Assembly: GCF_000691505.1 (NCBI RefSeq)
Contig: NZ_JMIP02000023.1
Location: 71,098 to 135,097, forward strand
Length of the DNA: 64,000 nucleotides
Origin: Halostagnicola sp. A56
GTDB taxonomy: Archaea; Halobacteriota; Halobacteria; Halobacteriales; Natrialbaceae
Reading direction: 5' to 3'
In this document: one piece after another, positions 1 to 64,000 of the stretch
Layout: each line of letters starts with the position of its first letter
Numbering within the stretch: position 1 is the first letter of the stretch
Notes under the pieces: generated by a model
Database searches by the model: none
What the model was told of the DNA's origin: nothing
The model's input: the letters and a program-made list of their open reading frames with translations, nothing else
Program-made: the position numbers and the translations under genes

Positions 1-407
1 ACCATCGCGAGATGGCTCCAGAACAGGAAGTTGTACATCGCCCAGTGGAGGCCCGCGTACGCGTCGGCGAAGACCAGCAGCGTGAACGGGGTCCACAGTC
101 CGAGGACGATGTTGCCGACGAACGCGAGCGCGGTGAGCCAGGCCTGTTCGCGCCCGAGTTTCCAGCAGGCGATCGCCAGCGCGATAAACAGCGTCGCCAG
201 CGGGCTGTCGGGAACCCACGGCCACATGATCGTCGCAGTCTCGGCAAACTGCCCGCTGTAGTACCAGAAGCCGAACACGGTCCCCAACAGGTTGACCGCG
301 ACGACGACCCACGCCAGTCGTAGTCCGAGGTCTTCGATCACCTTCGGAACCGGCGCGAAATACGTCGGCAGTGAGGTTCGGTCGGGCAACCGACTCGTCG
401 CTGTCAT
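1..407 (-). CDS. DUF1405-type membrane protein, partial (runs off left edge)
   Basis: Reading the minus strand from an ATG at 407 gives an open frame that runs off the window. It starts MTATSRLPDRTSLPTYFAPV and has hydrophobic segments around LAWVVVAVNLLGTVFGFWYY, a short soluble stretch with MWPWVPDSPLATLF, and another membrane helix. The W-P-x-V-P-D-S-P-L turn between membrane segments is typical of DUF1405 (YpjA-like) integral membrane proteins. The family has no established biochemical role. About 135 residues are visible, so roughly the N-terminal two thirds. The upstream intergenic region holds repeat copy A, in which I see no promoter I would defend. Confidence 0.7.
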   Translation of the reverse strand, partial: MTATSRLPDRTSLPTYFAPVPKVIEDLGLRLAWVVVAVNLLGTVFGFWYYSGQFAETATIMWPWVPDSPLATLFIALAIACWKLGREQAWLTALAFVGNIVLGLWTPFTLLVFADAYAGLHWAMYNFLFWSHLAM

Positions 408-565
408 CGTCCGACGCGATGGGTGGAACCCCCAAAACGATAGCGGTCGCGGGTCGTTTCGCTCGAGCGGCCGGGACGGTTCCAGCGAGTACCGGCTACC
501 GACAAAGCCACGTACGGTGGCGCGCGCTCAGGAACGGGTCGCGAATAGCGACCCGCGAGTGCCAC

Positions 566-781
566 TCGTGCGAGGGATGAGCGAGTGTACGAGCGAATCG
601 GTTGGGGAGGACGTGGAAATCCTAGTTGCCAGCGATAGTGGTGTTCTCGAGCACTCAATCGATCCGTGCTGTAGACATCCAGTGGCTCCCAGCGATCCTC
701 AAACACACATTATTCCTGCCCTGAAACAGTAGTTATATGACACTACAGGTTGTGATGTCAAATGGAAGCCACACACTCCGC
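566..781 (+). repeat. Dispersed imperfect repeat, copy A
   Basis: This intergenic segment is partly repeated at 4879-5164 in the same orientation. Shared blocks include GTGCGAGGGATGAGCG, CGAATCGGTTGGGGAG, GTGGAAATC, TTCTCGAGCACTC, ACATTATTCC, then a near-identical block with AACAGTAGTTATATGACACT and GGAAGCCACACACTCCGC. The last block places a conserved ATG at 737 (MTLQVVMSNGSHTLR), so the repeat looks like the promoter region and first codons of one gene present twice. After the shared codons copy A diverges and stops at 853. Copy B has an extra 60 nt or so with the palindromes GATCCGAACGTAGTGAGGATC-like and CGGGGAACGTAGTGACCCG. Confidence 0.6.
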
Positions 782-786
782 AGCAT

Positions 787-863
787 GGGGGCGTTCCGTA
801 TTGAAATGCCCCGGGTGGGTCAAGCACCCGAGACGTGGCTTCCAACCCGATAGAGGATCGGTT
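787..863. other. Cluster of three hairpins in an intergenic region
   Basis: Right after repeat copy A lie three adjacent inverted repeats: GGGGCGTT pairing with AATGCCCC (one G-U), CGGGTG/CACCCG at 812-817 and 825-830, and AACC-CGAT with ATCGGTT at 844-863 (one bulge). They could form a short structured RNA or a termination region for the leftward DUF1405 gene or the 39-codon open frame from 737. Nothing identifies a known RNA family. Confidence 0.25.
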
Positions 864-1012
864 GCCATGATTGGATATCTTCTCCGCGGGCTTAAACATC
901 CCGTCCGACAGACGAATCGAACCCAATTACCGCCACTCGCTGCGCACGCACCACGAGCGACGACGAACGCATTGCCGAACACGGAACACACACTCGAGAG
1001 GAGGCGCGAGCC

Positions 1013-1351
1013 ATGACCGTCTCGACCGACGATCTGGTCGTGGACATCGTCCGCACCCTCGAGAAGGAGGGCATCCCTCGAGACGCCTACCAACTTGGCA
1101 GGGAGTTCGACCCCGAAGCGCTCGCCCGACTGTTCGAAACCGGCGGTGATTCGGTCGAAGTCCGCCTCGAGGTGCGCGGCGTTTCGTTCGTCGCGACGAG
1201 CCACGGCGTCTGGGTGACCGACGACCCACCGTCCTCTCAGCCCGAGTGCCCGACCTGTGGCCTGCCGGTTGCTGCCGTCGTCCAGTTCGTCCCGAGCTAC
1301 CACACCGCCTACCCCTGTGGGTGTCGGGTTCGGGGTGATTTGCTCGAGTAG
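1013..1351 (+). CDS. HalOD1-like domain protein with C-terminal zinc-binding motif
   Basis: A 112-residue acidic protein. The first 70 residues (DLVVDIVRTLEKEGIPRDAY, then DPEALARLF and a predicted beta-rich stretch VEVRLEVRGVSFVATSHGVW) resemble HalOD1, the small haloarchaeal output domain often found near signalling genes. The C-terminal 45 residues add CPTCG and YPCGCRV, two cysteine pairs that look like a zinc ribbon. The combination suggests a small regulatory or nucleic-acid-associated protein, but the function is unknown. No operon partner is adjacent. Confidence 0.6.
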   Translation: MTVSTDDLVVDIVRTLEKEGIPRDAYQLGREFDPEALARLFETGGDSVEVRLEVRGVSFVATSHGVWVTDDPPSSQPECPTCGLPVAAVVQFVPSYHTAYPCGCRVRGDLLE

Positions 1352-1543
1352 AGAGGCACTCAGTACTCGTTTTGTGAGTGAAAGTCGCGGTAAGTACAGG
1401 AGACTTACCTACCAGTTCGGGTCGAAATCTACCCGTCTCCTGTCAAGAACCACCTGCAAGATATAGAGGATGAGTACAGCACGCCACTTTCCTTTTGTTT
1501 CGCGCCGAAACCGACGAACCATCCATTCAGTAGACCTGCGTAT

Positions 1544-1762
1544 TTATCGAGAATCGCGCAGGCGCAGATACACTCCACTGAAGAGGAAGATTGTTGCCAC
1601 CAGCAATAGACCACCGCTCAGCACGTCTCTAAGGACTCCGGAAACTCCGGGATTTTCCACAATTCCGAAGGTGCCTTGAAATACTACCGATTGAATCACC
1701 AAAGCCAGTCCTCCAATGGATATCAGCAGTCGTAAATTTCTCACACTCTGGTCGGTGCTCAT
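1544..1762 (-). CDS. Small two-helix membrane protein
   Basis: A 72-residue protein beginning MSTDQSVRNLRLLISIGGLA. It has two hydrophobic helices (about 10-32 and 45-65) and a short charged tail. I chose the ATG at 1762 because a TATA-like TTTATC lies at about 1788-1793, roughly 27 nt upstream, the usual leaderless spacing, and because GGAGGT immediately precedes that ATG. The start overlaps the stop of the upstream MCM-like stub by four bases, so coupled translation is also possible. I do not recognise the family. Confidence 0.5.
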   Translation of the reverse strand: MSTDQSVRNLRLLISIGGLALVIQSVVFQGTFGIVENPGVSGVLRDVLSGGLLLVATIFLFSGVYLRLRDSR

Positions 1763-1932
1763 ACCTCCAAAACACATGGAAAAATGATAAATTTTTTGCA
1801 GTATCTCTCTGTTCGGTTAGCTCCTTGCTTTTCGTTGGGATATTCTTGAGCCAGTTGCTTGACTTCGTTGTCGTAATAATTTTGGAAGAATTTTTCAAAG
1901 GCTTCAACTATTTCAGAGTTCCGGGTTGCCAT
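1759..1932 (-). pseudogene. mcm: N-terminal stub of an MCM replicative helicase
   Basis: An unlisted 57-codon frame starting at the ATG at 1932. Residues 4-37 (NSEIVEAFEKFFQNYYDNEV and then KQLAQEYPNEKQ) match the opening of haloarchaeal MCM helicases, which go on for about 650 more residues. After NEKQ the match stops and unrelated codons follow (GANRTERYCKKFIIFPCVLEV is split by me at the junction: GANRTERYC, then KKFIIFPCVLEV). The AAA+ domain is absent, so it cannot act as a helicase. The 3' junction is near 1815. One of many 5' gene stubs in this window. Confidence 0.65.
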
Positions 1933-2093
1933 GATCTGGTCTAAGAAGTTGAATCAATATAGTCCTTTAAGATGATCGTTCAGTAGGACGTATCTTTGGC
2001 AAAGTGGTCTCCACCACTGCACCTTTTCCTATTCTCCTCATCGCTGCAGACATGATGACAGTACTGTAGGTGGCACTCATCACAACTACAGAA

Positions 2094-2120
2094 ATATATC
2101 CAAGGGATTGGATATATATT
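2094..2120. promoter_or_regulatory. Perfect operator-like palindrome overlapping the TATA box of the next gene
   Basis: ATATATCCAA at 2094-2103, spacer GGGA, and TTGGATATAT at 2108-2117 form perfect 10-bp inverted arms. The right arm runs into TATATATT (2113-2120), which sits about 26 nt before the ATG at 2143 and is the likely TATA element of a leaderless transcript. A dimeric protein bound here would block TBP, so autorepression by the downstream winged-helix protein is a reasonable inference. Confidence 0.6.
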
Positions 2121-2142
2121 CTAGCGGGGCGTAGTAGGGACT

Positions 2143-2667
2143 ATGCCCAACGAAACCGATGCCGACGAGGAACAAAACACTCCCTCGATGACGCGTGGTG
2201 AGCGAATTCGTGCAGCTGCACGGACGCTTAGGACGCCCCGGACCGCATCATGGGTCGCCGAGGAGACAGAAACCACCACAAAGACGGCACAAAAGTACCT
2301 CGAACAACTGGTTGAGGACAACGTCCTCCAAAAAATTGAGCGTGGCGGACAGACACTCTACTGTGTCGACCAGCTAATGGCGACCTATCGTGAAGTCGCC
2401 GCCCTCCAACGCGAACATGACCGCGAGGAGCTTGCTGACACGCTCGAGTCGATGCAGGCGCGGATAGCGGAGTGGGAAACTGCGTACGATGTCGAATCGC
2501 CCAGCGAACTCCTCGCGACTCTCGCCGATATCGACAATCCCGATGAAGCCGATTCTCGCCGCGAGATCGCCAGCGAGTGGGAGCATCTCACGGACCGGCT
2601 GCCGGTCGTCAAGGCGGCTCTAAAAGAGTACGATTGGGCGACCGACCGAGACGCAATTCTGGCCTAA
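2143..2667 (+). CDS. DUF7342-type winged-helix regulator
   Basis: A 174-residue protein. Residues 15-75 form a winged helix (GERIRAAARTLRTPRTASWV, then AEETETTTKTAQKYLEQLV and ERGGQTLYCV as wing). Residues 80-174 are an acidic helical dimerisation or partner-binding region. This is a common haloarchaeal architecture (DUF7342) usually followed by a second small gene. Here the second gene begins two bases after the stop, consistent with a two-gene operon. The TATA box is overlapped by a perfect palindrome at 2094-2117, so the protein probably represses its own operon. Whether the pair is a toxin-antitoxin module is unproven. Confidence 0.7.
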   Translation: MPNETDADEEQNTPSMTRGERIRAAARTLRTPRTASWVAEETETTTKTAQKYLEQLVEDNVLQKIERGGQTLYCVDQLMATYREVAALQREHDREELADTLESMQARIAEWETAYDVESPSELLATLADIDNPDEADSRREIASEWEHLTDRLPVVKAALKEYDWATDRDAILA

Positions 2668-2669
2668 CG

Positions 2670-3191
2670 ATGGGATTGCCAGGAACGATCGATGCCTCTG
2701 TCTGTGAACTACCACACCCTACCGCTCGCCTGACGGCTCGCGCTTGAGGGTGGGGCTTCCTGTTTCCAAGACGCGCTTTGCAGGACGGACTGCGAGATGT
2801 GCTGAATCGACACCCGACAATCACGACTGTTGGGTTCGAACCAGACAGTATCTCGAAGGAGTTCATTCGGGCGAATGTTGCTCCCGCTCGAATCACGCCT
2901 CCAACTGGTCCGGATTCCCCAGTGATCGATGTAGAGTGGCGATTTCGAGGGGATACAGAATATTATCGGATCCACTACGCTGACCCGAATACTGGATTCA
3001 ATTGTGGCTGGCACCGCGACAATGATCATCCAGATCTAGGTTCGGTACACTTCCAGTACGAACACCCCAAAACAGAGGAAGCAGATCACCTACGTTCGGA
3101 ATTCGCAAAATCGGTCCCGACGGAGATACTGTGGACTGCGCTTCAGCGATTGTTCGAAACGAAGATTCCAGAATATACGCCAATCGAATAG
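2670..3191 (+). pseudogene. Conserved partner of the DUF7342 regulator, interrupted by a 33-nt insertion with a stop
   Basis: From the ATG at 2670 the frame reads MGLPGTIDASVCELPHPTAR and then LTARA followed by TGA at 2745. Removing 33 nt between two GCGCTT copies (2740-2745 and 2773-2778) restores one frame continuing LQDGLRDVLNRHPTITTVGF and on to TPIE at 3191. The rest looks intact (RITPPTGPDSPVIDVEWRF, then HYADPNTGFNCGWHRD, ending near PTEILWTALQRLFE). The family is conserved beside DUF7342 genes in haloarchaea, but I know no function. A shorter protein from the TTG at 2779 is possible; otherwise the gene is dead. Confidence 0.6.
2740..2772 (+). other. 33-nt insertion flanked by a GCGCTT repeat
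   Basis: The insert GAGGGTGGGGCTTCCTGTTT plus CCAAGAC lies between two copies of GCGCTT and brings an in-frame TGA. The GTGGGGCTTCCTGTTTCC text resembles terminal sequences of haloarchaeal IS200/IS605-type elements, so it may be an abortive-transposition scar. It could also be a small random insertion. Confidence 0.4.
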
Positions 3192-3240
3192 GAAACCCGG
3201 ATTCATCTAGGAAACAACTGGTGTACCGAAAGCAATCACA

Positions 3241-3320
3241 AGATAACATCTGCACGAAGAAATCAAAATTATGTGAGTTACATTCACATTCAATTACTAT
3301 CTTCTGACGTTTAACCATCA
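3241..3320 (-). repeat. 80-bp perfect inverted repeat, copy 1
   Basis: Exactly complementary in sequence order to 57619-57698. Read on the minus strand it starts two bases before an ATG and encodes MVKRQKIVIECECNSHNFDF and then FVQMLS, so both copies look like the first 26 codons of the same unknown gene. Beyond 80 bp the two loci differ completely. Here the stub is followed by the 3' end of the DUF7342 partner gene, which converges on it. Confidence 0.85.
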
Positions 3321-3362
3321 CAAATATTAATAATATCAAGTTATTGCGTCCCATTCGGAGAG

Positions 3363-4772
3363 ATGTTGCATACGCCGCTCCAAGTCGTCGATGTCGCGCA
3401 TAGTCCGCTGATAACCTTTCTCGTAGGCCTTCTCACAGTAGTGGCGTTATTAGTGTGGTTGGATCTGCCAGCCTTTATCGGCTTGATTGTCTCGGCGTTC
3501 ACCGTTGGGGTGGTGAATACGGTATTCGTCGAAGATTTCGCTCCGGCGGATGCCGGCTCACAGGTTGCGACTGCGTTCGGGGAGAATATGGCGGGCATCG
3601 GGATTCCCATCCTGATGGCGGCCGTCATCGGGAAGTCGATGCTCGAGAGCGGGGCTGCACAGCGCATCATCCGCGGCTTTCAAAACGTCCTGGGGAAGGA
3701 GAACTCGGACGTCTCGCTGCTGGGGAGTAGCTCCTTCCTCGCGATTCCCGTGTTCTTCGACAGCGTCTTTTACCTGATCGCGCCCCTCGCACGGTCGATG
3801 CGCGCCCGCCTGGGGCGTGACTACACGCTCTTCATCGTCGTCGTCGGAGCAGGTGCGGCGACGGCGCACGTGTTCGTTCCCCCGACGCCGGGCCCGCTAG
3901 CTGTCGCCTCGGATCTGGAGGCCGATCTGGGTATGACGATCGCTCTCGGTCTCGTGACTGCGACTCCCGTGCTCCTCGTGGGGCTTCTCTACGGACGGTG
4001 GATCAACGCTCGGCTTGATATTCCGCTCCGTGACACGATGTCGACGACGACCGAGGAGCTCGAGGAGGTCGCGAACAAATCGACCAGGAACCTCCCGGGC
4101 ATCCTCGAGTCGTCTGCGCCGGTTCTCCTTGCAGTCGTCCTCATCGCTACGTGGACGATCGTCGATGGCTTTCAGGAAGCGATCCCGGCGCTCGCAACCA
4201 TCGAACCGGTCGCCGTCTTCCTCGGGGACAAGAACGTCGCGCTCACGATCGCCGCGATCGCGGCGGCGTACACCTTCATGCGGCAAAACGACCTGTCCCG
4301 CAACGAGTGGTCCGAAGAACTCACTGAAGCCCTCAAAAGCGGCGGGAACATTGCAGCGATTACCGCCGCCGGCGGTGCATTCGGCGCACTCCTCGCAGAC
4401 TCTGGTATCGGAGACTACCTCGCGAACGGACTGGAGGGCATCGGGATCGGCCTCCTGGTCACCGCGTGGTTGATCGCCGCGATCGTTCGCATCGCGCAGG
4501 GATCGGCGACGGCCGCAATGTTGACCGCCGCCGGCATCATGGCACCGCTGACGGGGCAGCTACAGGTCCACACGGCCTATCTGGTGATGGTCATCGGTGC
4601 CGGTGCCAACATCTTCTCGTGGTACAACGACTCCGGCTTCTGGCTGGTGAAAGAAATCGGCGGGCTCACGCAGGGAGAGACGCTCAAAACGTGGACCGTC
4701 TTGACGACGTTAATCTCCGTGTCTGGCCTGTTGATCTCGCTGGTCCTATCGACGCTCTTCCCACTCGCGTAG
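3363..4772 (+). CDS. gntP: GntP-family gluconate/hydroxyacid permease
   Basis: A 469-residue polytopic membrane protein, normal length for GntP permeases, which import gluconate or related sugar acids by proton or sodium symport. It shows many hydrophobic helices, the conserved FFDSVFYLIAPLARSM stretch (near 135), VVGAGAATAHVFVPPTPGPL (near 160) and the C-terminal GSATAAMLTAAGIMAP and WYNDSGFW motifs. The upstream AT-rich run TATTAATAATATC before 3363 may carry the promoter. No catabolic gene sits next to it, so the substrate cannot be assigned. Confidence 0.85.
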   Translation: MLHTPLQVVDVAHSPLITFLVGLLTVVALLVWLDLPAFIGLIVSAFTVGVVNTVFVEDFAPADAGSQVATAFGENMAGIGIPILMAAVIGKSMLESGAAQRIIRGFQNVLGKENSDVSLLGSSSFLAIPVFFDSVFYLIAPLARSMRARLGRDYTLFIVVVGAGAATAHVFVPPTPGPLAVASDLEADLGMTIALGLVTATPVLLVGLLYGRWINARLDIPLRDTMSTTTEELEEVANKSTRNLPGILESSAPVLLAVVLIATWTIVDGFQEAIPALATIEPVAVFLGDKNVALTIAAIAAAYTFMRQNDLSRNEWSEELTEALKSGGNIAAITAAGGAFGALLADSGIGDYLANGLEGIGIGLLVTAWLIAAIVRIAQGSATAAMLTAAGIMAPLTGQLQVHTAYLVMVIGAGANIFSWYNDSGFWLVKEIGGLTQGETLKTWTVLTTLISVSGLLISLVLSTLFPLA

Positions 4773-4878
4773 TTCTCGAGACGTTTTTTCGACACCGCAC
4801 GTGATATCACCCCACACTGGCGGGACTACCTGCGGTGGCGCGCGCTGGATCGCGGTTCGTCCGAACCGCGACCACAAT

Positions 4879-5164
4879 TCGTGCGAGGGATGAGCGCAAG
4901 CGCGGAGCAATTGCGCGAATCGGTTGGGGAGTGCGAGATCCGAACGTAGTGAGGATCTCGAAATGTGAACGGGGAACGTAGTGACCCGTGAACGGTGTGG
5001 AAATCAGTGTTGCCAGCAGTAGTAGTATTCTCGAGCACTCGGGCGATCCCTCTCGTACAACTCGAGACGCCTCCGACTCATTCGAGGAGACATTATTCCC
5101 GGCCAGAAACAGTAGTTATATGACACTACAGGTCATTGCAGCAAACGGAAGCCACACACTCCGC
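4879..5164 (+). repeat. Dispersed imperfect repeat, copy B
   Basis: Second copy of the element at 566-781. Relative to copy A it carries an extra segment with two palindromes sharing the core GAACGTAGTGA (near 4935-4975). Its right end encodes [15 protein letters not shown] from the ATG at 5120, the same start as copy A (MTLQVVMSNGSHTLR). Confidence 0.6.
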
Positions 5165-5245
5165 CTCTCGCGGACGGCGTCGACCAACCGGTTCCCGGTG
5201 ACCGTCGAAACCAGCGAATTCCTCGGCCCGACCGTTCGCTTCATG
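5120..5245 (+). pseudogene. 5' stub of an unknown small gene (MTLQV family)
   Basis: From the ATG at 5120 the frame reads [20 protein letters not shown], then [20 protein letters not shown], and meets the truncated L39e gene coming the other way at about 5245. The first 15 residues are shared with repeat copy A. After the junction the frame is merely antisense of rpl39e. I do not recognise the family. The gene keeps its own promoter-side repeat and has lost its 3' part. Confidence 0.4.
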
Positions 5246-5338
5246 GTCGGTCTTGAGCATGACCCAAGACGGAACGCGACTGTTCTGGTTCTCGAGTTTG
5301 GCGAGACGTTTTTTCTTGCCCTTCGATTTTTTACCCAT
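5126..5338 (-). pseudogene. rpl39e: Ribosomal protein L39e, C-terminus replaced
   Basis: The ATG at 5338 starts [20 protein letters not shown] and then [11 protein letters not shown], the conserved first 31 residues of archaeal L39e, a 50-residue protein lining the exit tunnel of the large subunit. The expected basic tail (about 18 residues rich in R, K, H and W) is missing. The frame instead runs into antisense codons of the MTLQV stub ([15 protein letters not shown] and on) to a stop at 5126. A TATA-like TTTTAAG near 5362-5368 gives a leaderless promoter. L31e, the usual next gene, is absent. A complete copy presumably exists elsewhere. Confidence 0.75.
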
Positions 5339-5472
5339 AGTGGGCCGATGTAACCCGCGCTGGCTTAAAATCTTGTCCATCCGTCGCCTCGGTACGAGAC
5401 GACGATTCCAGCGTGCGAACGGTTCTCGAAAGCGAGGTGGCGAGCAGTACCCACAGCGCCCTCCTCGGTAGG

Positions 5473-5480
5473 TTTAACAG
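5473..5480 (+). promoter_or_regulatory. TATA element of the mgtE pair
   Basis: GTTTAACA is centred about 26 nt before the ATG at 5502, the spacing of a leaderless haloarchaeal transcript. Confidence 0.45.
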
Positions 5481-5501
5481 GATACTACGTGACTCCGAAC
5501 T

Positions 5502-6071
5502 ATGAGTGTCCGCGGCGACGTCTGGTCGATTTACCGTGAATCGCTCCCCGTTCTGTTCGTCGCCCTCGCCGGCGGCCTGTTCGCCGGACTGGTCCTCGAT
5601 AGCATGGTCGAGCAGGCCGAGCGGTTTCCCGGGCTGCTCGTGATGGTTCCCGTCTTTCTGGCCACGCGAGGGAACGTCTACGGCGCGCTCGGCGGCCGCA
5701 TCTCGAGTGGCCTCCACCAGGGGCTGGTCGAACCGCGCTTCGACTGGAACGATCGCCTGGTCAACGCAGTCATCGCCTCGTTCGTCAACGGGATCGGAAT
5801 CTCGGTCGTAATCGGCGTCGTCACGTGGCTCGCACTCGCGCTCTTGAACTGGGAGGCAGCGACCCTCCTCGAGTTCGTCGGGATCATGCTCATTTCGGGC
5901 GTGCTAACCTCGTTCGTTATGATATTCGGGCTGCTGGCGCTGATCTTCGTCGGGTACACGCACGGCTACGATCCCGACAACCTCGTGGGACCGATCGTTA
6001 CCACCCTCGGCGACGTCTTCGGCATGCTGTTCTTGCTGTTCTCGATCGCCGTCGTCGAGGTGATCGCCTGA
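5502..6071 (+). CDS. MgtE-type divalent cation channel, membrane-domain protein 1
   Basis: A 189-residue integral membrane protein with about five helices. It corresponds only to the membrane domain of MgtE magnesium channels: MVPVFLATRGNVYGALGGRI is the conserved first-helix region, and GYDPDNLVGPIVTTLGDVFG near the C-terminus is the conserved pore/gate motif. The cytosolic N and CBS domains are absent, as in many archaeal half-size MgtE proteins. Its TGA overlaps the ATG of a second, homologous half (TGATG at 6069), so the two are translated together and likely form one pseudodimeric channel for Mg2+ or a related cation. Confidence 0.8.
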   Translation: MSVRGDVWSIYRESLPVLFVALAGGLFAGLVLDSMVEQAERFPGLLVMVPVFLATRGNVYGALGGRISSGLHQGLVEPRFDWNDRLVNAVIASFVNGIGISVVIGVVTWLALALLNWEAATLLEFVGIMLISGVLTSFVMIFGLLALIFVGYTHGYDPDNLVGPIVTTLGDVFGMLFLLFSIAVVEVIA

Positions 6072-6649
6072 TGGAGTCCTCGAGGACTGCACTCGAGTCG
6101 TGGGACGTCCACCGTATCGTCAGGAACATGTTCCCGCTTTTGGTCCTGCTCACCGTGATCGTGCTGATCGCGGGCATCACGCTGGAGGACGCCCGGGGGC
6201 TGCTCGACGAGTACGGACTGCTCGCCGTGATGGTGCCGACGATGGTCGGTATGGGCGGCAACCTCGGCGCGATATTGAGTTCGCGACTCTCCACGCGGCT
6301 GCATCTGGGAACCGCGGAGTTCGATCCACGAGACCGAGAGCTGTGGGCGAACGTGCTGGCGGTACTCGCACTCGGCGTGACGGTGTTTACCACGCTCGCA
6401 GTCGGCGCGTGGCTCATCGGACGGGTTATCGGCTCCGAGATGGCGCTGGACGTGTTGCTCGCGATCTCGCTTTCGAGTGGTCTCTCGATCGTCGTCGTCG
6501 CGATCGTCTGTAGTTTCGCCGCGACGTACGCCTCGTTTCGCCTCGGGGTCGATCCCGACGACACGACGATTCCGGTTGTCACGAACGTCGTCGACGTCTT
6601 CGGCATGCTCATCTTCATCGGCATCTCGTCGATCGTGCTGTCGCCGTAA
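6071..6649 (+). CDS. MgtE-type divalent cation channel, membrane-domain protein 2
   Basis: A 192-residue membrane protein homologous to the preceding one. MVPTMVGMGGNLGAILSSRL is the counterpart of the first-helix motif and GVDPDDTTIPVVTNVVDVFG the counterpart of the D-P-D-x-x-x-x-P pore motif. The start is the ATG at 6071, overlapping the upstream stop by one base. The convergent gene 71 bp downstream is a PhoU/TrkA-C protein, a class often found beside such mgtE pairs. That suggests a gating or regulatory partner. Confidence 0.8.
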   Translation: MESSRTALESWDVHRIVRNMFPLLVLLTVIVLIAGITLEDARGLLDEYGLLAVMVPTMVGMGGNLGAILSSRLSTRLHLGTAEFDPRDRELWANVLAVLALGVTVFTTLAVGAWLIGRVIGSEMALDVLLAISLSSGLSIVVVAIVCSFAATYASFRLGVDPDDTTIPVVTNVVDVFGMLIFIGISSIVLSP

Positions 6650-6720
6650 CTGGACTCGAGCGGTGGCGCCGTAACTGGACTCAGTCGTCGCCGCCGAAAG
6701 CCTACCGTATGCACCCGAAA

Positions 6721-7929
6721 TCAGGCCGCCGCCAGATCCTCGAACGCGCTCGCGGCCGTTCTGGTCCCCTTCGAGATCAGGACGTCTCCCCCGCGGAGTT
6801 CGATATCGGCGTCGCCGACGAGCAACCAGCCTTCGTCGGGTCGGCGAATCGCGATCACCGACATCGTTGCCTCGACGTCGGGGACGCCCGCCGTCACGGA
6901 CGTGCCGTCGAGGTCGCTCCCCGCCTCGAGTTCAACTCGAGTGAGTATCTCGTCGCTCTCCTGGACCGCCATGTGAACGACCGGGTGAACGTCGATGTCC
7001 CTGAGAACGCCCTCGCTGATGTCGACCGCGGCGTCGCTTATGACCTCCGTGGCGCTGCCGAGGTGAATTAGTCCTCGCAACGAGACGGGGTCATCGGCGT
7101 CGGCGGCGGCCTGAAGCGTCCAGGCCTCGAACCGCGACTCCATGGCGTCGACCTCGACCTCGAGGTTGCGGACCTCCTCGGCGAGCGCTTCGCTGTCGAA
7201 GAGGACGCTGCTGTAGGCCAGATCGACCGCCAGCTCCGAGAGATTCTTCATGTGGACGATCGTGTCCACGGCGCGCTCCAGATCGTCGATCGTCGGTGCG
7301 TCGATCACCGGTGGATCGTACGACTCGCCCGTCAGCCGACCGAACACGTCGCCGATCGACGGCTCTGGACCGCGACAGAACGCGACGTCGTCGGCCAGAA
7401 TCTGCGTCTCGGGGCCCGGATTGAGCAGCCAATCGTCGCCGCGCCGGAGCGCGATGACCCGAACGCCGGTCTCCGATTCGAGGTCGATGTCCGCGAGCGT
7501 TCGCCCCGCGAACTCCGAGCCGGGGTCGACGACGCCCCGTACGAGCATCTCGACGGCCTCCGGGAGGGCGGCACGCATCGCCTCGGGGAGGCGGATGTCC
7601 TCGAGGACGATCTTCGCGATATCGCCGGCGGCGTCGCTTATCAGTCCCGTCGCGGAGACGATTCCGAGAACCGGTGCGAGCTGTTCGGCCTCGTCGGGGC
7701 TTCGAACAGCCATCATCAGGCTCATCCGCGCGCGAAGCTCGAGGACATCCATCCGCTGTTCTAACTCGAGCACTTCCGTCGCGAGCGCTTCGTTTCGGTG
7801 TAACACCGCCGAGTACGAGAGATCGATCAGAAGCTCTGCGGTGTCTTTCATCTCGACCAAGACGTCTTTGACGCTCACCGGCTCGTACTCGACGGGCCGC
7901 GACGACGCCTCGCCCTCGAACGGATCCAT
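6721..7929 (-). CDS. Duplicated PhoU/TrkA-C regulator of a cation transporter
   Basis: A 402-residue soluble protein with two tandem PhoU-TrkA_C units (about 15-200 and 210-400). Each PhoU part has the helical pattern MKDTAELLIDLSYSAVL / MKNLSELAVDLAYSSVL and SATGLISDAAGDIAKIVL / SATEVISDAAVDISEGVL. Each TrkA_C part ends in IALRRGDDWLLNPGPETQIL or IAIRRPDEGWLLVGDADIEL followed by a G-D stretch. TrkA_C domains bind small ligands, and PhoU helices dock on transporters. I start it at the ATG at 7929; upstream sequence is low-complexity and not protein-like. Convergent with the mgtE pair, which it probably serves. Confidence 0.75.
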   Translation of the reverse strand: MDPFEGEASSRPVEYEPVSVKDVLVEMKDTAELLIDLSYSAVLHRNEALATEVLELEQRMDVLELRARMSLMMAVRSPDEAEQLAPVLGIVSATGLISDAAGDIAKIVLEDIRLPEAMRAALPEAVEMLVRGVVDPGSEFAGRTLADIDLESETGVRVIALRRGDDWLLNPGPETQILADDVAFCRGPEPSIGDVFGRLTGESYDPPVIDAPTIDDLERAVDTIVHMKNLSELAVDLAYSSVLFDSEALAEEVRNLEVEVDAMESRFEAWTLQAAADADDPVSLRGLIHLGSATEVISDAAVDISEGVLRDIDVHPVVHMAVQESDEILTRVELEAGSDLDGTSVTAGVPDVEATMSVIAIRRPDEGWLLVGDADIELRGGDVLISKGTRTAASAFEDLAAA

Positions 7930-7964
7930 AGCGGAGAAGCGCGCTCCCGGCAAAAAAGGGTTTC

Positions 7965-8095
7965 CCGCACCCGTCCGCGACCCACCCCATGATTCGCCAG
8001 CGATCGTCCCGCGGGCCACCCGTGACCTGCCGATGACCCGCTCCCGTGGACCACCCGCGATCCACCCATGATCCGCCCGCGATCCACCCGCAACT
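7965..8095 (+). repeat. Degenerate short repeats rich in CCACCCGCGATC
   Basis: Between the PhoU/TrkA-C gene and serS, variants of GACCACCCGCGATCCACCC recur four or five times. Examples are GTGGACCACCCGCGATCC, CCATGATCCGCCCGCGATCC and GGGCCACCCGTGACC. The tract makes long spurious open frames on both strands. It is probably slippage-generated, and I see no function. Confidence 0.4.
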
Positions 8096-8169
8096 CGAGG
8101 CGAGTCGCGACCGCGGCGGAAATCGACTATCCGACACGGTTTTGCCGAGCGACGAAGAATCACCGCTCA

Positions 8170-9549
8170 ATGCTCGACCGGACCTATCTACGAGAGAATC
8201 CCGACGCGGTACGCGAGGCCCTCGAGAATCGGGGAGCCGACGTCGACTTCGACGAGATCCTCGATATCGACGAGCGCTGGCGCGAACTGAAAGCCCGCGG
8301 CGACGAACTTCGCCACGAGCGAAACGAGATCAGCTCCCAGATCGGCGAACTCAAACAGGAGGGCAAAGACGACGAGGCCCAGGCGGCCATCGAGCGCTCC
8401 CAGTCGCTCAAAGCCGACATCGAGGACGTCGAAGCGGAGGCGTCCGAACTCGAGGACGAACTCGAGCAGCGGCTGCTCGAGGTGCCACAGATTCCCGACG
8501 AGAGCGTCCCCGTCGGCGCAGACGAGGCCGACAACATCGAACGCCGACGCTGGGGATTCGACGACCGACGCGACCTTCCAGACGAGGTCGTCCCCCACTA
8601 CGACCTCGGCGAAGATCTGGATATCATCGACGAGGCTCGCGGCGCGAAGACGACCGGCTCGGGCTTTTACTTCCTGAAAGGCGACGGCGCTCGCCTCGAG
8701 CACGCGCTGATCCAGTTCATGCTCGAGGTCCACCGCGAGCAGGGCTACGTCGACATCTTCCCGCCGGTGCCGGTCAACAGCCGTTCGATGCGCGGCACCG
8801 GACAGCTTCCCAAGTTTGCCGAGGACGCCTACCGACTCGGCGACGACAACGGGGACGACCACGCCGACGACGACCTCTGGCTCTGTCCGACCGCGGAGGT
8901 CTCGGTCACCAACATGTACGCAGACGAAATTCTGCTGAACGACGACCTGCCGCTCAAACATCAGGCCTACTCGCCGAACTTTCGGCGCGAGGCCGGCGAA
9001 CACGGCACCGAAACGCGGGGCATCGTCCGCGTCCACCAGTTCAACAAGGTCGAACTGGTCAACTTCGTCGAACCCGAGACCAGCGACGAGCGCCTCGAGG
9101 ACCTCCTCGGAGAAGCAGAAGAAGTCCTTCGGAAACTCGAGCTCCCCTACCGGATCCTCGAACTCTGCACCGGCGACCTCACCTTCGCCTCGGCCAAGAC
9201 CTACGACATCGAGGTCTGGGCACCGGGCGACGACATGGACGACGGCCCCGACGAGGGCGGGCGCTGGCTCGAGGTCTCCTCGGCGTCGAACTTCAAGGAG
9301 TTTCAGGCCCGCCGCGCCGGGCTTCGCTACCGCCCAGAGCGCCACGAATCGGCCGAGTACCTCCACACCTTGAACGCATCCGGGCTCGCACTCCCGCGGG
9401 TAATGGTCGCGGTCCTCGAGTATCACCAGAACGAGGACGGGACAGTGACGATTCCCGAAGCGCTACGGCCCTACATGGGCGGACAGGAAGTCATCGAGGG
9501 TCACGAAAAAGTCGGCGAGGCGGCGCTCGGTGCGGGCGATCGCGAGTAG
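8170..9549 (+). CDS. serS: Seryl-tRNA synthetase
   Basis: A 459-residue class II synthetase that charges tRNA-Ser. Residues 1-110 form the antiparallel coiled-coil arm that contacts the long variable arm of tRNA-Ser (RTYLRENPDAVREALENRGA, then heptads with EQLLE-like repeats). The catalytic domain shows class II motif 2 in FRREAGEHGTETRGIVRVHQ and motif 3 in NASGLALPRVMVAVLEYHQN. The C-terminus has EALRPYMGGQEVI. It is the bacterial-like serS found in haloarchaea, not the rare methanogen type. The start is the ATG at 8170; a longer frame upstream comes from the repeat tract. Confidence 0.95.
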   Translation: MLDRTYLRENPDAVREALENRGADVDFDEILDIDERWRELKARGDELRHERNEISSQIGELKQEGKDDEAQAAIERSQSLKADIEDVEAEASELEDELEQRLLEVPQIPDESVPVGADEADNIERRRWGFDDRRDLPDEVVPHYDLGEDLDIIDEARGAKTTGSGFYFLKGDGARLEHALIQFMLEVHREQGYVDIFPPVPVNSRSMRGTGQLPKFAEDAYRLGDDNGDDHADDDLWLCPTAEVSVTNMYADEILLNDDLPLKHQAYSPNFRREAGEHGTETRGIVRVHQFNKVELVNFVEPETSDERLEDLLGEAEEVLRKLELPYRILELCTGDLTFASAKTYDIEVWAPGDDMDDGPDEGGRWLEVSSASNFKEFQARRAGLRYRPERHESAEYLHTLNASGLALPRVMVAVLEYHQNEDGTVTIPEALRPYMGGQEVIEGHEKVGEAALGAGDRE

Positions 9550-9809
9550 CGCTTGAACGGCGGCCGCGCGACCAGAGTAGTTTTCGTGCGGGCGAGAACG
9601 GTTGTTGGTACATCTACTACTAGCTACAGGGGGACAGGGCGAAGCCACGGAGCTTGACCCGGGTGGCTCACTCGGAGCAGTGGACACCCGTCGCGTCCAT
9701 CCGAAATCACAATGCATTATTCAACCATCTGACGAATCGACGACCGAACCAACCGCTCGAGCGTAGCAACGTCGGTCGCGAGAAGAGAAAGTGAAAGAAC
9801 GGTCGAAGC

Positions 9810-11996
9810 TTAGATGTACTCGATCGCCGGCGGCAGCTCGAGTTTCATACCCTTGCGCTCGCGGATCTCCATTACCTTCTCGCGCTGGAGCGAGTCGGAC
9901 ATGACCTCGAAGCCTGCGTTTTCGGTGTTCCAGGAGGCGCGTCCCTCGGTCGCAGAGCGGATGTCGGAGGCGAATCCGATCATCTCGTCGACGGGCGCAA
10001 TGCCTTCGACGACCATGAGGTCACCCTCCTGGTACATGTCGTCGACGCGGCCGCGACGACCCTGGATCTCGCCGGAAGCGGCGCCCATGTGGTCGTTCGG
10101 CACGTCGATACGGACGTCCTGCATCGGCTCGAGCATCTTGATCTGGCCGTCGATCAGCGCCTTGTGGACGGCGTTACGGGTTGCCGGGATGACCTGTGCC
10201 GGACCGCGGTGGATCGTGTCCTCGTGGAGCTTCGCGTCGTGGAGACGGATGAGCGTCCCCTGGACGGGCTCGTTGGCGAGCGGACCGTTGTCCAGCGCGT
10301 CCTCGAGTCCCTCGATGAACAGCTCCATCGTCTCGTTCAAGTGCTGGATACCCTTCGTGGCGTCGAGCAGGATGTTCGAGCCGTGGATGTGCTCGACGAT
10401 CTGGGAGTCGTCCTTGTCCATGCCAGCTTCCTGCAGCGCTTCGCGGCGCTCCTGTTCGGGCATGTCCATCGACGCCTCGCCCATTTTGATCGTCTCGACG
10501 AGATCCTCCGTGAGCGGTTCGACGGAGATGTAGAATCGGTTGTGGCGGTTCGGCGAGATACCCTCGACCTGATCGCTTGCCTGCTGGATCGCTTCCCGGT
10601 AGACGACAATCGGTTCGCCGGTGTTGACCGGGATGCCCTGGTTCTTCTCGATACGCTGGGTGATGACCTCGAGGTGGAGCTCGCCCTGTCCGGAGATCAG
10701 GTGCTCGCCTGTATCCTCGTTGATCGTAATCTGGATCGTCGGATCCTCCTTGGAGACTTGTCGAAGCGTTTCGATCAGCTTCGGCAGGTCGTCCATCGTC
10801 TGGGCCTCGACGCTCTTCGTGATGACCGGCTCGGAGATGTGCTCGATGGATTCGAACGGCGTCATCTCGATGCTCGAGACGGTCGAGCCGGCGATAGCGT
10901 CTCGCAGACCGGTGACGGCCGCGATGTTCCCCGCCGGAACGGAGTCCACTTCCTCGCGTTCGCCACCCATGTAGATACCGACCGACTGCACTCGGTTCTT
11001 GCCCGCGGTACCGGAGACGTACAGTTCCTGGCCCTTCTCGAGGGAGCCCGAGAAGACCCGGCCGCTGGCGACTTCGCCCGCGTGTGGGTCCATCGAGATG
11101 TCAGTGACCATCAACACGACCTCACCGGATTCGTCGACGAGACGCATCTGTTCTGCGAGTTCGGATTCGGCGTCGCCACGCCAGACCCGCGGAATACGAC
11201 GGGGCTGTGCGTCGACGGGGTTCGGGAAGTGCTCACAGACCATGTCGAGCACGACATCCGACAGGGGCGTCTTCTCGTGGAGTTCCTGTCGCTTGTCGTT
11301 TTGCTCGAGTTCCATGATCTCGGCGAAGTCCATTCCGGTTCGCTGCATCGAGGGCATGGAGACACCCCACTTGTACAGCGCGGAGCCGAAGCCGACGGTC
11401 CCGTCTTCGACGGAGACGGTCCAGTCGTTGATGTCGTCCATGTCCTGGGTCATCCCGCGGATGAGTTCGTTGACGTCGTTGATGACCGAGACGAGACGCC
11501 GTTGCATCTCTTCGGGACCCTCCTGGAGTTCGGAAATCAGGCGGTCGACCTTGTTGATAAAGAGCGTCGGTTTGACGCCTTCTCGAAGCGCCTGCCGGAG
11601 GACCGTTTCGGTCTGGGGCATGGCACCTTCGACGGCGTCGACGACGACCAGCGCACCGTCAACGGCGCGCATCGCTCGGGTCACGTCGCCACCGAAGTCG
11701 ACGTGGCCTGGCGTGTCGATGAGGTTGATCAGGTGATTCGTATCCTCGTACTCGTGGGTCATCGAAACGTTCGCCGCGTCGATGGTGATCCCGCGTTCCT
11801 GCTCGTCCTCTTCGGTGTCCATCGCGAGCTGTTCACCGGCTGTATCGTCGGATATCATGCCGGCACCGGCCAGCAGGTTGTCCGAAAGCGTCGTTTTTCC
11901 GTGATCGACGTGAGCGGCGATGGCGATGTTCCGGATGTTCTCCGGTTCGTCCATCAACCGTTCACACTCCTGTACGATCTTCTTGCGTCGGCCCAT
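9810..11996 (-). CDS. fusA: Translation elongation factor 2
   Basis: A 728-residue aEF-2, the GTPase that drives ribosomal translocation. G1 is [10 protein letters not shown] at residues 28-37. Switch and G2 region follow with ERGITI, G3 is DTPGHVDFG and G4 NKVDRL. The C-terminal domain IV has [16 protein letters not shown], where the second histidine is the site for diphthamide. The protein ends [11 protein letters not shown] choose the ATG at 11996 ([15 protein letters not shown]), which matches the family start; the upstream extension in the frame is not conserved. It stands alone here, away from the ribosomal protein operon that often precedes it. Confidence 0.95.
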
Positions 11997-12248
11997 ATAC
12001 CCACCTTTACCGCCAGTGGGGTCAAAAGGGTAGTGTTTCGCTGGCGTCGGAAATCGAGACAGTAGCCCGCTTGACAACGCGAATCCATCATTTGAGTGAG
12101 TGAATGACAGACACGAACGTTAGCAGTGATACGAGTCGAGTCAAATCGAATCGGGTCGAATCGAAACGATAGCCGAAACTCGAGCGGTACGTACCGGTAC
12201 CGAACGGGCGAAACAGACATACTCCCCCAGCCCTTGCTATTGATACCC

Positions 12249-12617
12249 ATGGATATCCGCGTGCACGGATCGGGCCCCGCTGCGCCCTTTCTCAGCGCCC
12301 GAGACCGCTTCGAAACCGAACACGATCTCTCGCTGCCCGTCACCATTCGTCTCAGAAACGACCCCGACGAACGCACCTTTGCTGCCCACTACGACGACTA
12401 CCACGTGCTGAACATCTCGAGACAGGCCGCCTCGAGCGCGATGGCCAGCGAACTCGCCCTCCACGAGTTCGCCCACATGGCCCGTTACGAACAGGCCCAC
12501 CCCTCACACACCCAGTCGATCGACGAAGTGCTCTATCTCGCGCTCGGGGGCAAACGCATCGAGCGACGGCAACTCGCTCACTGCTACCAAATCGCAAATC
12601 ACCGTCTTCGACCACGA
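12249..12617 (+). pseudogene. DUF5781 metallopeptidase-like protein, 3' end lost
   Basis: Starts MDIRVHGSGPAAPFLSARDR and continues as a normal haloarchaeal DUF5781 protein, with the zinc-protease-like helix LALHEFAHMARYEQAHPSH (H-E-x-x-H) near residue 77. It reads normally to CYQIANH at about residue 118. It then breaks at the junction with a TnpB remnant (RLRPR and stop) instead of continuing for about 100 more residues. The active-site helix is present but the fold is incomplete. The break lies at about 12600. Confidence 0.6.
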
Positions 12618-13635
12618 TGACGACCGTCGCCACGAAATCTGCTGGGAAGTCCCGCTTCCCGGTCGAGGGACGAACTTCTGGATTCCGCTCCAGTTGAATC
12701 CTGAGCAAGAAGACTGGTGGCACTCTCTGATTGACGAAGACGACGACAGTGTGTGGGCGGGTGAAATCCGCCTGCAACGCGACGGCAGTCACTGGGTGTT
12801 GCACGTCACCGCGAACTACGAAGTCGAACCAGACCACTCGTGTTCGTATGAGAGCGACGATGGGACATCCGTCGGGTTCGATGTGGGTGAATCCAAACTC
12901 TTGGTGGGCTGTGCCCTCCGAGACAACACACCCGTTGACCCGTTGGTCGTGGATGGTGGTCGCGTCCGACACCTCCGACAAAAACAAGCCTCTGCTGAAG
13001 ACCGCTTGAAACCACGATATGCGTCGAACCTCTTGGACGACCTCGTGTGGGGGCGGTGGCAAGACGCCATCGAAGACGAGATCGAGAAAACCTCAACACG
13101 AGCAGTCGAATACACAACTCAGTTCGAGAATCCGGTTATTGTTCTCGAATACCTCGACGGTATCACCGACGAGGACATCGGGAAGTACTGGAACCGACGC
13201 CTCGGCAAGTGGCTGTTCTCCCGGTTGCAGTCACGCATCGAGGATAAGGCAGCGGAGCGCGGTATTCCTGTGGAATACGTGTATCCGCACCACACGTCGA
13301 AAACGTGCCACGCCTGTCAGTACATTGGGTACAGACCGCATCAGGGCACGTTCAAGTGTACGAATGAGGCGTGCTGGATGTCGAGGTATCAGGCGGATTT
13401 GAACGCAGCAGCGAACATAGCCAATCGGCTAAATCCGTGGGGAGAGAGCCTGCCTTGGAAACCGGCAGGCGATGACTCGCCTCAGAGTGGGGGCCAGTGG
13501 CAGGCCCACGAAGACACGTCACCGAGTGAGGAACTCCTGTCTGAGAAGCAGGCTTCCGATGACAAGGTTCCGTCTAACTCACCAGCGGTGGGAGCGGGGG
13601 CGGAGCCGGAGACCAGTGACGCGCATACGTCTTGA
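12604..13635 (+). pseudogene. tnpB: TnpB (IS200/IS605 OrfB) RNA-guided nuclease, N-terminus missing
   Basis: The open frame enters from the DUF5781 junction (TVFDHDDDRRHEICWEVPLP) and runs to 13635. The RuvC nuclease core is recognisable: GFDVGESKLLVGCAL (RuvC-I Asp), VLEYLDGI (RuvC-II Glu), a zinc finger CHACQYIGY with FKCTNEAC, and SRYQADLNAAANIA (RuvC-III Asp). The three catalytic acids are kept. The first 100 or so residues (RNA-binding part) and the left end of the element are gone, and the central region looks shortened. The C-terminal 70 residues are acidic and variable. The only in-frame starts are non-ATG codons such as TTG at 12694, so it is probably not functional. Confidence 0.75.
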
Positions 13636-13680
13636 AACCTCAATCCAGCACTTTGCTGGTATTCCACCCGTGGTGGAAGC

Positions 13681-13711
13681 CCCGGCGTTCACGCCGGGCG
13701 AGGATGTCACA
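13681..13711 (+). other. Right-end hairpin of the TnpB element
   Basis: CCCGGCG (13681-13687), loop TTCA, CGCCGGG (13692-13698), preceded by GTGGAAGC and followed by CGAGGATGTCAC. IS200/IS605 elements end in such subterminal hairpins, and the guide RNA (omega RNA) of TnpB ends here with its guide taken from flanking DNA. The element boundary is therefore probably about 13705-13712. Confidence 0.5.
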
Positions 13712-13827
13712 GTTCACTCATTCCCGTCGCTCCGTCATAGATAAGACCTAATAGGATCGAATACAAATAGATACATACAAGGCCGATCTCCAAAGACCAA
13801 TTCCAGACGATTGACGAGGACGGGACG

Positions 13828-14169
13828 ATGCTTGATCTTGCCCCCGACACGACACAAGGGAAGGTCTACCAACTCTTGCTCCAGAACGCCGACAAGGCGT
13901 TCCGTCAGCGAGAGATCGTCGACGCCGTCGACGTGCCGCAGGGGAGCGTCGGTCCGACGCTCAATCGCCTCGAACAGCACGGGCTGGTCGACCACCGTGG
14001 TCAGTACTGGAAAATCGCTGACGCCGAGCACGCAGTGGCCTCGGCTGCCCACCTCAGCGCCGCTGCGGTGGACGCGAGAGACGGTGGGTTCTCCGACAAG
14101 GAAGTCGAGATGTGGATGGAAACCGCCGTCGAACCCATCACCGAGCGCGACGACAGTGAGGATGCATAG
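13828..14169 (+). CDS. Winged-helix antitoxin-like regulator
   Basis: A 113-residue protein whose first 75 residues are a MarR/TrmB-like winged helix (GKVYQLLLQNADKAFRQREI, then VPQGSVGPTLNRLEQHGLVD as recognition helix and wing). The acidic C-terminus (KEVEMWMETAVEPITERDDS) is suited to holding a partner. It directly abuts a MazF/PemK-like gene (TAG then ATG), the layout of a toxin-antitoxin operon in which this protein would be antitoxin and repressor. Since the toxin gene is frameshifted, the antitoxin may now be free of selection. Confidence 0.6.
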   Translation: MLDLAPDTTQGKVYQLLLQNADKAFRQREIVDAVDVPQGSVGPTLNRLEQHGLVDHRGQYWKIADAEHAVASAAHLSAAAVDARDGGFSDKEVEMWMETAVEPITERDDSEDA

Positions 14170-14522
14170 ATGGCGTCACGAGGGGAAGTCGTGTGGGCGC
14201 CCGACCCGTTCAAATCGGACGGCGGGAACCCAAGGCCGTGGTTGGTCGTGTCAGCTGACCGCCTCCCCTACCCCGATGAGGAATCGATCGTCGTCGCGTT
14301 CACTACCCAGTCGCACCACCCCGGTAGCTTCGCGGTACCGAGCGAGGCGTGGATACGAGGCGAGCCTGGGGCACAGAGCCATGTCCTCCCGTGGTCGGTG
14401 GCGACGTTGAAGGACGACTCCACATCGCCGGCGTGCAGGGCGTGATCACAGACGACTTTGTGGAGCGCGTCACTAGCGCTCTTCTCTCGTACCTTGGCAC
14501 ATCAACTGCAGATGGAAACTAA
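14170..14522 (+). pseudogene. MazF/PemK-like toxin, frameshifted
   Basis: The frame starts MASRGEVVWAPDPFKSDGGN, then PRPWLVVSADRLPYPDEESI, as in MazF/PemK endoribonucleases (R-G-E/D-V-W near the start, P-R-P-W-L-V-V strand). It goes on to HVLPWSVATLKDD and then shifts: as written it ends STSPACRA at 14445. Adding one base near 14418 restores LHIAGVQGVITDDFVERVTS, then ALLSYLGTSTADGN and a stop at 14520-14522, the normal family C-terminus. A one-base deletion has therefore broken the last third of the toxin. Confidence 0.65.
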
Positions 14523-14529
14523 CCGTATT

Positions 14530-14570
14530 GGCTCTGTTGAAATCATCAGCGGCTACCAAATTTTGAGAGG
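14530..14570 (+). repeat. Solo IS-end-like repeat, copy 1
   Basis: GGCTCTGTTGAAATCA plus a few variable bases plus CGGCTACCAAATTTTGAGAG is nearly identical to 44217-44257, same orientation. No transposase is attached to either copy. They look like one end of the same insertion element left behind at two sites. Confidence 0.5.
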
Positions 14571-14935
14571 GATCGGTAAGTACACGTGCGAACCGAACTT
14601 TTGCGCTGCGGGCCAGGAAAGTTGGCCCTCGGCAAAACTTCGATGAAAAGCACAGCGTCATCCCCTCAGCTGCGCCAGCGGCGCGGCTTCGAGGGTTCTT
14701 TGGCCCGTTCGCTCGCGGTGAGTATGCTCACTGGTCCGACTCCACTCACCGAAATTCACTGGGGGAACGCGTTGTCCACTTATTGCTTGAAATAGTCAGG
14801 CATCATCTCCAGATGCATCCCTCGGAACGCTGCCGTCACTGGGATTATTCCTGAGTGCTGATGGCGAGTATTCTCTCGAAACAAATACTAATTTGATACT
14901 ATCGATGGCTGTTGCTCCCAAAATTTCCTCTTTGA
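14571..14935 (+). other. Gene-poor stretch with a start-less open frame
   Basis: No gene can be supported. One frame stays open from about 14569 to 14843 without a credible start (FALRARKVGPRQNFDEKHS, then RGFFGPFARGEYAHWSDSTH and HLLLEIVRHHLQMH). It begins just past the solo IS end and may be the decayed tail of a transposase or host gene. I could not assign a family. Confidence 0.3.
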
Positions 14936-15370
14936 TCTGATCATCAGCGAACTCTGCTGGATTCGGTCGATTCACGTGATGTTGCGGCGATACTGACGAC
15001 ACTCGGGTCTAGAGGGGATGTATTCAGAGATTCCGATGCCTTTCAGTATACCTTGACGGCCGAGGAACGCGCCTTTGAAAATCAGCGCGGTAGTTTCGCA
15101 GGAACACCGGTTCTTTCCATGGGCGGGGATGAGTTCTCCGTCCTCGTGCTCTTTGCAGGGCCGACGCAAGTGATCGAATCGAACCCGGAGGATGCGCCCC
15201 TATCCTTCGATCTGGCACCGGCGGAAGACACCCTTTCAGACGAAGAGCGACAAAACCTGTCCGAGGAGGAACTGGAGAACGTGAAAGACTGGGTGTACGC
15301 CGACGTATCTTATCCATGTCAATTTAGACCGGGTCCGCAAGTAGGCGTGGCGATTACAATTGACCAGTGA
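14936..15370 (+). CDS. Hypothetical acidic protein, probably 5'-truncated
   Basis: An open frame from after the TGA at 14933 to 15370. The body (LLDSVDSRDVAAILTTLGSR, then FQYTLTAEERAFENQRGS and VLSMGGDEFSVLVLFAGPTQ) has the acidic composition of haloarchaeal proteins and ends PGPQVGVAITIDQ. There is no ATG or GTG start near the beginning. The only in-frame start noticed is TTG at 15053, in the middle of what reads like continuous protein. I think the N-terminus has been lost. Family and function are not recognised. Confidence 0.4.
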   Translation, partial: SDHQRTLLDSVDSRDVAAILTTLGSRGDVFRDSDAFQYTLTAEERAFENQRGSFAGTPVLSMGGDEFSVLVLFAGPTQVIESNPEDAPLSFDLAPAEDTLSDEERQNLSEEELENVKDWVYADVSYPCQFRPGPQVGVAITIDQ

Positions 15371-15448
15371 GTGTCCTGTAATGACCGTTTTCTGAGGAAA
15401 TTACAGAGAATCTATGAACTGTTCTATGATCCCTCAACGGCGTCACGG

Positions 15449-16477
15449 TCACTGCATCGGCGACGTCGCTGCTGAATCGACGAGCGAGTACTCTCGGTCC
15501 TGACTCGTCCCTTCCGCCTCGAGGAGGTCGTACTGCTCCATCTTCGAGAGGTACGTGCGGATAGTCCGTTTCGTCCGTGGATCATCGACGTCCTCGGTAT
15601 AGCGCTCGTGAATTTCGCTCGGCCCGATCGGGCCGTGCTCGCGAACGATATCGTAGACGACGCGCTGGTGCGGCGTGAGCGAGTCGAGGCTCTTCTGCTT
15701 GATCTGGGCCCGAACATCCTCGGCGGCGTCCAAGAGAATATCGTCGGTGATGCGCTCGTGGTTCTCGCGATCGGCCTTGCCGGCGGCTGTTCGGAGGATA
15801 CCGATTGTGAGGCGTGCGTCGCCGGCGGCCGCGTCGGCGATGCGGTAGAGTTGGTCGTCGGTGATGATGTCCTCATCGAGTCCCCACTTTTCCCGCGCAC
15901 TCAGGATATCGTACAGTTGCTCGTCGTGGTACTTGTCCATCCGGACGTGTTCGCTGGAGCGCAGCTGGCTCACGAGGCGGTCGTCGACGCGGCTGAACAG
16001 CTCCTCTTCCTTGTTCGCGATGCAGATGATCGCGAACTGCGGGAGGCTGTGGAGGTCATAAATGACGCTGGGGTCCTTCAGCTGGTCGACCTCGTCGAGA
16101 ATGACGACGGTCCGCGGGCCGTCATGCTGCTGGAGGCGGTCGACGAGTTCGTCGTGCGGCGTTGACTGGCGGTGGATGTCGATGGTGGCGCCGAGATCGC
16201 CGAGGATCTGGTAGAGCTTGCGGAACCGGGTGTAGTTGCGCCAGCAGTTGACGTAGGTCGTCTCGACGTCGAGCACCTCCTCACGTAGGCGTTCGGTGAC
16301 GAACTGCGAGATGCACGTCTTGCCGGCGCCGCTGGGTCCGGTGACGATGGCCGTGTCGGCGGGTTCTCCGTTCGTGATGGGCTCGAGAACGCTGGAGAGA
16401 TGGTTGACCTCGGCGTCGCGATGCTGAACTTCCCGAGGGACGAACCCAGCCCGGAGAACGCGAGCATCGCAGATCAT
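15449..16477 (-). CDS. Orc1/Cdc6-family AAA+ protein
   Basis: A 342-residue replication-initiator-type protein. Walker A is GPSGAGKT at 47-54, Walker B VVILDEVDQL near 125, and sensor region FAIICIANKEE near 150. A C-terminal winged helix runs from about 250 (LTPHQRVVYDIVREHGPIGP, then EIHERYTEDVDDPRTKRTIR). It is shorter than the chromosomal Orc1 proteins (about 400) and has a short N-terminus, like the many orphan Cdc6 copies on haloarchaeal plasmids and integrated elements. No convincing origin-recognition repeats flank it. Divergent from the TIR-FlaI gene with about 220 bp between. Confidence 0.8.
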   Translation of the reverse strand: MICDARVLRAGFVPREVQHRDAEVNHLSSVLEPITNGEPADTAIVTGPSGAGKTCISQFVTERLREEVLDVETTYVNCWRNYTRFRKLYQILGDLGATIDIHRQSTPHDELVDRLQQHDGPRTVVILDEVDQLKDPSVIYDLHSLPQFAIICIANKEEELFSRVDDRLVSQLRSSEHVRMDKYHDEQLYDILSAREKWGLDEDIITDDQLYRIADAAAGDARLTIGILRTAAGKADRENHERITDDILLDAAEDVRAQIKQKSLDSLTPHQRVVYDIVREHGPIGPSEIHERYTEDVDDPRTKRTIRTYLSKMEQYDLLEAEGTSQDREYSLVDSAATSPMQ

Positions 16478-16671
16478 TGTGTTAGTGAGTGACTGGTTCT
16501 GCGTCAGGCCATAAATACGTGACCGGGTTGTTTCCGGAAAGCAAATCTCACCAATTGGCCATCGGTTGAATACCGGGTCTCTTTGTGGTGATTCGGAAGG
16601 AATCTGTCGTGGAGGCTTTTCGGAGGTTCACGGAAACACGAACCTTCCTGAATAGCAAATATCCCCTTAGG

Positions 16672-16680
16672 TTTAAATAT
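16672..16680 (+). promoter_or_regulatory. TATA element of the TIR-FlaI gene
   Basis: TTTAAATAT lies 26-27 nt before the GTG at 16702, which fits a leaderless transcript and argues for that GTG as start rather than the GTG at 16585. Confidence 0.5.
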
Positions 16681-16701
16681 CCAAATTGCGATGTATCGCC
16701 T

Positions 16702-19020
16702 GTGACACCCAACGAAAACGACCCTGTCACCAACGTGCCGACCGTCGAGGTGCAAAGCCTCACCGGAAGCCTTGACGTGAATACCCTTATCAAATCAAAC
16801 GGGGAAGACGATCCGTTTGCTGGCCTGTTCGAGGATACTACTGGAGGCACCGATACGACATCCGTTCCAACCACAAACCAACAAAACACCGATGTCGTCA
16901 ATCTCGGAAAAGACCTCCTCGCCGGATATGCCGACTGGAAAGGTGGACAAGTTGATCATGATCCACACGATGATCCACTTCGTTACCTTTGGCACGACGC
17001 CCCTGAACTCATTATCGCTGCTGCTGTGGCAGGCTATTTCACATACAAGGGCGCTCAAGAACTTGGTGGCCTAGTTTCATCAGGTTCAACAACAGATGAG
17101 ACCGGCACGTCGACGCAGCCGCGTCTTCCTCTGGAAGATCGGCCGTATCGGGTGTTTGTGAGTCACTCGTGGAAGTACTCCGAACAGCGTGAACGTATTG
17201 AGGAGTTCCTCGATGATGAAAATCGGCTGAACTGGCAGAACTTCAGTGTCCCAGAGGACGATCCGATGGAGTTTGAAGATAAGAATGATCTTCGTCAGCA
17301 GCTCTATCAGCAGGTTGGGCAGCCGGAGCGTCGCCTAACCCTCGCAATGACAGAGCTGGGAACACCGAAACCGTCGGACGAGTTACGAGAACTCGCCGCC
17401 CGTCGGCCACACCTCCGAAATCATTTGAAGAAGTTCCGCCAGATAACCGGCGAATTTCCGATTCTCATCGACGAGCCCTCCGCCGAGTACGAGACCAATC
17501 ACCCGAACGTGCTGTACCCGGTCGGCGGCCCGATTTTCAGCCACATTTACGGCGACGTCGGCGCGAAGATGCAGTACTTTGCCGTCGAGCCGACGCTTTC
17601 GGAAGAAGAGCAGAAGGTCTTTCAGACGGTCAAAGACTCGTTGTTGCGCCGGAGTACGAGCAAGTCCGCGCCGGAAAACGACGCCGAGTACGACGATCAG
17701 ATCGAGGAGTTGCTCCAGGAGTCGACCCACATCAAAGGCAGTGAACTGAACAATATCATCGATCGGTTGAAAGTTCGGTTCCACCCGGGGATACAGGAGA
17801 TTCCCCAGGAGACCTACGAGAACATCCGGTACCGGCTGAACCGCGACATCGTCGGTCTCGGTCCGCTCGAGCCGGTCATGCGCGACCCGGCCAACGAGGA
17901 CATTCACGTGATCGGCCCCAACGAGTGTTACGTCGATCACGGCACCTACGGCATGGTCGAGACGACCGTCGACTTCGGCACTCAGGAGGAGTTCGATAGC
18001 TGGCTGAGCAACATGGGCGAACGGATCGGGAACCCGATGACCGACGCGGAACCGATCATCGACTCGACGCTGCCCGACGGCTCGCGTCTGAACGTGATTT
18101 ACAGCGACGACGTGAGCGTGAAGGGGCCGAGTCTCACCATCCGTCAGGGCGACGAAGTGCCCCTGTCGGTCACGCAGATTACGAACTGGGGGACCCTGTC
18201 GCCCGAACTCGCGGCGTACCTGTGGCTGTGTCTCGAGAACGAGCGGACGGTGTTCGTCGTCGGCGAGACGGCGTCGGGGAAGACGACGACGCTGAACTCT
18301 ATCATGTCGTTCATCCCGCGGGATTCGAAGATTTACACCGCAGAGGATACGGCCGAGGTGTTGCCGCCCCACGACACCTGGCAGCAGCTGCTGACTCGAG
18401 AGAGTCGCAGCGAGGACAGCGCCGACGTCGACATGTTCAACCTGGTCGAGGCGGCGCTGCGGTCTCGTCCCGAATACATCGTCGTGGGTGAGGTTCGTGG
18501 TGAGGAGGGGCGAATGGCGTTCCAGGCAGCCCAGACCGGCCACCCGGTCATGCTTACCTTCCACGCGAGCGACATCGTCTCGATGATCCAGCGCTTTACC
18601 GGAGACCCGATTAACGTCCCCGAGACGTTCATGGACAACGCCGACGTGGCGCTGTTCCAGAACCGAGTGAAACAGGGCGACGACGTCCTTCGACGAGTCA
18701 CGAGCGTCCAAGAGATCGAGGGTTACTCCGATCAGATGGACGGCGTCGTCACCCGGCAGGTGTTCTACTGGGACCCCGTCGAGGACGAAATCGTATTCCA
18801 GGGGATGAACAACTCCTACGTGCTCGAAGAACAGATCGCGACGCTGCTGGGATACGCGGACACGCGGGACATCTACGACGATCTCCAGTTCCGCTCGGAC
18901 ATCATCGAGCGGATGATCCAGGAGAACATTCTCGAGTACCACGAGGTCAACTCCACCATCGACCAGTTCCAGCGCGACGGCGTCGAGGGCCTGCCGTTCC
19001 ACATCACGCGGCCGGACTGA
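16702..19020 (+). CDS. flaI: In-frame fusion: TIR-like (ThsB-type) defence domain joined to archaellum motor ATPase FlaI/ArlI
   Basis: One 772-residue frame. Residues 1-215 are foreign to FlaI: an acidic N-terminus, a membrane helix (LIIAAAVAGYFTYKGAQELG), then RPYRVFVSHSWKYSEQRERI and NWQNFSVPEDDPMEFEDKND. These are the first strands and helix of the TIR-like DUF1863/ThsB fold. That domain stops half way (LRQQLYQQV) and passes through the last bases of flaH and the flaH-flaI spacer, in frame, into MTELGTPKPSDELRELAARR at 17347. From there FlaI is complete (557 residues) with Walker A GETASGKTTT, Asp-box and Walker B region YIVVGEVRGEE. FlaI powers archaellum assembly and rotation. flaJ is missing downstream. 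Translation from 17347 alone is possible only if a start there is used. Confidence 0.75.
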   Translation: MTPNENDPVTNVPTVEVQSLTGSLDVNTLIKSNGEDDPFAGLFEDTTGGTDTTSVPTTNQQNTDVVNLGKDLLAGYADWKGGQVDHDPHDDPLRYLWHDAPELIIAAAVAGYFTYKGAQELGGLVSSGSTTDETGTSTQPRLPLEDRPYRVFVSHSWKYSEQRERIEEFLDDENRLNWQNFSVPEDDPMEFEDKNDLRQQLYQQVGQPERRLTLAMTELGTPKPSDELRELAARRPHLRNHLKKFRQITGEFPILIDEPSAEYETNHPNVLYPVGGPIFSHIYGDVGAKMQYFAVEPTLSEEEQKVFQTVKDSLLRRSTSKSAPENDAEYDDQIEELLQESTHIKGSELNNIIDRLKVRFHPGIQEIPQETYENIRYRLNRDIVGLGPLEPVMRDPANEDIHVIGPNECYVDHGTYGMVETTVDFGTQEEFDSWLSNMGERIGNPMTDAEPIIDSTLPDGSRLNVIYSDDVSVKGPSLTIRQGDEVPLSVTQITNWGTLSPELAAYLWLCLENERTVFVVGETASGKTTTLNSIMSFIPRDSKIYTAEDTAEVLPPHDTWQQLLTRESRSEDSADVDMFNLVEAALRSRPEYIVVGEVRGEEGRMAFQAAQTGHPVMLTFHASDIVSMIQRFTGDPINVPETFMDNADVALFQNRVKQGDDVLRRVTSVQEIEGYSDQMDGVVTRQVFYWDPVEDEIVFQGMNNSYVLEEQIATLLGYADTRDIYDDLQFRSDIIERMIQENILEYHEVNSTIDQFQRDGVEGLPFHITRPD
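17323..17478 (+). repeat. 156-bp perfect direct repeat, copy 1 (flaH end/flaI start)
   Basis: Identical to 31706-31861. It contains the last codons of flaH with its TAA, the 8-nt spacer CCCTCGCA, and the first 44 codons of flaI. At this copy the left flank is the TIR domain and the right flank the rest of flaI. At the other copy the left flank is flaH and the right flank unrelated DNA. Confidence 0.95.
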
Positions 19021-19213
19021 CTCCTTCGAACATCTGGGTCGACGACGCTGCTCGCTCGAACGCATCCGCGGCAGTCGCGCGAGACCACACGCGTACTAAA
19101 ACGGCGTCCCCTTGGCGAGAGCCGTCCGCCCCAGCCCCCCTCTCGACTGTTCACGGAGCGGTCGCGGACCAACGGCCAATTTTATTAAGTCAACTGAGTG
19201 TGTCGAACTACTT

Positions 19214-19292
19214 ATGGACGTACTAATCACGGACGATTCCGGATTTATGCGGGATCTGCTTCGAGAAATTCTCGAGGAGGAGCACAATATCG
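19214..19292 (+). pseudogene. cheY: CheY response regulator, first 26 codons only
   Basis: MDVLITDDSGFMRDLLREIL and then EEEHNIV match the start of haloarchaeal CheY, including the acidic DD pair for Mg2+ and phosphoryl binding. The sequence then jumps into an antisense stub of another gene. The phosphoacceptor Asp (near 57) and the output face are gone. A TATA-like TTTTATTA lies about 26-30 nt upstream of the start region, so the promoter side is retained. A location just after flaI fits a former chemotaxis/archaellum cluster. Confidence 0.75.
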
Positions 19293-19527
19293 TACGCCGT
19301 CCAATAGTAAATAGAGGTTTTCCGTCTACTCGTACATGCCAATCTTCTGGATATCGAGGGTTGACCCCAACGAATTTAAGATCAATGTTAAATTCATCTT
19401 CAAGAGGTTCAACAACAGTATGTGTATAAACATTGTCTTCAAATCGTGGCGGCTCATAAGATGCTAAATCAAGCTTATCTTTTAACTCCTCATTTTCAAT
19501 CCACCAGTCTGGGCGAGTATCGCTCAT
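19293..19527 (-). pseudogene. 5' stub of a conserved haloarchaeal protein of unknown function
   Basis: From the ATG at 19527: MSDTRPDWWIENEELKDKLD, then LASYEPPRFEDNVYTHTVVE and LKFVGVNPRYPEDWHVRVDG, ending PLFTIGRR at the junction with cheY. I remember this as a widespread small haloarchaeal family (S-D-x-x-P-D-W-W start, Y-E-P-P-R-F-x-D motif, W-x-V-R-V-D-G motif), usually about 100-110 residues. The last 25 or so residues are missing. Function unknown. It converges tail to tail with the cheY stub. Confidence 0.5.
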
Positions 19528-19641
19528 CTTCTTGTAGAAGTAAATCTGTAGGAGGTAAAAATCCACGGTGTGAATTACTGACGAATCTGGGCTGGACGTA
19601 TGCTCCAACGATCCATACCGACGTCAGGAGACGAGGAAGCG

Positions 19642-19673
19642 TCGCGGTCGGCGGCAATCAGCCGCCGACGCGA
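19642..19673. terminator. Strong stem-loop beyond the transposase gene
   Basis: GTCGGCGGC (19647-19655), loop AATCA, GCCGCCGAC (19661-19669), extended by TCGC/GCGA with one bulge. It lies 40 bp beyond the corrected end of the ISH3 transposase and may be part of the element end or a protective terminator. Confidence 0.35.
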
Positions 19674-19713
19674 TGATGTCGCCACTAGTCGGGAGGACGC
19701 ACGCGGTCACCAG

Positions 19714-20881
19714 TTATCGGTGGAATCTGTCATCCGGTGGCCGATTTGCAGGGACGGCCCGACGCGCCGCGAGGGCCGTCCACGCTGCCCGAGTTACCAT
19801 ATCGACGAACTCCTCGAAGGGCCACCATCGGAGGTGACGCCCGCCACTGCGGGGCGTCGCCAAGTACTTCCAGTGCAAGTACCGCCAGACGTTGGAGTAT
19901 CAGACTCAACACGACGAACAACAGCCGTCTCGTCGGATCTTGCGTCGTCGTCGAGATTAGCGTTGACTCGGAGAGTCGGTAGCTGGCTTCGATCCCGAAC
20001 CGCTTGCTGTAGTAGGATTGAGCCTGTCGTGGCTCGTTGATGAACGGCGCGTCACGGCTACGCCGTCGACGCGCCACCCCATGCTCATTGTATCGACCGT
20101 TCTTGTAGGCACAGTCGATCATGACCAGGAATTTGACGGTCCACTCGTGCTCGCCATAGGACGTCGTGAGATCATGCGAGATCTCACGACTCCAGCCTTG
20201 GCTGAGTTCAGTCTTGATCTTGCTGCCCCACTTGATAACCGGAACGATGTACGCGAAATTGTGCGCTTGGAGTAACGCGAGACACTTCCCGTCATAGAAG
20301 CCGTTGTCGAGATATACCGTTTTAACATCGAACTCGAAGTTCTCGAGCAGTCCAAGGGCCTCAACGAGAACATCGCTGGCGGTGTCGCCGTCGGTGAGAC
20401 GGCGTACCGTCAAGGTGTATCGCTTGTTGTTCACGCGTGCGTAGAGCGTGGCGTAGGCATGGAACACGGTCTTTCCTGCTTTGGCCTCGTTATAGTAGAG
20501 GTCGTCTGTCTCGTCTTCGTCACCGTAGTAGGGACGCAGGTGGAGATCATTGCAGACGTCCACCTGCTCAGGGAGGGTTTCTAGAGCATCTTGTTGGAGA
20601 AGCGTGTTCCCGGTAGATTCGACGGTTTCGAGGTCGATCTTGGTCCGGAGATGATGAAGAACGCTGTTGCCATAGGGAGCGTCTTCACCCTTCTCGCAGA
20701 GGGTGGAGATCGAGGTCCCGTCGGCGGTTGCGCCGACGAGAACCTCGAAAATCTCTTCAGGATCAATCTCAGCGTTCTCGCCGAGATCGGGCGAGAACGC
20801 GTCGGTGAGAACATTGACGAGAAAGTTAAAGAGCTGGTCTTCGTGGATTTCACTGTCCGTTTGTTGCTGATTGCTGGACAC
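19714..20881 (-). pseudogene. ISH3-family transposase with a 2-nt frameshift
   Basis: From the GTG at 20881: MSSNQQQTDSEIHEDQLFNF, then a typical haloarchaeal ISH3-type transposase of the DDE class. Seen in order are VLVGATADGTSISTLCEKG, LHLRPYYGDEDETDDLYYNE, YLDNGFYDGKCLALLQAH and RFGIEASYRLSESTLIST. Near 19891 the frame shifts: as written it continues QRLAVLALEVLGDAPQWR, but adding two bases gives NVWRYLHWKYLATPRSGGRH and on to VPANRPPDDRFHR and a stop at 19714, the normal ISH3 C-terminus. The catalytic region lies before the shift, yet the C-terminal 60 residues would be wrong. Probably inactive in its own right. Confidence 0.8.
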
Positions 20882-21538
20882 AATTCAGTAAGCGGACTTC
20901 TCAACTAACGGCTTTGTGAAGTACTGAGTATATCTCTGTCTTGAGGTGAGAGTGAAATATTATATATAAATAACATATGGGCATTTCCTATTAGTGAACA
21001 AAAACATCATTCAGTAAACTTCTATACGAACGTATGGATGTAATAAGATCGACTAGACTATTACAATTGTATGAGTGTAATAATGGTCCGTTCTCAGTAG
21101 TAGAATGTTTCTAGAAATTGCGTAAGCACACCAAATAATCCCTCTTCCACTGATGGGAAACGTCGGCCTATGTTGGGGCATCAAAGATTAGATCTAATGT
21201 ATATCTATACCCATCAATCACTATATCCTAATATAGGAGATATCCTGTATGATCGCTTAGCATAGATCTTTCGGAGTAGATAAAATAGTCCCATCCAGTG
21301 AAGACAATTCTGGCGTCTCTGTGGACATTAGGTGGTGAGGCTAGTGAACAAAGGAGACCTCGCCAAAGACGAACTTCTACTCTCGATTTTTATAATTCAA
21401 GTAACTGGGTAAAGAATCTAAACGAGACCAGTTGAGAGACGGGAAGGCACTGAAGATAACGCTCAAACTGACGACGGAACTCTCGGTTGGAAGAGGCTTG
21501 TGAAGAACTTATCGTAGTGTCTCACCTCATAGAGACGA
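20882..21538. other. AT-rich stretch with no supportable gene
   Basis: This 650-bp stretch is markedly more AT-rich than its surroundings, especially 20950-21300. It separates the transposase start from the truncated aldehyde dehydrogenase. I find only very short frames, such as a 22-codon GTG frame at 21347, and no recognisable RNA. It probably holds the upstream end of the ISH3 element plus foreign or decayed DNA; terminal inverted repeats were not found by eye. Confidence 0.4.
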
Positions 21539-22564
21539 TCAACGTTTAGAACGGGAACTCACGAGGTGTATGTCTGGGTTGTGGGCGCTGCCAACGGGCA
21601 GAGACTCAGCGCGCTCAGTCAGTTTCTCGACGTACTCGTCGTAGACGTCCTCATGGACGAGGTGACGATTGATCGAGATACAGACCTGACCCTGATGGAC
21701 GAAACTACCGAAGACCGCGGCATCGACGGCCTGATCGATGTCCGCTTCGGCGGTGACGATATGGCCATTGTTGCCACCGAGTTCCATCGCCGCTTCAGCG
21801 AGGTTCTCACCAGCGGTGGCGGAGACTTGACGTCCGACAGACGTCGAACCCGTGAAGGCGACGACGTCGCTCTCAGGGTGGCCGGCAACGCGGTCACCGA
21901 TCTCGGAACCGCGCCCCGTGACGACGTTGAGGACGCCCGCGGGGAGGCCAGCCTCCTCGAAGAGCCGAGCGAACAGCAGCCCTCCAACAATAGGAGTGTT
22001 TGTCGCAGGCTTGAGCACGACGGTATTTCCGGCGGCGATAGCCGGTGCGACGGCGCGCATCGAGAGGTTCAATGGGAAGTTCCACGGCGAAATAACAGTG
22101 ACGACCCCTTTGGCCTCGCGCTCGACGATGTTTTCCTTGTCGGGAATGTTTGATGCGACGTGCTCGCCTTTCATCCGTCGGGGCAGTGTTGCGGCCTCCG
22201 CGGCCTGGTCGGATGCTAGATGAAGGGAAGTTTCGCCCATGGCGCGGACACCACCGGCTTCGTGAGCCAGCAGGTCGATGATCTCTTCGCTGTATTCCTC
22301 CAGCAGCACCAGTACCTCTTGAATGATCTCCTGACGACAAGCTGGGGACGTTTGCTTCCATTTCTCCTGTGCCTTGGCGGCTGCTTCGTACGCTGCGTCA
22401 ACGTCGATCTCGGTTGCGTCCGGAACTGTTGCAATCGTTTCACACGTTGATGGGTCCGTGACGGTAATGGTCTTGCCGTATTCTGACTCTCGCCACTCCC
22501 CATCAATGTAGAGGTTTCTCCATTCAGCGTCAATACCGTACTCTGAGACCTCTTGTCGGGCCAT
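21539..22564 (-). pseudogene. NAD(P)-dependent aldehyde dehydrogenase, C-terminal third lost
   Basis: The ATG at 22564 starts MARQEVSEYGIDAEWRNLYI; the family form is about 480-500 residues, here 341. The Rossmann part is complete (SPWNFPLNLSMRAVAPAIAA, NTVVLKPA, AFTGSTSVGRQVSATAGENL), and so are the catalytic Glu loop (MELGGNN) and nucleophile region (FVHQGQVCISINRHLV). After SLPVGSAHNPD the match stops at about 21572 and foreign codons end the frame. The oligomerisation and part of the catalytic domain are missing, so activity is not expected. Its promoter region is the 400-bp gap to the right. Confidence 0.75.
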
Positions 22565-22964
22565 ATGTGGGTATAGAGGACCAAGGTAATTAAGGTTTGG
22601 AAATAAATGGCATGGAAACACAAAACGTGCTACGGACTGAGAGAATTTGTTACGAAATCCTAGTTCCGTCTATACAAAAATACAGGAGTGTTTATGGAGA
22701 AATATATTAAAATGACTAAACGGTGGGAAAATAATTTGGTTAGGGAATTGCTTTCGAGGTCGGGAGAATTGTGGATCTGACAGTACAACTCAGTTATGTT
22801 ATAGAACGTCGAGATCTGCGAGCGGTGGCTCTCTCGAGACGAATTAGGAGAGTGCGAGCCGATCGACGGCGCTGGCTACGGGCCGGACTGACGGTAACTT
22901 CGAACGGCGTCTCCGTTACCAGTGTCGTTTTATTATGAACTGATGATATGGCCAGTAAACACCT
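22565..22964. promoter_or_regulatory. Divergent intergenic region
   Basis: No gene seen. AT-rich runs such as AAATATATTAAAATG near 22700 and GTTTTATTATG near 22926 could serve as TATA elements for the leftward aldehyde dehydrogenase and the rightward regulator; the second lies about 30-35 nt before 22965. Confidence 0.3.
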
Positions 22965-23426
22965 ATGGGGCGACTCTTTTCACGAGATTCAGAGACGACA
23001 TTCGAACGAAGCGAGACGCCGCAAGTCGTCTGTCTCGACGACGAGCACGCGGAGGAGGTCCTCGGAGCCCTCCAGTCTGAGACCGCACAGTCTGCGTTTC
23101 GAGCCCTGAACCGCGAACCGATGGCCGCGGCGGAACTCGCGGCCGAACTCGAGGTGTCGGTCCAGACGATCGGCTACCATCTCGAGAAGTTGGTCGACGC
23201 GAACCTGATCGAACAGCACGAGACGGTCTACTCCGAGAAGGGGCGCGAGATGGCCGTCTACGGTCCGGCGACGGAACCGACCATGCTGTTTTTCGGCACG
23301 TCGGACGACCGGCGAGCGCTCGAGTCGGCGTTCAGGGAGTACGCCTCGATGCTCGGACTCGGGGCCGTCGCACTCGCGATTCGGGGGGTGCTATGGCCGT
23401 TGAAACCCCTCCTCGATTGGCTGTAG
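22965..23426 (+). CDS. ArsR-type winged-helix protein with C-terminal membrane segment
   Basis: A 153-residue protein. Residues 30-110 form an ArsR-like winged helix (LDDEHAEEVLGALQSETAQS, AELAAELEVSVQTIGYHLEK and wing YSEKGREMAVYGP). The last 25 residues (LGLGAVALAIRGVLWPLKPL) are hydrophobic and would anchor it to the membrane. Membrane-tethered ArsR-like regulators are frequent in haloarchaea. It converges on a DUF6159 membrane protein, 35 bp away. Targets are unknown; no metal-binding cysteine pair is visible, so metal sensing is not suggested. Confidence 0.7.
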   Translation: MGRLFSRDSETTFERSETPQVVCLDDEHAEEVLGALQSETAQSAFRALNREPMAAAELAAELEVSVQTIGYHLEKLVDANLIEQHETVYSEKGREMAVYGPATEPTMLFFGTSDDRRALESAFREYASMLGLGAVALAIRGVLWPLKPLLDWL

Positions 23427-23460
23427 CGGCTGGCGGAAATCCATCGTCGGCGGCGTTCAG

Positions 23461-24282
23461 TTACGCGGATTCCGCGTCCTCGACGAGCGTGGACTCGTCG
23501 AACTCCCCGGGCATCGTTCCCGTGCGAGCGAAGACGTACAGCGCCGTCTTCGCGATTGCACCGAGCGTGTAGCCGGCGAGCATGCCGACCCCGATGAGCA
23601 ACCCGCCGCCGAGAACGGCGACCAGAAGCGCGGATTCGCCGGGGACGACGAAGTACAGTACGACGCCGAATACCAGCCCCGGAACGAACAACAGGGCTGT
23701 GACGAACCCAACGCCGAACTCCGATCCGAGCGTCTCGCCCCACGTGTCGCGGATGATCCGGCCGCTCTCTTGGATCATCGTGGTCGGCCCGGCGTCCTCG
23801 AGGACGACGACCGGGATGACGAAGTACGTCAGCGCGAGCCACCCGGTGTTGAGCAGCGCCGCGACGATGACGCCGACGATCTCGCTGGATTCCTCGAGCG
23901 CCTGCAACGCGACGCCCACGAACGCGCTCAAAATCGACCAGACCAAAAGCGCCCAGATGTGGCCGGCGGCGGCCCGGAACGCGGCGCTCACCGACGGCGT
24001 CCGACCGGCGAACGTTTCCCTGCTCGCCCAGACGAGCGCGGCGATGCTGAAGGAAACGAGGAACATCGACCCGGCGTACGCGCCTATCAGCAGCGCGACC
24101 ACGAGGGCGAGCGACTCCGAGCCGCCCAGTGCGACGAAGCCGCCGAAGACGGTCGCGACGTACGCGACGGTTGCGAGGCCGCCCACGAGCGGGTAGACGG
24201 TCAACCCCGGGTTCGCACGAAGCACCGCGACGCTGCCGCCGGCGAGTTGAAAACCGGTCCCGAGGCGCTCGCGCAGACTCAT
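23461..24282 (-). CDS. DUF6159-type membrane protein
   Basis: A 273-residue integral membrane protein with six or so helices: NPGLTVYPLVGGLATVAYVA, then GSESLALVVALLIGAYAGSM, and the conserved central region LTYFVIPVVVLEDAGPTTMI followed by SGRIIRDTWGETLGSEFGVG. It ends with a soluble acidic tail. The arrangement matches DUF6159, a family without known function that I would describe as a putative membrane scaffold or transporter. Single gene; the RfcS half lies 275 bp upstream in the same direction. Confidence 0.65.
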   Translation of the reverse strand: MSLRERLGTGFQLAGGSVAVLRANPGLTVYPLVGGLATVAYVATVFGGFVALGGSESLALVVALLIGAYAGSMFLVSFSIAALVWASRETFAGRTPSVSAAFRAAAGHIWALLVWSILSAFVGVALQALEESSEIVGVIVAALLNTGWLALTYFVIPVVVLEDAGPTTMIQESGRIIRDTWGETLGSEFGVGFVTALLFVPGLVFGVVLYFVVPGESALLVAVLGGGLLIGVGMLAGYTLGAIAKTALYVFARTGTMPGEFDESTLVEDAESA

Positions 24283-24556
24283 CCGCCGATCACCACCGTT
24301 GTGGACGGCGCTCTCGCCGATCGCTCGACTATCGTCTCCGCTGGCACTCGAGTCGGCCTCGCACTCGAGTGAATCCGTTCAGTCGGTCGCCAGTGTCCGA
24401 ATCCCGGCTTCCGCCACCGTCTGAGCGTTCGAGCCATACACGCCTATTTGTCGGGGGAAAAGAAAAACTAGCCGAACGGTTCGAAACGCTTCGAACACAC
24501 GGCGTCGCTCGATCTCGCCGACTCGCGGGTCATTTTCGAGCGCCAGCGCCGCCGAT

Positions 24557-25540
24557 TCAGGCCTCGTTCTCGAGCGCCAGCGCCGCCAGCATCGCCTCGA
24601 GCTGCAATCGCTCGTTCGCACCCTCCGTGATGCGATAGTCGACCTCGCCGAGTCGCTCTAGCAGTCGGACGGTGGCGTCCTCCGAGAGGTCGAACTCCCA
24701 GGCCGAGCGGTGAAGCTGATCGATGACATCGCCGCCCGCGAGGCCGCGGTCCATCAACAGCGTCTCGAGCGTCGAGCGGGCGGCGGTGAAGTCGCCGTCG
24801 ATGGCCTGCTCGACCATCTGCTCGACCTCCTCGGGGCGGGCCGTCGCCGTGATCGCGAAGACGCTTTCCTCGTCCACGGTGTCGCCCATCACCGCCGCGG
24901 CCTGCAGACCGTTGATCGCCTTTCGCATGTCCCCCGCGGCGGCGTAGACCAGCGCGTCGACCCCATCGTCGGTCACGTCGATGTCCTCGTTTTCGGCGAT
25001 TTCGCGCACCTGCTCCTCGATCGCAGATTCGGAGAGTTCCGTGAACCGAAACACCGCACAGCGCGACTGAATCGGGTCGATGATCTGACTCGAGTAGTTA
25101 CACGAGAGGATAAAGCGGGTGTTGTGCGAGAACTGCTCCATCGTCCGGCGAAGTGCGGACTGGGCGTCGGAGGTCAGTGCGTCGGCCTCGTCCAGGAAGA
25201 TGATCCGGTAGTCGTAGCCGCCGAAACTCGAGCGGGCGAAGTTCTTGATCCGATCGCGGACGACGTCGATCCCGCGCTGGTCGGAGGCGTTCAGCTCGAG
25301 GAAGTTCTCTCGCCAGTCTTCTCCGTAGATTTCGCGGGCTACAGCCTGTGACGCGGTGGTATTATGCATGACAGTTGGAACATTACCTGCAACGTAATTT
25401 CGGGTTCCTGGAACCGTGAGATCGTAGACGCGACGCTCGTCCTGAACGTGTTCAACAGTCGTGACTCGATCGAAGTAGAGTGTCCCGCGAGAAAGTCGGT
25501 CAAGCACAACTAATTGCTCGATACTCTCCATCGAACACAT
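24557..25540 (-). CDS. rfcS: C-terminal half of replication factor C small subunit preceded by a C-terminal intein segment
   Basis: RFC small subunits (about 330 residues) load the PCNA clamp. Here the gene begins inside the Walker A motif: [20 protein letters not shown] follows directly, then Walker [11 protein letters not shown], the sensor [10 protein letters not shown] with SRC box, and a normal C-terminus ending ALALENEA. Before it is an intein C-terminus, [20 protein letters not shown] then HN, joined to Thr. It is inserted between K and T of G-x-G-K-T as in known RFC inteins. The N-extein (first 60 residues) and the N-terminal intein blocks are absent. In-frame ATGs at 25540 and 25531 would give a C-intein of about 60 residues. 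Either decayed or half of a trans-splicing pair. Confidence 0.8.
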
Positions 25541-25650
25541 TTCTGAAACGGTTTCGAGAATCCCATCAGAAACGGTCTCGAATGCCGTTTCGTTTCGCTG
25601 TCCTGTTGACTGCTCTTTCGTTCCGTTGAATTTCGTCGCCTCGGTTCGCC
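25361..25650 (-). other. C-terminal intein segment
   Basis: The stretch from about [20 protein letters not shown] to the terminal HN has intein block F ([15 protein letters not shown]) and block G (TVMHN followed by Thr). The left boundary is uncertain because the reading frame continues into antisense-like codons beside the carboxylase stop. No LAGLIDADG motif is present, so at most the end of an endonuclease domain remains. Confidence 0.7.
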
Positions 25651-25676
25651 GGATTGGCGACCATCGCCGCCGTCGC

Positions 25677-27518
25677 TCACAGAATCGTGCCGTGTTTCTT
25701 GCTCGGGAGGGATTTCTCGACATCCGCGTAGAACTCGAAGCGGTTCTCGAGTTCCGTCCGGAGCGTGCTCGGGGGAACGATCTCGTCGATGACGACGTCG
25801 CTCGCCATGCGGTGGATGTCGATGTCCTCGCGGTAAGCTTCGCGAAGTTCTCGCTCGAGGGCCTCGCGCTCGTCGGGGTCCTCGACCGCGGCGAGCTTTC
25901 GGGCGTACACCGCGTTGATCGCCGCTTCGGGGCCCATGATCGCGATCTCTCCGGAGGGGAGACCGATGACGCTCTCGGGATCGTAGGCCGGCCCGCCCAT
26001 CGCGTAGATCCCCGCCCCGTAGGCTTTCCTGACGATGACCGTCTGCTGTGGGACCGTCGCCGAGGCGGTCGCGTAGATCAGCTTCTTTCCTTTCTCGAGG
26101 ACTCCCTCTTTCTCGACCTGCGACCCGGCCATGAATCCCGGCGTATCACAGAGGTACAGCAGGGGGACGTTGAACGCGTCCGCAGTCCAGATGAACCGAG
26201 CAGCCTTCTCGGCCGCGTCCGGGAAGATCGCTCCCGCGCGTCGCGCCGGCTGGTTTGCGACGATGCCGACCGGTCTGCCGTCGATCCGGGCGAACGCCGT
26301 GACGATCTCGTCGCCGTACTCCGATCCGATCTCGAGCACCGAGTCCGCGTCGACGACGCGCTCGATCACCGCGTTCACGTCGTAACTCGCGTTCGGCCGC
26401 TCGGGAACCACCGCGTCGATCCCCGCCGGCGAGGACGCCGGCGACCGACCCTCGACTCGAGGCGGCGTCTCGTCTGCGTTGCTCGGTAGATACGAGAGCA
26501 GTTTGGCGACGAGTTCGCGGGCGTGTTCCTCGTCTCGAGCGACGAGATCCGCCGAGCCCGATTCCCGCGCGTGGACGGCCGGGCCGCCGAGTTCCTGTAA
26601 GTCGATCTCCTCGCCGGTGACCATCTGTACCATCCGCGGGGAGGCGATGGCCATCGCGGACATTCCCTCGACCATCACGGTAAAATCGGCGAAGACGGGC
26701 GTGTAGGCTGCACCGGCGATACAGGGACCATAGAGCACGCAGATCTGCGGGACCCGACCCGAGAGCATCGAGTGGTTGTAGTAGTACTTGCCGATCCCCT
26801 CCCGGTTGGCGAAGAAGCCTGTCTGCTGGTCGATTCGACCGCCCGAGGAATCCATCAGGTACAGTACGGGGTTGCCGGTTTTTAGCGCCCGCTGTTGCAT
26901 CCGGAGGAACTTCTCGACTCCCTTCTCGGCCATGCTGCCTCGTTTGACGGTGTAGTCGTTGGCCATGACGTGGACGTCCCGGCCCTCGAACGTTGCCGCT
27001 CCGGTGATGAGCCCGTCGGCCGGCAGCCTGTCGTCGCTTTCTCCCGAATCGTCAGTCTCGACGCCGTCGGGGTGCCACTCGTCGAACGCGGCGAACTTGC
27101 CGTCTTCGAACAGGAATTCGTCGTCCGGGCCCGAAAACCAGTACTCGAGGCGGTCCCGGACGAACAACTTTCCTTCCGACGAAAGCTGTTCTCTGTACTT
27201 CCGTGGACCGCCCTCGAGGATATCCTCGATTTCCGCCCACAGGCGTTCTTCGCGGTCGGTCGGTTCAGTCGGGTCCGACGCTCGATCCGCCGTCGCACCC
27301 GACGCGGCCGGGTTTGCCGCGTGAGTGCTTTGGTCCTCGCTCGCGGCGCTCGAAGACGCTGGCGTCGCATCCGAACTCGAGTCGGCCTCGCGGACGACCG
27401 TCGGCTCGGCTTCCTCGCCCACGTAGACCTCGATGTCGACGCCGACGTGTTCGGCCAGCGCCGTCGCAATGGCCGTCGCTTCCGCCTCGCTCGCTCCGTC
27501 GGCGATACGAACGTGCAT
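25677..27518 (-). CDS. Acyl-CoA carboxylase carboxyltransferase subunit with an N-terminal extension
   Basis: A 613-residue protein of the propionyl/acetyl-CoA carboxylase beta family, which transfers carboxyl from carboxybiotin to acyl-CoA. The carboxyltransferase core starts near residue 95 ([20 protein letters not shown]). It shows the oxyanion-hole loops [15 protein letters not shown] and [20 protein letters not shown] in the N half, and [20 protein letters not shown] with [12 protein letters not shown] in the C half. Residues 1-45 ([20 protein letters not shown]) look like the small haloarchaeal epsilon-type subunit PccX fused to the N-terminus, followed by a Ser/Ala-rich linker. No biotin carboxylase gene is adjacent. 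Confidence 0.85.
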
Positions 27519-28041
27519 GACAAAGCCTGCGACCGATATCTTGAAACCGTTTTCCCTTTTGCCGGTTTAATAATTAAAGAAATAAATTCGCGGGGACGAA
27601 TACGAGACGAGCCCAAACTCCCTGTATTCCCGATACGTTTCGGCTCGTCTCTAAGTCCACGACACGGCAGACGAGGACAAACCTTCGCCCACGCTGAGAG
27701 TCTGTCGAACCGAAAAATCACGATCTCGAAGCGTCCGTCTCGACGCGGTCTGTCACGGTTGACCTGCGACTTAATTCTCCGAAATACACGTGAACGGAAC
27801 ATTATACTCGGTGTGGTAGTGGCGGCGAAAATGGGGTCTAAACGCTCTATAACGCGGAATTAGAGCATTCAATACGACTGAATGTCGGCGGCCACAATAC
27901 CTTAATACATACGTTCATAGTTACATACTATATGGGTACTCTCGTCGTTGAGCACAACGGAGATGGCGACCTCCGTCGCAGACGAACCAGTCCGCTGGGG
28001 CGACGAGGAGCACAAACACCCGCTTGAGAGATGAATTGGTC
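27519..28041 (+). promoter_or_regulatory. Intergenic region upstream of flaCE
   Basis: A 520-bp gap between the divergent carboxylase and flaCE. AT-rich text near 27898-27932 (ACCTTAATACATA and TTACATACTATATG) probably holds the promoter for the archaellum accessory operon. Two short frames before flaCE (from 27931 and 27963) are 20-30 codons and not recognisable. Archaellin genes, often upstream, are not here. Confidence 0.4.
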
Positions 28042-30966
28042 ATGTTATCTATAATCGGTGATATGTTCGGTGGCGGCAACGACGATAGCTCGGGAGGCGG
28101 CGGTGACGGCCTGATGGGCGACGACAGCCTCTCGAGCAGTTCGAGCGGTGGGCTCTCCGGCGGTTCGGACGGTGGACTCTCCGGCGGTTCGGGCGGTGGA
28201 CTGATGCCCGACTCGAGTTCCGGTGGAGGGATGGACGGCGGCAGCATGGACGGCGGCGACGACCTCCTCGGGGGCGGCGATTCGATGGGTGGCGACGGTA
28301 TGATGGGCGGCGACGACGTGATGGGTGGTGGTGACATGATGGGCGGCGGCGACGCGATGGGCGGGGAGATGTCCTTCGACGAGATGGACGACGGCGGCGA
28401 CGACGACGGGGCCTCGAGCGAGATCGAAGCGCGGGTCGAAGAGATGGAAAACGATGTCGGTTCGCTCTCCTCGACGGTCAACACGGTACAAAGCGAGAAC
28501 GAGAAGATTAGCGAGTCGCTCGAGGATATCGAAGAGAACATCCGGAAACTGCTGGAAGTCTACGAGATGGTAACCCAGGGCGTAAACCCGTTCGTCGAGG
28601 GCGATTCGCTGAGCGATTCGTTCGACGACGGCGGAGGCGCACAGGGAACCGGCGATTTCGGCGGGAACAGCCTGTTCGACGGCGACGACGAAGACGAAGC
28701 GGACGTCGACGAAGACGTGTCGGAAGCGGATGCGGAGGACTTCCTCGATGAGGACGTGATTGCGGACGATACGGACGACGGATTCGGCGACGAGTTCGAC
28801 GACGCCGACGACTTCGGCGACGAAACAGATTCGGATGACGAGGTCGGCGGCGGTGACCTTTCGTTCGACGAACTCAAAGACGAATACGAGTCGGGTTCGG
28901 CTGAGTGGGACGACGACGGCCAGGCGGAGGATTCGGCCGACGACCTCGCGGGCGCAGCCGATGACTCCGATTTGGACACTGGCGACGCTTCGGAGGCCGA
29001 CACGGCCAGCGCGGCCGACGTTTTCGGAGCGGACGATACGACGGGACCGTCGTCCGGATCCGATGACTCGACCGCGAGCGGCATTGAGAGCGCCTGGAAC
29101 GACGGCGGGCGACCGTACCTCGAGTCGCTCCCCTCGGAGTACGACACGGAGTTCCTCGTCATGGAGTGGTTGGACTACCTCGTCGAGGAGGTCGGCCTCG
29201 ACGGCGCGGCGGAGACGGTTCGGTTCTACGGGTCGATTCGCTGGGTCGACGACCCCGTCGAGGAGTACTTGCAGACGATGCTCAACGGCTTCGGAGGCGG
29301 CCCCGACCTCGAGGATCCACAGCCCAACTCCTCGCTCGGCATCGACCACCGGCGAAGCCTGTGGTGGATCAGTCAGGCCGCCTCGCCGAAGAAGAAACGA
29401 CGCACGTTCGGCGAGTGGGTCCGCGAGGAAGGCATCCCGACGAGTCGACTCGAGACCGAACTCGACGCCGAGGCCATCGAGAAACGAATGGCGGACGCGG
29501 AAGCCGACGCCGAGGCCGACTCGCCTGTCGCCGAAGCCGAGTCGACGCCCCCAACCGGCGTGGCAGGCTCGAGCGAGGATGCGGCTTCGAACCAGATGTC
29601 GCCGGCGACCGAGGAAGGTGACGCAGACGGTACCGGAACGGAACTGACGTTCGTGAGTTACGTCGGTGTCGGCGGCGAGGACGGGTCGTTCGATCCGTCC
29701 TCGAACGGCCTGATCGTCGACGCCGAACCGGACCGACCCTCGGCCGATGACGAGACTAACTCGGCCGATGACGAGACCAACTCGCTCGGTGAGGTGACCA
29801 GTTCCGCCGATGGCGCGACTCATCCCGAGGCGGACCGTTCGGACGATGGCTCCGCACTCGAGCGCGATGATGCGGCCGACGACATCGACCCGGTCGCGAG
29901 GCAGTCCGAGGGTCTCGAGCGCGAGACGAACTCGGGGATCGACGACTCTCTCGAGTCAACCGAGACAGACGAACGGGCGGTCGCCGCGGCCGCGGTCACT
30001 GCCGAGACGACGGCGGCCGACTCCGGCGAATCGGCGACCGTTGAACCAACGGTCGTCGGCGCGGATCCGGCCGTCGAATTCGACGGCGACCTCGTACATG
30101 ATGATGCCGCCGGCGAGATGCTGGCCGACGACGGTCGGGCGGCGGACACACCGGAAACGGATACGACAGGCGTGGAACCAACCGACTCGGACGCGGTTGG
30201 TACAGAACCGGCCGACCCGGAACCGATCGACGCTGCCCGTCAGGACGAATCCGAGTCCGAGGACGAGCAAGCGTCCGAGGATTTCGCCTGGGAAACCCCC
30301 GAACCCACACCACAGGACGATTCGGCTGACGACCACGAACCCACACCACAGGGCGATTCGGCCGACGACTCCGAGTCGACCCAGCAGGGCGTCGATTGGG
30401 TTTCGGCCGAGACGGACTCGGCGTCGACCGACAGCGAGGACGTAGACGAGTCGATTGGAGGTGGGGACGAGCCAGAGCGTGACGATGCTGGAGAAGCGGA
30501 CGACGATATCGACGGGTCGGACGACGACAGTGGCGAAGTGGACGACGGCACCGACAAAGCAGACACCGATACCGACGAAGACATAGGCTGGCTCGTCGAG
30601 TCGGACGACGACGGGGACGACGATCCGGACGACCTGTGGGGCGGATCGGCCGACGATTCGACCGACGACGGCGCGATATGGGACGATGGAAGCGACGATT
30701 CCGGACAGGACGACGGGTTCTGGACGCCATCGAACGAATCGGGAAACGGCCCTGAGACGTCCGAATCGGAGGGCGAGCCGCACGCCGGAAACGCGTCGGA
30801 CGCGACGCCTCAGGGCGTCGACACCGACGGCGGACGGGCGATGTGGGACGACGCGGCTGACTCCTCGAGTAGCGCTCATGGCTCCCGGGAGACCCACCGC
30901 GACGTGATGCTCGAGGAGCGCGACGGCGTCGTCGTCGACGAGGAGACGGAGGGTGAAGACGAATGA
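28042..30966 (+). CDS. flaCE: Archaellum accessory protein FlaCE/ArlCE with a very long acidic tail
   Basis: 974 residues, about twice the usual haloarchaeal length. Order: Met/Gly/Asp-rich N-terminus (MLSIIGDMFGGGNDDSSGGG, then repeated M-M-G-G-D units to about 115), a coiled coil (about 125-180), a first acidic linker, the FlaD/E domain near 350-440 (PYLESLPSEYDTEFLVMEWL, then FYGSIRWVDDPVEEYLQTML), and about 500 residues of Asp/Ser/Glu-rich low complexity with short repeats such as EPTPQGDSADD. FlaC/D/E proteins form the cytosolic ring around FlaH/FlaI and link it to CheF and chemotaxis. I start at the ATG at 28042 because the earlier TTG is weak. The stop overlaps flaH by four bases. Confidence 0.85.
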   Translation: MLSIIGDMFGGGNDDSSGGGGDGLMGDDSLSSSSSGGLSGGSDGGLSGGSGGGLMPDSSSGGGMDGGSMDGGDDLLGGGDSMGGDGMMGGDDVMGGGDMMGGGDAMGGEMSFDEMDDGGDDDGASSEIEARVEEMENDVGSLSSTVNTVQSENEKISESLEDIEENIRKLLEVYEMVTQGVNPFVEGDSLSDSFDDGGGAQGTGDFGGNSLFDGDDEDEADVDEDVSEADAEDFLDEDVIADDTDDGFGDEFDDADDFGDETDSDDEVGGGDLSFDELKDEYESGSAEWDDDGQAEDSADDLAGAADDSDLDTGDASEADTASAADVFGADDTTGPSSGSDDSTASGIESAWNDGGRPYLESLPSEYDTEFLVMEWLDYLVEEVGLDGAAETVRFYGSIRWVDDPVEEYLQTMLNGFGGGPDLEDPQPNSSLGIDHRRSLWWISQAASPKKKRRTFGEWVREEGIPTSRLETELDAEAIEKRMADAEADAEADSPVAEAESTPPTGVAGSSEDAASNQMSPATEEGDADGTGTELTFVSYVGVGGEDGSFDPSSNGLIVDAEPDRPSADDETNSADDETNSLGEVTSSADGATHPEADRSDDGSALERDDAADDIDPVARQSEGLERETNSGIDDSLESTETDERAVAAAAVTAETTAADSGESATVEPTVVGADPAVEFDGDLVHDDAAGEMLADDGRAADTPETDTTGVEPTDSDAVGTEPADPEPIDAARQDESESEDEQASEDFAWETPEPTPQDDSADDHEPTPQGDSADDSESTQQGVDWVSAETDSASTDSEDVDESIGGGDEPERDDAGEADDDIDGSDDDSGEVDDGTDKADTDTDEDIGWLVESDDDGDDDPDDLWGGSADDSTDDGAIWDDGSDDSGQDDGFWTPSNESGNGPETSESEGEPHAGNASDATPQGVDTDGGRAMWDDAADSSSSAHGSRETHRDVMLEERDGVVVDEETEGEDE

Positions 30967-31721
30967 GTCAGATGAATAACATATTCTCGATCGGACTCGA
31001 CGACCGCGACCGACTGAACAAGGAACTCGGTGGCGGCATTCCGACCGGGAGCATCGTGCTCATGGAGGGCGATTACGGTGCCGGCAAGAGCGCGATTTCC
31101 CAGCGCTTTGCCTACGGCCTCTGTGAGACCGGCAAGTCGGTCTCCTTTCTCTCGACGGAACTCGAGGTGCAGGGCTTCGTCAAGCAGATGCACTCGCTGA
31201 ACTACAACGTCGAGGAACACCTCCTGTTCGAGAACATGCTGTTTCTCCACGGCGACTTAGACAGCGGGAGCGTCCTGACAGCGAGCGACGACGAGCAGAA
31301 TCGACAGGACCTGCTGACGGATCTGATGGACGAAGAGACGATCTGGACGGCCGACATTGTGGTCATCGACACGTTCGACGCGATCTTGCGGAACGATCCG
31401 AAGTTCGAGGCACTCGTCAGACAGAACGAGGAACGCCAGGCCGCACTCGAGATCATCTCCTTTCTCCGGGACATCATCTCGCAGGGGAAAGTCGTCGTGT
31501 TGACCGTCGACCCCTCGACCGTCGGTGAGGAGGCGATCGGCCCGTTCCGATCGATCGCTGACGTTTTCATCGAACTCGAGATGATCGAGGTGGGCAACGA
31601 CATCCGTCGACAGCTGTTCATCAAGCGCTTTGCGGGGATGGGCGAACAGGTCGGTGACCGGATCGGGTACTCGGTCCGATCCGGCACGGGAATCGTAATC
31701 GAGAACCGGAGCGTCGCCTAA
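30963..31721 (+). CDS. flaH: Archaellum ATP-binding protein FlaH/ArlH
   Basis: 252 residues of the KaiC/RecA-like fold: SIGLDDRDRLNKELGGGIPT, Walker A EGDYGAGKSAI near 38-48, and Walker B IVVIDTFDAIL near 130-140. It is typical for FlaH, which forms a ring under the FlaI hexamer and regulates it by ATP binding. The ATG overlaps the flaCE stop (ATGA). The gene should be followed by flaI, and indeed the first 44 flaI codons follow with the native spacer, but the rest of flaI is 14.4 kb away on the same strand. Confidence 0.9.
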   Translation: MSQMNNIFSIGLDDRDRLNKELGGGIPTGSIVLMEGDYGAGKSAISQRFAYGLCETGKSVSFLSTELEVQGFVKQMHSLNYNVEEHLLFENMLFLHGDLDSGSVLTASDDEQNRQDLLTDLMDEETIWTADIVVIDTFDAILRNDPKFEALVRQNEERQAALEIISFLRDIISQGKVVVLTVDPSTVGEEAIGPFRSIADVFIELEMIEVGNDIRRQLFIKRFAGMGEQVGDRIGYSVRSGTGIVIENRSVA

Positions 31722-31861
31722 CCCTCGCAATGACAGAGCTGGGAACACCGAAACCGTCGGACGAGTTACGAGAACTCGCCGCCCGTCGGCCACACCTCCG
31801 AAATCATTTGAAGAAGTTCCGCCAGATAACCGGCGAATTTCCGATTCTCATCGACGAGCCC
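31706..31861 (+). repeat. 156-bp perfect direct repeat, copy 2
   Basis: Identical to 17323-17478. It begins in the last codons of flaH and ends in codon 44 of flaI, where the sequence breaks into unrelated DNA (CCTTTCTCGTTCTGAG). Since flaH continues smoothly into it, this copy keeps the ancestral left flank. Confidence 0.95.
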
Positions 31862-31876
31862 CCTTTCTCGTTCTGA
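31730..31876 (+). pseudogene. flaI: flaI 5' stub
   Basis: 48 codons starting MTELGTPKPSDELRELAARR at the native position nine bases after the flaH stop. It runs to ILIDEP, then off the repeat into PFSF and a TGA at 31874. It lacks all ATPase motifs. The start region is identical to the full flaI at 17347. Confidence 0.9.
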
Positions 31877-32054
31877 GACTCGAGAGATAAGAGTTTCGGA
31901 ATCCGTAGCTCACAACGCTCGAAAACAGGTAATTCGTCGGAAGTGGTATGAATTATCAAAACATTCAAATTAGTATCGATCTCCGTGTCGACGATCCGCT
32001 CGGTTCGCCCCGCAGAGAGTAAAGTACACAACGATCACGCACCCCATCTCGAGT

Positions 32055-32576
32055 ATGCACGTCGCCGTCGGGAGTATGAACCCAGTCAAGCAACGCGCCG
32101 TCGAACGAACGCTCGCGGAGTTCGACGCGGAGATCGTTCCCGTCGGCGTCGACTCGGGTGTGAGCGAACAACCCTCGTCCGTCGAGGAGACCGTCACCGG
32201 TGCGAAAAAACGCGCTCGAGGCGCGCTCGAGGCGACCGACGCGGACTACGGCGTGGGTCTCGAGGGCGGCGTGACGCGATTCGAGTACGCACCCGGCGTG
32301 CGACTCGTCATGTGGGCCTGCGTCACCGACGGGGAGCACCTTGAGGTCGCCAGCGGCCCGTCGCTTCGGCTTCCGGACTCTGTCGGCGCTCGTCTCGACG
32401 CCGGGGCGGAACTCGGTCCGATCATGGATGACCGACTCGGGACGGAAAACGTCGCCGAAGCCGAGGGCGCCGCCGGCGCGCTCACCGGCGGTCTGACGTC
32501 TCGAGCGCGGGCGCTTTCCGAAGCGGTCGCGTGTGCGTTCGGTCCGTTCGTCACGACACGCTACGAAGTCGAGTGA
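32055..32576 (+). CDS. yjjX: Inosine/xanthosine triphosphatase (YjjX/DUF84 family)
   Basis: 173 residues, typical of YjjX, which hydrolyses ITP and XTP to keep deaminated purines out of nucleic acids. MHVAVGSMNPVKQRAVERTL carries the N-terminal nucleotide-binding loop (G-S-x-N-P-V-K). The central VGLEGGV is the conserved acidic active-site stretch and the C-terminal part has LTGGLTSRARALSEAV. The start is the ATG at 32055. Upstream sequence is the break after the flaI stub. Monocistronic as far as I can see. Confidence 0.85.
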   Translation: MHVAVGSMNPVKQRAVERTLAEFDAEIVPVGVDSGVSEQPSSVEETVTGAKKRARGALEATDADYGVGLEGGVTRFEYAPGVRLVMWACVTDGEHLEVASGPSLRLPDSVGARLDAGAELGPIMDDRLGTENVAEAEGAAGALTGGLTSRARALSEAVACAFGPFVTTRYEVE

Positions 32577-32778
32577 ATCGATCGCCGTTAGCCGCGTCTT
32601 TCCTCGACGATCGGTCGCGTTTTCTGAGTGTCGTCCGCTCGGATGTATTAACCGGCCGTACCAACGAGGCCTTTCCACCGGAGTATCGATCCATTACCAA
32701 CCCCGAAAACCGCCCGACTGCGACTCATTAACCGCACGTACCAAACCCCCTAAGGTCGGTGCGGTCGTCCGCACGGGT

Positions 32779-33012
32779 ATGAGCACTGCAATGGCCGCCG
32801 ACCTCACGAGCAAACAGCGCCAAATCCTGCAGTACCTCCGCGAGAACGCCGCAACGAAGACGTACTTTAAGTCGCGACTGATCGGCAAGGAACTCGGGAT
32901 GACTGCCAAGGAGGTCGGCTCGAACATCACCGCGCTCCAGAACAGCGAGTACGACATCGACATCGAGAAGTGGGGCTACTCCTCGAGTACGACCTGGAAA
33001 GTGGACGTTTGA
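32779..33012 (+). CDS. DUF7123-type small winged-helix-like protein
   Basis: 77 residues: MSTAMAADLTSKQRQILQYL, then FKSRLIGKELGMTAKEVGSN and DIEKWGYSSSTTWKV. This is the conserved haloarchaeal DUF7123 pattern, which reads like a minimal helix-turn-helix (ILQYLRENA, LIGKELGMTAKEVGSNI). Probably DNA-binding, with unknown targets. I use the ATG at 32779; a longer frame upstream has no haloarchaeal protein character. Confidence 0.75.
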   Translation: MSTAMAADLTSKQRQILQYLRENAATKTYFKSRLIGKELGMTAKEVGSNITALQNSEYDIDIEKWGYSSSTTWKVDV

Positions 33013-33243
33013 ACGGTCGATATCCCCGCGTTCGCGACTCGAGTTCTTCGCGCCGATCGGCGGGTATCACCACCGCAGCCGCTTCGATCGAATGCTGTCA
33101 CGCCGCTCGAGCGCTCTGTCGCCTCCCGGTCGCGTCCGGTCACCGAACGTGAGTATTACATCTCGAAACCGCTGCTTACGGCGCGAAACTTTGGTTTTCC
33201 GACTCCGAATGGCACTTCACTCGCCGGCCCGATAGTGGAGACG

Positions 33244-33909
33244 ATGCAGGCGATCCTCTTCGACATGGACGGCGTCATCCTCGAGGGGCCACGAACCGAC
33301 CCGCAGGTCTACGCGAACGCGACCGACCACGCCCTCTCCGAACTCGGGATCGAGCCGACGGACCGCGAGCGCGAGGCGTTTCGAGAATTTGATCCCAACG
33401 GCATCAGCGAGCGTGCGGCCGCACACGGGTTCGACGCCGACGAATTCTGGAAACTACGAGACGACCGCGCGTCCGAGCTCACCCACGAGCGGGTTCGGTC
33501 CGGCGACCGCGCGGTCTACGACGACGCCGAGACGCTGTCCGAGCTCGCCGACCGGACGACGACCGCTCTGGTGACGAACAACCGCCACAGGACGGCGGAG
33601 TTCGTCGACGACTACTTCGAGTTCGGGTTCGAGACCGTCCGCGGGCGCGACCCGTCGATGGCCGGCTACCGGCGACGGAAACCGAACCCCGCCTACCTCG
33701 AGGAAACGCTCGACCGACTCGGCGTCGACGGCGGCCTCTACGTCGGCGACTCCGGCGTCGACATCGTCGCCGGGCAGAACGCGTCGCTCGAGACCGCGTT
33801 CGTTCGACGCCCGCACAATCGCTTGGTCGACCTCCCCGCCGAACCAGAGTACGAACTCGAATCGCTCACCGAACTGCTTGAGGTACTCGAGACCGGCGAC
33901 TCACGCTGA
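33244..33909 (+). CDS. HAD-superfamily phosphatase (phosphoglycolate phosphatase-like)
   Basis: 221 residues. HAD motif I is FDMDGVIL at 6-13 with the nucleophile Asp and the acid/base Asp two residues later. A helical cap follows (about 15-85). Motif II is ALVTNN, motif III lies in RRKPNP, and motif IV is YVGDSGVDIVAG. Subclass I cap, as in phosphoglycolate phosphatases and related enzymes. The natural substrate cannot be read from sequence. The start at 33244 puts motif I at the usual place; the GTG three codons earlier is less likely. Confidence 0.8.
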   Translation: MQAILFDMDGVILEGPRTDPQVYANATDHALSELGIEPTDREREAFREFDPNGISERAAAHGFDADEFWKLRDDRASELTHERVRSGDRAVYDDAETLSELADRTTTALVTNNRHRTAEFVDDYFEFGFETVRGRDPSMAGYRRRKPNPAYLEETLDRLGVDGGLYVGDSGVDIVAGQNASLETAFVRRPHNRLVDLPAEPEYELESLTELLEVLETGDSR

Positions 33910-33974
33910 TTTCACTGGTCAGTTTCGGTCCGTCGCGGGGCTACCCGCCAGTGTGTACAAACTCGGTCGGACGA

Positions 33975-34592
33975 TTAGCCGTCGTAGGTGAGCAGTTCGT
34001 CAGACTCGCGCGCGAGCGCCGTCGCCCGGTCGCCAAAGGAATCGGCGTGTCGGATCAACAGTAACAGGACCGTCGTGGGCCGTTCGACGCTGTAGCCGTC
34101 CTCGCGCGATAAGAGCCCCGCCGACTCGAGTTTGCCGGCGTACTTGCTCACGGTGGGCGCAGAGACCTCGAGGGAGTCGGCGAGATCGCCCGCGCTCGCG
34201 TCCGGGTCGCGAAGCAGTTCGATCAACATTCCACGAGGGGTCGTCCGGCGCAAGTAGCCGAGGGCGTTCTTCTCGAACTCGTCGAACCGACCCGCGAGCA
34301 CGAACCGCTTGTAGTCGCCGTCGCTGTAGCGTTCGACGGCGTCGCGTTCCTCGAGCCGTCTGAGGTGGTGTTGGGTCTCGCCGGTCCCGAGCTGGAGGTC
34401 GTCACGGATCTTCGAAAAGTGCGCCCCGGGGGTCGTCGAGAGGTAGCCGGCGATCGCGTCGCGGGTTTTGCTTTCGCCGGTGTCGGCGTTCGCGGAGTCC
34501 GAGAATCCGGCCAATGGCGAGGCGGCGCCGACGGCAGCGAATCGACGCAGGGTCGATCGCTTCTCCTCGTCGACACCCTCGGGTGCTGTCAT
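33975..34592 (-). CDS. Double winged-helix regulator with a twin-arginine-like N-terminus
   Basis: 205 residues. The N-terminus TLRRFAAVGAASPLAGFSDS has an R-R-F followed by a short hydrophobic stretch, like a Tat signal. Two winged helices follow: about 50-100 (FSKIRDDLQLGTGETQHHLR) and about 125-180 (LRDPDASAGDLADSLEVSAP, TVSKYAGKLESAGLLSREDG). This tandem arrangement is known in haloarchaeal regulators with an N-terminal membrane segment. Whether the N-terminus is cleaved, anchors the protein, or is neither cannot be seen. Target genes unknown. Confidence 0.65.
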   Translation of the reverse strand: MTAPEGVDEEKRSTLRRFAAVGAASPLAGFSDSANADTGESKTRDAIAGYLSTTPGAHFSKIRDDLQLGTGETQHHLRRLEERDAVERYSDGDYKRFVLAGRFDEFEKNALGYLRRTTPRGMLIELLRDPDASAGDLADSLEVSAPTVSKYAGKLESAGLLSREDGYSVERPTTVLLLLIRHADSFGDRATALARESDELLTYDG

Positions 34593-34658
34593 AACAATCT
34601 ACAGTTCGAGACGGGCCGAACGGTAAAACGCGTTTCGCTCCGCGTCGTTCACTGCGGG

Positions 34659-34985
34659 CTAGGAGTCGGTCTCCGTCTTGGTCTCGGACTCGGTCTCCGT
34701 CTGAGTCTGTCCCTCCCCGCCCTCGAAGGACTGATCCATCTCCTCGATAACGTCGTCCGGATCGCTGATCGTTCCGGCGTCTTTCCCTTCCTTGATCGCC
34801 TGTGCCTGTTTTTCCATCTCCTCTAGGTCCATCTCGGCTTCTTCGTCGATCTCGCCGATGATCTCGGCGATGTCGTCGAGGCCGATCAGTTCACGGGTCT
34901 CTTCGTCGAACTCGAGGCTGTCGAGTTCGGTGCCGTCGGACTCGACGTCGCTGCCGGTGAGATGTTTGCCGTCATTCGCCGACAC
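34659..34985 (-). CDS. Acidic small protein of unknown function
   Basis: 108 residues from a GTG at 34985: MSANDGKHLTGSDVESDGTE, a helical middle (TRELIGLDDIAEIIGEIDEE, then MEKQAQAIKEGKD) and a Thr/Glu repeat tail (QTQTETESETKTETDS). Very acidic, with no known motif. It is divergent from the RipA-like gene, 11 bp between starts, so the two share one promoter region. The gene may have been trimmed at its 5' end by the rightward unit, because the junction is extremely tight. Confidence 0.5.
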   Translation of the reverse strand: MSANDGKHLTGSDVESDGTELDSLEFDEETRELIGLDDIAEIIGEIDEEAEMDLEEMEKQAQAIKEGKDAGTISDPDDVIEEMDQSFEGGEGQTQTETESETKTETDS

Positions 34986-34996
34986 CTTAGCGGAAT

Positions 34997-35776
34997 ATGT
35001 CTGAATCAATTGACGAGACCTCTGACGAGAGCGAGCCGAATAATGCAAATCTTGGCGAAAATACCGAGGACAAAGACATGCCTGAAACAGAGCCGGAACA
35101 CCCCGAAGAGGTTACTGGGGGAGACCCGGCCGAATCGGCCGAGCCCAATGCCGTAGAGAATGGGCCGTTAACGAATCTGAACGACGAAGAGACGGATCGC
35201 TTGATGGATCAATACATCCACTATGGGGAGGTAGCAATCGAGACTGCGAATCAGCGGGTTCAGATGAACCGATTTTTCGGCTTGATTTTGACGTCGATAC
35301 TAGCCGGACTCTTCGCTCTCGCCCGAGGAAATTTGACGACTACGAGTGCTGCAATCGTTCTATTCGCCTCTGGATTTGGAAGTCTGATCTGTTACTTTTG
35401 GTATCAAAGTTTACAGTCGTATCGCCGGCTGAACAAGGCCCGATATGCTATTCTCAACCAAATCGAGTCTGCCCTTCCTGTCCGAATGTATCTTGATGAA
35501 TGGCGATACCTCAAGCGGGAAAAGCCCGATCCGGAAATCGTTGAGCCCCGACCTGATGACGACCCAGATCACCGCTCGCATACAATTGTGGAACAGTGGT
35601 TTGTCCGTCTCCTTGCCGCTGGATATCTTACTGTCGGAGGATACGCTGGCGGGTTCATTCTAACTCCTTTGCTCACGGGTGCAGGCTATTCTCTGCCGTC
35701 TCCGACGGCAGTCGGGCTAATAACCGGTGCGACCGTTATGGCTGGTTCGATAGGGCTATTCTGGATTCGGAGCTGA
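34997..35776 (+). CDS. RipA/SLATT-like two-helix membrane protein (putative defence effector)
   Basis: 259 residues. An acidic disordered N-terminus (1-60), then DEETDRLMDQYIHYGEVAIE and NQRVQMNRFFGLILTSILAG, two membrane helices (about 95-115 and 120-140), and the signature YFWYQSLQSYRRLNKARYAI followed by LPVRMYLDEWRYLK. A further hydrophobic hairpin lies near the C-terminus (AAGYLTVGGYAGGFILTPLL). The W/Y-x-x-x-x-x-S-Y-R-x-L-N-x-A-x-F/Y pattern is that of the RipA/SLATT-like family, members of which act as membrane effectors in nucleotide-signalled defence. The extra C-terminal helices are unusual. The stop overlaps the next start (TGATG). Confidence 0.55.
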   Translation: MSESIDETSDESEPNNANLGENTEDKDMPETEPEHPEEVTGGDPAESAEPNAVENGPLTNLNDEETDRLMDQYIHYGEVAIETANQRVQMNRFFGLILTSILAGLFALARGNLTTTSAAIVLFASGFGSLICYFWYQSLQSYRRLNKARYAILNQIESALPVRMYLDEWRYLKREKPDPEIVEPRPDDDPDHRSHTIVEQWFVRLLAAGYLTVGGYAGGFILTPLLTGAGYSLPSPTAVGLITGATVMAGSIGLFWIRS

Positions 35777-36009
35777 TGACACCTACTATGAAACGATTCG
35801 ATATTGGAGACACGGTCCGAATCGATATCCCGGACGTGACAGATCCAGATCACGAGCGTCTCCATGGACGTCGAGGAACAATCGTTGAGATCCTCTCAGA
35901 CGATGCAGGAACTGTGACTGGTGATCAACGAGAAGGCTATCTTTTCCGGGTTGAAATCGCCAATGGTGACACCGTTGACGTCCGCTGGCGGGATCTTCGG
36001 CCAGTTTGA
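35776..36009 (+). CDS. Small SH3/KOW-like protein coupled to the RipA-like gene
   Basis: 77 residues: MTPTMKRFDIGDTVRIDIPD, then HERLHGRRGTIVEILSDDAG and YLFRVEIANGDTVDVRWRDL. The G-D-x-V-R-I and G-x-x-G-x-I-V-E pattern is that of a small beta-barrel (KOW/SH3-like, haloarchaeal DUF8139 type). The ATG at 35776 overlaps the previous TGA; a second Met at 35788 is possible. It occurs as an accessory gene in many haloarchaeal loci. The link with the RipA-like protein here is by coupling only. Confidence 0.55.
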   Translation: MTPTMKRFDIGDTVRIDIPDVTDPDHERLHGRRGTIVEILSDDAGTVTGDQREGYLFRVEIANGDTVDVRWRDLRPV

Positions 36010-36090
36010 TTGGCTATTGTCTGGTGCCACCTCTGTAGTCTAAGTTCACTAAACACTAAGTTAGCGTACTGAATACATCTCGGCATTACG

Positions 36091-36417
36091 ATGCTCTCGC
36101 TTCCTCCGCTTGTCGATAACGCCAATAGAACACTAGAAGACGCTTACAAGCGGATTATTCCCCAGATCGAGGAAGGCCGTATCGCAACTGGCTACTTTTA
36201 TCTCTCAGGATTCGACCTCTACCGGGAAGACCTTGAAAATCTGGCTGACCCCGATGAGCTCGGCCACGCTCCGCTTCGGATTTTGATGGGTCGTCAGACG
36301 AATAGGGGAACTGCTGACGAAATCGGTGAGGGGCAGAATCTCAAAGAGGAGCTCAAAAGAGAGGTGAGAGAAAGCATCTCGGAGGAGCATCGGCGATTTC
36401 CCGCTTCACACTCCTAG
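36091..36417 (+). pseudogene. N-terminal stub of a PLD-domain SNF2-type helicase
   Basis: Starts MLSLPPLVDNANRTLEDAYK and goes on RIIPQIEEGRIATGYFYLSG, then PLRILMGRQTNRGTADEIGE. This is the opening of the large helicases with an N-terminal phospholipase-D-like domain found in defence loci (normally about 1000 residues). The frame ends after about 95 native residues with EEHRRFPASHS. The HKD catalytic motifs and the whole helicase part are missing. The start codon and upstream region are intact. Confidence 0.6.
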
Positions 36418-36653
36418 TTCTGACGGTCGAAGACGACGCTGTCCAGCGATTCACCAGAGCCAAAATGAGAGTTACTCGAGCAGCCCGATCAAACGCTGTG
36501 GAACTCTCGCTTGTTGCAGGTTGGATTACCACCCGCCTTTGTCAGTTGTTACAGCGATGAACATGCTGATCTCCAAATCACTCTGTTTACTATTGACTCG
36601 AATCTCTCTTGAATCACCTAGTGGTATCGATTCGTTTGGGAGGAGAACTCACA

Positions 36654-36875
36654 TCACTTTGGATCGTCAGGCTTGCTGAGTCGAGCACGATTAATCTGCA
36701 CGAGCTTCTTCCGCCCACTATGCTCAATCTCGACGAAGCCAATTGCCTCGAGGTCATCAACAGCCGCCGAAATGCTTCGATGCGGATGATCCGTCGCTCG
36801 GCTCAAATCCCGAATTCCGAACGCTGTATAGGGATTATCGACAAGCAATGTGAGAATCTCCCCAGTGGTCCATCT
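36654..36875 (-). pseudogene. HTH fragment of a nucleotidyltransferase-HTH (MNT-type) protein
   Basis: An in-frame stretch EILTLLVDNPYTAFGIRDLS, then RATDHPHRSISAAVDDLEAI and FVEIEHSGRKKLVQINRARL. It equals the winged-helix part of haloarchaeal proteins that carry a minimal nucleotidyltransferase (G-S-x-A-R-G-E) after it. Here a stop follows SKPDDPK and the nucleotidyltransferase is gone; the first 25 or so residues are also gone. Only a TTG could start it. Such proteins pair with HEPN toxins, so this is likely a module remnant. Confidence 0.55.
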
Positions 36876-37043
36876 TTACCGAAGTCGCATGGAGAACGAT
36901 AGGGATAGTAGAGAAGTAAAACTTTCTACGATCGAATATCCTATCCGGGAACGAATAGCGGTGGAAGGACTGTAACACTGCGGAGGATCAAAAGTGAAAT
37001 TCGAGGAAGAAGACGAGAGAGAGACGGTTTCGACGATGATTAT

Positions 37044-37763
37044 TTAAGCGGATGCATCTCGAGACGCCCTCCCGCCAGCGTCCTCGAGTCGCACCTCTCG
37101 AACGTACTCGAGGAAGTTCTCGAAGACCAATTTCGCCTGACAGGCCTGCTGGTAGTTCTCGTCCGTGATTTCCTCGAGGACGGACTCGCGGCGGTCGTCG
37201 GAGAGGTCCTTTCGCTCTACGAGTTCGCGGGCGGTTTGCTGGTCGTACTCGGGGTGGAACTGGACGCCGAAGACCCGGTCCTTGCGAAAGCCGTGGTTCG
37301 AGTAGTCGTTCTCGGCCAGCGAGTCGGCACCCGGCGGCAGTTCGGCGACTTCGTCGGAGTGGCTCGTGAAGGCGGTGAACTCGGCGTCGATACCCTCGAA
37401 GAGCCGCGAGGAGCCGGTGTGTTCGATCTCGCTATAGCCGATCTCGTAGGCGCCCATATCCGCGATGGTGCCCCCGAGCACGTCCGCGAGGAGCTGGTGG
37501 CCCCAACAGATCCCGAGGAAGGGGACGCCGGCGTCGATCGCGTCGCCGACCCACTCTTTGACGGGACCGATCCACTCCTCATCCCAGTAGACCGAGGTCC
37601 GAGAGCCGGTGACGACCGCGCCGTCGAACGCGACGGTGTCGGGGATCTCGCCATTGCAGACGTCGAACTCGACAAGTGAGGCCTCGAGTTCGCGTCGGAA
37701 GTTTCGCGTCGTGTTCGCGTCCTCCTGTGCGGCGTTGAGGACGGCGATTCGGAGCTGACTCAT
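37044..37763 (-). CDS. Class I glutamine amidotransferase (GMP synthase-like)
   Basis: 239 residues. The triad is visible: nucleophile Cys in FLGICWGHQ near 86, His and Glu in VFGVQFHPEY near 170. Before it AVVTGSRTSVYWDEEWIGPV is typical of stand-alone GATase proteins in haloarchaea. These hydrolyse glutamine or gamma-glutamyl compounds; with no synthetase partner next door, the role (gamma-glutamyl hydrolase or ammonia donor) is open. The extended C-terminus (YQQACQAKLVFENFLEYVRE) is usual for the archaeal form. Start ATG at 37763. Confidence 0.8.
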   Translation of the reverse strand: MSQLRIAVLNAAQEDANTTRNFRRELEASLVEFDVCNGEIPDTVAFDGAVVTGSRTSVYWDEEWIGPVKEWVGDAIDAGVPFLGICWGHQLLADVLGGTIADMGAYEIGYSEIEHTGSSRLFEGIDAEFTAFTSHSDEVAELPPGADSLAENDYSNHGFRKDRVFGVQFHPEYDQQTARELVERKDLSDDRRESVLEEITDENYQQACQAKLVFENFLEYVREVRLEDAGGRASRDASA

Positions 37764-38108
37764 TACCGGGTATAGACGGTTCGTCGCAAAAGTGCCTTGC
37801 GCCCGCTAGGGGTTGTCGAGACCGAATCGCGGGAGGCGAGCCTCGAGCATCGTCGAGAATAGCCTCGAGGGCCTCGGTGAGAAAGGAAACTGCAAGATGT
37901 GGGTTCGGAGAAGACGTGATGAAACCCGTGTCTCACGAAGTGAACTCCGATACAGGTTGCCTCGACCGACGAACGGTGAAAATTCGACTACTTCAGCGCG
38001 CCTCTCGCGATGAGTGGTATCTCGACACAGGCGGGGCGTTGAAATACTTAAATTCGGTTTTGAGCCTACGTTCGACCTAATACACGGGAATGTCTACTCA
38101 GAGGTACA
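37764..38108 (+). other. Intergenic region with a short open frame
   Basis: 345 bp. A 53-codon frame from 37919 (MKPVSHEVNSDTGCLDRRTV, ending SVLSLRST at 38080) is present but not recognisable. TACTTAAATTC at about 38046-38056 may be the TATA element for the rightward membrane gene. Confidence 0.3.
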
Positions 38109-38732
38109 ATGGTAATCGTCTCCGCGTTCAAAGATGGATACGTCGCCCTCCGAGCGAATCCGGTCCTTCTTGTCGCTGGTCTCCTCATCGGAGCGGGAGG
38201 ACAGCTACAGTACGTCAATAGTCTGATCGACTCACCCCTGCTTTCGGCAGGCGCGTCACTCGCCTATCTGATCGTCGTTCCGTTCGCTCTCGGCGGCTTC
38301 ATCGCCAGTGCTCAGGCTGCAATCGAAGGGAAGGAGACATCACTAGGCCAGTTTGTCGCTGGGGGACGATCCTACTACGTACGTCTGTTACTTGGGACAG
38401 TTCTGTTCGTACTGGTCGTGGGAGTCACCGCGATCGGATTCGGGTTCGTCAGTTTTATCCTCGGTATCGGCTCTCTGGTACTCGTTGTGATCCACGAGAT
38501 GGCCGCTGTCATCGCGGGCGTCGGTTCCATACTCGTCTGGTTGTTGCTCGTCCTCGTCGTGATAGTGTTCGTGCAGTTCTACGATGCTGCAATCGTCGTC
38601 GAAAACGAGAACGTTATCGATTCGTTTCGGAGAAGTATTCACCTCGTTCGCTCGAATCTGAAAAGCGTTCTTGGATTCTCGCTAGTGTGGCTCGTCCTGC
38701 TCGAGACGCGAGTGACTGGCGCGGGAAACTGA
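38109..38732 (+). CDS. DUF7847-type membrane protein, probably 3'-truncated
   Basis: 207 residues: MVIVSAFKDGYVALRANPVL, several long helices (VAGLLIGAGGQLQYVNSLID, LGTVLFVLVVGVTAIGFGFV, IHEMAAVIAGVGSILVWLLL), then the family motif YDAAIVVENENVIDSFRRSI with HLVRSNLKSVLGFSLVWLVL. In related haloarchaeal DUF7847 proteins another 60-90 residues with two helices follow. Here LETRVTGAGN ends the frame abruptly, so I suspect the 3' end was cut near 38700. It may still insert in the membrane. Function unknown. Confidence 0.6.
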   Translation: MVIVSAFKDGYVALRANPVLLVAGLLIGAGGQLQYVNSLIDSPLLSAGASLAYLIVVPFALGGFIASAQAAIEGKETSLGQFVAGGRSYYVRLLLGTVLFVLVVGVTAIGFGFVSFILGIGSLVLVVIHEMAAVIAGVGSILVWLLLVLVVIVFVQFYDAAIVVENENVIDSFRRSIHLVRSNLKSVLGFSLVWLVLLETRVTGAGN

Positions 38733-39153
38733 ATCAGTATCTGAAATAGCGAAAACAACCATATTGTTGTTATAGGAGAGTTCTAAATAGGTCAAATATA
38801 ATTGATTTATTATGGCTATTTCGATCTCGACAAACAAAATAGCACAAGATCACGGGAGGAGGTGTATATGGCTAGTTTTAGCCTTGACTAGTGTCTGTTC
38901 GAGTCGTCGTGACGGATCGAACTGCTCGTAATTGGACATCAGGGACGAACGTGAATACAGTACCCGAAACGCCCCTATACGTGTGCTTTCTAACGTTCAG
39001 TCGCTCGGGACGAATAACGAGAGCAACGTTGACTAGCCCGACCGCATATTAGTCATAACTCGTATGTGAGTCGTATAGTAACAGATAATATATCTATCCA
39101 ACGATCGTTGATACCGATCGACGGAAATCAGCCTACCGTAGCCGTTCGATCGG
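38733..39153. other. Intergenic, AT-rich, no gene seen
   Basis: 420 bp between the truncated membrane gene and the IclR-type gene, which converge. Includes AT-rich runs (GGTCAAATATAATTGATTTA) and a small inverted repeat CGATCGTTGATACCGATCG near 39102-39121 just beyond the IclR stop, a possible terminator. I see no coding or RNA signature. Confidence 0.35.
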
Positions 39154-39915
39154 TCACTGGCCGTACCGATACTTGATTCGGATCGTATCGGCCGACTCCT
39201 CCGCCTCGCGCAGGAGCGTCCGCTGGTAGGACTCGTTCTTGAGCCGGCCGGTCGGCACGGCGATACCGAGACAGGCCTTGAGAGTTCCCTCGACGACGAT
39301 CGGAACCGCGAGCAAGCCCATTCCGTCGACCTGCTGGTCCCAATCGACCGCGTACCCCTGCTCTCGAATGTCCGCGAGTTCCGCGAGCAGCGTCTCCCTG
39401 TCCGTGATCGTCTGTTCGGTGACCTGCGGGAGGCCGCGCGTCTCGAGAACCTCCTCGAGACGCTCCTCGGACATGTGAGCGAGAATCGTCTTCCCGGGTG
39501 CGTGCGCGTGCGACGGGAACGTCATCCCCGGATAGATACCTAACTCGAGGGACTGATCTTCGAACTCCTCGTGGAGGATCACGGACCGACCGGCCTCTTC
39601 GATCACGAGCGTCACGAGCTCGCCGGTCGCCTCGGTCAGGCGCTTGAGTTCGAGTTTCGAGACCTGATAGATCCGGCTTCGGTACTTGATCCGCGACCCC
39701 GTCGAGAGGAACTTGTAACTGAGCGAGTACTCGCCGCCCCGATTGACGACGTAGCCGGTCGACTCGAGGGTCCGCAGGTAGACGTGCGCGGTGCTTTTCG
39801 GGATCTCCATTCGCGAGGCGATTTCCGACGGGCCCGCGCCGTTGGTTTCCCAGAGCAACCGGATGACGTCGAAGGCCCGCTGGACCGACGTGAGCGAGGG
39901 TGTTGCACTTGGCAT
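39154..39915 (-). CDS. IclR-family transcriptional regulator
   Basis: 253 residues from the ATG at 39915 (MPSATPSLTSVQRAFDVIRL). N-terminal winged helix 8-70 with GPSEIASRMEIPKSTAHVYL as turn and recognition helix, wing GYVVNRGGEYSLS. The C-terminal ligand domain has the IclR pattern PSHAHAPGKTILAHMSEERL, DWDQQVDGMGLLAVPIVVEG and ACLGIAVPTGRL. IclR proteins control sugar, aromatic or acid catabolism in response to a small effector. No catabolic operon is adjacent here, so the regulon is unknown. Confidence 0.85.
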   Translation of the reverse strand: MPSATPSLTSVQRAFDVIRLLWETNGAGPSEIASRMEIPKSTAHVYLRTLESTGYVVNRGGEYSLSYKFLSTGSRIKYRSRIYQVSKLELKRLTEATGELVTLVIEEAGRSVILHEEFEDQSLELGIYPGMTFPSHAHAPGKTILAHMSEERLEEVLETRGLPQVTEQTITDRETLLAELADIREQGYAVDWDQQVDGMGLLAVPIVVEGTLKACLGIAVPTGRLKNESYQRTLLREAEESADTIRIKYRYGQ

Positions 39916-40083
39916 GAAACCACCAAGCACGTTGTTCCTGTTAAGCCGTTCGGTTATATTAGACGAATCGTCGGTTCGGGGCGAAACGACTCGTCTCGAC
40001 GAGTCCGACGGAGAATTGTAGGACGAATAACTAGAGAACGTCCAATCAAGATAGACGGATCTCCGCAATCAACACAGAGTATA

Positions 40084-41216
40084 AACGCTCGACAAGCTCT
40101 TCGACCGAATTTTCGCGGACAAGACGGACGATGAGAAGGCAGAGATTCAGAAGCGGTATGCCCGGTCACAGGACCTCGCGGAAGCGCAGACCCGAATCGA
40201 TCGCGTTGCGTTGGATATCATTGAACACTTCGAGAACGATGTTCCGTCGCCGTTCAAGGGACTAGTCGTCACCACCAGCAAGGAATCGTCAATCCGATAC
40301 AAGGAAACTCTCGACAACTTCAATGGGCCGGAATCGAGGGTTATTGTCTCGGAGGGACACAACGACCCCGAACACATCAAGGAGTGGACACCCAGCGACT
40401 CCGAGAAGAGCCGATACAAGGAGTCCTTCGTCGACCCGAACGGTGAAGTCGAACTGCTCATCGTCTGCGACATGCTTTTGACTGGATTCGACGCGCCAGT
40501 CGCACAAGTAATGTATCTCGATAAGCCTCTCCGTGAGCACAGCCTGCTACAGGCAATCGCTCGCGTCAACCGTCCGTTCGAGGAGAAAACCCATGGGCTC
40601 GTCGTCGACTACTACGGCGTCTCCGACGAACTGAAGGAAGCACTCACAATGTTCAGTTCGAAGGATGTCGAGCGGGCGATGGTTCCGGTCGAGGACAAGC
40701 AGCCAGAGCTAGAGGCAGCCCATAACAAGGCGATCTCGTTCTTCGACGATCTCGATAATGTAGAGCAGTGCGTCCAATCGCTCGAACCAGATGATCGTCG
40801 GATCGAGTTCAAGAATGCGTTTAAGCGATTCTCTCAGCTGATGGACGTTGTCCTACCGGACCCAATGGCGAACCCGTACCGAGAGGATCTCAGGCGGCTC
40901 AGTACGGTTTATGGGAAGTCCAAAGAACGCTACCGCGATGAGACGATGAACCTCGAAGGAGCTGGGGCAAAAGTCCGCGACCTCATTCAAGATCACATCA
41001 CGTCACGCGGGATCGAGGTTCTGAACGATGAGCCAGTATCGATCATGGAAGAGGTCGAGTTTGATGCGAAACTGGAAGACTTAGAAAACGACGAAGCTCG
41101 TGCAAGTGAGATGCAAAATGCGGTCAAGCACGAGATCAACATCCGATTCGACGAAGACCCAGTGCAGTATGGTTCTCTCAGGGATCGACTCGAAGAACTC
41201 ATCGAGAAGTACCAAG
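40084..41216 (+). pseudogene. hsdR: Internal fragment of type I restriction subunit HsdR
   Basis: Open frame TLDKLFDRIFADKTDDEKAE, then LVVTTSKESSIRYKETLDNF, then LLIVCDMLLTGFDAPVAQVM and EHSLLQAIARVNRPFEEKTH. These are the second RecA-like helicase domain (motifs V-VI) of HsdR, the ATP-driven translocase/nuclease of type I restriction. It then continues into the C-terminal helical region (FKRFSQLMDVVLPDPMANPY) until IEKYQ. The nuclease domain and motifs I-IV upstream and the C-terminus downstream are both missing. No hsdM or hsdS nearby. Right junction with the PEP synthase stub at about 41216. Confidence 0.75.
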
Positions 41217-41539
41217 GCCTCGCCGTCGCCGACCTCGCGGTAGGCCTCGAGGATCTCCTCGCGGAGGGCCTCGGGGAACGGCGTCTCGAGGATGAGTTCC
41301 TGAGCGCGGTCGGCCGCGGTCGCGAGCGCGCTCGAGTCGTCGGTGTCGACGTCGACGACGTCGAAGAGTTCGTCGTCGATGTCGGCGTTTTCGATAAACG
41401 ATCGGTAGGTACCTGCCGTGACGACGAATCCCGGTGGGACCGGCAAGCCCGCCCCCGTGAGTTCACCGAGAGAAGCACCTTTGCCGCCGACCGTCTCGAG
41501 GTCGTCGGCGCTGATCTCGTCCAGCCAGAGTACAGCCAT
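41217..41539 (-). pseudogene. ppsA: Phosphoenolpyruvate synthase, first ~107 codons
   Basis: From the ATG at 41539: MAVLWLDEISADDLETVGGK, then GASLGELTGAGLPVPPGFVV and TAGTYRSFIENADIDDELFD. This is the ATP-grasp N-terminus of haloarchaeal PEP synthase (about 780 residues), which makes PEP from pyruvate in gluconeogenesis. It reads normally to AYREVGDGEA and then runs into antisense HsdR codons. Promoter side retained, everything after lost. A full copy presumably exists elsewhere. Confidence 0.8.
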
Positions 41540-41736
41540 CTCTATATGCGTGGACAGCAGGTCCGATAAAGAAGGTTGCGAACATACTTCACAGAGACTA
41601 CTCGGGCCCGAATGAGTATCTCCGCGGCCTGCTGGTTTCTCCGCTTCGACAGTGGTCGGTCGGCCCCGGACGGGACTGGTTCGATCGTTGAACAGTATCC
41701 CACAGCGATTATGCAACTCGAGTTACTGGTCAGACC

Positions 41737-42564
41737 ATGGAACTCTCCAACGCTGCGAAGTGGACGCTATTCAATCGGGCGCTCACGGCGGGCGCGATGC
41801 TTCTCGGAACTGGATTGGCCCTCCTCGGCTTCGTCCTCGGCTTCTGGGGATCGATCGAAACGCTGGTCGTCGACCGCAACGTACAGCTCGCAGTCGAGAA
41901 CGCGAACCCGATCGTCACCCTCGCGCTCGCGGGGCTTGGATTTCTCGTCTGGCAGATGGGAAAAACGTACGCGCTGTTCTGGTCGCTCCCTCGAGCGTCC
42001 GGCCGAGCCGCCGCAAAGCGCTTCGACCATGGCCGACTCAAGAGCGAGGTCGTCGAGGCGCTCGACGAGCGACTGGCTGAGATGGAAGAAGACGTCGCAG
42101 AAACCCGCCGGAGCGTCCAGGAACTGAAACGGTCCGAACACGCGGCCGCCTTCGACGAGGAGGACGCCCTCGAGTCGACGCCCGTCCAGCAGTCAGAGTC
42201 GACTTCCGATTCAGCGATGACCGCCCAGCAATCGGCGGTGACAACCCCTTCGGAGACGACCGGCGGGCAATCGGCGACGGATCGGTCGGAAGCGACCGGT
42301 CGGCCACAGTCCCACTCGGCCGAGCGCTCTGCATCCGAATCCGGTAAATCGGCCGAATCCGGGTTCGAGTTTTCGTCTCCTGACGGTTCGAACTCCGAAC
42401 GGACCGGCGAGCAGGCTCCGGACGACTCACACTCACAGGACCCACAGCCGACGGCCAAGAGCGAGGGCGAAGCGCCGTCGTCTCCCGCCGAGACGGATCG
42501 ACGGGATGTGACCAACGCGGACGACCAGAACGCGCCATCGGAGTCGGACGAGCCCCGAAACTGA
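41737..42564 (+). CDS. Membrane protein with coiled coil and acidic Ser/Thr-rich tail
   Basis: 275 residues. Two N-terminal membrane helices (LFNRALTAGAMLLGTGLALL with FVLGFWGS, and NPIVTLALAGLGFLVWQMGK). Then a charged helix likely to form a coiled coil (KSEVVEALDERLAEMEEDVA, ETRRSVQELKRSE) and 130 residues of low-complexity Ser/Thr/Glu/Gln. This layout is frequent in haloarchaeal membrane proteins of unknown function. The start ATG at 41737 directly precedes the first helix. Intact gene, convergent with the PhzF gene. Confidence 0.6.
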   Translation: MELSNAAKWTLFNRALTAGAMLLGTGLALLGFVLGFWGSIETLVVDRNVQLAVENANPIVTLALAGLGFLVWQMGKTYALFWSLPRASGRAAAKRFDHGRLKSEVVEALDERLAEMEEDVAETRRSVQELKRSEHAAAFDEEDALESTPVQQSESTSDSAMTAQQSAVTTPSETTGGQSATDRSEATGRPQSHSAERSASESGKSAESGFEFSSPDGSNSERTGEQAPDDSHSQDPQPTAKSEGEAPSSPAETDRRDVTNADDQNAPSESDEPRN

Positions 42565-42649
42565 TCGCAGTTCAATCAGCGACGACGCCACCGCCCGCCG
42601 TCGTTTCCGCCCTTCGAAACGCACAGATCGTTTCTCGTCGCCGCGATAC

Positions 42650-43555
42650 TTAGGCCTCGAGGATGTCGTCTTCCTCGATGTCGGGAACGGTGATCGTTCC
42701 GTCCAGCGCGGTAACGCCCCGGCCACCGACACGCACGCCGTCCTCGAGGCGGACTCGGACTAGCCCCGGCCGGTCGACGTAGTGGCCCTGCTCGAGGCGT
42801 AGTTCCTCGGGGAGGTCGTCGTCGAACGCGCCGAACCGATCGAGATAGGCCGCGGCGGCGCCGCTCGCAGTGCCCGTAACGGGATCCTCGGAGACGCCCG
42901 CGCTGGGTGCGAACATCCGTCCGTGCAGCGTCGAGTCGCGGCCGAGCGCGTCGAAGGTAAAGCAGTAGACGCCCGTTGCGTCGACCGAATCGGCGAGTTT
43001 CTCGACAGCGTTCATGTCCGGGTCGGCGTCGCCGAGGTCAGAGAGGTAGGTGATCGGCACGATCAAGAACGGCAGGCCGGTCGAGGAAACCGCGAGCGGA
43101 ATGTCGTCGCTGGCCCCCTCGAGCGCGGCCTGGCTTACCCCCAGCGCGTCGGCGACGCGATCGTAACCGACGTCGGCCTCGCGAACTCGGGGCTCGCCCT
43201 GGGTCATCCAGACTGTACCGTCGTTCTCGACCTCGATCTCGAGGACGCCGACGTTCGTCTCGAGGGCGGTCGTTCCGGGCTCAAGCCCGTCGTCGTGGAG
43301 GTGTGCGAAGGAGCCGATCGTCGCGTGGCCACAGAGGTCGACCTCCTGCGTTGGGGTGAAATAGCGCACGCGGCGGTCGGCGTCCGGATCGTCGCTCGAA
43401 CGCAGGAAGGCCGTCTCGCTGACGGCCATCTCGGCGGCGATCGACTGCATCTGCGCGGCCGAGAGGCCGTCTGCGTCCGGCACGACGCCGGCGGGATTGC
43501 CGGAAAGCGGTTCGTCGGTGAAGGCGTCGACCTGGACGATCCGAATCGTCTCCAT
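42650..43555 (-). CDS. PhzF-family isomerase/epimerase
   Basis: 301 residues from the ATG at 43555: METIRIVQVDAFTDEPLSGN, then PAGVVPDADGLSAAQMQSIA and SETAFLR with the catalytic Glu near 47. Next comes RYFTPTQEVDLCGHATIGSF, and the second half has GVSEDPVTGTASGAAAAYLD. Two diaminopimelate-epimerase-like lobes, the normal PhzF length. The substrate is unknown; members isomerise small carboxylates, and phenazine genes are absent here. The last residues are normal. Confidence 0.85.
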   Translation of the reverse strand: METIRIVQVDAFTDEPLSGNPAGVVPDADGLSAAQMQSIAAEMAVSETAFLRSSDDPDADRRVRYFTPTQEVDLCGHATIGSFAHLHDDGLEPGTTALETNVGVLEIEVENDGTVWMTQGEPRVREADVGYDRVADALGVSQAALEGASDDIPLAVSSTGLPFLIVPITYLSDLGDADPDMNAVEKLADSVDATGVYCFTFDALGRDSTLHGRMFAPSAGVSEDPVTGTASGAAAAYLDRFGAFDDDLPEELRLEQGHYVDRPGLVRVRLEDGVRVGGRGVTALDGTITVPDIEEDDILEA

Positions 43556-43853
43556 ACGAAGTCGGTAGGGCAGGCGGCGTATCAATCCACCGCCGTCGCC
43601 ACGATACCGGCACTCGATCACGCCGGTCGCCGCTACCGACTCACCTACGGGCCGTCGATACCACTGCGAGTACGGTTCCTCGTCGAGGTGTCATCGATAG
43701 CGAACCAATCATGTTTCGTTGGGTACATTTACTACGAGCGGTTTGAGTTGTAACTAACATAGGATGGACTGAAACAATACACAATCGGTCACGAATTTGT
43801 GACCGTCCTGGCGTACTAATTTCCTTTCGGGTTGTCTGTACCCAATACCGTTA

Positions 43854-44057
43854 TTGATTGATAAGGAACACGCCTTTGTCGCTGGGGAATTAGAAGCTGA
43901 ACTTCACCAGAACGAACATATAAACAAGGACAAAATAAATTCCCTCGCCGGAGACGTATTGATTGCCGCCGTTGCGAAAGAGACGGGCGCAACGGTTGTC
44001 ACACAGAACACGGACGACTTCCAGCTATTCGACGGCGTGACCGTAGAGTCGTACTAA
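43854..44057 (+). pseudogene. PIN-domain (VapC-like) C-terminal half
   Basis: An open frame ending at 44057 reads LIDKEHAFVAGELEAELHQN, then NSLAGDVLIAAVAKETGATV and VTQNTDDFQLFDGVTVESY. The D-x-L-I-A-A and V-T-x-N-x-x-D-F motifs are the third and fourth acidic regions of PIN ribonucleases. The first half with the catalytic D of the first strand is missing, and there is only a TTG start. Likely remnant of a VapBC module; no VapB seen. Confidence 0.55.
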
Positions 44058-44216
44058 TATCTACCTACATCTCTAAATAAAGAGAGAGTGCTACTGACTA
44101 CTGGTAAAACAATCTTAGAGTGATATATCCGAGAAACCACCTCGATCGTCTGGAGCAGCCACCTTCGTTTCCACGCCATCGAGCAGATCCCTCTAGATTC
44201 GCCGTGTACTCTCGGT

Positions 44217-44257
44217 GGCTCTGTTGAAATCAGACGCGGCTACCAAATTTTGAGAGG
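44217..44257 (+). repeat. Solo IS-end-like repeat, copy 2
   Basis: GGCTCTGTTGAAATCAGACG then CGGCTACCAAATTTTGAGAG matches 14530-14570 except for a short variable centre. No transposase attached. Confidence 0.5.
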
Positions 44258-44282
44258 ATCAACCAGAATTCGTCAAGTCTGT

Positions 44283-46097
44283 CTACCCGTTCCCGATCGC
44301 CGTCGTTCGCTCTCGAGTCACCGGTTCCGGGTCGGCGCTCCCGACCAACTCGCCGACCTCGCGGGTGGTCGGCTGTCGGGTGGCGTCTTTCTCGAGGACG
44401 AAGTCGCCGACGACGAGCAGGTCGAGTCCCATCCCGTAGAAGTCCTTGATCGCCTCGATCGGTTCCTCGACGATCGGCTCGCCGTTGTCGTTGAAGGAGG
44501 TGTTCAGGACGACGGGCACGCCGGTGCGCTCGCCGAAGGCTTTGATCAGCCGATAATACCGCTCGTGTTGGTCCTCACGGACCGTCTGGGGACGGGTGGA
44601 GTTGTCGGCGGGGTGGACGACCGCCTCGAGCTCGCTCGCTTTCGCGGGGTCGACGTCGAAGGCCTCGATCATGAACGGCGACGGGCGACCGTCGACCAGG
44701 TACTCCGAAGCGACGTCCTCGAGCATCGACGGCGCGAACGGCCGCCACCCCTCGCGGTGTTTGACGAACCGGTTGACCCGGTCGCGCGAGTCTGCCGTGC
44801 GCGGGTCCGCCAGGATGCTGCGAGAGCCGAGCGCGCGCGGGCCGAGTTCCGACCGGCCCTGGAACCAGCCCACGAGCGCGCCGTCGGCGAGGCGGTCGGC
44901 GACGTACTGCTCGACGTTCGCGGGCTCGGCGTAGGTGAGTTTCGATGTTTCGAGGATCTCCTCTATAGTCTCCGTCTTGTAGGACGAGCCGAAGTACACC
45001 GTCGACAGGTCGTCGACGGTCTCGGGCGGCCGTCCGACCCAGCCCGCACCCAGCGCCAGCCCCGCGTCGTTGGCGACCGGCTGGACGAAGAGGTCGTCGA
45101 CGCAGGCGGCCTCCCGAACGCGCTTGTTGAGCTTGCAGTTGAGTACGACGCCACCGGCGAGCGCGACGTTGTGCGAACCGACGGTGTCGGTGTGGGCTTC
45201 GACGATGTCGAGGACGATCTCCTCGAGCAGTTTCTGGGCCGTGTGGGCGAAGTCTTTCTCCCACTGGTCGAACTCGTCGGTGTCTTCCTTTGGCGGGCGG
45301 TCGAAGACCTCCGTGAGCAACTCGAGGCCGTGGCCGGTTCCCCAGCGCTTGGTGAGTTCGGTGACGTCGTAGGACGCACCCACGTCGATCAGGTTCCGCA
45401 GGTGTCGTTCGATCTCCGGGTTTTCCGTTCCGTAGGGGGCAAGCCCCATGACCTTCCCTTCGCCGTTGAACATCCGGTAGCCGAGGTACTCGGTGACGAT
45501 CGCAAAGAACAGCCCGAGGCTGTTGGGGTGTTCGTAGGTTCTGACGCGCTCGAGGCCGTTTCGATCGCCCCGCCAGACGACGGTCGAGTCGTACTCACCT
45601 TTCGCGTCGATCGTGAGGACGAGTGCGTCGTCGAATCCGGAGGGGTGAAACGCGCTGGCGGCGTGACAGCGGTGGTGCGCGAGCCGCTCGATCGGCGGCA
45701 CCGAGGAGCCGATCAACTCGAGGCGGGACTCGACCTGTCGCGTCGGAAAGAACTGGCTCTGGACTTCCGTCACGAGCGTTTGCTCGAGCGCGGAGAGCTT
45801 GCGCGGGAGGGTCGGCGCGCGGACGGCGTCGGTGAGGTAGTGCGAACGGATACGCGAGCGGAGGCTGGGGTCGTAGGGGAGGCGGATCTCGTCTATGTCG
45901 CCGAGCTCTATGTCTCGATAGTCGAGACAGGCGTTGATCGCGTTCGTCGGGAACGTGTTGGGGGCGTGTTTCTCGCGGGTGAGTCGCTCCTCCTCGATCC
46001 CGAAGACGGGCGTTCCGTCGTCGAAGAGGACGGCACTGGGGTCGTGCTGTCCATACAGACCAATTGCAGGTTTGAACGCTAGCGTGTAGCCGTTCAT
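44283..46097 (-). CDS. NodU/CmcH-type O-carbamoyltransferase
   Basis: 604 residues from MNGYTLAFKPAIGLYGQHDP (ATG at 46097; an earlier frame start is less conserved). N-terminal Kae1-like part with AVLFDDGTPVFGIEEERLTR, HHRCHAASAFHPSGFDDALV and GLFFAIVTEYLGYRMFNGEG; the C-terminal YrdC-like lobe has GWFQGRSELGPRALGSRSIL and VVLNTSFNDNGEPIVEEP. These enzymes transfer a carbamoyl group from carbamoyl phosphate to hydroxyls of sugars or secondary metabolites. No biosynthetic partner adjacent, so the acceptor (perhaps a glycan) is unknown. Confidence 0.85.
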   Translation of the reverse strand: MNGYTLAFKPAIGLYGQHDPSAVLFDDGTPVFGIEEERLTREKHAPNTFPTNAINACLDYRDIELGDIDEIRLPYDPSLRSRIRSHYLTDAVRAPTLPRKLSALEQTLVTEVQSQFFPTRQVESRLELIGSSVPPIERLAHHRCHAASAFHPSGFDDALVLTIDAKGEYDSTVVWRGDRNGLERVRTYEHPNSLGLFFAIVTEYLGYRMFNGEGKVMGLAPYGTENPEIERHLRNLIDVGASYDVTELTKRWGTGHGLELLTEVFDRPPKEDTDEFDQWEKDFAHTAQKLLEEIVLDIVEAHTDTVGSHNVALAGGVVLNCKLNKRVREAACVDDLFVQPVANDAGLALGAGWVGRPPETVDDLSTVYFGSSYKTETIEEILETSKLTYAEPANVEQYVADRLADGALVGWFQGRSELGPRALGSRSILADPRTADSRDRVNRFVKHREGWRPFAPSMLEDVASEYLVDGRPSPFMIEAFDVDPAKASELEAVVHPADNSTRPQTVREDQHERYYRLIKAFGERTGVPVVLNTSFNDNGEPIVEEPIEAIKDFYGMGLDLLVVGDFVLEKDATRQPTTREVGELVGSADPEPVTRERTTAIGNG

Positions 46098-46588
46098 GAT
46101 CTCACGGAATCTATCTAGCACCGATAATATGGACGTGTTAAACGATCGGTGAGACTTCCTCGGGGTCGAAATCGACCGAACCGATCAGCTGGGATCGCCG
46201 CCCGGGTCGAAACGGGACGGTTTGGGGGAGACCTAATCGCCCGCGAGCCGACAGCCGTCGGAGACGCCGTGATCAGGACTGGAGACGGTGCCCAGATTGG
46301 TTTCCATCGGCGATTCCGATTGGAAACAGAGGTTCGTTCGCGAGGTGAAATCGTCTTATCGGCCGCATAGTGAACCACCCAGGGAAGAAACCGTCGAACG
46401 AATGTACGAAACGATGTCGTCACCGATCGCGCTCGAGTCTCCCGCGGGGCGGTCCGCCGGTTCCTCGAGTCCGGACACGGCCTGCAGAGACGGACCGACG
46501 AGCGCCGAATCGGCGCGTGCGATCTCGCCGCAAGGGACGGTGGGCGCACCGAACGTTCTGGCGATCGCGAATCGATAGGGGGCAACGG
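46098..46588. other. Intergenic region with an inverted repeat
   Basis: 490 bp between divergent genes. At 46300-46327 GTTTCCATCGG and CCGATTGGAAAC form an inverted repeat with a one-base difference, resembling operator or origin-box halves. An open frame 46288-46578 is present, but I do not trust it. Otherwise nothing seen. Confidence 0.35.
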
Positions 46589-47644
46589 ATGTCTTCTAGC
46601 GGTCGCCAGTCGAACTCGCGGACTCGCTCGATGCAAAGTGGCGTACAGATACTGCTGGTCGTCGCCGGCATCGCCCTGTTAGTCGCGGGTGTCGCGCTCA
46701 CGGCCAGCGGCGTCTCGATCGACGACGCGGTCGAGACCGCCGCCGACCGGCTCGGCGACTCCCAGCCGACCGACGAGGGAACTGACGGCGGCAACGGGGG
46801 TGACGACGGCGGCGCGGTCGAACCGCAACCGGAAGACGGCTCCGAGAGCGACGCCGACGACGGCGGGGGTGACGACGGAAATGGGGACGGAAACGACGCC
46901 GCTGACGGCTCCGACGCGGGCGACGACTCCGACGGACAGGATCAGTCCGACGGGGACTCGAGCGGCGATACCGACTCGAGCGGAGACGACGGTTCGAGCG
47001 GCGATGACTCCGACGGACAGGATCAGTCCGACGACGACTCGAGCGGTGACGACGGTGGCGAGTCGGACGAATCGTACACGCTCACCACGGCCGTCGAGTC
47101 CGAGGACGGCGACGATTTGACCGACGCCACGGTCACGGTCGAGGCTGCCTCTGGCGGAAGCGGGGAAACGACGACCGGCGACGACGGATCGGCGGTCTTC
47201 GCCGTCGATGACGGCGGCGAGTACACGGTGACGGCGAACGCGGACGGCTACGAGGAGGCCGAAACCGATGTCGAGATCGACGGCGGCGACGAGGAAGTCA
47301 CCCTCGAGCTGTCGTCGACCGGTGATGACGGTGATCAGAACGACGGCGGCAACCAGAGCGACGACTCGAGCGGTGGGCCCTACACGCTGACGACTGTCGT
47401 CGAGGACGAGAACGGCCAGGCGCTCGAGAACGCCGAAGTCGAAGTTGGAGACGCCGACGGCGGGTTCTTCAGTTCCTTTGACGGCGACCAGCAGACCGTC
47501 GACGACGACGGTGAGGCCGAGTTCGAACGCGAGAACGGCGAGTACACGGTGACGGCGAACGCGGACGGCTACGAGGAGACCGAGACCGACATTGAGATCG
47601 ACGGCGGCGACGAGGAAGTCACGTTCGAACTCGAGGAGAACTGA
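46589..47644 (+). CDS. Membrane-anchored acidic protein with two carboxypeptidase-regulatory-like repeats
   Basis: 351 residues. An N-terminal helix (VQILLVVAGIALLVAGVALT) anchors it. A long Gly/Asp/Ser linker follows (repeated D-G-Q-D-Q-S-D units), then two about 90-residue beta domains starting YTLTTAVESEDGDDLTDATV and YTLTTVVEDENGQALENAEV. Both end in an almost identical EYTVTANADGYEE then ETD and EIDGGDEEVT. This is the PEGA/CarboxypepD_reg type of extracellular adhesive domain. Start ATG at 46589 with RBS-like GGGGG upstream. Probably a cell-surface protein; function unknown. Confidence 0.65.
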   Translation: MSSSGRQSNSRTRSMQSGVQILLVVAGIALLVAGVALTASGVSIDDAVETAADRLGDSQPTDEGTDGGNGGDDGGAVEPQPEDGSESDADDGGGDDGNGDGNDAADGSDAGDDSDGQDQSDGDSSGDTDSSGDDGSSGDDSDGQDQSDDDSSGDDGGESDESYTLTTAVESEDGDDLTDATVTVEAASGGSGETTTGDDGSAVFAVDDGGEYTVTANADGYEEAETDVEIDGGDEEVTLELSSTGDDGDQNDGGNQSDDSSGGPYTLTTVVEDENGQALENAEVEVGDADGGFFSSFDGDQQTVDDDGEAEFERENGEYTVTANADGYEETETDIEIDGGDEEVTFELEEN

Positions 47645-47780
47645 CCGGACCGCACTCGGTGACGCATTCGATTTCTGCTACTCGGTCGGTGACGCATCCA
47701 TCTCAGATCGGAGACGCTGTCTCCGAACCGCGAACACGGGAAGCGGGCCGCTCGTGAATCGAAGGCACTTCGAGACCGAG

Positions 47781-48620
47781 TCAGCTCACGTTCGCGGACT
47801 CGAACGCGTAGTACCCGATCCCGATCGAGATGACGATCCACACGATCAGAACGACGGGCATGAACGCCGGCTGGACGAAAAACGGCGCGTCCGCGGGAGG
47901 ACTGATGACCGGTCCGGTCGGTTCGGCGACGGTGGTAGCACCGTAAAGGAGCGCTTCGGGCGGCACCAGAACCGAGACGAACTGGTAAAGGAGAGGGGAT
48001 TCGCCGAACCCGAGGACGCCGGTGTGTACCGTGCGGACGAGACCGCCGGGCGATGCGAGGAACGTGCCGATGTTGAGGACGAAGTACAGCCCGAACCCGG
48101 CGGCCGCCGCGCGGGCTTTGCTCGCGACGGCAGCGGAGATGCCGATCGCAAGCGCGACGTAGACGACGGCATACAGGGTCAACAGCCCGAGCATGACGAG
48201 AAACGGGACGACCGGGATGAGCGGATAGAAGAGCGCGAGCAAGACGGTTACTCCGAGCGTTGCGCTCGCGAGACCGAGGCCGATCACGAGACACCGACTG
48301 AGGAATTTGCCGACGACGATATCGCGGCGCGTGTTTGGCAGTCCGAGCACGAACTTCAGGCTCCCCGTCTCGCGTTCGCCCGCGATAGCGAGGTAGGCCG
48401 CGACGAACGCGACGATCGGGACCAGGAACGAACCGAGTATGACGAGACCGTTCAGGACGCCCACGACGCCCGCTCGAGGGGTCTCGAAATACGGGATCTG
48501 GCTGGTCTGGAAGTACACGAACAGGCCGGAGAAGCCGGTCAAGATAGAAACGACGAGCCACATCACCTTCGACCGGCGGACGTCGAGGAAGTCCTTCCGG
48601 GCGACTTCGACGACGCTCAT
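47781..48620 (-). CDS. ABC-2 type transporter permease
   Basis: 279 residues, six membrane helices: DFLDVRRSKVMWLVVSILTG, the family ERETGSLKFVLGLPNTRRDI loop after helix 2, then further helices to WIVISIGIGYYAFESANVS. It is a NosY/ABC-2 exporter subunit. Its start overlaps the stop of the upstream ATPase gene by four bases (48617-48620), so the two form one transporter. Cargo unknown; drug, lipid or copper-related export are all possible for this class. Confidence 0.85.
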   Translation of the reverse strand: MSVVEVARKDFLDVRRSKVMWLVVSILTGFSGLFVYFQTSQIPYFETPRAGVVGVLNGLVILGSFLVPIVAFVAAYLAIAGERETGSLKFVLGLPNTRRDIVVGKFLSRCLVIGLGLASATLGVTVLLALFYPLIPVVPFLVMLGLLTLYAVVYVALAIGISAAVASKARAAAAGFGLYFVLNIGTFLASPGGLVRTVHTGVLGFGESPLLYQFVSVLVPPEALLYGATTVAEPTGPVISPPADAPFFVQPAFMPVVLIVWIVISIGIGYYAFESANVS

Positions 48621-49567
48621 GCCGTCACCTCGGCCGCGGGAGTGGTCTCCTCGTCGGGGGCGTCGCCCTCGCCCGTGTACCTGTTGAAAAGCTCCTCCAG
48701 GGACGGCTCCTCGGAAACGATATCAGTTATCGTCGCCCGGTCGTCGATGTACCTGACGACCCGCGGTTTGACGGTCGTCGCCCGACAGTCGACGCGGATC
48801 TCGGAGCCGTCGATCCGAACGTTCGTGACGCCGTCTAGATCCTCGAGGCCGAACTCGTCCGGCACCGATCGAACCACCAGGGTGATCCGCGACGAACTCG
48901 TGATCTCGTTGCGCAGCGCCTCGATTTCGTCGACGGCGACCAGCCGCCCGTCGTTCATGATTCCGACGCGATCACAGACCGCCTCGACCTCCGGCAACAC
49001 GTGACTCGAGAAGAACACCGTCGTGCCGGTAGCGGCTTCCTCTCGGATGATCGCGCGCATCTCTTGCATCCCCGTCGGATCGAGGCCCGACGACGGTTCG
49101 TCCAGAACGAGGAGGTCCGGATCGCCGACTAGGGCCATGCCGAACGCGAGGCGTTGGCACATCCCCTTCGAGAATCCGCCGACGCGGCGATCGGCGACAT
49201 CGCCGATGCCGACTCGCTCGAGAACCGCGTCGGGGTCGTCGTCCGCGCGTTTCGTTCGGGCGACCCAGTCGACGTGCTCGCGGGCACTCAGCCGGTCGTA
49301 CAGACTGTACCCTTCCGGAAGGACGCCGATTCGGGCGCGAGCCTGTGCGAACTCGCTTCCCTGGACGTCCTGTCCGAGGACGGTCACGCTGCCAGCGGTC
49401 GGGGCGGCGAACCCGAGGAGGACGTTGATCGTCGTCGATTTCCCGGCGCCGTTCGGCCCGAGGAACCCGAAAATCTCGCCCGACTCGATCCGGAGGTCGA
49501 GGTCGTCGACTGCAAGGACGTCACCGGGGAACTCCTTGTTGAGGCCGTCGATGTCGATAGGGACCAT
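48617..49567 (-). CDS. ABC transporter ATP-binding protein
   Basis: 316 residues. Walker A GPNGAGKSTT near 37, Q-loop near 80 (IGVLPEGYSLYDRLSAREHV), signature GGFSKGMCQRLAFGMAL (normally S-G-G; here F-S-K-G, as in several ABC-2 ATPases), Walker B LLVLDEPSSGLDP and the H-loop FFSSHVLPE. The C-terminal extension (about 215-316) is usual for ABC-2 ATPases. Operon with the permease. The start is the ATG at 49567, preceded by about 230 bp to glmS. Confidence 0.9.
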   Translation of the reverse strand: MVPIDIDGLNKEFPGDVLAVDDLDLRIESGEIFGFLGPNGAGKSTTINVLLGFAAPTAGSVTVLGQDVQGSEFAQARARIGVLPEGYSLYDRLSAREHVDWVARTKRADDDPDAVLERVGIGDVADRRVGGFSKGMCQRLAFGMALVGDPDLLVLDEPSSGLDPTGMQEMRAIIREEAATGTTVFFSSHVLPEVEAVCDRVGIMNDGRLVAVDEIEALRNEITSSSRITLVVRSVPDEFGLEDLDGVTNVRIDGSEIRVDCRATTVKPRVVRYIDDRATITDIVSEEPSLEELFNRYTGEGDAPDEETTPAAEVTA

Positions 49568-49800
49568 ACCGATACGCGTTTTGTATCCAACAAATTTGTT
49601 ACGGAACGCTATCAGGAACTCGATCGCGACCCCCTGGCCGACGGAGAACCGGCGGTGGCGTTTCGACGTGATCTCGCCGAAATCTCACCGCCACGTAAGC
49701 TCGCAGACTCGAGGCCTTCGATCCGACGAGTAGGTGTCTGTATCGACGACGAAGCATCCGCAGACGACTGTGCTCACCCGAGTCGATCTGCAAAAAGCGG

Positions 49801-51609
49801 TTACTCGACCGTGACGCTCTTGGCGAGGTTGCGCGGCTTGTCGATCGGTCGTTCGAGTAACTTCGCGGCGTGATAGGAGACGAGTTGTAACTGGACGTTC
49901 GCGAGCAGGCCCGCCCAGACGGGGTGTGTGTCGGGGACCGAGAGGTTGGTGTCTGCCGCGTCGGCCAGGGAGTGATCGTCGGGGCCGACCGCGATGATCG
50001 GCGCGCCGCGCGAGCGGGCTTCGATCGCGTTCGTCTTCGTCTTCTCGTCGCCCCTGCCGGAGTAGACGGCGAAGATCGGCGTCTCGTCGGTGACGAGCGC
50101 GAGCGGCCCGTGTTTGAGCTGGCCCGACGCGAAGCCTTCGGCGTGTTCGTAGGTAATCTCCTTGAACTTCAGCGCGCCCTCGAGTGCGACCGAGTGGCCG
50201 AGGCCGTGGCCGATGAAGAAGTATGACTGGCTGTCGAGTCGTTCCCGGGCGACGGCTTCGGCCTGGCTCGATTCGAGCACTTCCTCGACGTGCTCGGGGA
50301 GATCCTGTAGCGACTCGAGGAGGGTCGCTTTGTCGGCCGCCGGCTCTCCGCCGGGGACGTCGCTCGCGATCTGCTGGGTGAGCAACGCGAGCGTGACCGC
50401 CTGCGAGGAGTACGTCTTCGTCGCTGCGACGCCGACCTCCGGGCCGGCGCGAATGTAAACCGCGTCGTCGGCGGTTCGAGCGGCGGTCGAGCCGACGACG
50501 TTGGTCACCGCGAGCGAGCGAGCGCCTCGGCTGGTCGCTTCGCGGACGGCCTCGAGGGTGTCTGCGGTTTCCCCACTCTGGGTGACGGCGACGACGAGCG
50601 TGTTCTCGTCGACCGGCCCGGTCGTCGATTCGTACTCGCTCGCTCGGAGTACTTCAGTTCGGATGCCGGCCGACCGGAGCAACTGGCCGCCGTACATCGC
50701 GGCGTGATAAGACGTTCCACAGGCGACGAACTGGACGGCGTCGACGTCGCTGAACGTCCCCTCCGTCAGGTTCTCGAAGGAGACCTCGCCGTCGCTCGCT
50801 CTGCCCTCGATCGTGTTCGACAGGGAGGTCGGCTGGTTGTAGATCTCCTTTAGCATGTAGTGGTCGAACTCGCCTTTCCCCGCGTCCTCTGGGTCCCAGT
50901 CGACGGTGTCGCTCGAGCGCTCGACGGGCGTCCCGTCGAGGTCCGTGATCTGGTAGGAGTCCGGTTCGAGCACGACGAGGTCGCCTTCCTCCAGGTAGAT
51001 CACCTCGTCGGTGTAATCGAGGAAGGCCGGGACGTCGCTGGCGAGGAACCACTCGTCGTCGTCGAGTCCGAGCACGAGCGGCGATCCCTTTCGGGCGGCG
51101 TAGACCGCCTCCTCCCCGTCGACGATGGCGGCGATCGCGTAACTGCCCTCGAGCGTCGAAACGGTCTTTCGGACGGCCGTTTCGGTGTCGCCGGTTTCCG
51201 CTCGGTACTCGTCGATCAGGTGCGGGATGACTTCCGTGTCAGTGTCGCTTTCGAACTCGTGACCCTTCGATCGGAGGTCGGCTTTGAGTTCGTCGTAGTT
51301 GTCGATCACGCCGTTGTGAACGACGGCGACGTCACCGACCGTATCAGTGTGGGGGTGTGCGTTCTCGTCGGTCGGCGGCCCGTGGGTGCTCCAGCGGGTG
51401 TGGCCGATGCCCATGTTCCCGTTCGGGTGGGCCTCGAGTTGGGACTTGAGCTCGGATACCTCGCCCGAGCACTTGTGTACCTTGACGCCGGAGCCGTTCT
51501 GGACGGCGATGCCGGCGGAGTCGTACCCGCGGTACTCGAGGTTCTCGAGGCCGGTGAGCAGCGTTTCGGCGGCGTCTCCGTGGCCGATCCGGGCGATGAT
51601 CCCACACAT
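49801..51609 (-). CDS. glmS: Glutamine-fructose-6-phosphate aminotransferase
   Basis: 602 residues. Catalytic Cys is the second codon (MCGIIARIGHGDAAETLLTG), the class II glutaminase domain runs to about 220, and two SIS domains follow (QFVACGTSYHAAMYGGQLLR, AVTQSGETADTLEAVREATS, GHGLGHSVALEGALKFKEIT). The C-terminus RPIDKPRNLAKSVTVE is the conserved synthase tail. It makes glucosamine-6-phosphate for UDP-GlcNAc and glycan synthesis. I start it at the ATG at 51609, not the TTG before it, because processing needs Cys next to Met. Confidence 0.95.
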   Translation of the reverse strand: MCGIIARIGHGDAAETLLTGLENLEYRGYDSAGIAVQNGSGVKVHKCSGEVSELKSQLEAHPNGNMGIGHTRWSTHGPPTDENAHPHTDTVGDVAVVHNGVIDNYDELKADLRSKGHEFESDTDTEVIPHLIDEYRAETGDTETAVRKTVSTLEGSYAIAAIVDGEEAVYAARKGSPLVLGLDDDEWFLASDVPAFLDYTDEVIYLEEGDLVVLEPDSYQITDLDGTPVERSSDTVDWDPEDAGKGEFDHYMLKEIYNQPTSLSNTIEGRASDGEVSFENLTEGTFSDVDAVQFVACGTSYHAAMYGGQLLRSAGIRTEVLRASEYESTTGPVDENTLVVAVTQSGETADTLEAVREATSRGARSLAVTNVVGSTAARTADDAVYIRAGPEVGVAATKTYSSQAVTLALLTQQIASDVPGGEPAADKATLLESLQDLPEHVEEVLESSQAEAVARERLDSQSYFFIGHGLGHSVALEGALKFKEITYEHAEGFASGQLKHGPLALVTDETPIFAVYSGRGDEKTKTNAIEARSRGAPIIAVGPDDHSLADAADTNLSVPDTHPVWAGLLANVQLQLVSYHAAKLLERPIDKPRNLAKSVTVE

Positions 51610-52388
51610 CAACGAGACACCCCGTCGATCGACGACGACCCGACCGTCCCTCGGAGCGTCTCGCGGGTCGGGAGCGCCACTGACCGGCAGTCGGAGACGC
51701 CCTCACTGGTGAGAGAGGCCCGGACCGTTCGGTTCGACGACGTCGCTTCGAATAGACTGGTAGTTCGTATCATAGTTGTCTCGTACCCGTTTACGGCGTC
51801 CGCAGCGGGACGGCTCAGGTATCTACTTGCACCTCTGCTCGTTCGGGCATTACTATACCGCGGATAAGTCGCCACCTATCGTTTGTATAAGCTAGCATCC
51901 ATCCAGAATATCTCATATAAATAACAGATAGTTACTGTTTTCCCCGGAAAATAGCAACTATTGTTTGATTTCTGTGGGTGTTGGCGTCAGACGATGTTTC
52001 AACGCTCGAAAAATAGTTGCGCCCAAACGGTTGGTCTGTCCTTTTTGCTCTGGATCTCTCTCGACTGAGGTCTCATAACCATCCGTTCCGTTCGATTGCA
52101 TTCTCCGCGTTCGTTGTGTTCTCTGTTTCCGTTTGGTGGCGACTGTTGTGGTTCGAAAGGGACGGGACCGTCCTGGCTGGAGTACACCATTGTTCGCTCG
52201 GGTTGTGCCGGCGTCCACTGGTGACTCCCCAGTTGGCAAGCTGGAATGCATCGGCGTCACCGGTAGAGTCCCGTCGATCTCCGACGAGGGTTTCGGGTCG
52301 AATTTGGGTCTCAGTTCGGTCGAAGTCCCACAGGAGTCTGGTCGGAGTTCGGACAATTCTTTTTGAAGTAACTGGGGCAGTGTGGGCT
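51610..52388. other. Long intergenic region between glmS and the DUF7282 gene
   Basis: 780 bp between divergent genes. Frames on both strands here read as neither haloarchaeal protein nor family. AT-rich text at 51908-51965 (ATATCTCATATAAATAACAG) may hold a promoter, and CAATTCTTTTTGAAGTAAC at about 52356 one for the surface protein. No RNA signature recognised. Confidence 0.35.
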
Positions 52389-54467
52389 ATGCGCCAATAC
52401 AGCGCAATACTGATCGGAACCATCGTTGTGGTCAGCACGATGCTGGCCGGAACGGCGGGTGCAGCCGGCGCGGCGAACGCGTCGGCCGCGACAGCACAGG
52501 AACACGACCACGCGGCGGTTTCGTTCGACACACAGACGTCGGGCGGCTCGACCGTCGTCGTCGACGAGGTAACGATCCCCGACGGCGGCTTCGTGACGAT
52601 CCACGATAGTTCGCTGGACGACGGCGAAACACTCGGTAGCGTCGTCGGTTCGAGCGCGTATCTCGAGGCCGGCACGCACGAAGATGTCACCGTGGAACTG
52701 GAAACGCGGCTCTCGGATGACGAGACGCTGTCCGCGATGGCACATCAAGATACTGACGACGATCGCGTGTACTCGTTCGTCTCGAGCAACGGCGAAGCGG
52801 ACGGACCGTACACCGACGGTGGTGACATCGTGATGGAGAGCGCTGCAGTAACCGTTTCGGCCGACCTCGAGATGAGCGAACAGTCGACGACCGGCAACAG
52901 CGTCGTCGTCGACCGTGTCGAACTCTCGGAGGGCGGCTTCGTGACGGTCCACGACAGCACCGTCGCGGACGGCGCGGTCTTCGACAGCATCCGCGGAACG
53001 AGCGATTACCTCGAGGCCGGCGTTCACGAGAACGTCCGCGTTCACCTCAACGAGTCGCTTACCGGCGATGAGACGGTGTACCCGATGGCACATCGAGACT
53101 CCAACGACAACGAAATGTACGACTTCCCCGCCAGTGAGGGCGCTGACGACGGACCGTACGCGAACGGAAACGGTGACCCGGTGATGGCCCCGACCGACGT
53201 GATGGTGAGCCACGAGGCCACCGTTTCGTTCGCGGCCCAATCTTCGGGTGGTAACTCCGTCGTCGTCGACGAAGTTTTCGTCCCGGAGGGCGGTTTCGTG
53301 ACGATGCACGACAGTACGATCGAAGACGGCGCGGTCTTCGAGAGCGTCCGCGGGACGAGCGAGTATCTCGAGGCAGGACTCCATCGCGATGTTGTGGTCC
53401 ACCTCGAAGATGAACTCGCGGACGACGACACGCTATTCGGAATGGCACATCAGGATACGAACGACAACGCTACGTACGACTTCCCCACCAGCGAGGGCGC
53501 GGAGGACGGACCGTACACCACCGACGGCGACATCGTGATGGACGGCGGTGACGTGGCGGTCTCGGCCGCCGTCTCCGCCTCGGCGCAGGTTTCGGACGGG
53601 ACGACGGTAACCGTTGACAGAGTCGATCTCTCCGAGGGTGGGTTCGTGACGGCTCACGATGCGAGCCTCTTCGGTGGCGACGTCTTCGGCAGCGTTGCCG
53701 GGACGAGCGAGTACCTCGAGGCTGGCACGCACGAGAACGTCGAAATCACGCTCGACGAGCGGCTGACAGCGAGTCAGACGCTCGTTCCGATGGCACATCG
53801 CGATTCCAACGGAAACGAGATGTACGACTTCCCAGCCAGCGAGGGCGCTGACGATGGCCCGTACACCGCGAACGGTGAGGCTGTCGTCGACACGGCCAAG
53901 CTAACCGTTCCGGCGACCGTCGACGCGACCGACCAACGAAGCGACGGCGAGGTGGTCACCGTCGACTCCGTGACGCTCCACGATGGTGGATTCGTCACGG
54001 TTCACGACAGCACGCTCGCGGATGGCGCAGTCCTCGACAGCGTCCGTGGCACGAGCGAATACCTCGAGGTCGGCACGCACGAGAACGTCGAAATCACGCT
54101 CGAGGAGTCGTTGTCAACTGATGATGATGTCTTCGCCATGGCCCATCGGGATACCGACGACGACGAATCGTACGACTTCCTCGAGAGCGAGGGAACAACG
54201 GACGGCCCCTACGTGGCTGCGAACGGACCGATCATGGCGATGGCCAACGTTACGGTCGACAGTGACGAGATGGATGGAACGCACGATGAGATGGACGGGA
54301 TGGACAACGAGACGGACGACGAAATGGGTGGGATGGAAAACGAGTCGATGACCGATGAATCTGAAAACACGGAGATGGACGGTGACGATAGCGTTCCTGG
54401 CTTCGGAATCGCTGTGGCACTCGCCGCCCTGCTCGGTGCAGTAGCGATTGCCCGACGTAACGACTGA
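52389..54467 (+). CDS. Secreted surface protein with five DUF7282 repeats and PGF-CTERM anchor
   Basis: 692 residues. Signal peptide AILIGTIVVVSTMLAGTAGA. Five tandem domains of about 117 residues, each with G-G-F-V-T-x-H-D-x-S near residues 64, 181, 301, 417 and 533, followed by S-x-Y-L-E-A/V-G-x-H and M-A-H-x-D-(T/S)-N/D and a Y-D/S-F motif. An Asp/Glu/Met-rich spacer follows, then SVPGFGIAVALAALLGAVAI and ARRND, a PGF-CTERM sorting signal cleaved by archaeosortase A with lipid attachment. DUF7282 is a haloarchaeal beta domain of unknown function. Start ATG at 52389. Confidence 0.85.
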   Translation: MRQYSAILIGTIVVVSTMLAGTAGAAGAANASAATAQEHDHAAVSFDTQTSGGSTVVVDEVTIPDGGFVTIHDSSLDDGETLGSVVGSSAYLEAGTHEDVTVELETRLSDDETLSAMAHQDTDDDRVYSFVSSNGEADGPYTDGGDIVMESAAVTVSADLEMSEQSTTGNSVVVDRVELSEGGFVTVHDSTVADGAVFDSIRGTSDYLEAGVHENVRVHLNESLTGDETVYPMAHRDSNDNEMYDFPASEGADDGPYANGNGDPVMAPTDVMVSHEATVSFAAQSSGGNSVVVDEVFVPEGGFVTMHDSTIEDGAVFESVRGTSEYLEAGLHRDVVVHLEDELADDDTLFGMAHQDTNDNATYDFPTSEGAEDGPYTTDGDIVMDGGDVAVSAAVSASAQVSDGTTVTVDRVDLSEGGFVTAHDASLFGGDVFGSVAGTSEYLEAGTHENVEITLDERLTASQTLVPMAHRDSNGNEMYDFPASEGADDGPYTANGEAVVDTAKLTVPATVDATDQRSDGEVVTVDSVTLHDGGFVTVHDSTLADGAVLDSVRGTSEYLEVGTHENVEITLEESLSTDDDVFAMAHRDTDDDESYDFLESEGTTDGPYVAANGPIMAMANVTVDSDEMDGTHDEMDGMDNETDDEMGGMENESMTDESENTEMDGDDSVPGFGIAVALAALLGAVAIARRND

Positions 54468-54559
54468 AACGACGCTGGGCTCGACTACTCACCGATTCCG
54501 TCGATCAACCCCATCGACGAAGCCAACGCACTTACGCACTCGAGCAATGAGAGCCACGT

Positions 54560-54844
54560 ATGGCCGCAGACCTCGAGGAGAAGACTGACCGGTACGGTGA
54601 ACTGCTGTCTACCGCTCTCTCGGAAGCGACCGTCGCACCCCCCGAGGGGTCGCCGATGGCCGACGCCGCCGACGAGTGCTACGAGATGGCCGAGTCCTAC
54701 CTCGAGGACGGGACCCACTTTCGCGAGCAGGGCGACCTCGTGAACGCGCTCGCGTCGTTTTCCTACGGCCACGCGTGGCTCGACGCCGGCGCTCGAGTCG
54801 GGCTGTTCGACGTGCCCACCGAGGGCCACCTTTTTACCGTCTAG
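54560..54844 (+). CDS. DUF357 family protein
   Basis: 94 residues: MAADLEEKTDRYGELLSTAL, then ADAADECYEMAESYLEDGTH and VNALASFSYGHAWLDAGARV, ending PTEGHLFTV. Complete and nearly invariant in haloarchaea as a small helical bundle of unknown function (DUF357), resembling tetratricopeptide-like helices. The start ATG at 54560 follows ACGT in the leader. Monocistronic, between the surface protein and tfb. Confidence 0.8.
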   Translation: MAADLEEKTDRYGELLSTALSEATVAPPEGSPMADAADECYEMAESYLEDGTHFREQGDLVNALASFSYGHAWLDAGARVGLFDVPTEGHLFTV

Positions 54845-55094
54845 TCGACAATTTTCGCCCGACCGCACCGGTCGCGATGACCGACAACGTTTTATCTACG
54901 TGGCTGACTGTCAGCGCCGAATCGATCACGATAGATAACCATGTAGACGAAACGTATATAACTAATTTGGGTGTCAGTTTATAAGGTAGGCAAAAGCTTT
55001 TTAAACTCTTCGGCCTTACACTATGTTAGCTGCGACGACCGGGTTTCTTCTGGTTCCCCCACCCGGGAGTCCCACGTAACCAACTCGAAACACC

Positions 55095-56069
55095 ATGACA
55101 GATTCAACGATTCGAACGTACTCACGTGAGAGTGAGACCGAAGCTGAGACGAGCACGGAGGCGGAGGAAACAGAGCGCTGTCCGGAGTGTGGTGGTCGGG
55201 TCGTCTCCGACGCCGAGCACGCCGAGACGGTCTGTGAGGACTGTGGCCTCGTCGTCGAGGAAGACGAGATCGACCGCGGCCCCGAGTGGCGCGCGTTCGA
55301 CGCCGCCGAGAAAGACGAGAAGTCCCGCGTCGGCGCCCCGACCACGAACATGATGCACGACCAGGGGCTATCGACGAACATCGGTTGGCAGGACAAAGAC
55401 GCCTACGGCAACTCGCTGAGTTCCCGCCAGCGCCAGAAGATGCAGCGGCTTCGCACCTGGAACGAGCGCTTCCGAACCCGTGACTCCAAGGAGCGCAACC
55501 TCAAGCAGGCGCTGGGCGAGATCGACCGGATGGCGAGCGCGATCGGCCTCCCCGAAAACGTCCGCGAGACGGCGTCGGTCATCTACCGGCGCGCCTTAGA
55601 GGAGGACCTGCTCCCCGGCCGTTCGATCGAGGGGGTCGCGACCGCCTCGCTGTACGCGGCCGCCCGGCAGGCCGGCACGCCGCGAAGCCTCGACGAGATC
55701 TCGGCAGTCAGCCGGGTCGAGAAGATGGAACTCACCCGAACCTACCGCTATATCATCCGGGAGCTCGGACTCGAGGTCCAGCCGGCCGATCCCGAACAGT
55801 ACGTCCCCCGCTTCGCCAGCGGCCTCGACCTCTCGGAGGAGACCGAGCGGATGGCTCGAGAACTGCTCGACGCCGCCCGCGAGGAGGGCGTCCACAGCGG
55901 CAAATCGCCCGTCGGCCTCGCCGCCGCGTCGGTCTACGCCGCGGCGCTGCTGACCAACGAGAAGGTCACCCAGAACGAGGTCAGCGAGGTCGCGAACATC
56001 TCGGAAGTGACGATTCGAAACCGTTACAAGGAACTGCTCGAGGCCTCGGACACGGCGACGCCAGCCTAA
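55095..56069 (+). CDS. tfb: Transcription initiation factor TFB
   Basis: 324 residues. N-terminal zinc ribbon CPECGGRVVSDAEHAETVCE with DCG, then B-finger/reader region (DRGPEWRAFDAAEKDEKSRV). Two cyclin-like repeats (about 120-215 and 220-315; KSPVGLAAASVYAAALL in the second). TFB recruits RNA polymerase to TBP-bound promoters. Haloarchaea carry several tfb copies; which one this is cannot be told. Upstream there are TATA-like runs (TTTATAAGG at about 54981, CTTTTTAAACTC at about 55000), so a leader of some 60 nt is likely. Confidence 0.95.
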   Translation: MTDSTIRTYSRESETEAETSTEAEETERCPECGGRVVSDAEHAETVCEDCGLVVEEDEIDRGPEWRAFDAAEKDEKSRVGAPTTNMMHDQGLSTNIGWQDKDAYGNSLSSRQRQKMQRLRTWNERFRTRDSKERNLKQALGEIDRMASAIGLPENVRETASVIYRRALEEDLLPGRSIEGVATASLYAAARQAGTPRSLDEISAVSRVEKMELTRTYRYIIRELGLEVQPADPEQYVPRFASGLDLSEETERMARELLDAAREEGVHSGKSPVGLAAASVYAAALLTNEKVTQNEVSEVANISEVTIRNRYKELLEASDTATPA

Positions 56070-56199
56070 CGCGACCGATAGACTCCGCGCGGCGGTCGCT
56101 CCGTCTGTCAGTACACTGTCTCGGTGACCCACGAGTGGAACGTCGGTCGGTCGACACGATCGAGGAAGCTTTTTCACCTGCGGTGTGCAATACCGTACC

Positions 56200-56379
56200 A
56201 TGGACGAGACGTCGATCCAACTGTTGTGTCCCGAGTGTACCAAAGATTGGCAGCGGTCGCCGGCCGAACTCCCCGAATCGACTGAACTCTTTCATTGCCC
56301 GAACTGTCACGCCTCGAGGCTGACCTCCGAATTCGCGCGAACGGACCGCGACCTCCGGACGCTCAAACAACTCGGATAA
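56200..56379 (+). CDS. Small zinc-ribbon protein (DUF7836-like)
   Basis: 59 residues: MDETSIQLLCPECTKDWQRS, then CPNCHASRLTSEFARTDRDL. Two C-x-x-C pairs make a zinc ribbon; the C-terminal helix is charged. It is a conserved haloarchaeal mini-protein, of a size now known to matter in regulation in these organisms. Start ATG at 56200 is preceded by ATACCGTACC. Role unknown. Confidence 0.7.
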   Translation: MDETSIQLLCPECTKDWQRSPAELPESTELFHCPNCHASRLTSEFARTDRDLRTLKQLG

Positions 56380-56668
56380 GCCGACGTTTCGAACGGTGTC
56401 GTGTGAGTTCGGCTCTCGAAACGACGGGCCACAGCCCGAAACGACGGTTTGTCGCGGGAACCGTTCTCGCGAGTCGGCGGCTCCGACCGGTGCCGTTGGA
56501 CGCAGTAAGCATCTTCTTACTGACCCCGCATCGACCGTTGTCGGGAGTTTCGGCGAATTCGACCCGATGTGTTCGTCGTCTCTCGTGGAAACAGGCAACT
56601 ACAGGGATCTGCTTCGCGTGTTAACGCTTCTCAAGATAATAATATAACCCTGCAGTGGATACAATTGC

Positions 56669-56812
56669 ATGGTTATGAAGAAACAGGAGCTCATTCACCT
56701 TCACGGTCTTCTCGCCGAAGTATCGAACCAGTGTGCCGCGTGGGATGACTGTCAGATTAACCTCGAAGAGTACGAGTCGCTCGGCATTCGGCCGACATCG
56801 ATTCACAAATTC
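56669..56812 (+). pseudogene. UPF0058 protein, 5' stub
   Basis: From the ATG at 56669 or 56675: MKKQELIHLHGLLAEVSNQC, AAWDDCQINLEEYESLGIRP, TSIHK. This is the first half of UPF0058, a small (about 90 residue) haloarchaeal metal-binding-like protein. After IHK the expected S-K-x-D-H-K-A-A region is absent and the frame turns into antisense codons of the next stub. Promoter side (AATAATATAACC) is kept. Confidence 0.7.
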
Positions 56813-57116
56813 ACTTTTTTGCACAACCTACGACGATATCTCTGTGTATCGACGGTGGAACCGCGACGCTCACAACGTCCGGCTCAAGAGCTGAAAGCAG
56901 TTCTTCGTAATCCTCAAAAGCGTTCTCAGCTGGTAGTCCGAACGTATCGGCGAAGGTGAGACGGTTCTCTTCAACGATGTCCGCACAGCCTATGAGAGTA
57001 CAGCGGTCGTCGGATTCGAACGCTTCACCATGCCGATACCCCATAGCAAACCCGTCTACGGTTGGATTGTCTGGATCAGGACCTGTTCCGATAACTGCGA
57101 CTGTGTAGCTACTCAT
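56813..57116 (-). pseudogene. Gfo/Idh/MocA-family oxidoreductase, 5' stub
   Basis: From the ATG at 57116: MSSYTVAVIGTGPDPDNPTV, then GYRHGEAFESDDRCTLIGCA, and PDVVSVAVPPSIHRDIVVGC. This is the Rossmann N-terminus (G-x-G near 10, sensor D near 45) of NAD(P)-dependent sugar dehydrogenases (normally about 340 residues). It stops at CAKK where it meets the UPF0058 stub. No catalytic domain. Converges tail to tail with the previous stub. Confidence 0.7.
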
Positions 57117-57294
57117 GTACGTCACTTTTTGTTGTGTCATACCACACTATATGTATTTCCCTCCGATCTGGCGTCCTGTGTCTTGACGAATCGACCACCG
57201 ATAAGTTGCCAACTATTCAGTGAGAATAATCTGCTATCGGTATTATTATCCAGTGCGTATACAATCGTCTATTTGCAATGCCAGACGTAGCTAC

Positions 57295-57474
57295 TCTTAC
57301 ACCGACACATGGGACTTCACTGACGAATATCAGATCGACCGCGACCATGGCGAGTGGCACTCTGGCGTTAATGAGGATCTCGAACCCGTTGGCCGCAAAG
57401 GGGCAGTCTACAAGGCGGCGTATCACAACGGTCGTGCACTGCTCGAGTGTATTGCGGCACTAAAACGTCTATAA
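57295..57474 (+). pseudogene. N-acylglucosamine 2-epimerase-type protein, C-terminal end only
   Basis: An open frame YTDTWDFTDEYQIDRDHGEW, HSGVNEDLEPVGRKGAVYKA, AYHNGRALLECIAALKRL ends at 57474. H-G-E-W-x-x-G-V and Y-H-N-G-R-A are the hallmark end of the (alpha/alpha)6-barrel AGE/mannose isomerase family (about 400 residues). The first 85 percent is missing. With the Gfo/Idh/MocA stub it suggests a former sugar-catabolism cluster. Confidence 0.6.
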
Positions 57475-57926
57475 GTGATTATCGAGAGTTTCGGCTGCTG
57501 AGAAAGAGATCGAGTCGTTATCGAAAAGACCGGGGGTGCGCCACGGTCAAGATGGATCGAAAATATAACTTCCTCAATCTCTGATGACTAAAGCGATTTA
57601 GATCCCATATAGCCCCGATGATGGTTAAACGTCAGAAGATAGTAATTGAATGTGAATGTAACTCACATAATTTTGATTTCTTCGTGCAGATGTTATCTAT
57701 CCAGCACTACTTTTCGATCACAGTATCGCCTAAATTCCCTCTACAATACGCGTAAGATGCCCAATACGGTATCTCTGTATCTTCCGACCTGAATGCAGTC
57801 GTGTGCAAGCTATCGGAAAGATACTCACGATAACGCACAATAGTGAAATATTTTCTACCTGTGTGAATCGACCCTACTGTAGAGGTCAGAATATAACCAA
57901 TACGTCACGAAAACTACGTCGAACGG
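57475..57926. other. Intergenic region between epimerase remnant and scpA
   Basis: 450 bp, AT-rich around 57590-57900, holding the 80-bp repeat copy and otherwise no recognisable gene or RNA. The scpA gene ends at its right edge. Confidence 0.4.
57619..57698 (+). repeat. 80-bp perfect inverted repeat, copy 2
   Basis: Reverse complement of 3241-3320 without mismatch. It encodes the start MVKRQKIVIECECNSHNFDF, FVQMLS and then diverges (IQHYFSITVSPK and on). The surrounding 57475-57926 has no other recognisable feature. Confidence 0.85.
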
Positions 57927-58934
57927 TCAATCCGCGATCGCTTCGCTCGGCTCTGCCTCGACGCCCGCCCGCTGGATCCAGAGGTCGCCGAACAGTTCGT
58001 CCTGCTCGAGCACCACGGCCCCACGGTGGGCCAGAAATAGCAGTGCGAGGTAGGTCATGACTCGAGAGCCGCCGGTCTCGTCGATTTCGGCGTAGAGAAC
58101 TTCCTCCCGGCCGTTTTCGTACTGGGTCTCGAGCACGCTCTCGACGTCTTCGATCACGTCCTCGATGTCCTCCTCGTGAGTGGTGTGAGTCACGTCGCCC
58201 GCGGTCGGTTCGTCGTCGACGCGGAAGTCGTCGCCCGAGTGGTAGCTCAGCTCCTGCATCCCGCGGCCGTAGCCGCTCGGCGAGTCGCTGGTGTCGTAGC
58301 TTCGTGATTCTTTCCACCAAGTCCCACGCTCTGCGTCGCGAAGCTCCCGAACCAGTTCGTCGAGGGTTTCCGGCTTGCCGCGGGCCGATTTGCGCTCGAG
58401 GCGACGGTCCATCTCGGCCTCGAGACTCTCGATGGGGTCGAAGCCGGGCTCGTGATCCTCGACGGGTCCCTCGTCGGCGAAGGGGGCCTCCCACGGCGGC
58501 AGTTCTTCCTCCTCGGGCTCGTCGGGCGCGAACAGTTCGTCGCTTTTCATCCGCAGGAGGACGCTCGCGTAGAACAGCGCCCGACCCGACGTTCGCAGGT
58601 CCGCCTCGTCTAACACCTCGAGGAACTTGTCGGTCACCCGAACGACGTCGATATCCCACGGGTCGATCTCGCCGTCCTTGGCGAGCTGGACGAGCAGTTC
58701 GACGGGTTCGACTTCCTCCTCGTCGTCGGAGTCCACACCGCCCTCGACGGCGGCGGATGTATCGACCGCGGCGCTCTCGCCGTCATCGGATCCGTCCGCC
58801 CCCGCCTCGCTGAAGGAGAACACGTCGTCTCCGGGGCCGCTCGAGCGATCGCGGTCCTCGTGACCAGCGATCTGCAGCGGGATGTCGTCGGTCGATTCGG
58901 ACTCGCCGTCACGTCCTTCGTCCCCCTCAGTCAT
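57927..58934 (-). CDS. scpA: Segregation and condensation protein ScpA
   Basis: 335 residues, the kleisin partner that bridges SMC heads. After an acidic N-terminus (1-75) comes VEPVELLVQLAKDGEIDPWD and IDVVRVTDKFLEVLDEADLR, the ScpA N domain. A linker with SYDTSDSPSGYGRGMQELSY follows, then the C-terminal winged helix (GGSRVMTYLALLFLAHRGAV, VLEQDELFGDLWIQRA). The start overlaps the smc stop by eight bases, so the two are co-translated. Normal for haloarchaea. Its 3' end lies beside the fragment zone but is complete. Confidence 0.85.
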   Translation of the reverse strand: MTEGDEGRDGESESTDDIPLQIAGHEDRDRSSGPGDDVFSFSEAGADGSDDGESAAVDTSAAVEGGVDSDDEEEVEPVELLVQLAKDGEIDPWDIDVVRVTDKFLEVLDEADLRTSGRALFYASVLLRMKSDELFAPDEPEEEELPPWEAPFADEGPVEDHEPGFDPIESLEAEMDRRLERKSARGKPETLDELVRELRDAERGTWWKESRSYDTSDSPSGYGRGMQELSYHSGDDFRVDDEPTAGDVTHTTHEEDIEDVIEDVESVLETQYENGREEVLYAEIDETGGSRVMTYLALLFLAHRGAVVLEQDELFGDLWIQRAGVEAEPSEAIAD

Positions 58935-61900
58935 CCGCCGGCACCCCCTCGCTGCTCAGGTCGATGCCGGTCACCGCGCTCACGTTGTCCTGTTGCATCG
59001 TCACACCGATCGCCCGCTCGGAGCGATCGAGCATCGCCGAGCGGTGGGAGACGACGACGAACTGGGCGTCGCCCGCGAGTTCGTCGACCATCTGGCCGAC
59101 GCGTTCCGCGTTGACCGCGTCGAGGAAGGCGTCGATCTCGTCGAGCGCGTAGAACGGCGCCGGGTTGTGCCGCTGGATCGCGAAGATAAAGGCCAGCGCG
59201 GTCAGGGACTTCTCCCCGCCAGACATCGCGTCCAGACGCTGGATCGGCTTATCGCCCGGTTGGGCCTTCATCGTCAGCCCGTCCTCGAACGGGTCCTCCT
59301 CGTTCTCGAGGTGCAGGGAGCCGGTCCCCTCCGAGAGCTTCTCGAAGATGTCCGTAAAGTGCTCGGCGATCGACTCGTAGGCGTCCATGAACGTCTGTTT
59401 CTTCTGGGATTCGTACTGCTCGATCCGCTCGCGGATGCCGTCCGCCTCCTCGACCAAGGTGTCTCTGCCCTCCTCGATGTCCTCGAGGTCGCTGCGAACC
59501 TCGTCGTACTCGTCGATCGCGAGCATGTTCACAGGCTCGAGTGCCTCCATGTCTGCCTCGAGCAACTCGATCATCTCGAGGACGGTCTCGTGGTCTGGAA
59601 CGTCCTCGGGATCGTAGTCGCCGACCTCCTCCTCGAGTGCTTCGAGTTCCCACTCGAGATCGTCCGCCCGCTCGCGGTTGTCCTCGAGTTTGCTCTCGAC
59701 GGTGTTGACCCGATCCTGTTGCTGGTCGCGAGCCGTTTTGGCATCGCCGAGTTCGTCTTTGAGTTCCCGACGGTCCGCTTTGAGCTCAGTGAGTTCTTCC
59801 TCGAGTTCCTCGACCGCCTCGCGTTTGTCCGCGAGAACGTCGCGTTTGTCCTCGATCGAGTCCTCGAACGACTCGATCTGCTCCTCGTGGTCGGCCTTGC
59901 GGTTCTGGGCCGCCTCGATGTCGTCGTGGAGGTCCTCGATTGCGTCTTCGGCGTACTGCTTCTCGAGTTCGAGTTCGTTGAGCGTGCCGTCGAGGTCGTC
60001 GATCTTGTCCTCGCGCTCGTCGATCTCCTCGTTCAGCTCGTCGATTTGGGCGGTGAGTTCCGGGATCTTCGAATCCGCGAGTTCGGCCTCGAGGTCGTCG
60101 ATGTCGGCTTCGATCGCCTCGATTTCTGCTTGCTTGTCCTCGATGTTGCCCGAGATCTCGGTCATCCGCTCGTCGACGGACTCGCGTTCCTCGCGTAGCT
60201 CCTCGAGTTCGTCCTCGAGCCGGTCGATATCGTCCTCGAGATCCTCTCGACTCTCCTCGATCCCCTCGAGTTTCGACTCGATCGAGCGCACCTCGTCGGC
60301 GGCGTCGGTCTGGCGGTCCCGCGCGTCGTCGAGTCGATCCTCGACGCCGCGCAGTTCCTCGCGAACCGACTCGCGTTCGTCCTGCAGTTCGGTTATCTCC
60401 GTCGCGACGCGCTCGAGTTGACCCTTGCCGCCGCCCGAGAAGGAGTAGCGCGAACCCTTTCGGGAACCGCCGGTCATCGCGCCGCTTTTCTCGACCAAGT
60501 CGCCGTCGAGGGTGACCATCCGGTAGTCGCCCATGTACGAGCGGGCCGTCTCGATGTCTTCGACGACGAGCGTGTCGCCGAGGACGTACGAAAAGATGCC
60601 GGCGTACTGGTCGTCGAAGTCGACGAGGTCGTACGCGAAGCCGACGATTCCCGGATCCGAGGGCGCACTCGGAAGGTTTCGCTCGCGCATCTTCGTGATC
60701 GGGAGGAACGTCGCCCGGCCCGCGTTGCGCGATTTCAGGTACTCGATACACTGCTGTCCGATCACGTCGTCGTCGACGACCACGTTCGCGAGCCGACCGC
60801 CTGCCGCGGTTTCACAGGCCGTCGCGTACTCGCCCGGAACGGTGCCAAGCTGGGCGACCGCCCCGTGCAAGCCGTCGATTCCCGAATTGAGGATCGTCGT
60901 GACGGCGCGGCCGAACGACGAGTCGCCGCTCTCGCCCGCGTTGGCCTCGAGTTCCGCGTACTCGGCCTGTTTGGCCTGAATGTCGTCGTCGAGATCATCG
61001 AGATCGTCCTGCAAGCGTCGTTTCTCACCTTTGAGATCCTCGACGACGCCGTCGATGCTCTGACGGTTCTTTTCGGCCTTCTCGAGTTCGCGTTCGAGGT
61101 CCGAGCGCTGGCTCTCGAGTTCGGGGAGTTTCGCTTCGGTCTCCTCGATCGTCTCCTCTTTCTCGCTGATGGCGTTCGAGCGCCGACGCGCCTCGTCGAG
61201 CAGGCGATCCTGCTCGCGCTGGAGGTCGTTCTTCTCGGTTTTTTCAGTCTCGAGCGTTTCCTTTCGCTCCTGGAGTTCGGCTTTGACCTCGTCGTACTCC
61301 GTGTCGACGGCGTCGATCTCGGCCTGTAGCTCCTCGCGTTCGGCCTCGCGTTCCTGAATTTCGGACTTGAGCGAGGCCTTCTCGAGTTTGTGCTCGCGCA
61401 TCTCGCTCGTCAAGTCCTCGACCTGTTCCTGTTTGCGGTCGATCTGGACGAACGCCTCGCGGCGATCGGACTCGGCGGACTCGATCTGTTCCTCGCTGGA
61501 TTCGATCTTGTCCTCGAGTCGGGAGATGTCGCCTTTGACCTCCTCGATCTCGCTTTTGATGCGCAACTGCTCGTCCTCGCCCTTGCGCTCGATCTCGGCG
61601 TTCAAATCCTCGAGATCTTCGTTTAGGCGGACGACTTTTCCCTGTCGCTCGTCGAGTTCGCGCTGGAGATCCTCGAGGTCGTCTTCGAGTCCCTCGACCC
61701 GCTCCTCGACGGTCTCGAGTTCCTCGCGTTTCTCCTCGAGTTCGCTCGCCTTCCGGTAGCCCTCGTACTCCTCTTTCTCGCGGCGGAGCCGTCGGTAGCG
61801 CAGCGCTGTCTGGCGTTCGTCCTCGAGCTGGGCCAATCGCTCGCGTTTCTCCTCGATCCGGAGTTCAGCCTCGTCGATCCGCTCCTGAACGACCTCGAGT

Positions 61901-62499
61901 TCCTCGAAGGCGTCTTCCTTTTTCGCGTCGAACTCGGCGACGCCGGCGATCTCGTCGATGATCCCCCGCCGGTTGTAGGGGGTCATGTTGATGATCTCGG
62001 TCACGTCTCCCTGCATGACCACGTTGTACCCCTCTGGGGTCACGCCGGCCTGTGCGAGTAAGTCCTGAATGTCCGAGAGGTTAACCGAGCGGTCGTTCAG
62101 GTAGTAATACGAGTAGTAGTTGTCCTCGGTTTCCTTGACGCGCCGGCGGATCCGAACCTCCTCGCAATCGCCGACGTCGTCGCTTCCCGCCGCGTTGACC
62201 ACCTGCGAGCGCTCGAGGGTGCCATCCGAGTTGTCCAGAACGACCTCGACGGTCGCCTCGCGCGGCCCGCCGCTGTTGTCGCCGTCGTCGTGGCCGGGGT
62301 TGTAGATCAGGTCAGTGAGCTTCTCGGCGCGGATCCCGCGGGTTCGAGCGAGCCCGAGCGCGAACAGAACGGCGTCGATGATGTTCGATTTCCCGGAGCC
62401 GTTCGGGCCGGTGATAACGGTAAAGTCCTCGTAAAACGGAATTTTCGTCTTGCGGCCGAAGCTCTTGAACCCATCCAGAACGAGCGCCTTGATGTACAT
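58927..62499 (-). CDS. smc: Chromosome segregation ATPase SMC
   Basis: 1190 residues. N-terminal head MYIKALVLDGFKSFGRKTKI with Walker A GPNGSGKSNIIDAVLFALG near 33. A coiled coil of about 330 residues leads to a hinge near 510-660 (SGIDGLHGAVAQLGTVPGEY, GGRLANVVVDDD). A second coil follows, then the C-terminal head with signature LDAMSGGEKSLTALAFIFAI and Walker B APFYALDEIDAFLDAVNAER. Full length with both heads. SMC-ScpA extrudes DNA loops for chromosome organisation. First gene of an operon with scpA; the DUF7518-like gene lies 125 bp upstream in the same direction. Confidence 0.95.
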   Translation of the reverse strand: MYIKALVLDGFKSFGRKTKIPFYEDFTVITGPNGSGKSNIIDAVLFALGLARTRGIRAEKLTDLIYNPGHDDGDNSGGPREATVEVVLDNSDGTLERSQVVNAAGSDDVGDCEEVRIRRRVKETEDNYYSYYYLNDRSVNLSDIQDLLAQAGVTPEGYNVVMQGDVTEIINMTPYNRRGIIDEIAGVAEFDAKKEDAFEELEVVQERIDEAELRIEEKRERLAQLEDERQTALRYRRLRREKEEYEGYRKASELEEKREELETVEERVEGLEDDLEDLQRELDERQGKVVRLNEDLEDLNAEIERKGEDEQLRIKSEIEEVKGDISRLEDKIESSEEQIESAESDRREAFVQIDRKQEQVEDLTSEMREHKLEKASLKSEIQEREAEREELQAEIDAVDTEYDEVKAELQERKETLETEKTEKNDLQREQDRLLDEARRRSNAISEKEETIEETEAKLPELESQRSDLERELEKAEKNRQSIDGVVEDLKGEKRRLQDDLDDLDDDIQAKQAEYAELEANAGESGDSSFGRAVTTILNSGIDGLHGAVAQLGTVPGEYATACETAAGGRLANVVVDDDVIGQQCIEYLKSRNAGRATFLPITKMRERNLPSAPSDPGIVGFAYDLVDFDDQYAGIFSYVLGDTLVVEDIETARSYMGDYRMVTLDGDLVEKSGAMTGGSRKGSRYSFSGGGKGQLERVATEITELQDERESVREELRGVEDRLDDARDRQTDAADEVRSIESKLEGIEESREDLEDDIDRLEDELEELREERESVDERMTEISGNIEDKQAEIEAIEADIDDLEAELADSKIPELTAQIDELNEEIDEREDKIDDLDGTLNELELEKQYAEDAIEDLHDDIEAAQNRKADHEEQIESFEDSIEDKRDVLADKREAVEELEEELTELKADRRELKDELGDAKTARDQQQDRVNTVESKLEDNRERADDLEWELEALEEEVGDYDPEDVPDHETVLEMIELLEADMEALEPVNMLAIDEYDEVRSDLEDIEEGRDTLVEEADGIRERIEQYESQKKQTFMDAYESIAEHFTDIFEKLSEGTGSLHLENEEDPFEDGLTMKAQPGDKPIQRLDAMSGGEKSLTALAFIFAIQRHNPAPFYALDEIDAFLDAVNAERVGQMVDELAGDAQFVVVSHRSAMLDRSERAIGVTMQQDNVSAVTGIDLSSEGVPADD

Positions 62500-62623
62500 C
62501 GTCTTGTGAGACCTCCGTCAGTTGACCGCTCCCGGCGACCGGACACGCGACTGTCAACCGATCGCTGGGACGATCGGTCGCGCCACGAAATCACAGCACG
62601 CGAGCGGTCGCGGGAACCTGCTG

Positions 62624-62941
62624 TTATGCGACAATAATGTCGTCGGTCCCTGAGTCTTCCGCTTCGTCCTCGCTCGAATCGGCCGTCTCCTCCTCGAGGT
62701 CGCCTTCGGTCGCCTGATCCGAGCCGGCGTCGGCGTCGGCTTCGGCGTCGATCATCTCCGTCGATGATTCCGATGAACCCGAGCGTCTCGAGGCCGCTCG
62801 CGTCGGCGTCTCCGTGTCCAGTTCGGCCTCGAGAATACGGATGCGCTCTTTCGATTCGACCAGTTCCTCGGTGAGCCCTTCGACCGTCGACTCGAGTTCC
62901 GCAACCGTCGATTCCAGCTTCTCGACGCGGTTTTTCGACAT
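62624..62941 (-). CDS. DUF7518-type coiled-coil protein upstream of smc
   Basis: 105 residues from the ATG at 62941: MSKNRVEKLESTVAELESTV, then EGLTEELVESKERIRILEAE, a continuous coiled coil with heptads. A 60-residue acidic Ser/Glu tail (SSESSTEMIDAEADADAGSD) ends DDIIVA. The gene is conserved directly upstream of smc in haloarchaea, so a link to chromosome structure is plausible but untested. The earlier in-frame ATG at 62968 is less likely. Confidence 0.7.
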   Translation of the reverse strand: MSKNRVEKLESTVAELESTVEGLTEELVESKERIRILEAELDTETPTRAASRRSGSSESSTEMIDAEADADAGSDQATEGDLEEETADSSEDEAEDSGTDDIIVA

Positions 62942-63081
62942 ACCAACTAGCGGTCGGTCCGGACACATAAACGTACGTCAGACAATGATATTCTTTTTGT
63001 TAAGTAACTCGAGCGCGCGTGAATTGAGCGCGTTCTGCACTCGGATTCGCTACCCGGACACACGGGGATCTACAGAGAAAG

Positions 63082-63202
63082 CAAGGCGAGTGCCTTGGGG
63101 TCGTCCGAAAGACGTAGTCTTTCGGGATCAAGCGAACCCTTCGGGTTCGCGGACCTCGCGGGATCTCCGATCCCGCTTAGTGACGAGACGCCAAGGCGTC
63201 TC
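63082..63202. repeat. Array of five consecutive perfect hairpins
   Basis: Five adjacent inverted repeats with tiny loops: CAAGGC/GCCTTG (63082-63097, loop 4), CCGAAAGAC/GTCTTTCGG (63105-63125, loop GTA), GCGAACCC/GGGTTCGC (63132-63150, loop TTC), GCGGGATC/GATCCCGC (63158-63176, loop TCC), GAGACGCC/GGCGTCTC (63185-63202, loop AA). Stem sequences differ, spacers are 6-8 nt, so it is not a simple repeat expansion. It lies between divergent genes and could be a structured RNA or a protein-binding array. Confidence 0.7.
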
Positions 63203-63309
63203 GAACCACTTGACACCGAGGCGGTTCACTTGCTCGCTACTCCGCTGCACTGATACGGCATACCTATATACACCAGCCAATAGGAATATCCACTACGAGT
63301 AGTGGAAGG

Positions 63310-63531
63310 ATGGACGAGAACACGCAACTATTGGCACTTTCAGTATTCTTCGTGGCGATAGGGTTCTTCGGTTCGATTCTACTGGACGGTTGGGCCGGTA
63401 TTCTACTGGTTGTGATTGCAGTCACGAGTTTTTTCATCGCTTCGACGATTGGTCTGCGATTTCTCGCAACCGCGGGAATCCCCAGACGAGATACAGTATG
63501 CAGGGAGTGCCTCGAGCCCACCGACTCGTAG
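63310..63531 (+). CDS. Small two-helix membrane protein with C-terminal CxxC
   Basis: 73 residues: MDENTQLLALSVFFVAIGFF with GSILLDGWAGILLVVIAVTS as two helices, then FLATAGIPRRDTVCRECLEP. The cysteine pair at the end could bind zinc or form a thiol switch in the cytosol. Unknown family. The start ATG at 63310 follows GTGGAAGG. It lies to the right of the hairpin array and is divergent from the smc cluster. Confidence 0.55.
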   Translation: MDENTQLLALSVFFVAIGFFGSILLDGWAGILLVVIAVTSFFIASTIGLRFLATAGIPRRDTVCRECLEPTDS

Positions 63532-63612
63532 CAGTCTCTCGAAATTCCGTTCAACCCGTTGGACTGACGATCGAGATTCACAGGCCAAACTCGAGCCCGC
63601 TGTAGACCGAAA

Positions 63613-64000
63613 TCACAGGGACATGAGCACAATAGCGAGCAGTGCAAACCCGATACCCGCCACTTTTCGAGCCGTGAGCGATTCCTCGAGGAAGACGATA
63701 CCGATGACGGAACTCAGGGCGATGAAGAGCCCGTAGATGGGGACGACGACGCTGACGGGGCCGAGCTCGAGCGCGCGGTAGTACGCCAGGAGGCCGACTG
63801 CCAGCGTGATTCCCCACCCGGCGATATAGGGCGTCTTCGGATGGTTCAGGTACGGCCGGACCGGAATTTCCCTGTAGACTAACACGCCGCCGACGAACAC
63901 GAGCATGACGAAGTTCGAGAGGAAGACGGCCATCGTGCTCGGGATCGACTCCATCGCTATTTTCATCACCGGCGCGACTAGGCTGTACGCGACGAACGCG
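63613..64000 (-). CDS. DMT/EamA-type transporter, partial (runs off right edge)
   Basis: About 129 residues visible, open at the window edge. AFVAYSLVAPVMKIAMESIP, STMAVFLSNFVMLVFVGGVL, then YIAGWGITLAVGLLAYYRAL and GPVSVVVPIYGLFIALSSVI, ending EESLTARKVAGIGFALLAIV. Four hydrophobic helices and the conserved G-P-V-S-V-V-V-P-I and E-x-L-T-x-x-K-x-x-G motifs identify one EamA (10TM/4TM drug-metabolite) unit. Only one EamA repeat seems to be encoded, so it may be a small half-size member. Substrate unknown. Confidence 0.75.
   Translation of the reverse strand, partial: AFVAYSLVAPVMKIAMESIPSTMAVFLSNFVMLVFVGGVLVYREIPVRPYLNHPKTPYIAGWGITLAVGLLAYYRALELGPVSVVVPIYGLFIALSSVIGIVFLEESLTARKVAGIGFALLAIVLMSL

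Follow-up and report, generated by a model that had tools for sequence, protein, structure and literature searches.

In the window, that is, the whole stretch of 64,000 nucleotides from Halostagnicola sp. A56 analysed here, five perfect hairpins follow one another between the minus-strand genes for a DUF7518 protein and SMC and a plus-strand open frame of 73 amino acids, which has no Pfam match and is followed by an EamA gene. What kind of sequence is this array, and how did it come to lie there? A sequence-only reading had offered a modular structured RNA, a cruciform array near smc or a binding platform. Its interpretation stands in part: a cruciform array is possible, and mobile elements were missing from the options offered. 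We consider it highly probable that the array is a three-level nested insertion, in which a palindrome-associated transposable element (PATE) carries a double-hairpin unit, O, which in turn carries a second one, M1, and that the units are mobile in trans by way of a structure-reading enzyme. Comparison between loci provides an empty counterpart for each level and shows modular insertion with clean O and M1 junctions.

The hairpin array and its host element

An inverted-repeat search found hairpins of 6, 9, 8, 8 and 9 bp within 122 bp of the plus strand, confirming five different perfect hairpins over a span one base longer than previously noted. Hairpin 1 (63082-63087/63092-63097; 6 bp, CAAGGC-GAGT-GCCTTG, loop GAGT) is followed by hairpin 2 (63105-63113/63117-63125; 9 bp, CCGAAAGAC-GTA-GTCTTTCGG), hairpin 3 (63132-63139/63143-63150; 8 bp, GCGAACCC-TTC-GGGTTCGC), hairpin 4 (63158-63165/63169-63176; 8 bp, GCGGGATC-TCC-GATCCCGC) and hairpin 5 (63184-63192/63195-63203; 9 bp, CGAGACGCC-AA-GGCGTCTCG). 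When the 122 bases were shuffled 5,000 times with dinucleotides preserved, 4,259 shuffles had no hairpin, 693 had one, 48 had two and none had more. The array occupies the only 125-bp bin with five hairpins in the 64-kb window, and bins away from it have at most three. Perfect stems with short loops might also be independent intrinsic terminators or chance palindromes, but the shuffles and the homologous arrays found elsewhere leave this explanation a negligible probability. By eye, T-runs are absent between the stems, and a terminator array was dropped on this ground. The array is built of modules, and the earlier view that it is neither a terminator nor a tandem duplication was right.

The next densest cluster of the window (13580-13735) has three perfect hairpins within 125 bp (CCAGCA-CTT-TGCTGG, TTCCACC-CGT-GGTGGAA and CCCGGCG-TTCA-CGCCGGG) and no match to R2, the covariance model of unit O.

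A search of the same genome with the array stretch returned dispersed partial copies with common ends (TCTACAG..AAGGCGAGTGCCTCGGGGTC on the left and CTTGACCCCGAGGCGGTTCAC on the right), three of which (L028, L031 and L035) are hardly more than the ends. At two tnpB loci of this genome (L033 and L034), the right-end palindrome is the one also found in the window copy, and the protein of L034 matches the Pfam entries OrfB_IS605 and Cas12f1-like TNB. The outermost level of the array (63070..63229, plus strand) runs from CTAC on the left to GGTTCAC on the right and measures about 160 bp, of which the element itself makes up about 52 bp and the inserts the remainder. Its right end (63209..63229, plus strand; CTTGACACCGAGGCGGTTCAC) matches the tnpB elements L033 and L034 as well as the minimal copies L028, L031 and L035. 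The orthologous locus of H. larsenii (L019) is without the insert. Because of the shared ends, the tnpB right-end palindrome and the absence in H. larsenii, this level is taken, on sequence grounds, as a PATE, i.e. a terminal-only remnant of an IS200/IS605 (IS1341/TnpB) element. Its ends and palindrome are common with IS605/TnpB elements, and about 160 bp is too short for a transposase gene. No direct repeat is visible at its edges, which can be placed only to within about 5 nt, as L019 deviates from the window close to the junction.

PATEs are known from Haloquadratum and other haloarchaea (PMC3119063). According to the parts of that study used here, they resemble the window copy in the lack of terminal inverted repeats, the near-terminal palindromes of IS605 type, a length without room for a transposase and the existence of 52-bp terminal-only forms. 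Unlike the PATEs described in those parts, the window copy is interrupted by two double-hairpin units. Hairpin 1 corresponds to the subterminal palindrome of the PATE left end, and by eye other copies have (A)GGC-CGAGT-GCC(T) in its place. Its 3′ arm has an alternative partner in the PATE right end: 63092-63102 can pair with 63212-63222 (plus strand) as the outer stem of the interrupted PATE palindrome, with one G-T pair and one mismatch, and this pairing excludes hairpin 1. Six pairs of the outer stem are invariant in all 33 aligned cassettes, a constancy that is uninformative because the scan pattern had fixed half of those letters. Outside the element, another hairpin (63289-63306, TCCACTAC-GA-GTAGTGGA) lies directly before the start codon of the 73-aa frame.

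The location between divergent open frames, where extrusion under supercoiling is conceivable, would suit a cruciform, or a binding platform, acting locally on the expression of smc or DUF7518. We regard such a role as very unlikely, as H. larsenii has no insert at this locus, inspection by eye of the 620 bases upstream of DUF7518 in three further loci (L018, L020 and L021) revealed no such sequence, and relatives of the array are located elsewhere. The link to smc and DUF7518 made in the sequence-only reading is therefore not upheld, and the array is probably without host function at this locus.

Unit O and its targets

Unit O (63101..63208, plus strand) was delimited by comparing empty with filled tnpB ends. 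M1 splits it into 63101-63127 and 63181-63208, which together make 55 nt; O plus M1 make 108 bp. O starts with TCG, has hairpins 2 and 5 of the array as its first and second hairpins, linked by TGATGA, and ends with CGAACCA. A kink-turn or C/D box reading of the TGATGA linker was dropped after inspection by eye. The window matches the O covariance model at 63097-63217 (E 1.3e-7). Between the empty tnpB end L033 of this genome and the filled end L248, the difference is one 56-nt insertion at GCCTCGGGG^CTTGACCCC, with one aligned flank base changed, and L066 has a 54-nt insertion at the same point. In the alignments of empty and filled sequences, the junctions of O and M1 are clean and target duplication is absent. 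In L066 (5239-6528), the right-end O insert lengthens the TnpB frame by 18 residues, to 429 aa from 411 aa in the empty L034.

How widespread such units are was assessed by an exact-pattern scan of public genomes, which gave at least 120 stretches. The pattern fixed the right end of the cassettes, and the constancy of that end is therefore by construction. Among the 80 matches listed, all titles named haloarchaeal or halophilic taxa except one "uncultured archaeon". These 80 of the at least 120 stretches were parsed into cassettes; seven had no recognised left end, and 73 were parsed, one of them (L053) spurious. Among these listed matches, 54 of the 73 parsed cassettes have two hairpins, and 17 of 98-104 nt have four (the long ones counted by eye). 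A 150-nt cassette (L108) has, by eye, six hairpins and a third level of nesting. O alone measures 53-58 bp, and the units overall are mostly 53-60 bp long.

With the array as query, matches at E <= 0.001, many of them partial, occurred in 100 of 125 family genomes, so that the search for other arrays with shared stems proposed earlier was productive. Model R2 matched in 55 of 61 family genomes and all five genus genomes at E <= 0.01, where E-values are rough, some places match on both strands and weak matches are possibly other hairpin pairs. In Haloquadratum sp. J07HQX50 the O model has 58 hits, a number that counts some places on both strands. A search of a plasmid collection gave 26 matching records for the PATE region and 42 for an O from Haloquadratum; therefore the units are not confined to chromosomes. 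A phage collection gave no match at the sensitivity used. Within PATE palindromes, 108 of 159 rows have O in the usual end order, one is ambiguous and none is reversed, the remainder being without a recognised end and some loci being counted twice. This single orientation fits a polar target rule, yet equally one ancestral insertion that spread with its host element. By eye, no parent element with a transposase between the O hairpins was seen in the loci without a recognised left end, which makes a weak negative.

One copy of O (L290) lies in a different palindrome. A search of 125 family genomes with its joined flanks led to the hairpin GGCTGTG-CCA-CACAGCC inside another tnpB-like gene (416 aa). 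Of the 39 copies of this second target, 26 are empty (24 with loop CCA and two with ACA) and 13 are filled, proportions that are not a frequency because the filled copies were chosen from split matches. All 13 filled copies have an insert of 54 or 60 nt at one and the same base, GGCTGTG^CCACACAGCC. O enters both targets, this hairpin and the unrelated PATE palindrome, on the 5′ side of the loop. These comparisons place O at hairpin tips and show that it keeps its shape while its letters change. At the internal tnpB site, 11 of the 13 inserts leave the reading frame open. A peptide role for O was considered for this reason and rejected, since the lengths of the right-end inserts include non-multiples of three; the open frames at the internal site probably reflect tolerance by tnpB.

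In a tree restricted to the tnpB gene portion, filled copies are scattered among empty ones, with 11 changes against a mean of 11.0 when the labels were shuffled. At least six changes are forced by well-supported branches; the bootstrap of this tree had yet to settle, and three of its rows are on long branches. A filled and an empty copy (L399 and L420) are about 98.9% alike. As judged from these sequences, the mixture of filled and empty copies must be due to copies gaining O repeatedly, losing it precisely or being converted by one another. The mobility of the units, which we infer, has to be weighed against two other processes: inserts could also be passed on by gene conversion from one tnpB copy to another, with no transposition involved, and some of the scatter in the tree could stem from their precise loss.

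In four genomes of different genera (L299, L301, L304 and L340), O or O+M1 is found in one common surrounding (..GACGC-GGTGTCG..), a third recurrent target.

Unit M1, nesting and a candidate enzyme

Unit M1 (63128..63180, plus strand) is a 53-bp double-hairpin unit in the linker of O, with hairpins 3 and 4 of the array as its first and second hairpins. A plasmid of H. larsenii carries a near-identical O without M1 (L241), from which the window copy differs by one 53-nt gap and in two loops. The loci examined contained 31 distinct M1 units, of which 16 are forward in O, nine are reverse and six are elsewhere or unclear. Full O+M1 composites occur in several genomes, one of which (G001) has four full-length copies at 92-94% identity, and some composites occupy contexts other than PATEs. 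M1 enters a linker and not a hairpin tip, and for this reason falls outside the hairpin-tip rule.

A different three-hairpin array with ends AACTTTTGC..CTCGGCAAAATCC and an M1-like hairpin pair was observed twice in the same genome (L011 at C17:16574 and L013 at C6:435798). Host elements in other genomes (L352 and L356) resemble this array and carry O+M1.

In the nested insertion that we favour, a terminal-only PATE of IS605/TnpB type would have entered between the DUF7518/smc genes and the small divergent frame. The 55-bp O would then have entered the PATE palindrome, and the 53-bp M1 the linker of O. Both O and M1 would move in trans, through a structure-reading enzyme that acts on extruded cruciforms or single-stranded hairpins. 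Since every inserted unit brings in hairpins that can be targeted in turn, arrays would grow. Genes matching Y1_Tnp (PF01797) are present in this genome and in four of the five genus genomes. Because such genes exist in most of the genus and the junctions are without duplications, the leading candidate for the enzyme that moves O and M1, which we put forward tentatively, is an IS200-type Y1 transposase. The analysis turned up neither a donor enzyme nor an autonomous parent for O or M1.

Stem covariation and known small mobile elements

The stems of the units are preserved while their sequences change. In 33 equal-length cassettes, 97.0% of the cells pair, and covariation was 0.178 against 0.065 in shuffled data, a value reached in none of 500 shuffles. 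Covariation was 0.262 against 0.095 in 49 cassettes (0/500) and 0.308 against 0.132 in M1 (0/500), the last based on 13 of the 31 units, all of one length class. Stems broken without compensation in relatives had been named earlier as the refuting outcome; in the dispersed copies the opposite was found.

Such strong covariation in O and M1 is what would be expected of a structured non-coding RNA, either omegaRNA-like or encoded by the PATE, whose stems are kept by selection on the transcript. In the same direction, the single-stranded 341-nt neighbourhood folds better than 100 of 100 shuffles on either strand (z -5.5 on plus and -3.8 on minus), and M1 loops are biased toward one strand. It is also reported that haloarchaeal TnpB omegaRNAs have a right-end hairpin (part of PMC12558985) and that a 489-bp PATE shared by a halovirus and its host shows strong transcription from one of its ends (part of PMC10544981). 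Nevertheless, we judge an RNA improbable. An RNA made from one strand should favour G-T over A-C mismatches, and the O stems of 109 distinct cassettes have 22 G-T/T-G, 22 A-C/C-A and 40 other mismatches (excluding several loci of other contexts, any arm with over three mismatches and four unparsed cassettes). Therefore there is no sign of selection on an RNA strand in O. The triloops GNA and TNC are also nearly equal in O (70 and 78 of 198), and M1 is found in both orientations inside O. An Rfam search of 62500-64000 at E up to 10 gave three matches below the gathering score and none in 63070-63229. The modular structured RNA proposed before is thus modular, in its units O and M1, and its RNA part finds no support in the wobble counts. 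Strong covariation in haloarchaeal intergenic arrays need not imply a functional RNA, because mobile hairpin units covary too.

C-G-closed GNA triloops are highly stable in DNA. GNA and TNC together make up 148 of 198 triloops in cassettes and 51 of 350 outside them, a generous test given that the cassettes are related, and this preference suggests that something favours stable DNA hairpins. The loops of O also come as reverse complements of each other (TTC/GAA, TCC/GGA and TTT/AAA). M1 is unlike O in this respect: its loops are strand-biased, with TTC 27 and GAA 5 of 62 loops, which does not fit strand symmetry.

The stems may alternatively be kept by mutation, if template switching or copy exchange linked to cruciforms swaps hairpin tips as blocks and flips their loops. 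Among 15 locus pairs with a left-flank score >= 0.95, which share loci and are hence not independent, ten differ by whole paired tips (e.g. L166/L231 and L205/L237), and five are identical or one base off. The ten pairs make it seem that tips are indeed swapped as blocks, and the reverse-complement O loops and the wobble symmetry agree with this process. It leaves insertion, nesting and spread unexplained, and the GNA/TNC preference speaks against it. We give it a substantial, if somewhat less than even, chance; it would complement the nested insertion as the source of the covariation.

Several known systems resemble the units in part. The small mobile repeats of Haloquadratum termed SMR-A (HqIRS42/43/55; PMC3119063) are, like the units here, present in many copies without target duplication; their length is about 110 bp, and O+M1 measures 108 bp. 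As far as the relevant parts of that paper and the empty and filled tnpB ends go, SMR-A and O both lie inside near-terminal PATE/IS605 palindromes without target duplication. In contrast to the length of SMR-A, the units here are mostly 53-60 bp, and O alone makes up 54 of the 73 parsed cassettes among the matches listed. SMR-A also has prominent inverted terminal repeats, which are short and imperfect here (TCGTTCG/CGAACCA in O and TCAAGCG/CGCTTAG in M1); two loci (L292 and L293) have symmetric terminal repeats, GTCGTTCG/CGAACGAC. The word "hairpin" is absent from PMC3119063, double-hairpin anatomy or covariation is unmentioned in the parts considered, and the mobilisation mode of these small repeats was termed enigmatic there in 2011.

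By analogy, the nearest counterparts appear to be the double-hairpin elements (DHEs) of fungal mitochondria and the REPINs of bacteria. DHEs are very short and dispersed, have two hairpins and are thought to be mobile (PMC10085805, PMC2800124). Going by the portions of these papers used, O is similar to them in having two stem-loops and a short linker, in its dispersal and in the lack of flanking duplications. Unlike DHEs, O and M1 are located in the chromosomes and plasmids of archaea and are nested within palindromes of TnpB/IS605 elements. REPINs are paired palindromes with compensatory changes, for which movement in trans by an IS200-related transposase (RAYT) has been proposed; REPIN ends keep their sequence, and the two palindromes fold together into a single long hairpin or a clover, whereas O stems vary in sequence (part of PMC3116915). 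Hairpin-tip insertion is not described for REPINs in that part. A survey of inverted repeats (PMC13155455) has nothing on haloarchaea in the portion covered, and a literature search, mostly at title and abstract level, found no description of double-hairpin anatomy, nesting or hairpin-tip targeting in haloarchaea.

More generally, it is possible, although we lean slightly against it, that O and M1 represent a haloarchaeal class of 53-60-bp mobile DNA units recognised by shape, namely two stable-triloop hairpins, and not by sequence. Such units would insert with one-base exactness at hairpin tips, above all at the right end of TnpB/IS605 elements and in the tnpB gene, and into each other, producing nested arrays. 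They may be parasites or silencers of TnpB elements. If the right end is transcribed as in Halobacterium, O in the TnpB right-end hairpin would lengthen the omegaRNA, which could alter TnpB activity. The two-hairpin units, the clean junctions at hairpin tips and the filled and empty tnpB copies make the question of mobilisation testable: the 54-bp unit and its target hairpin are both defined, and Y1 transposases are candidates for the enzyme.

A larger array was observed in Halapricum (L080:3200-3420). It comprises six or more triloop hairpins, each with a stem of 8-9 bp, and is apparently made of further double-hairpin units.
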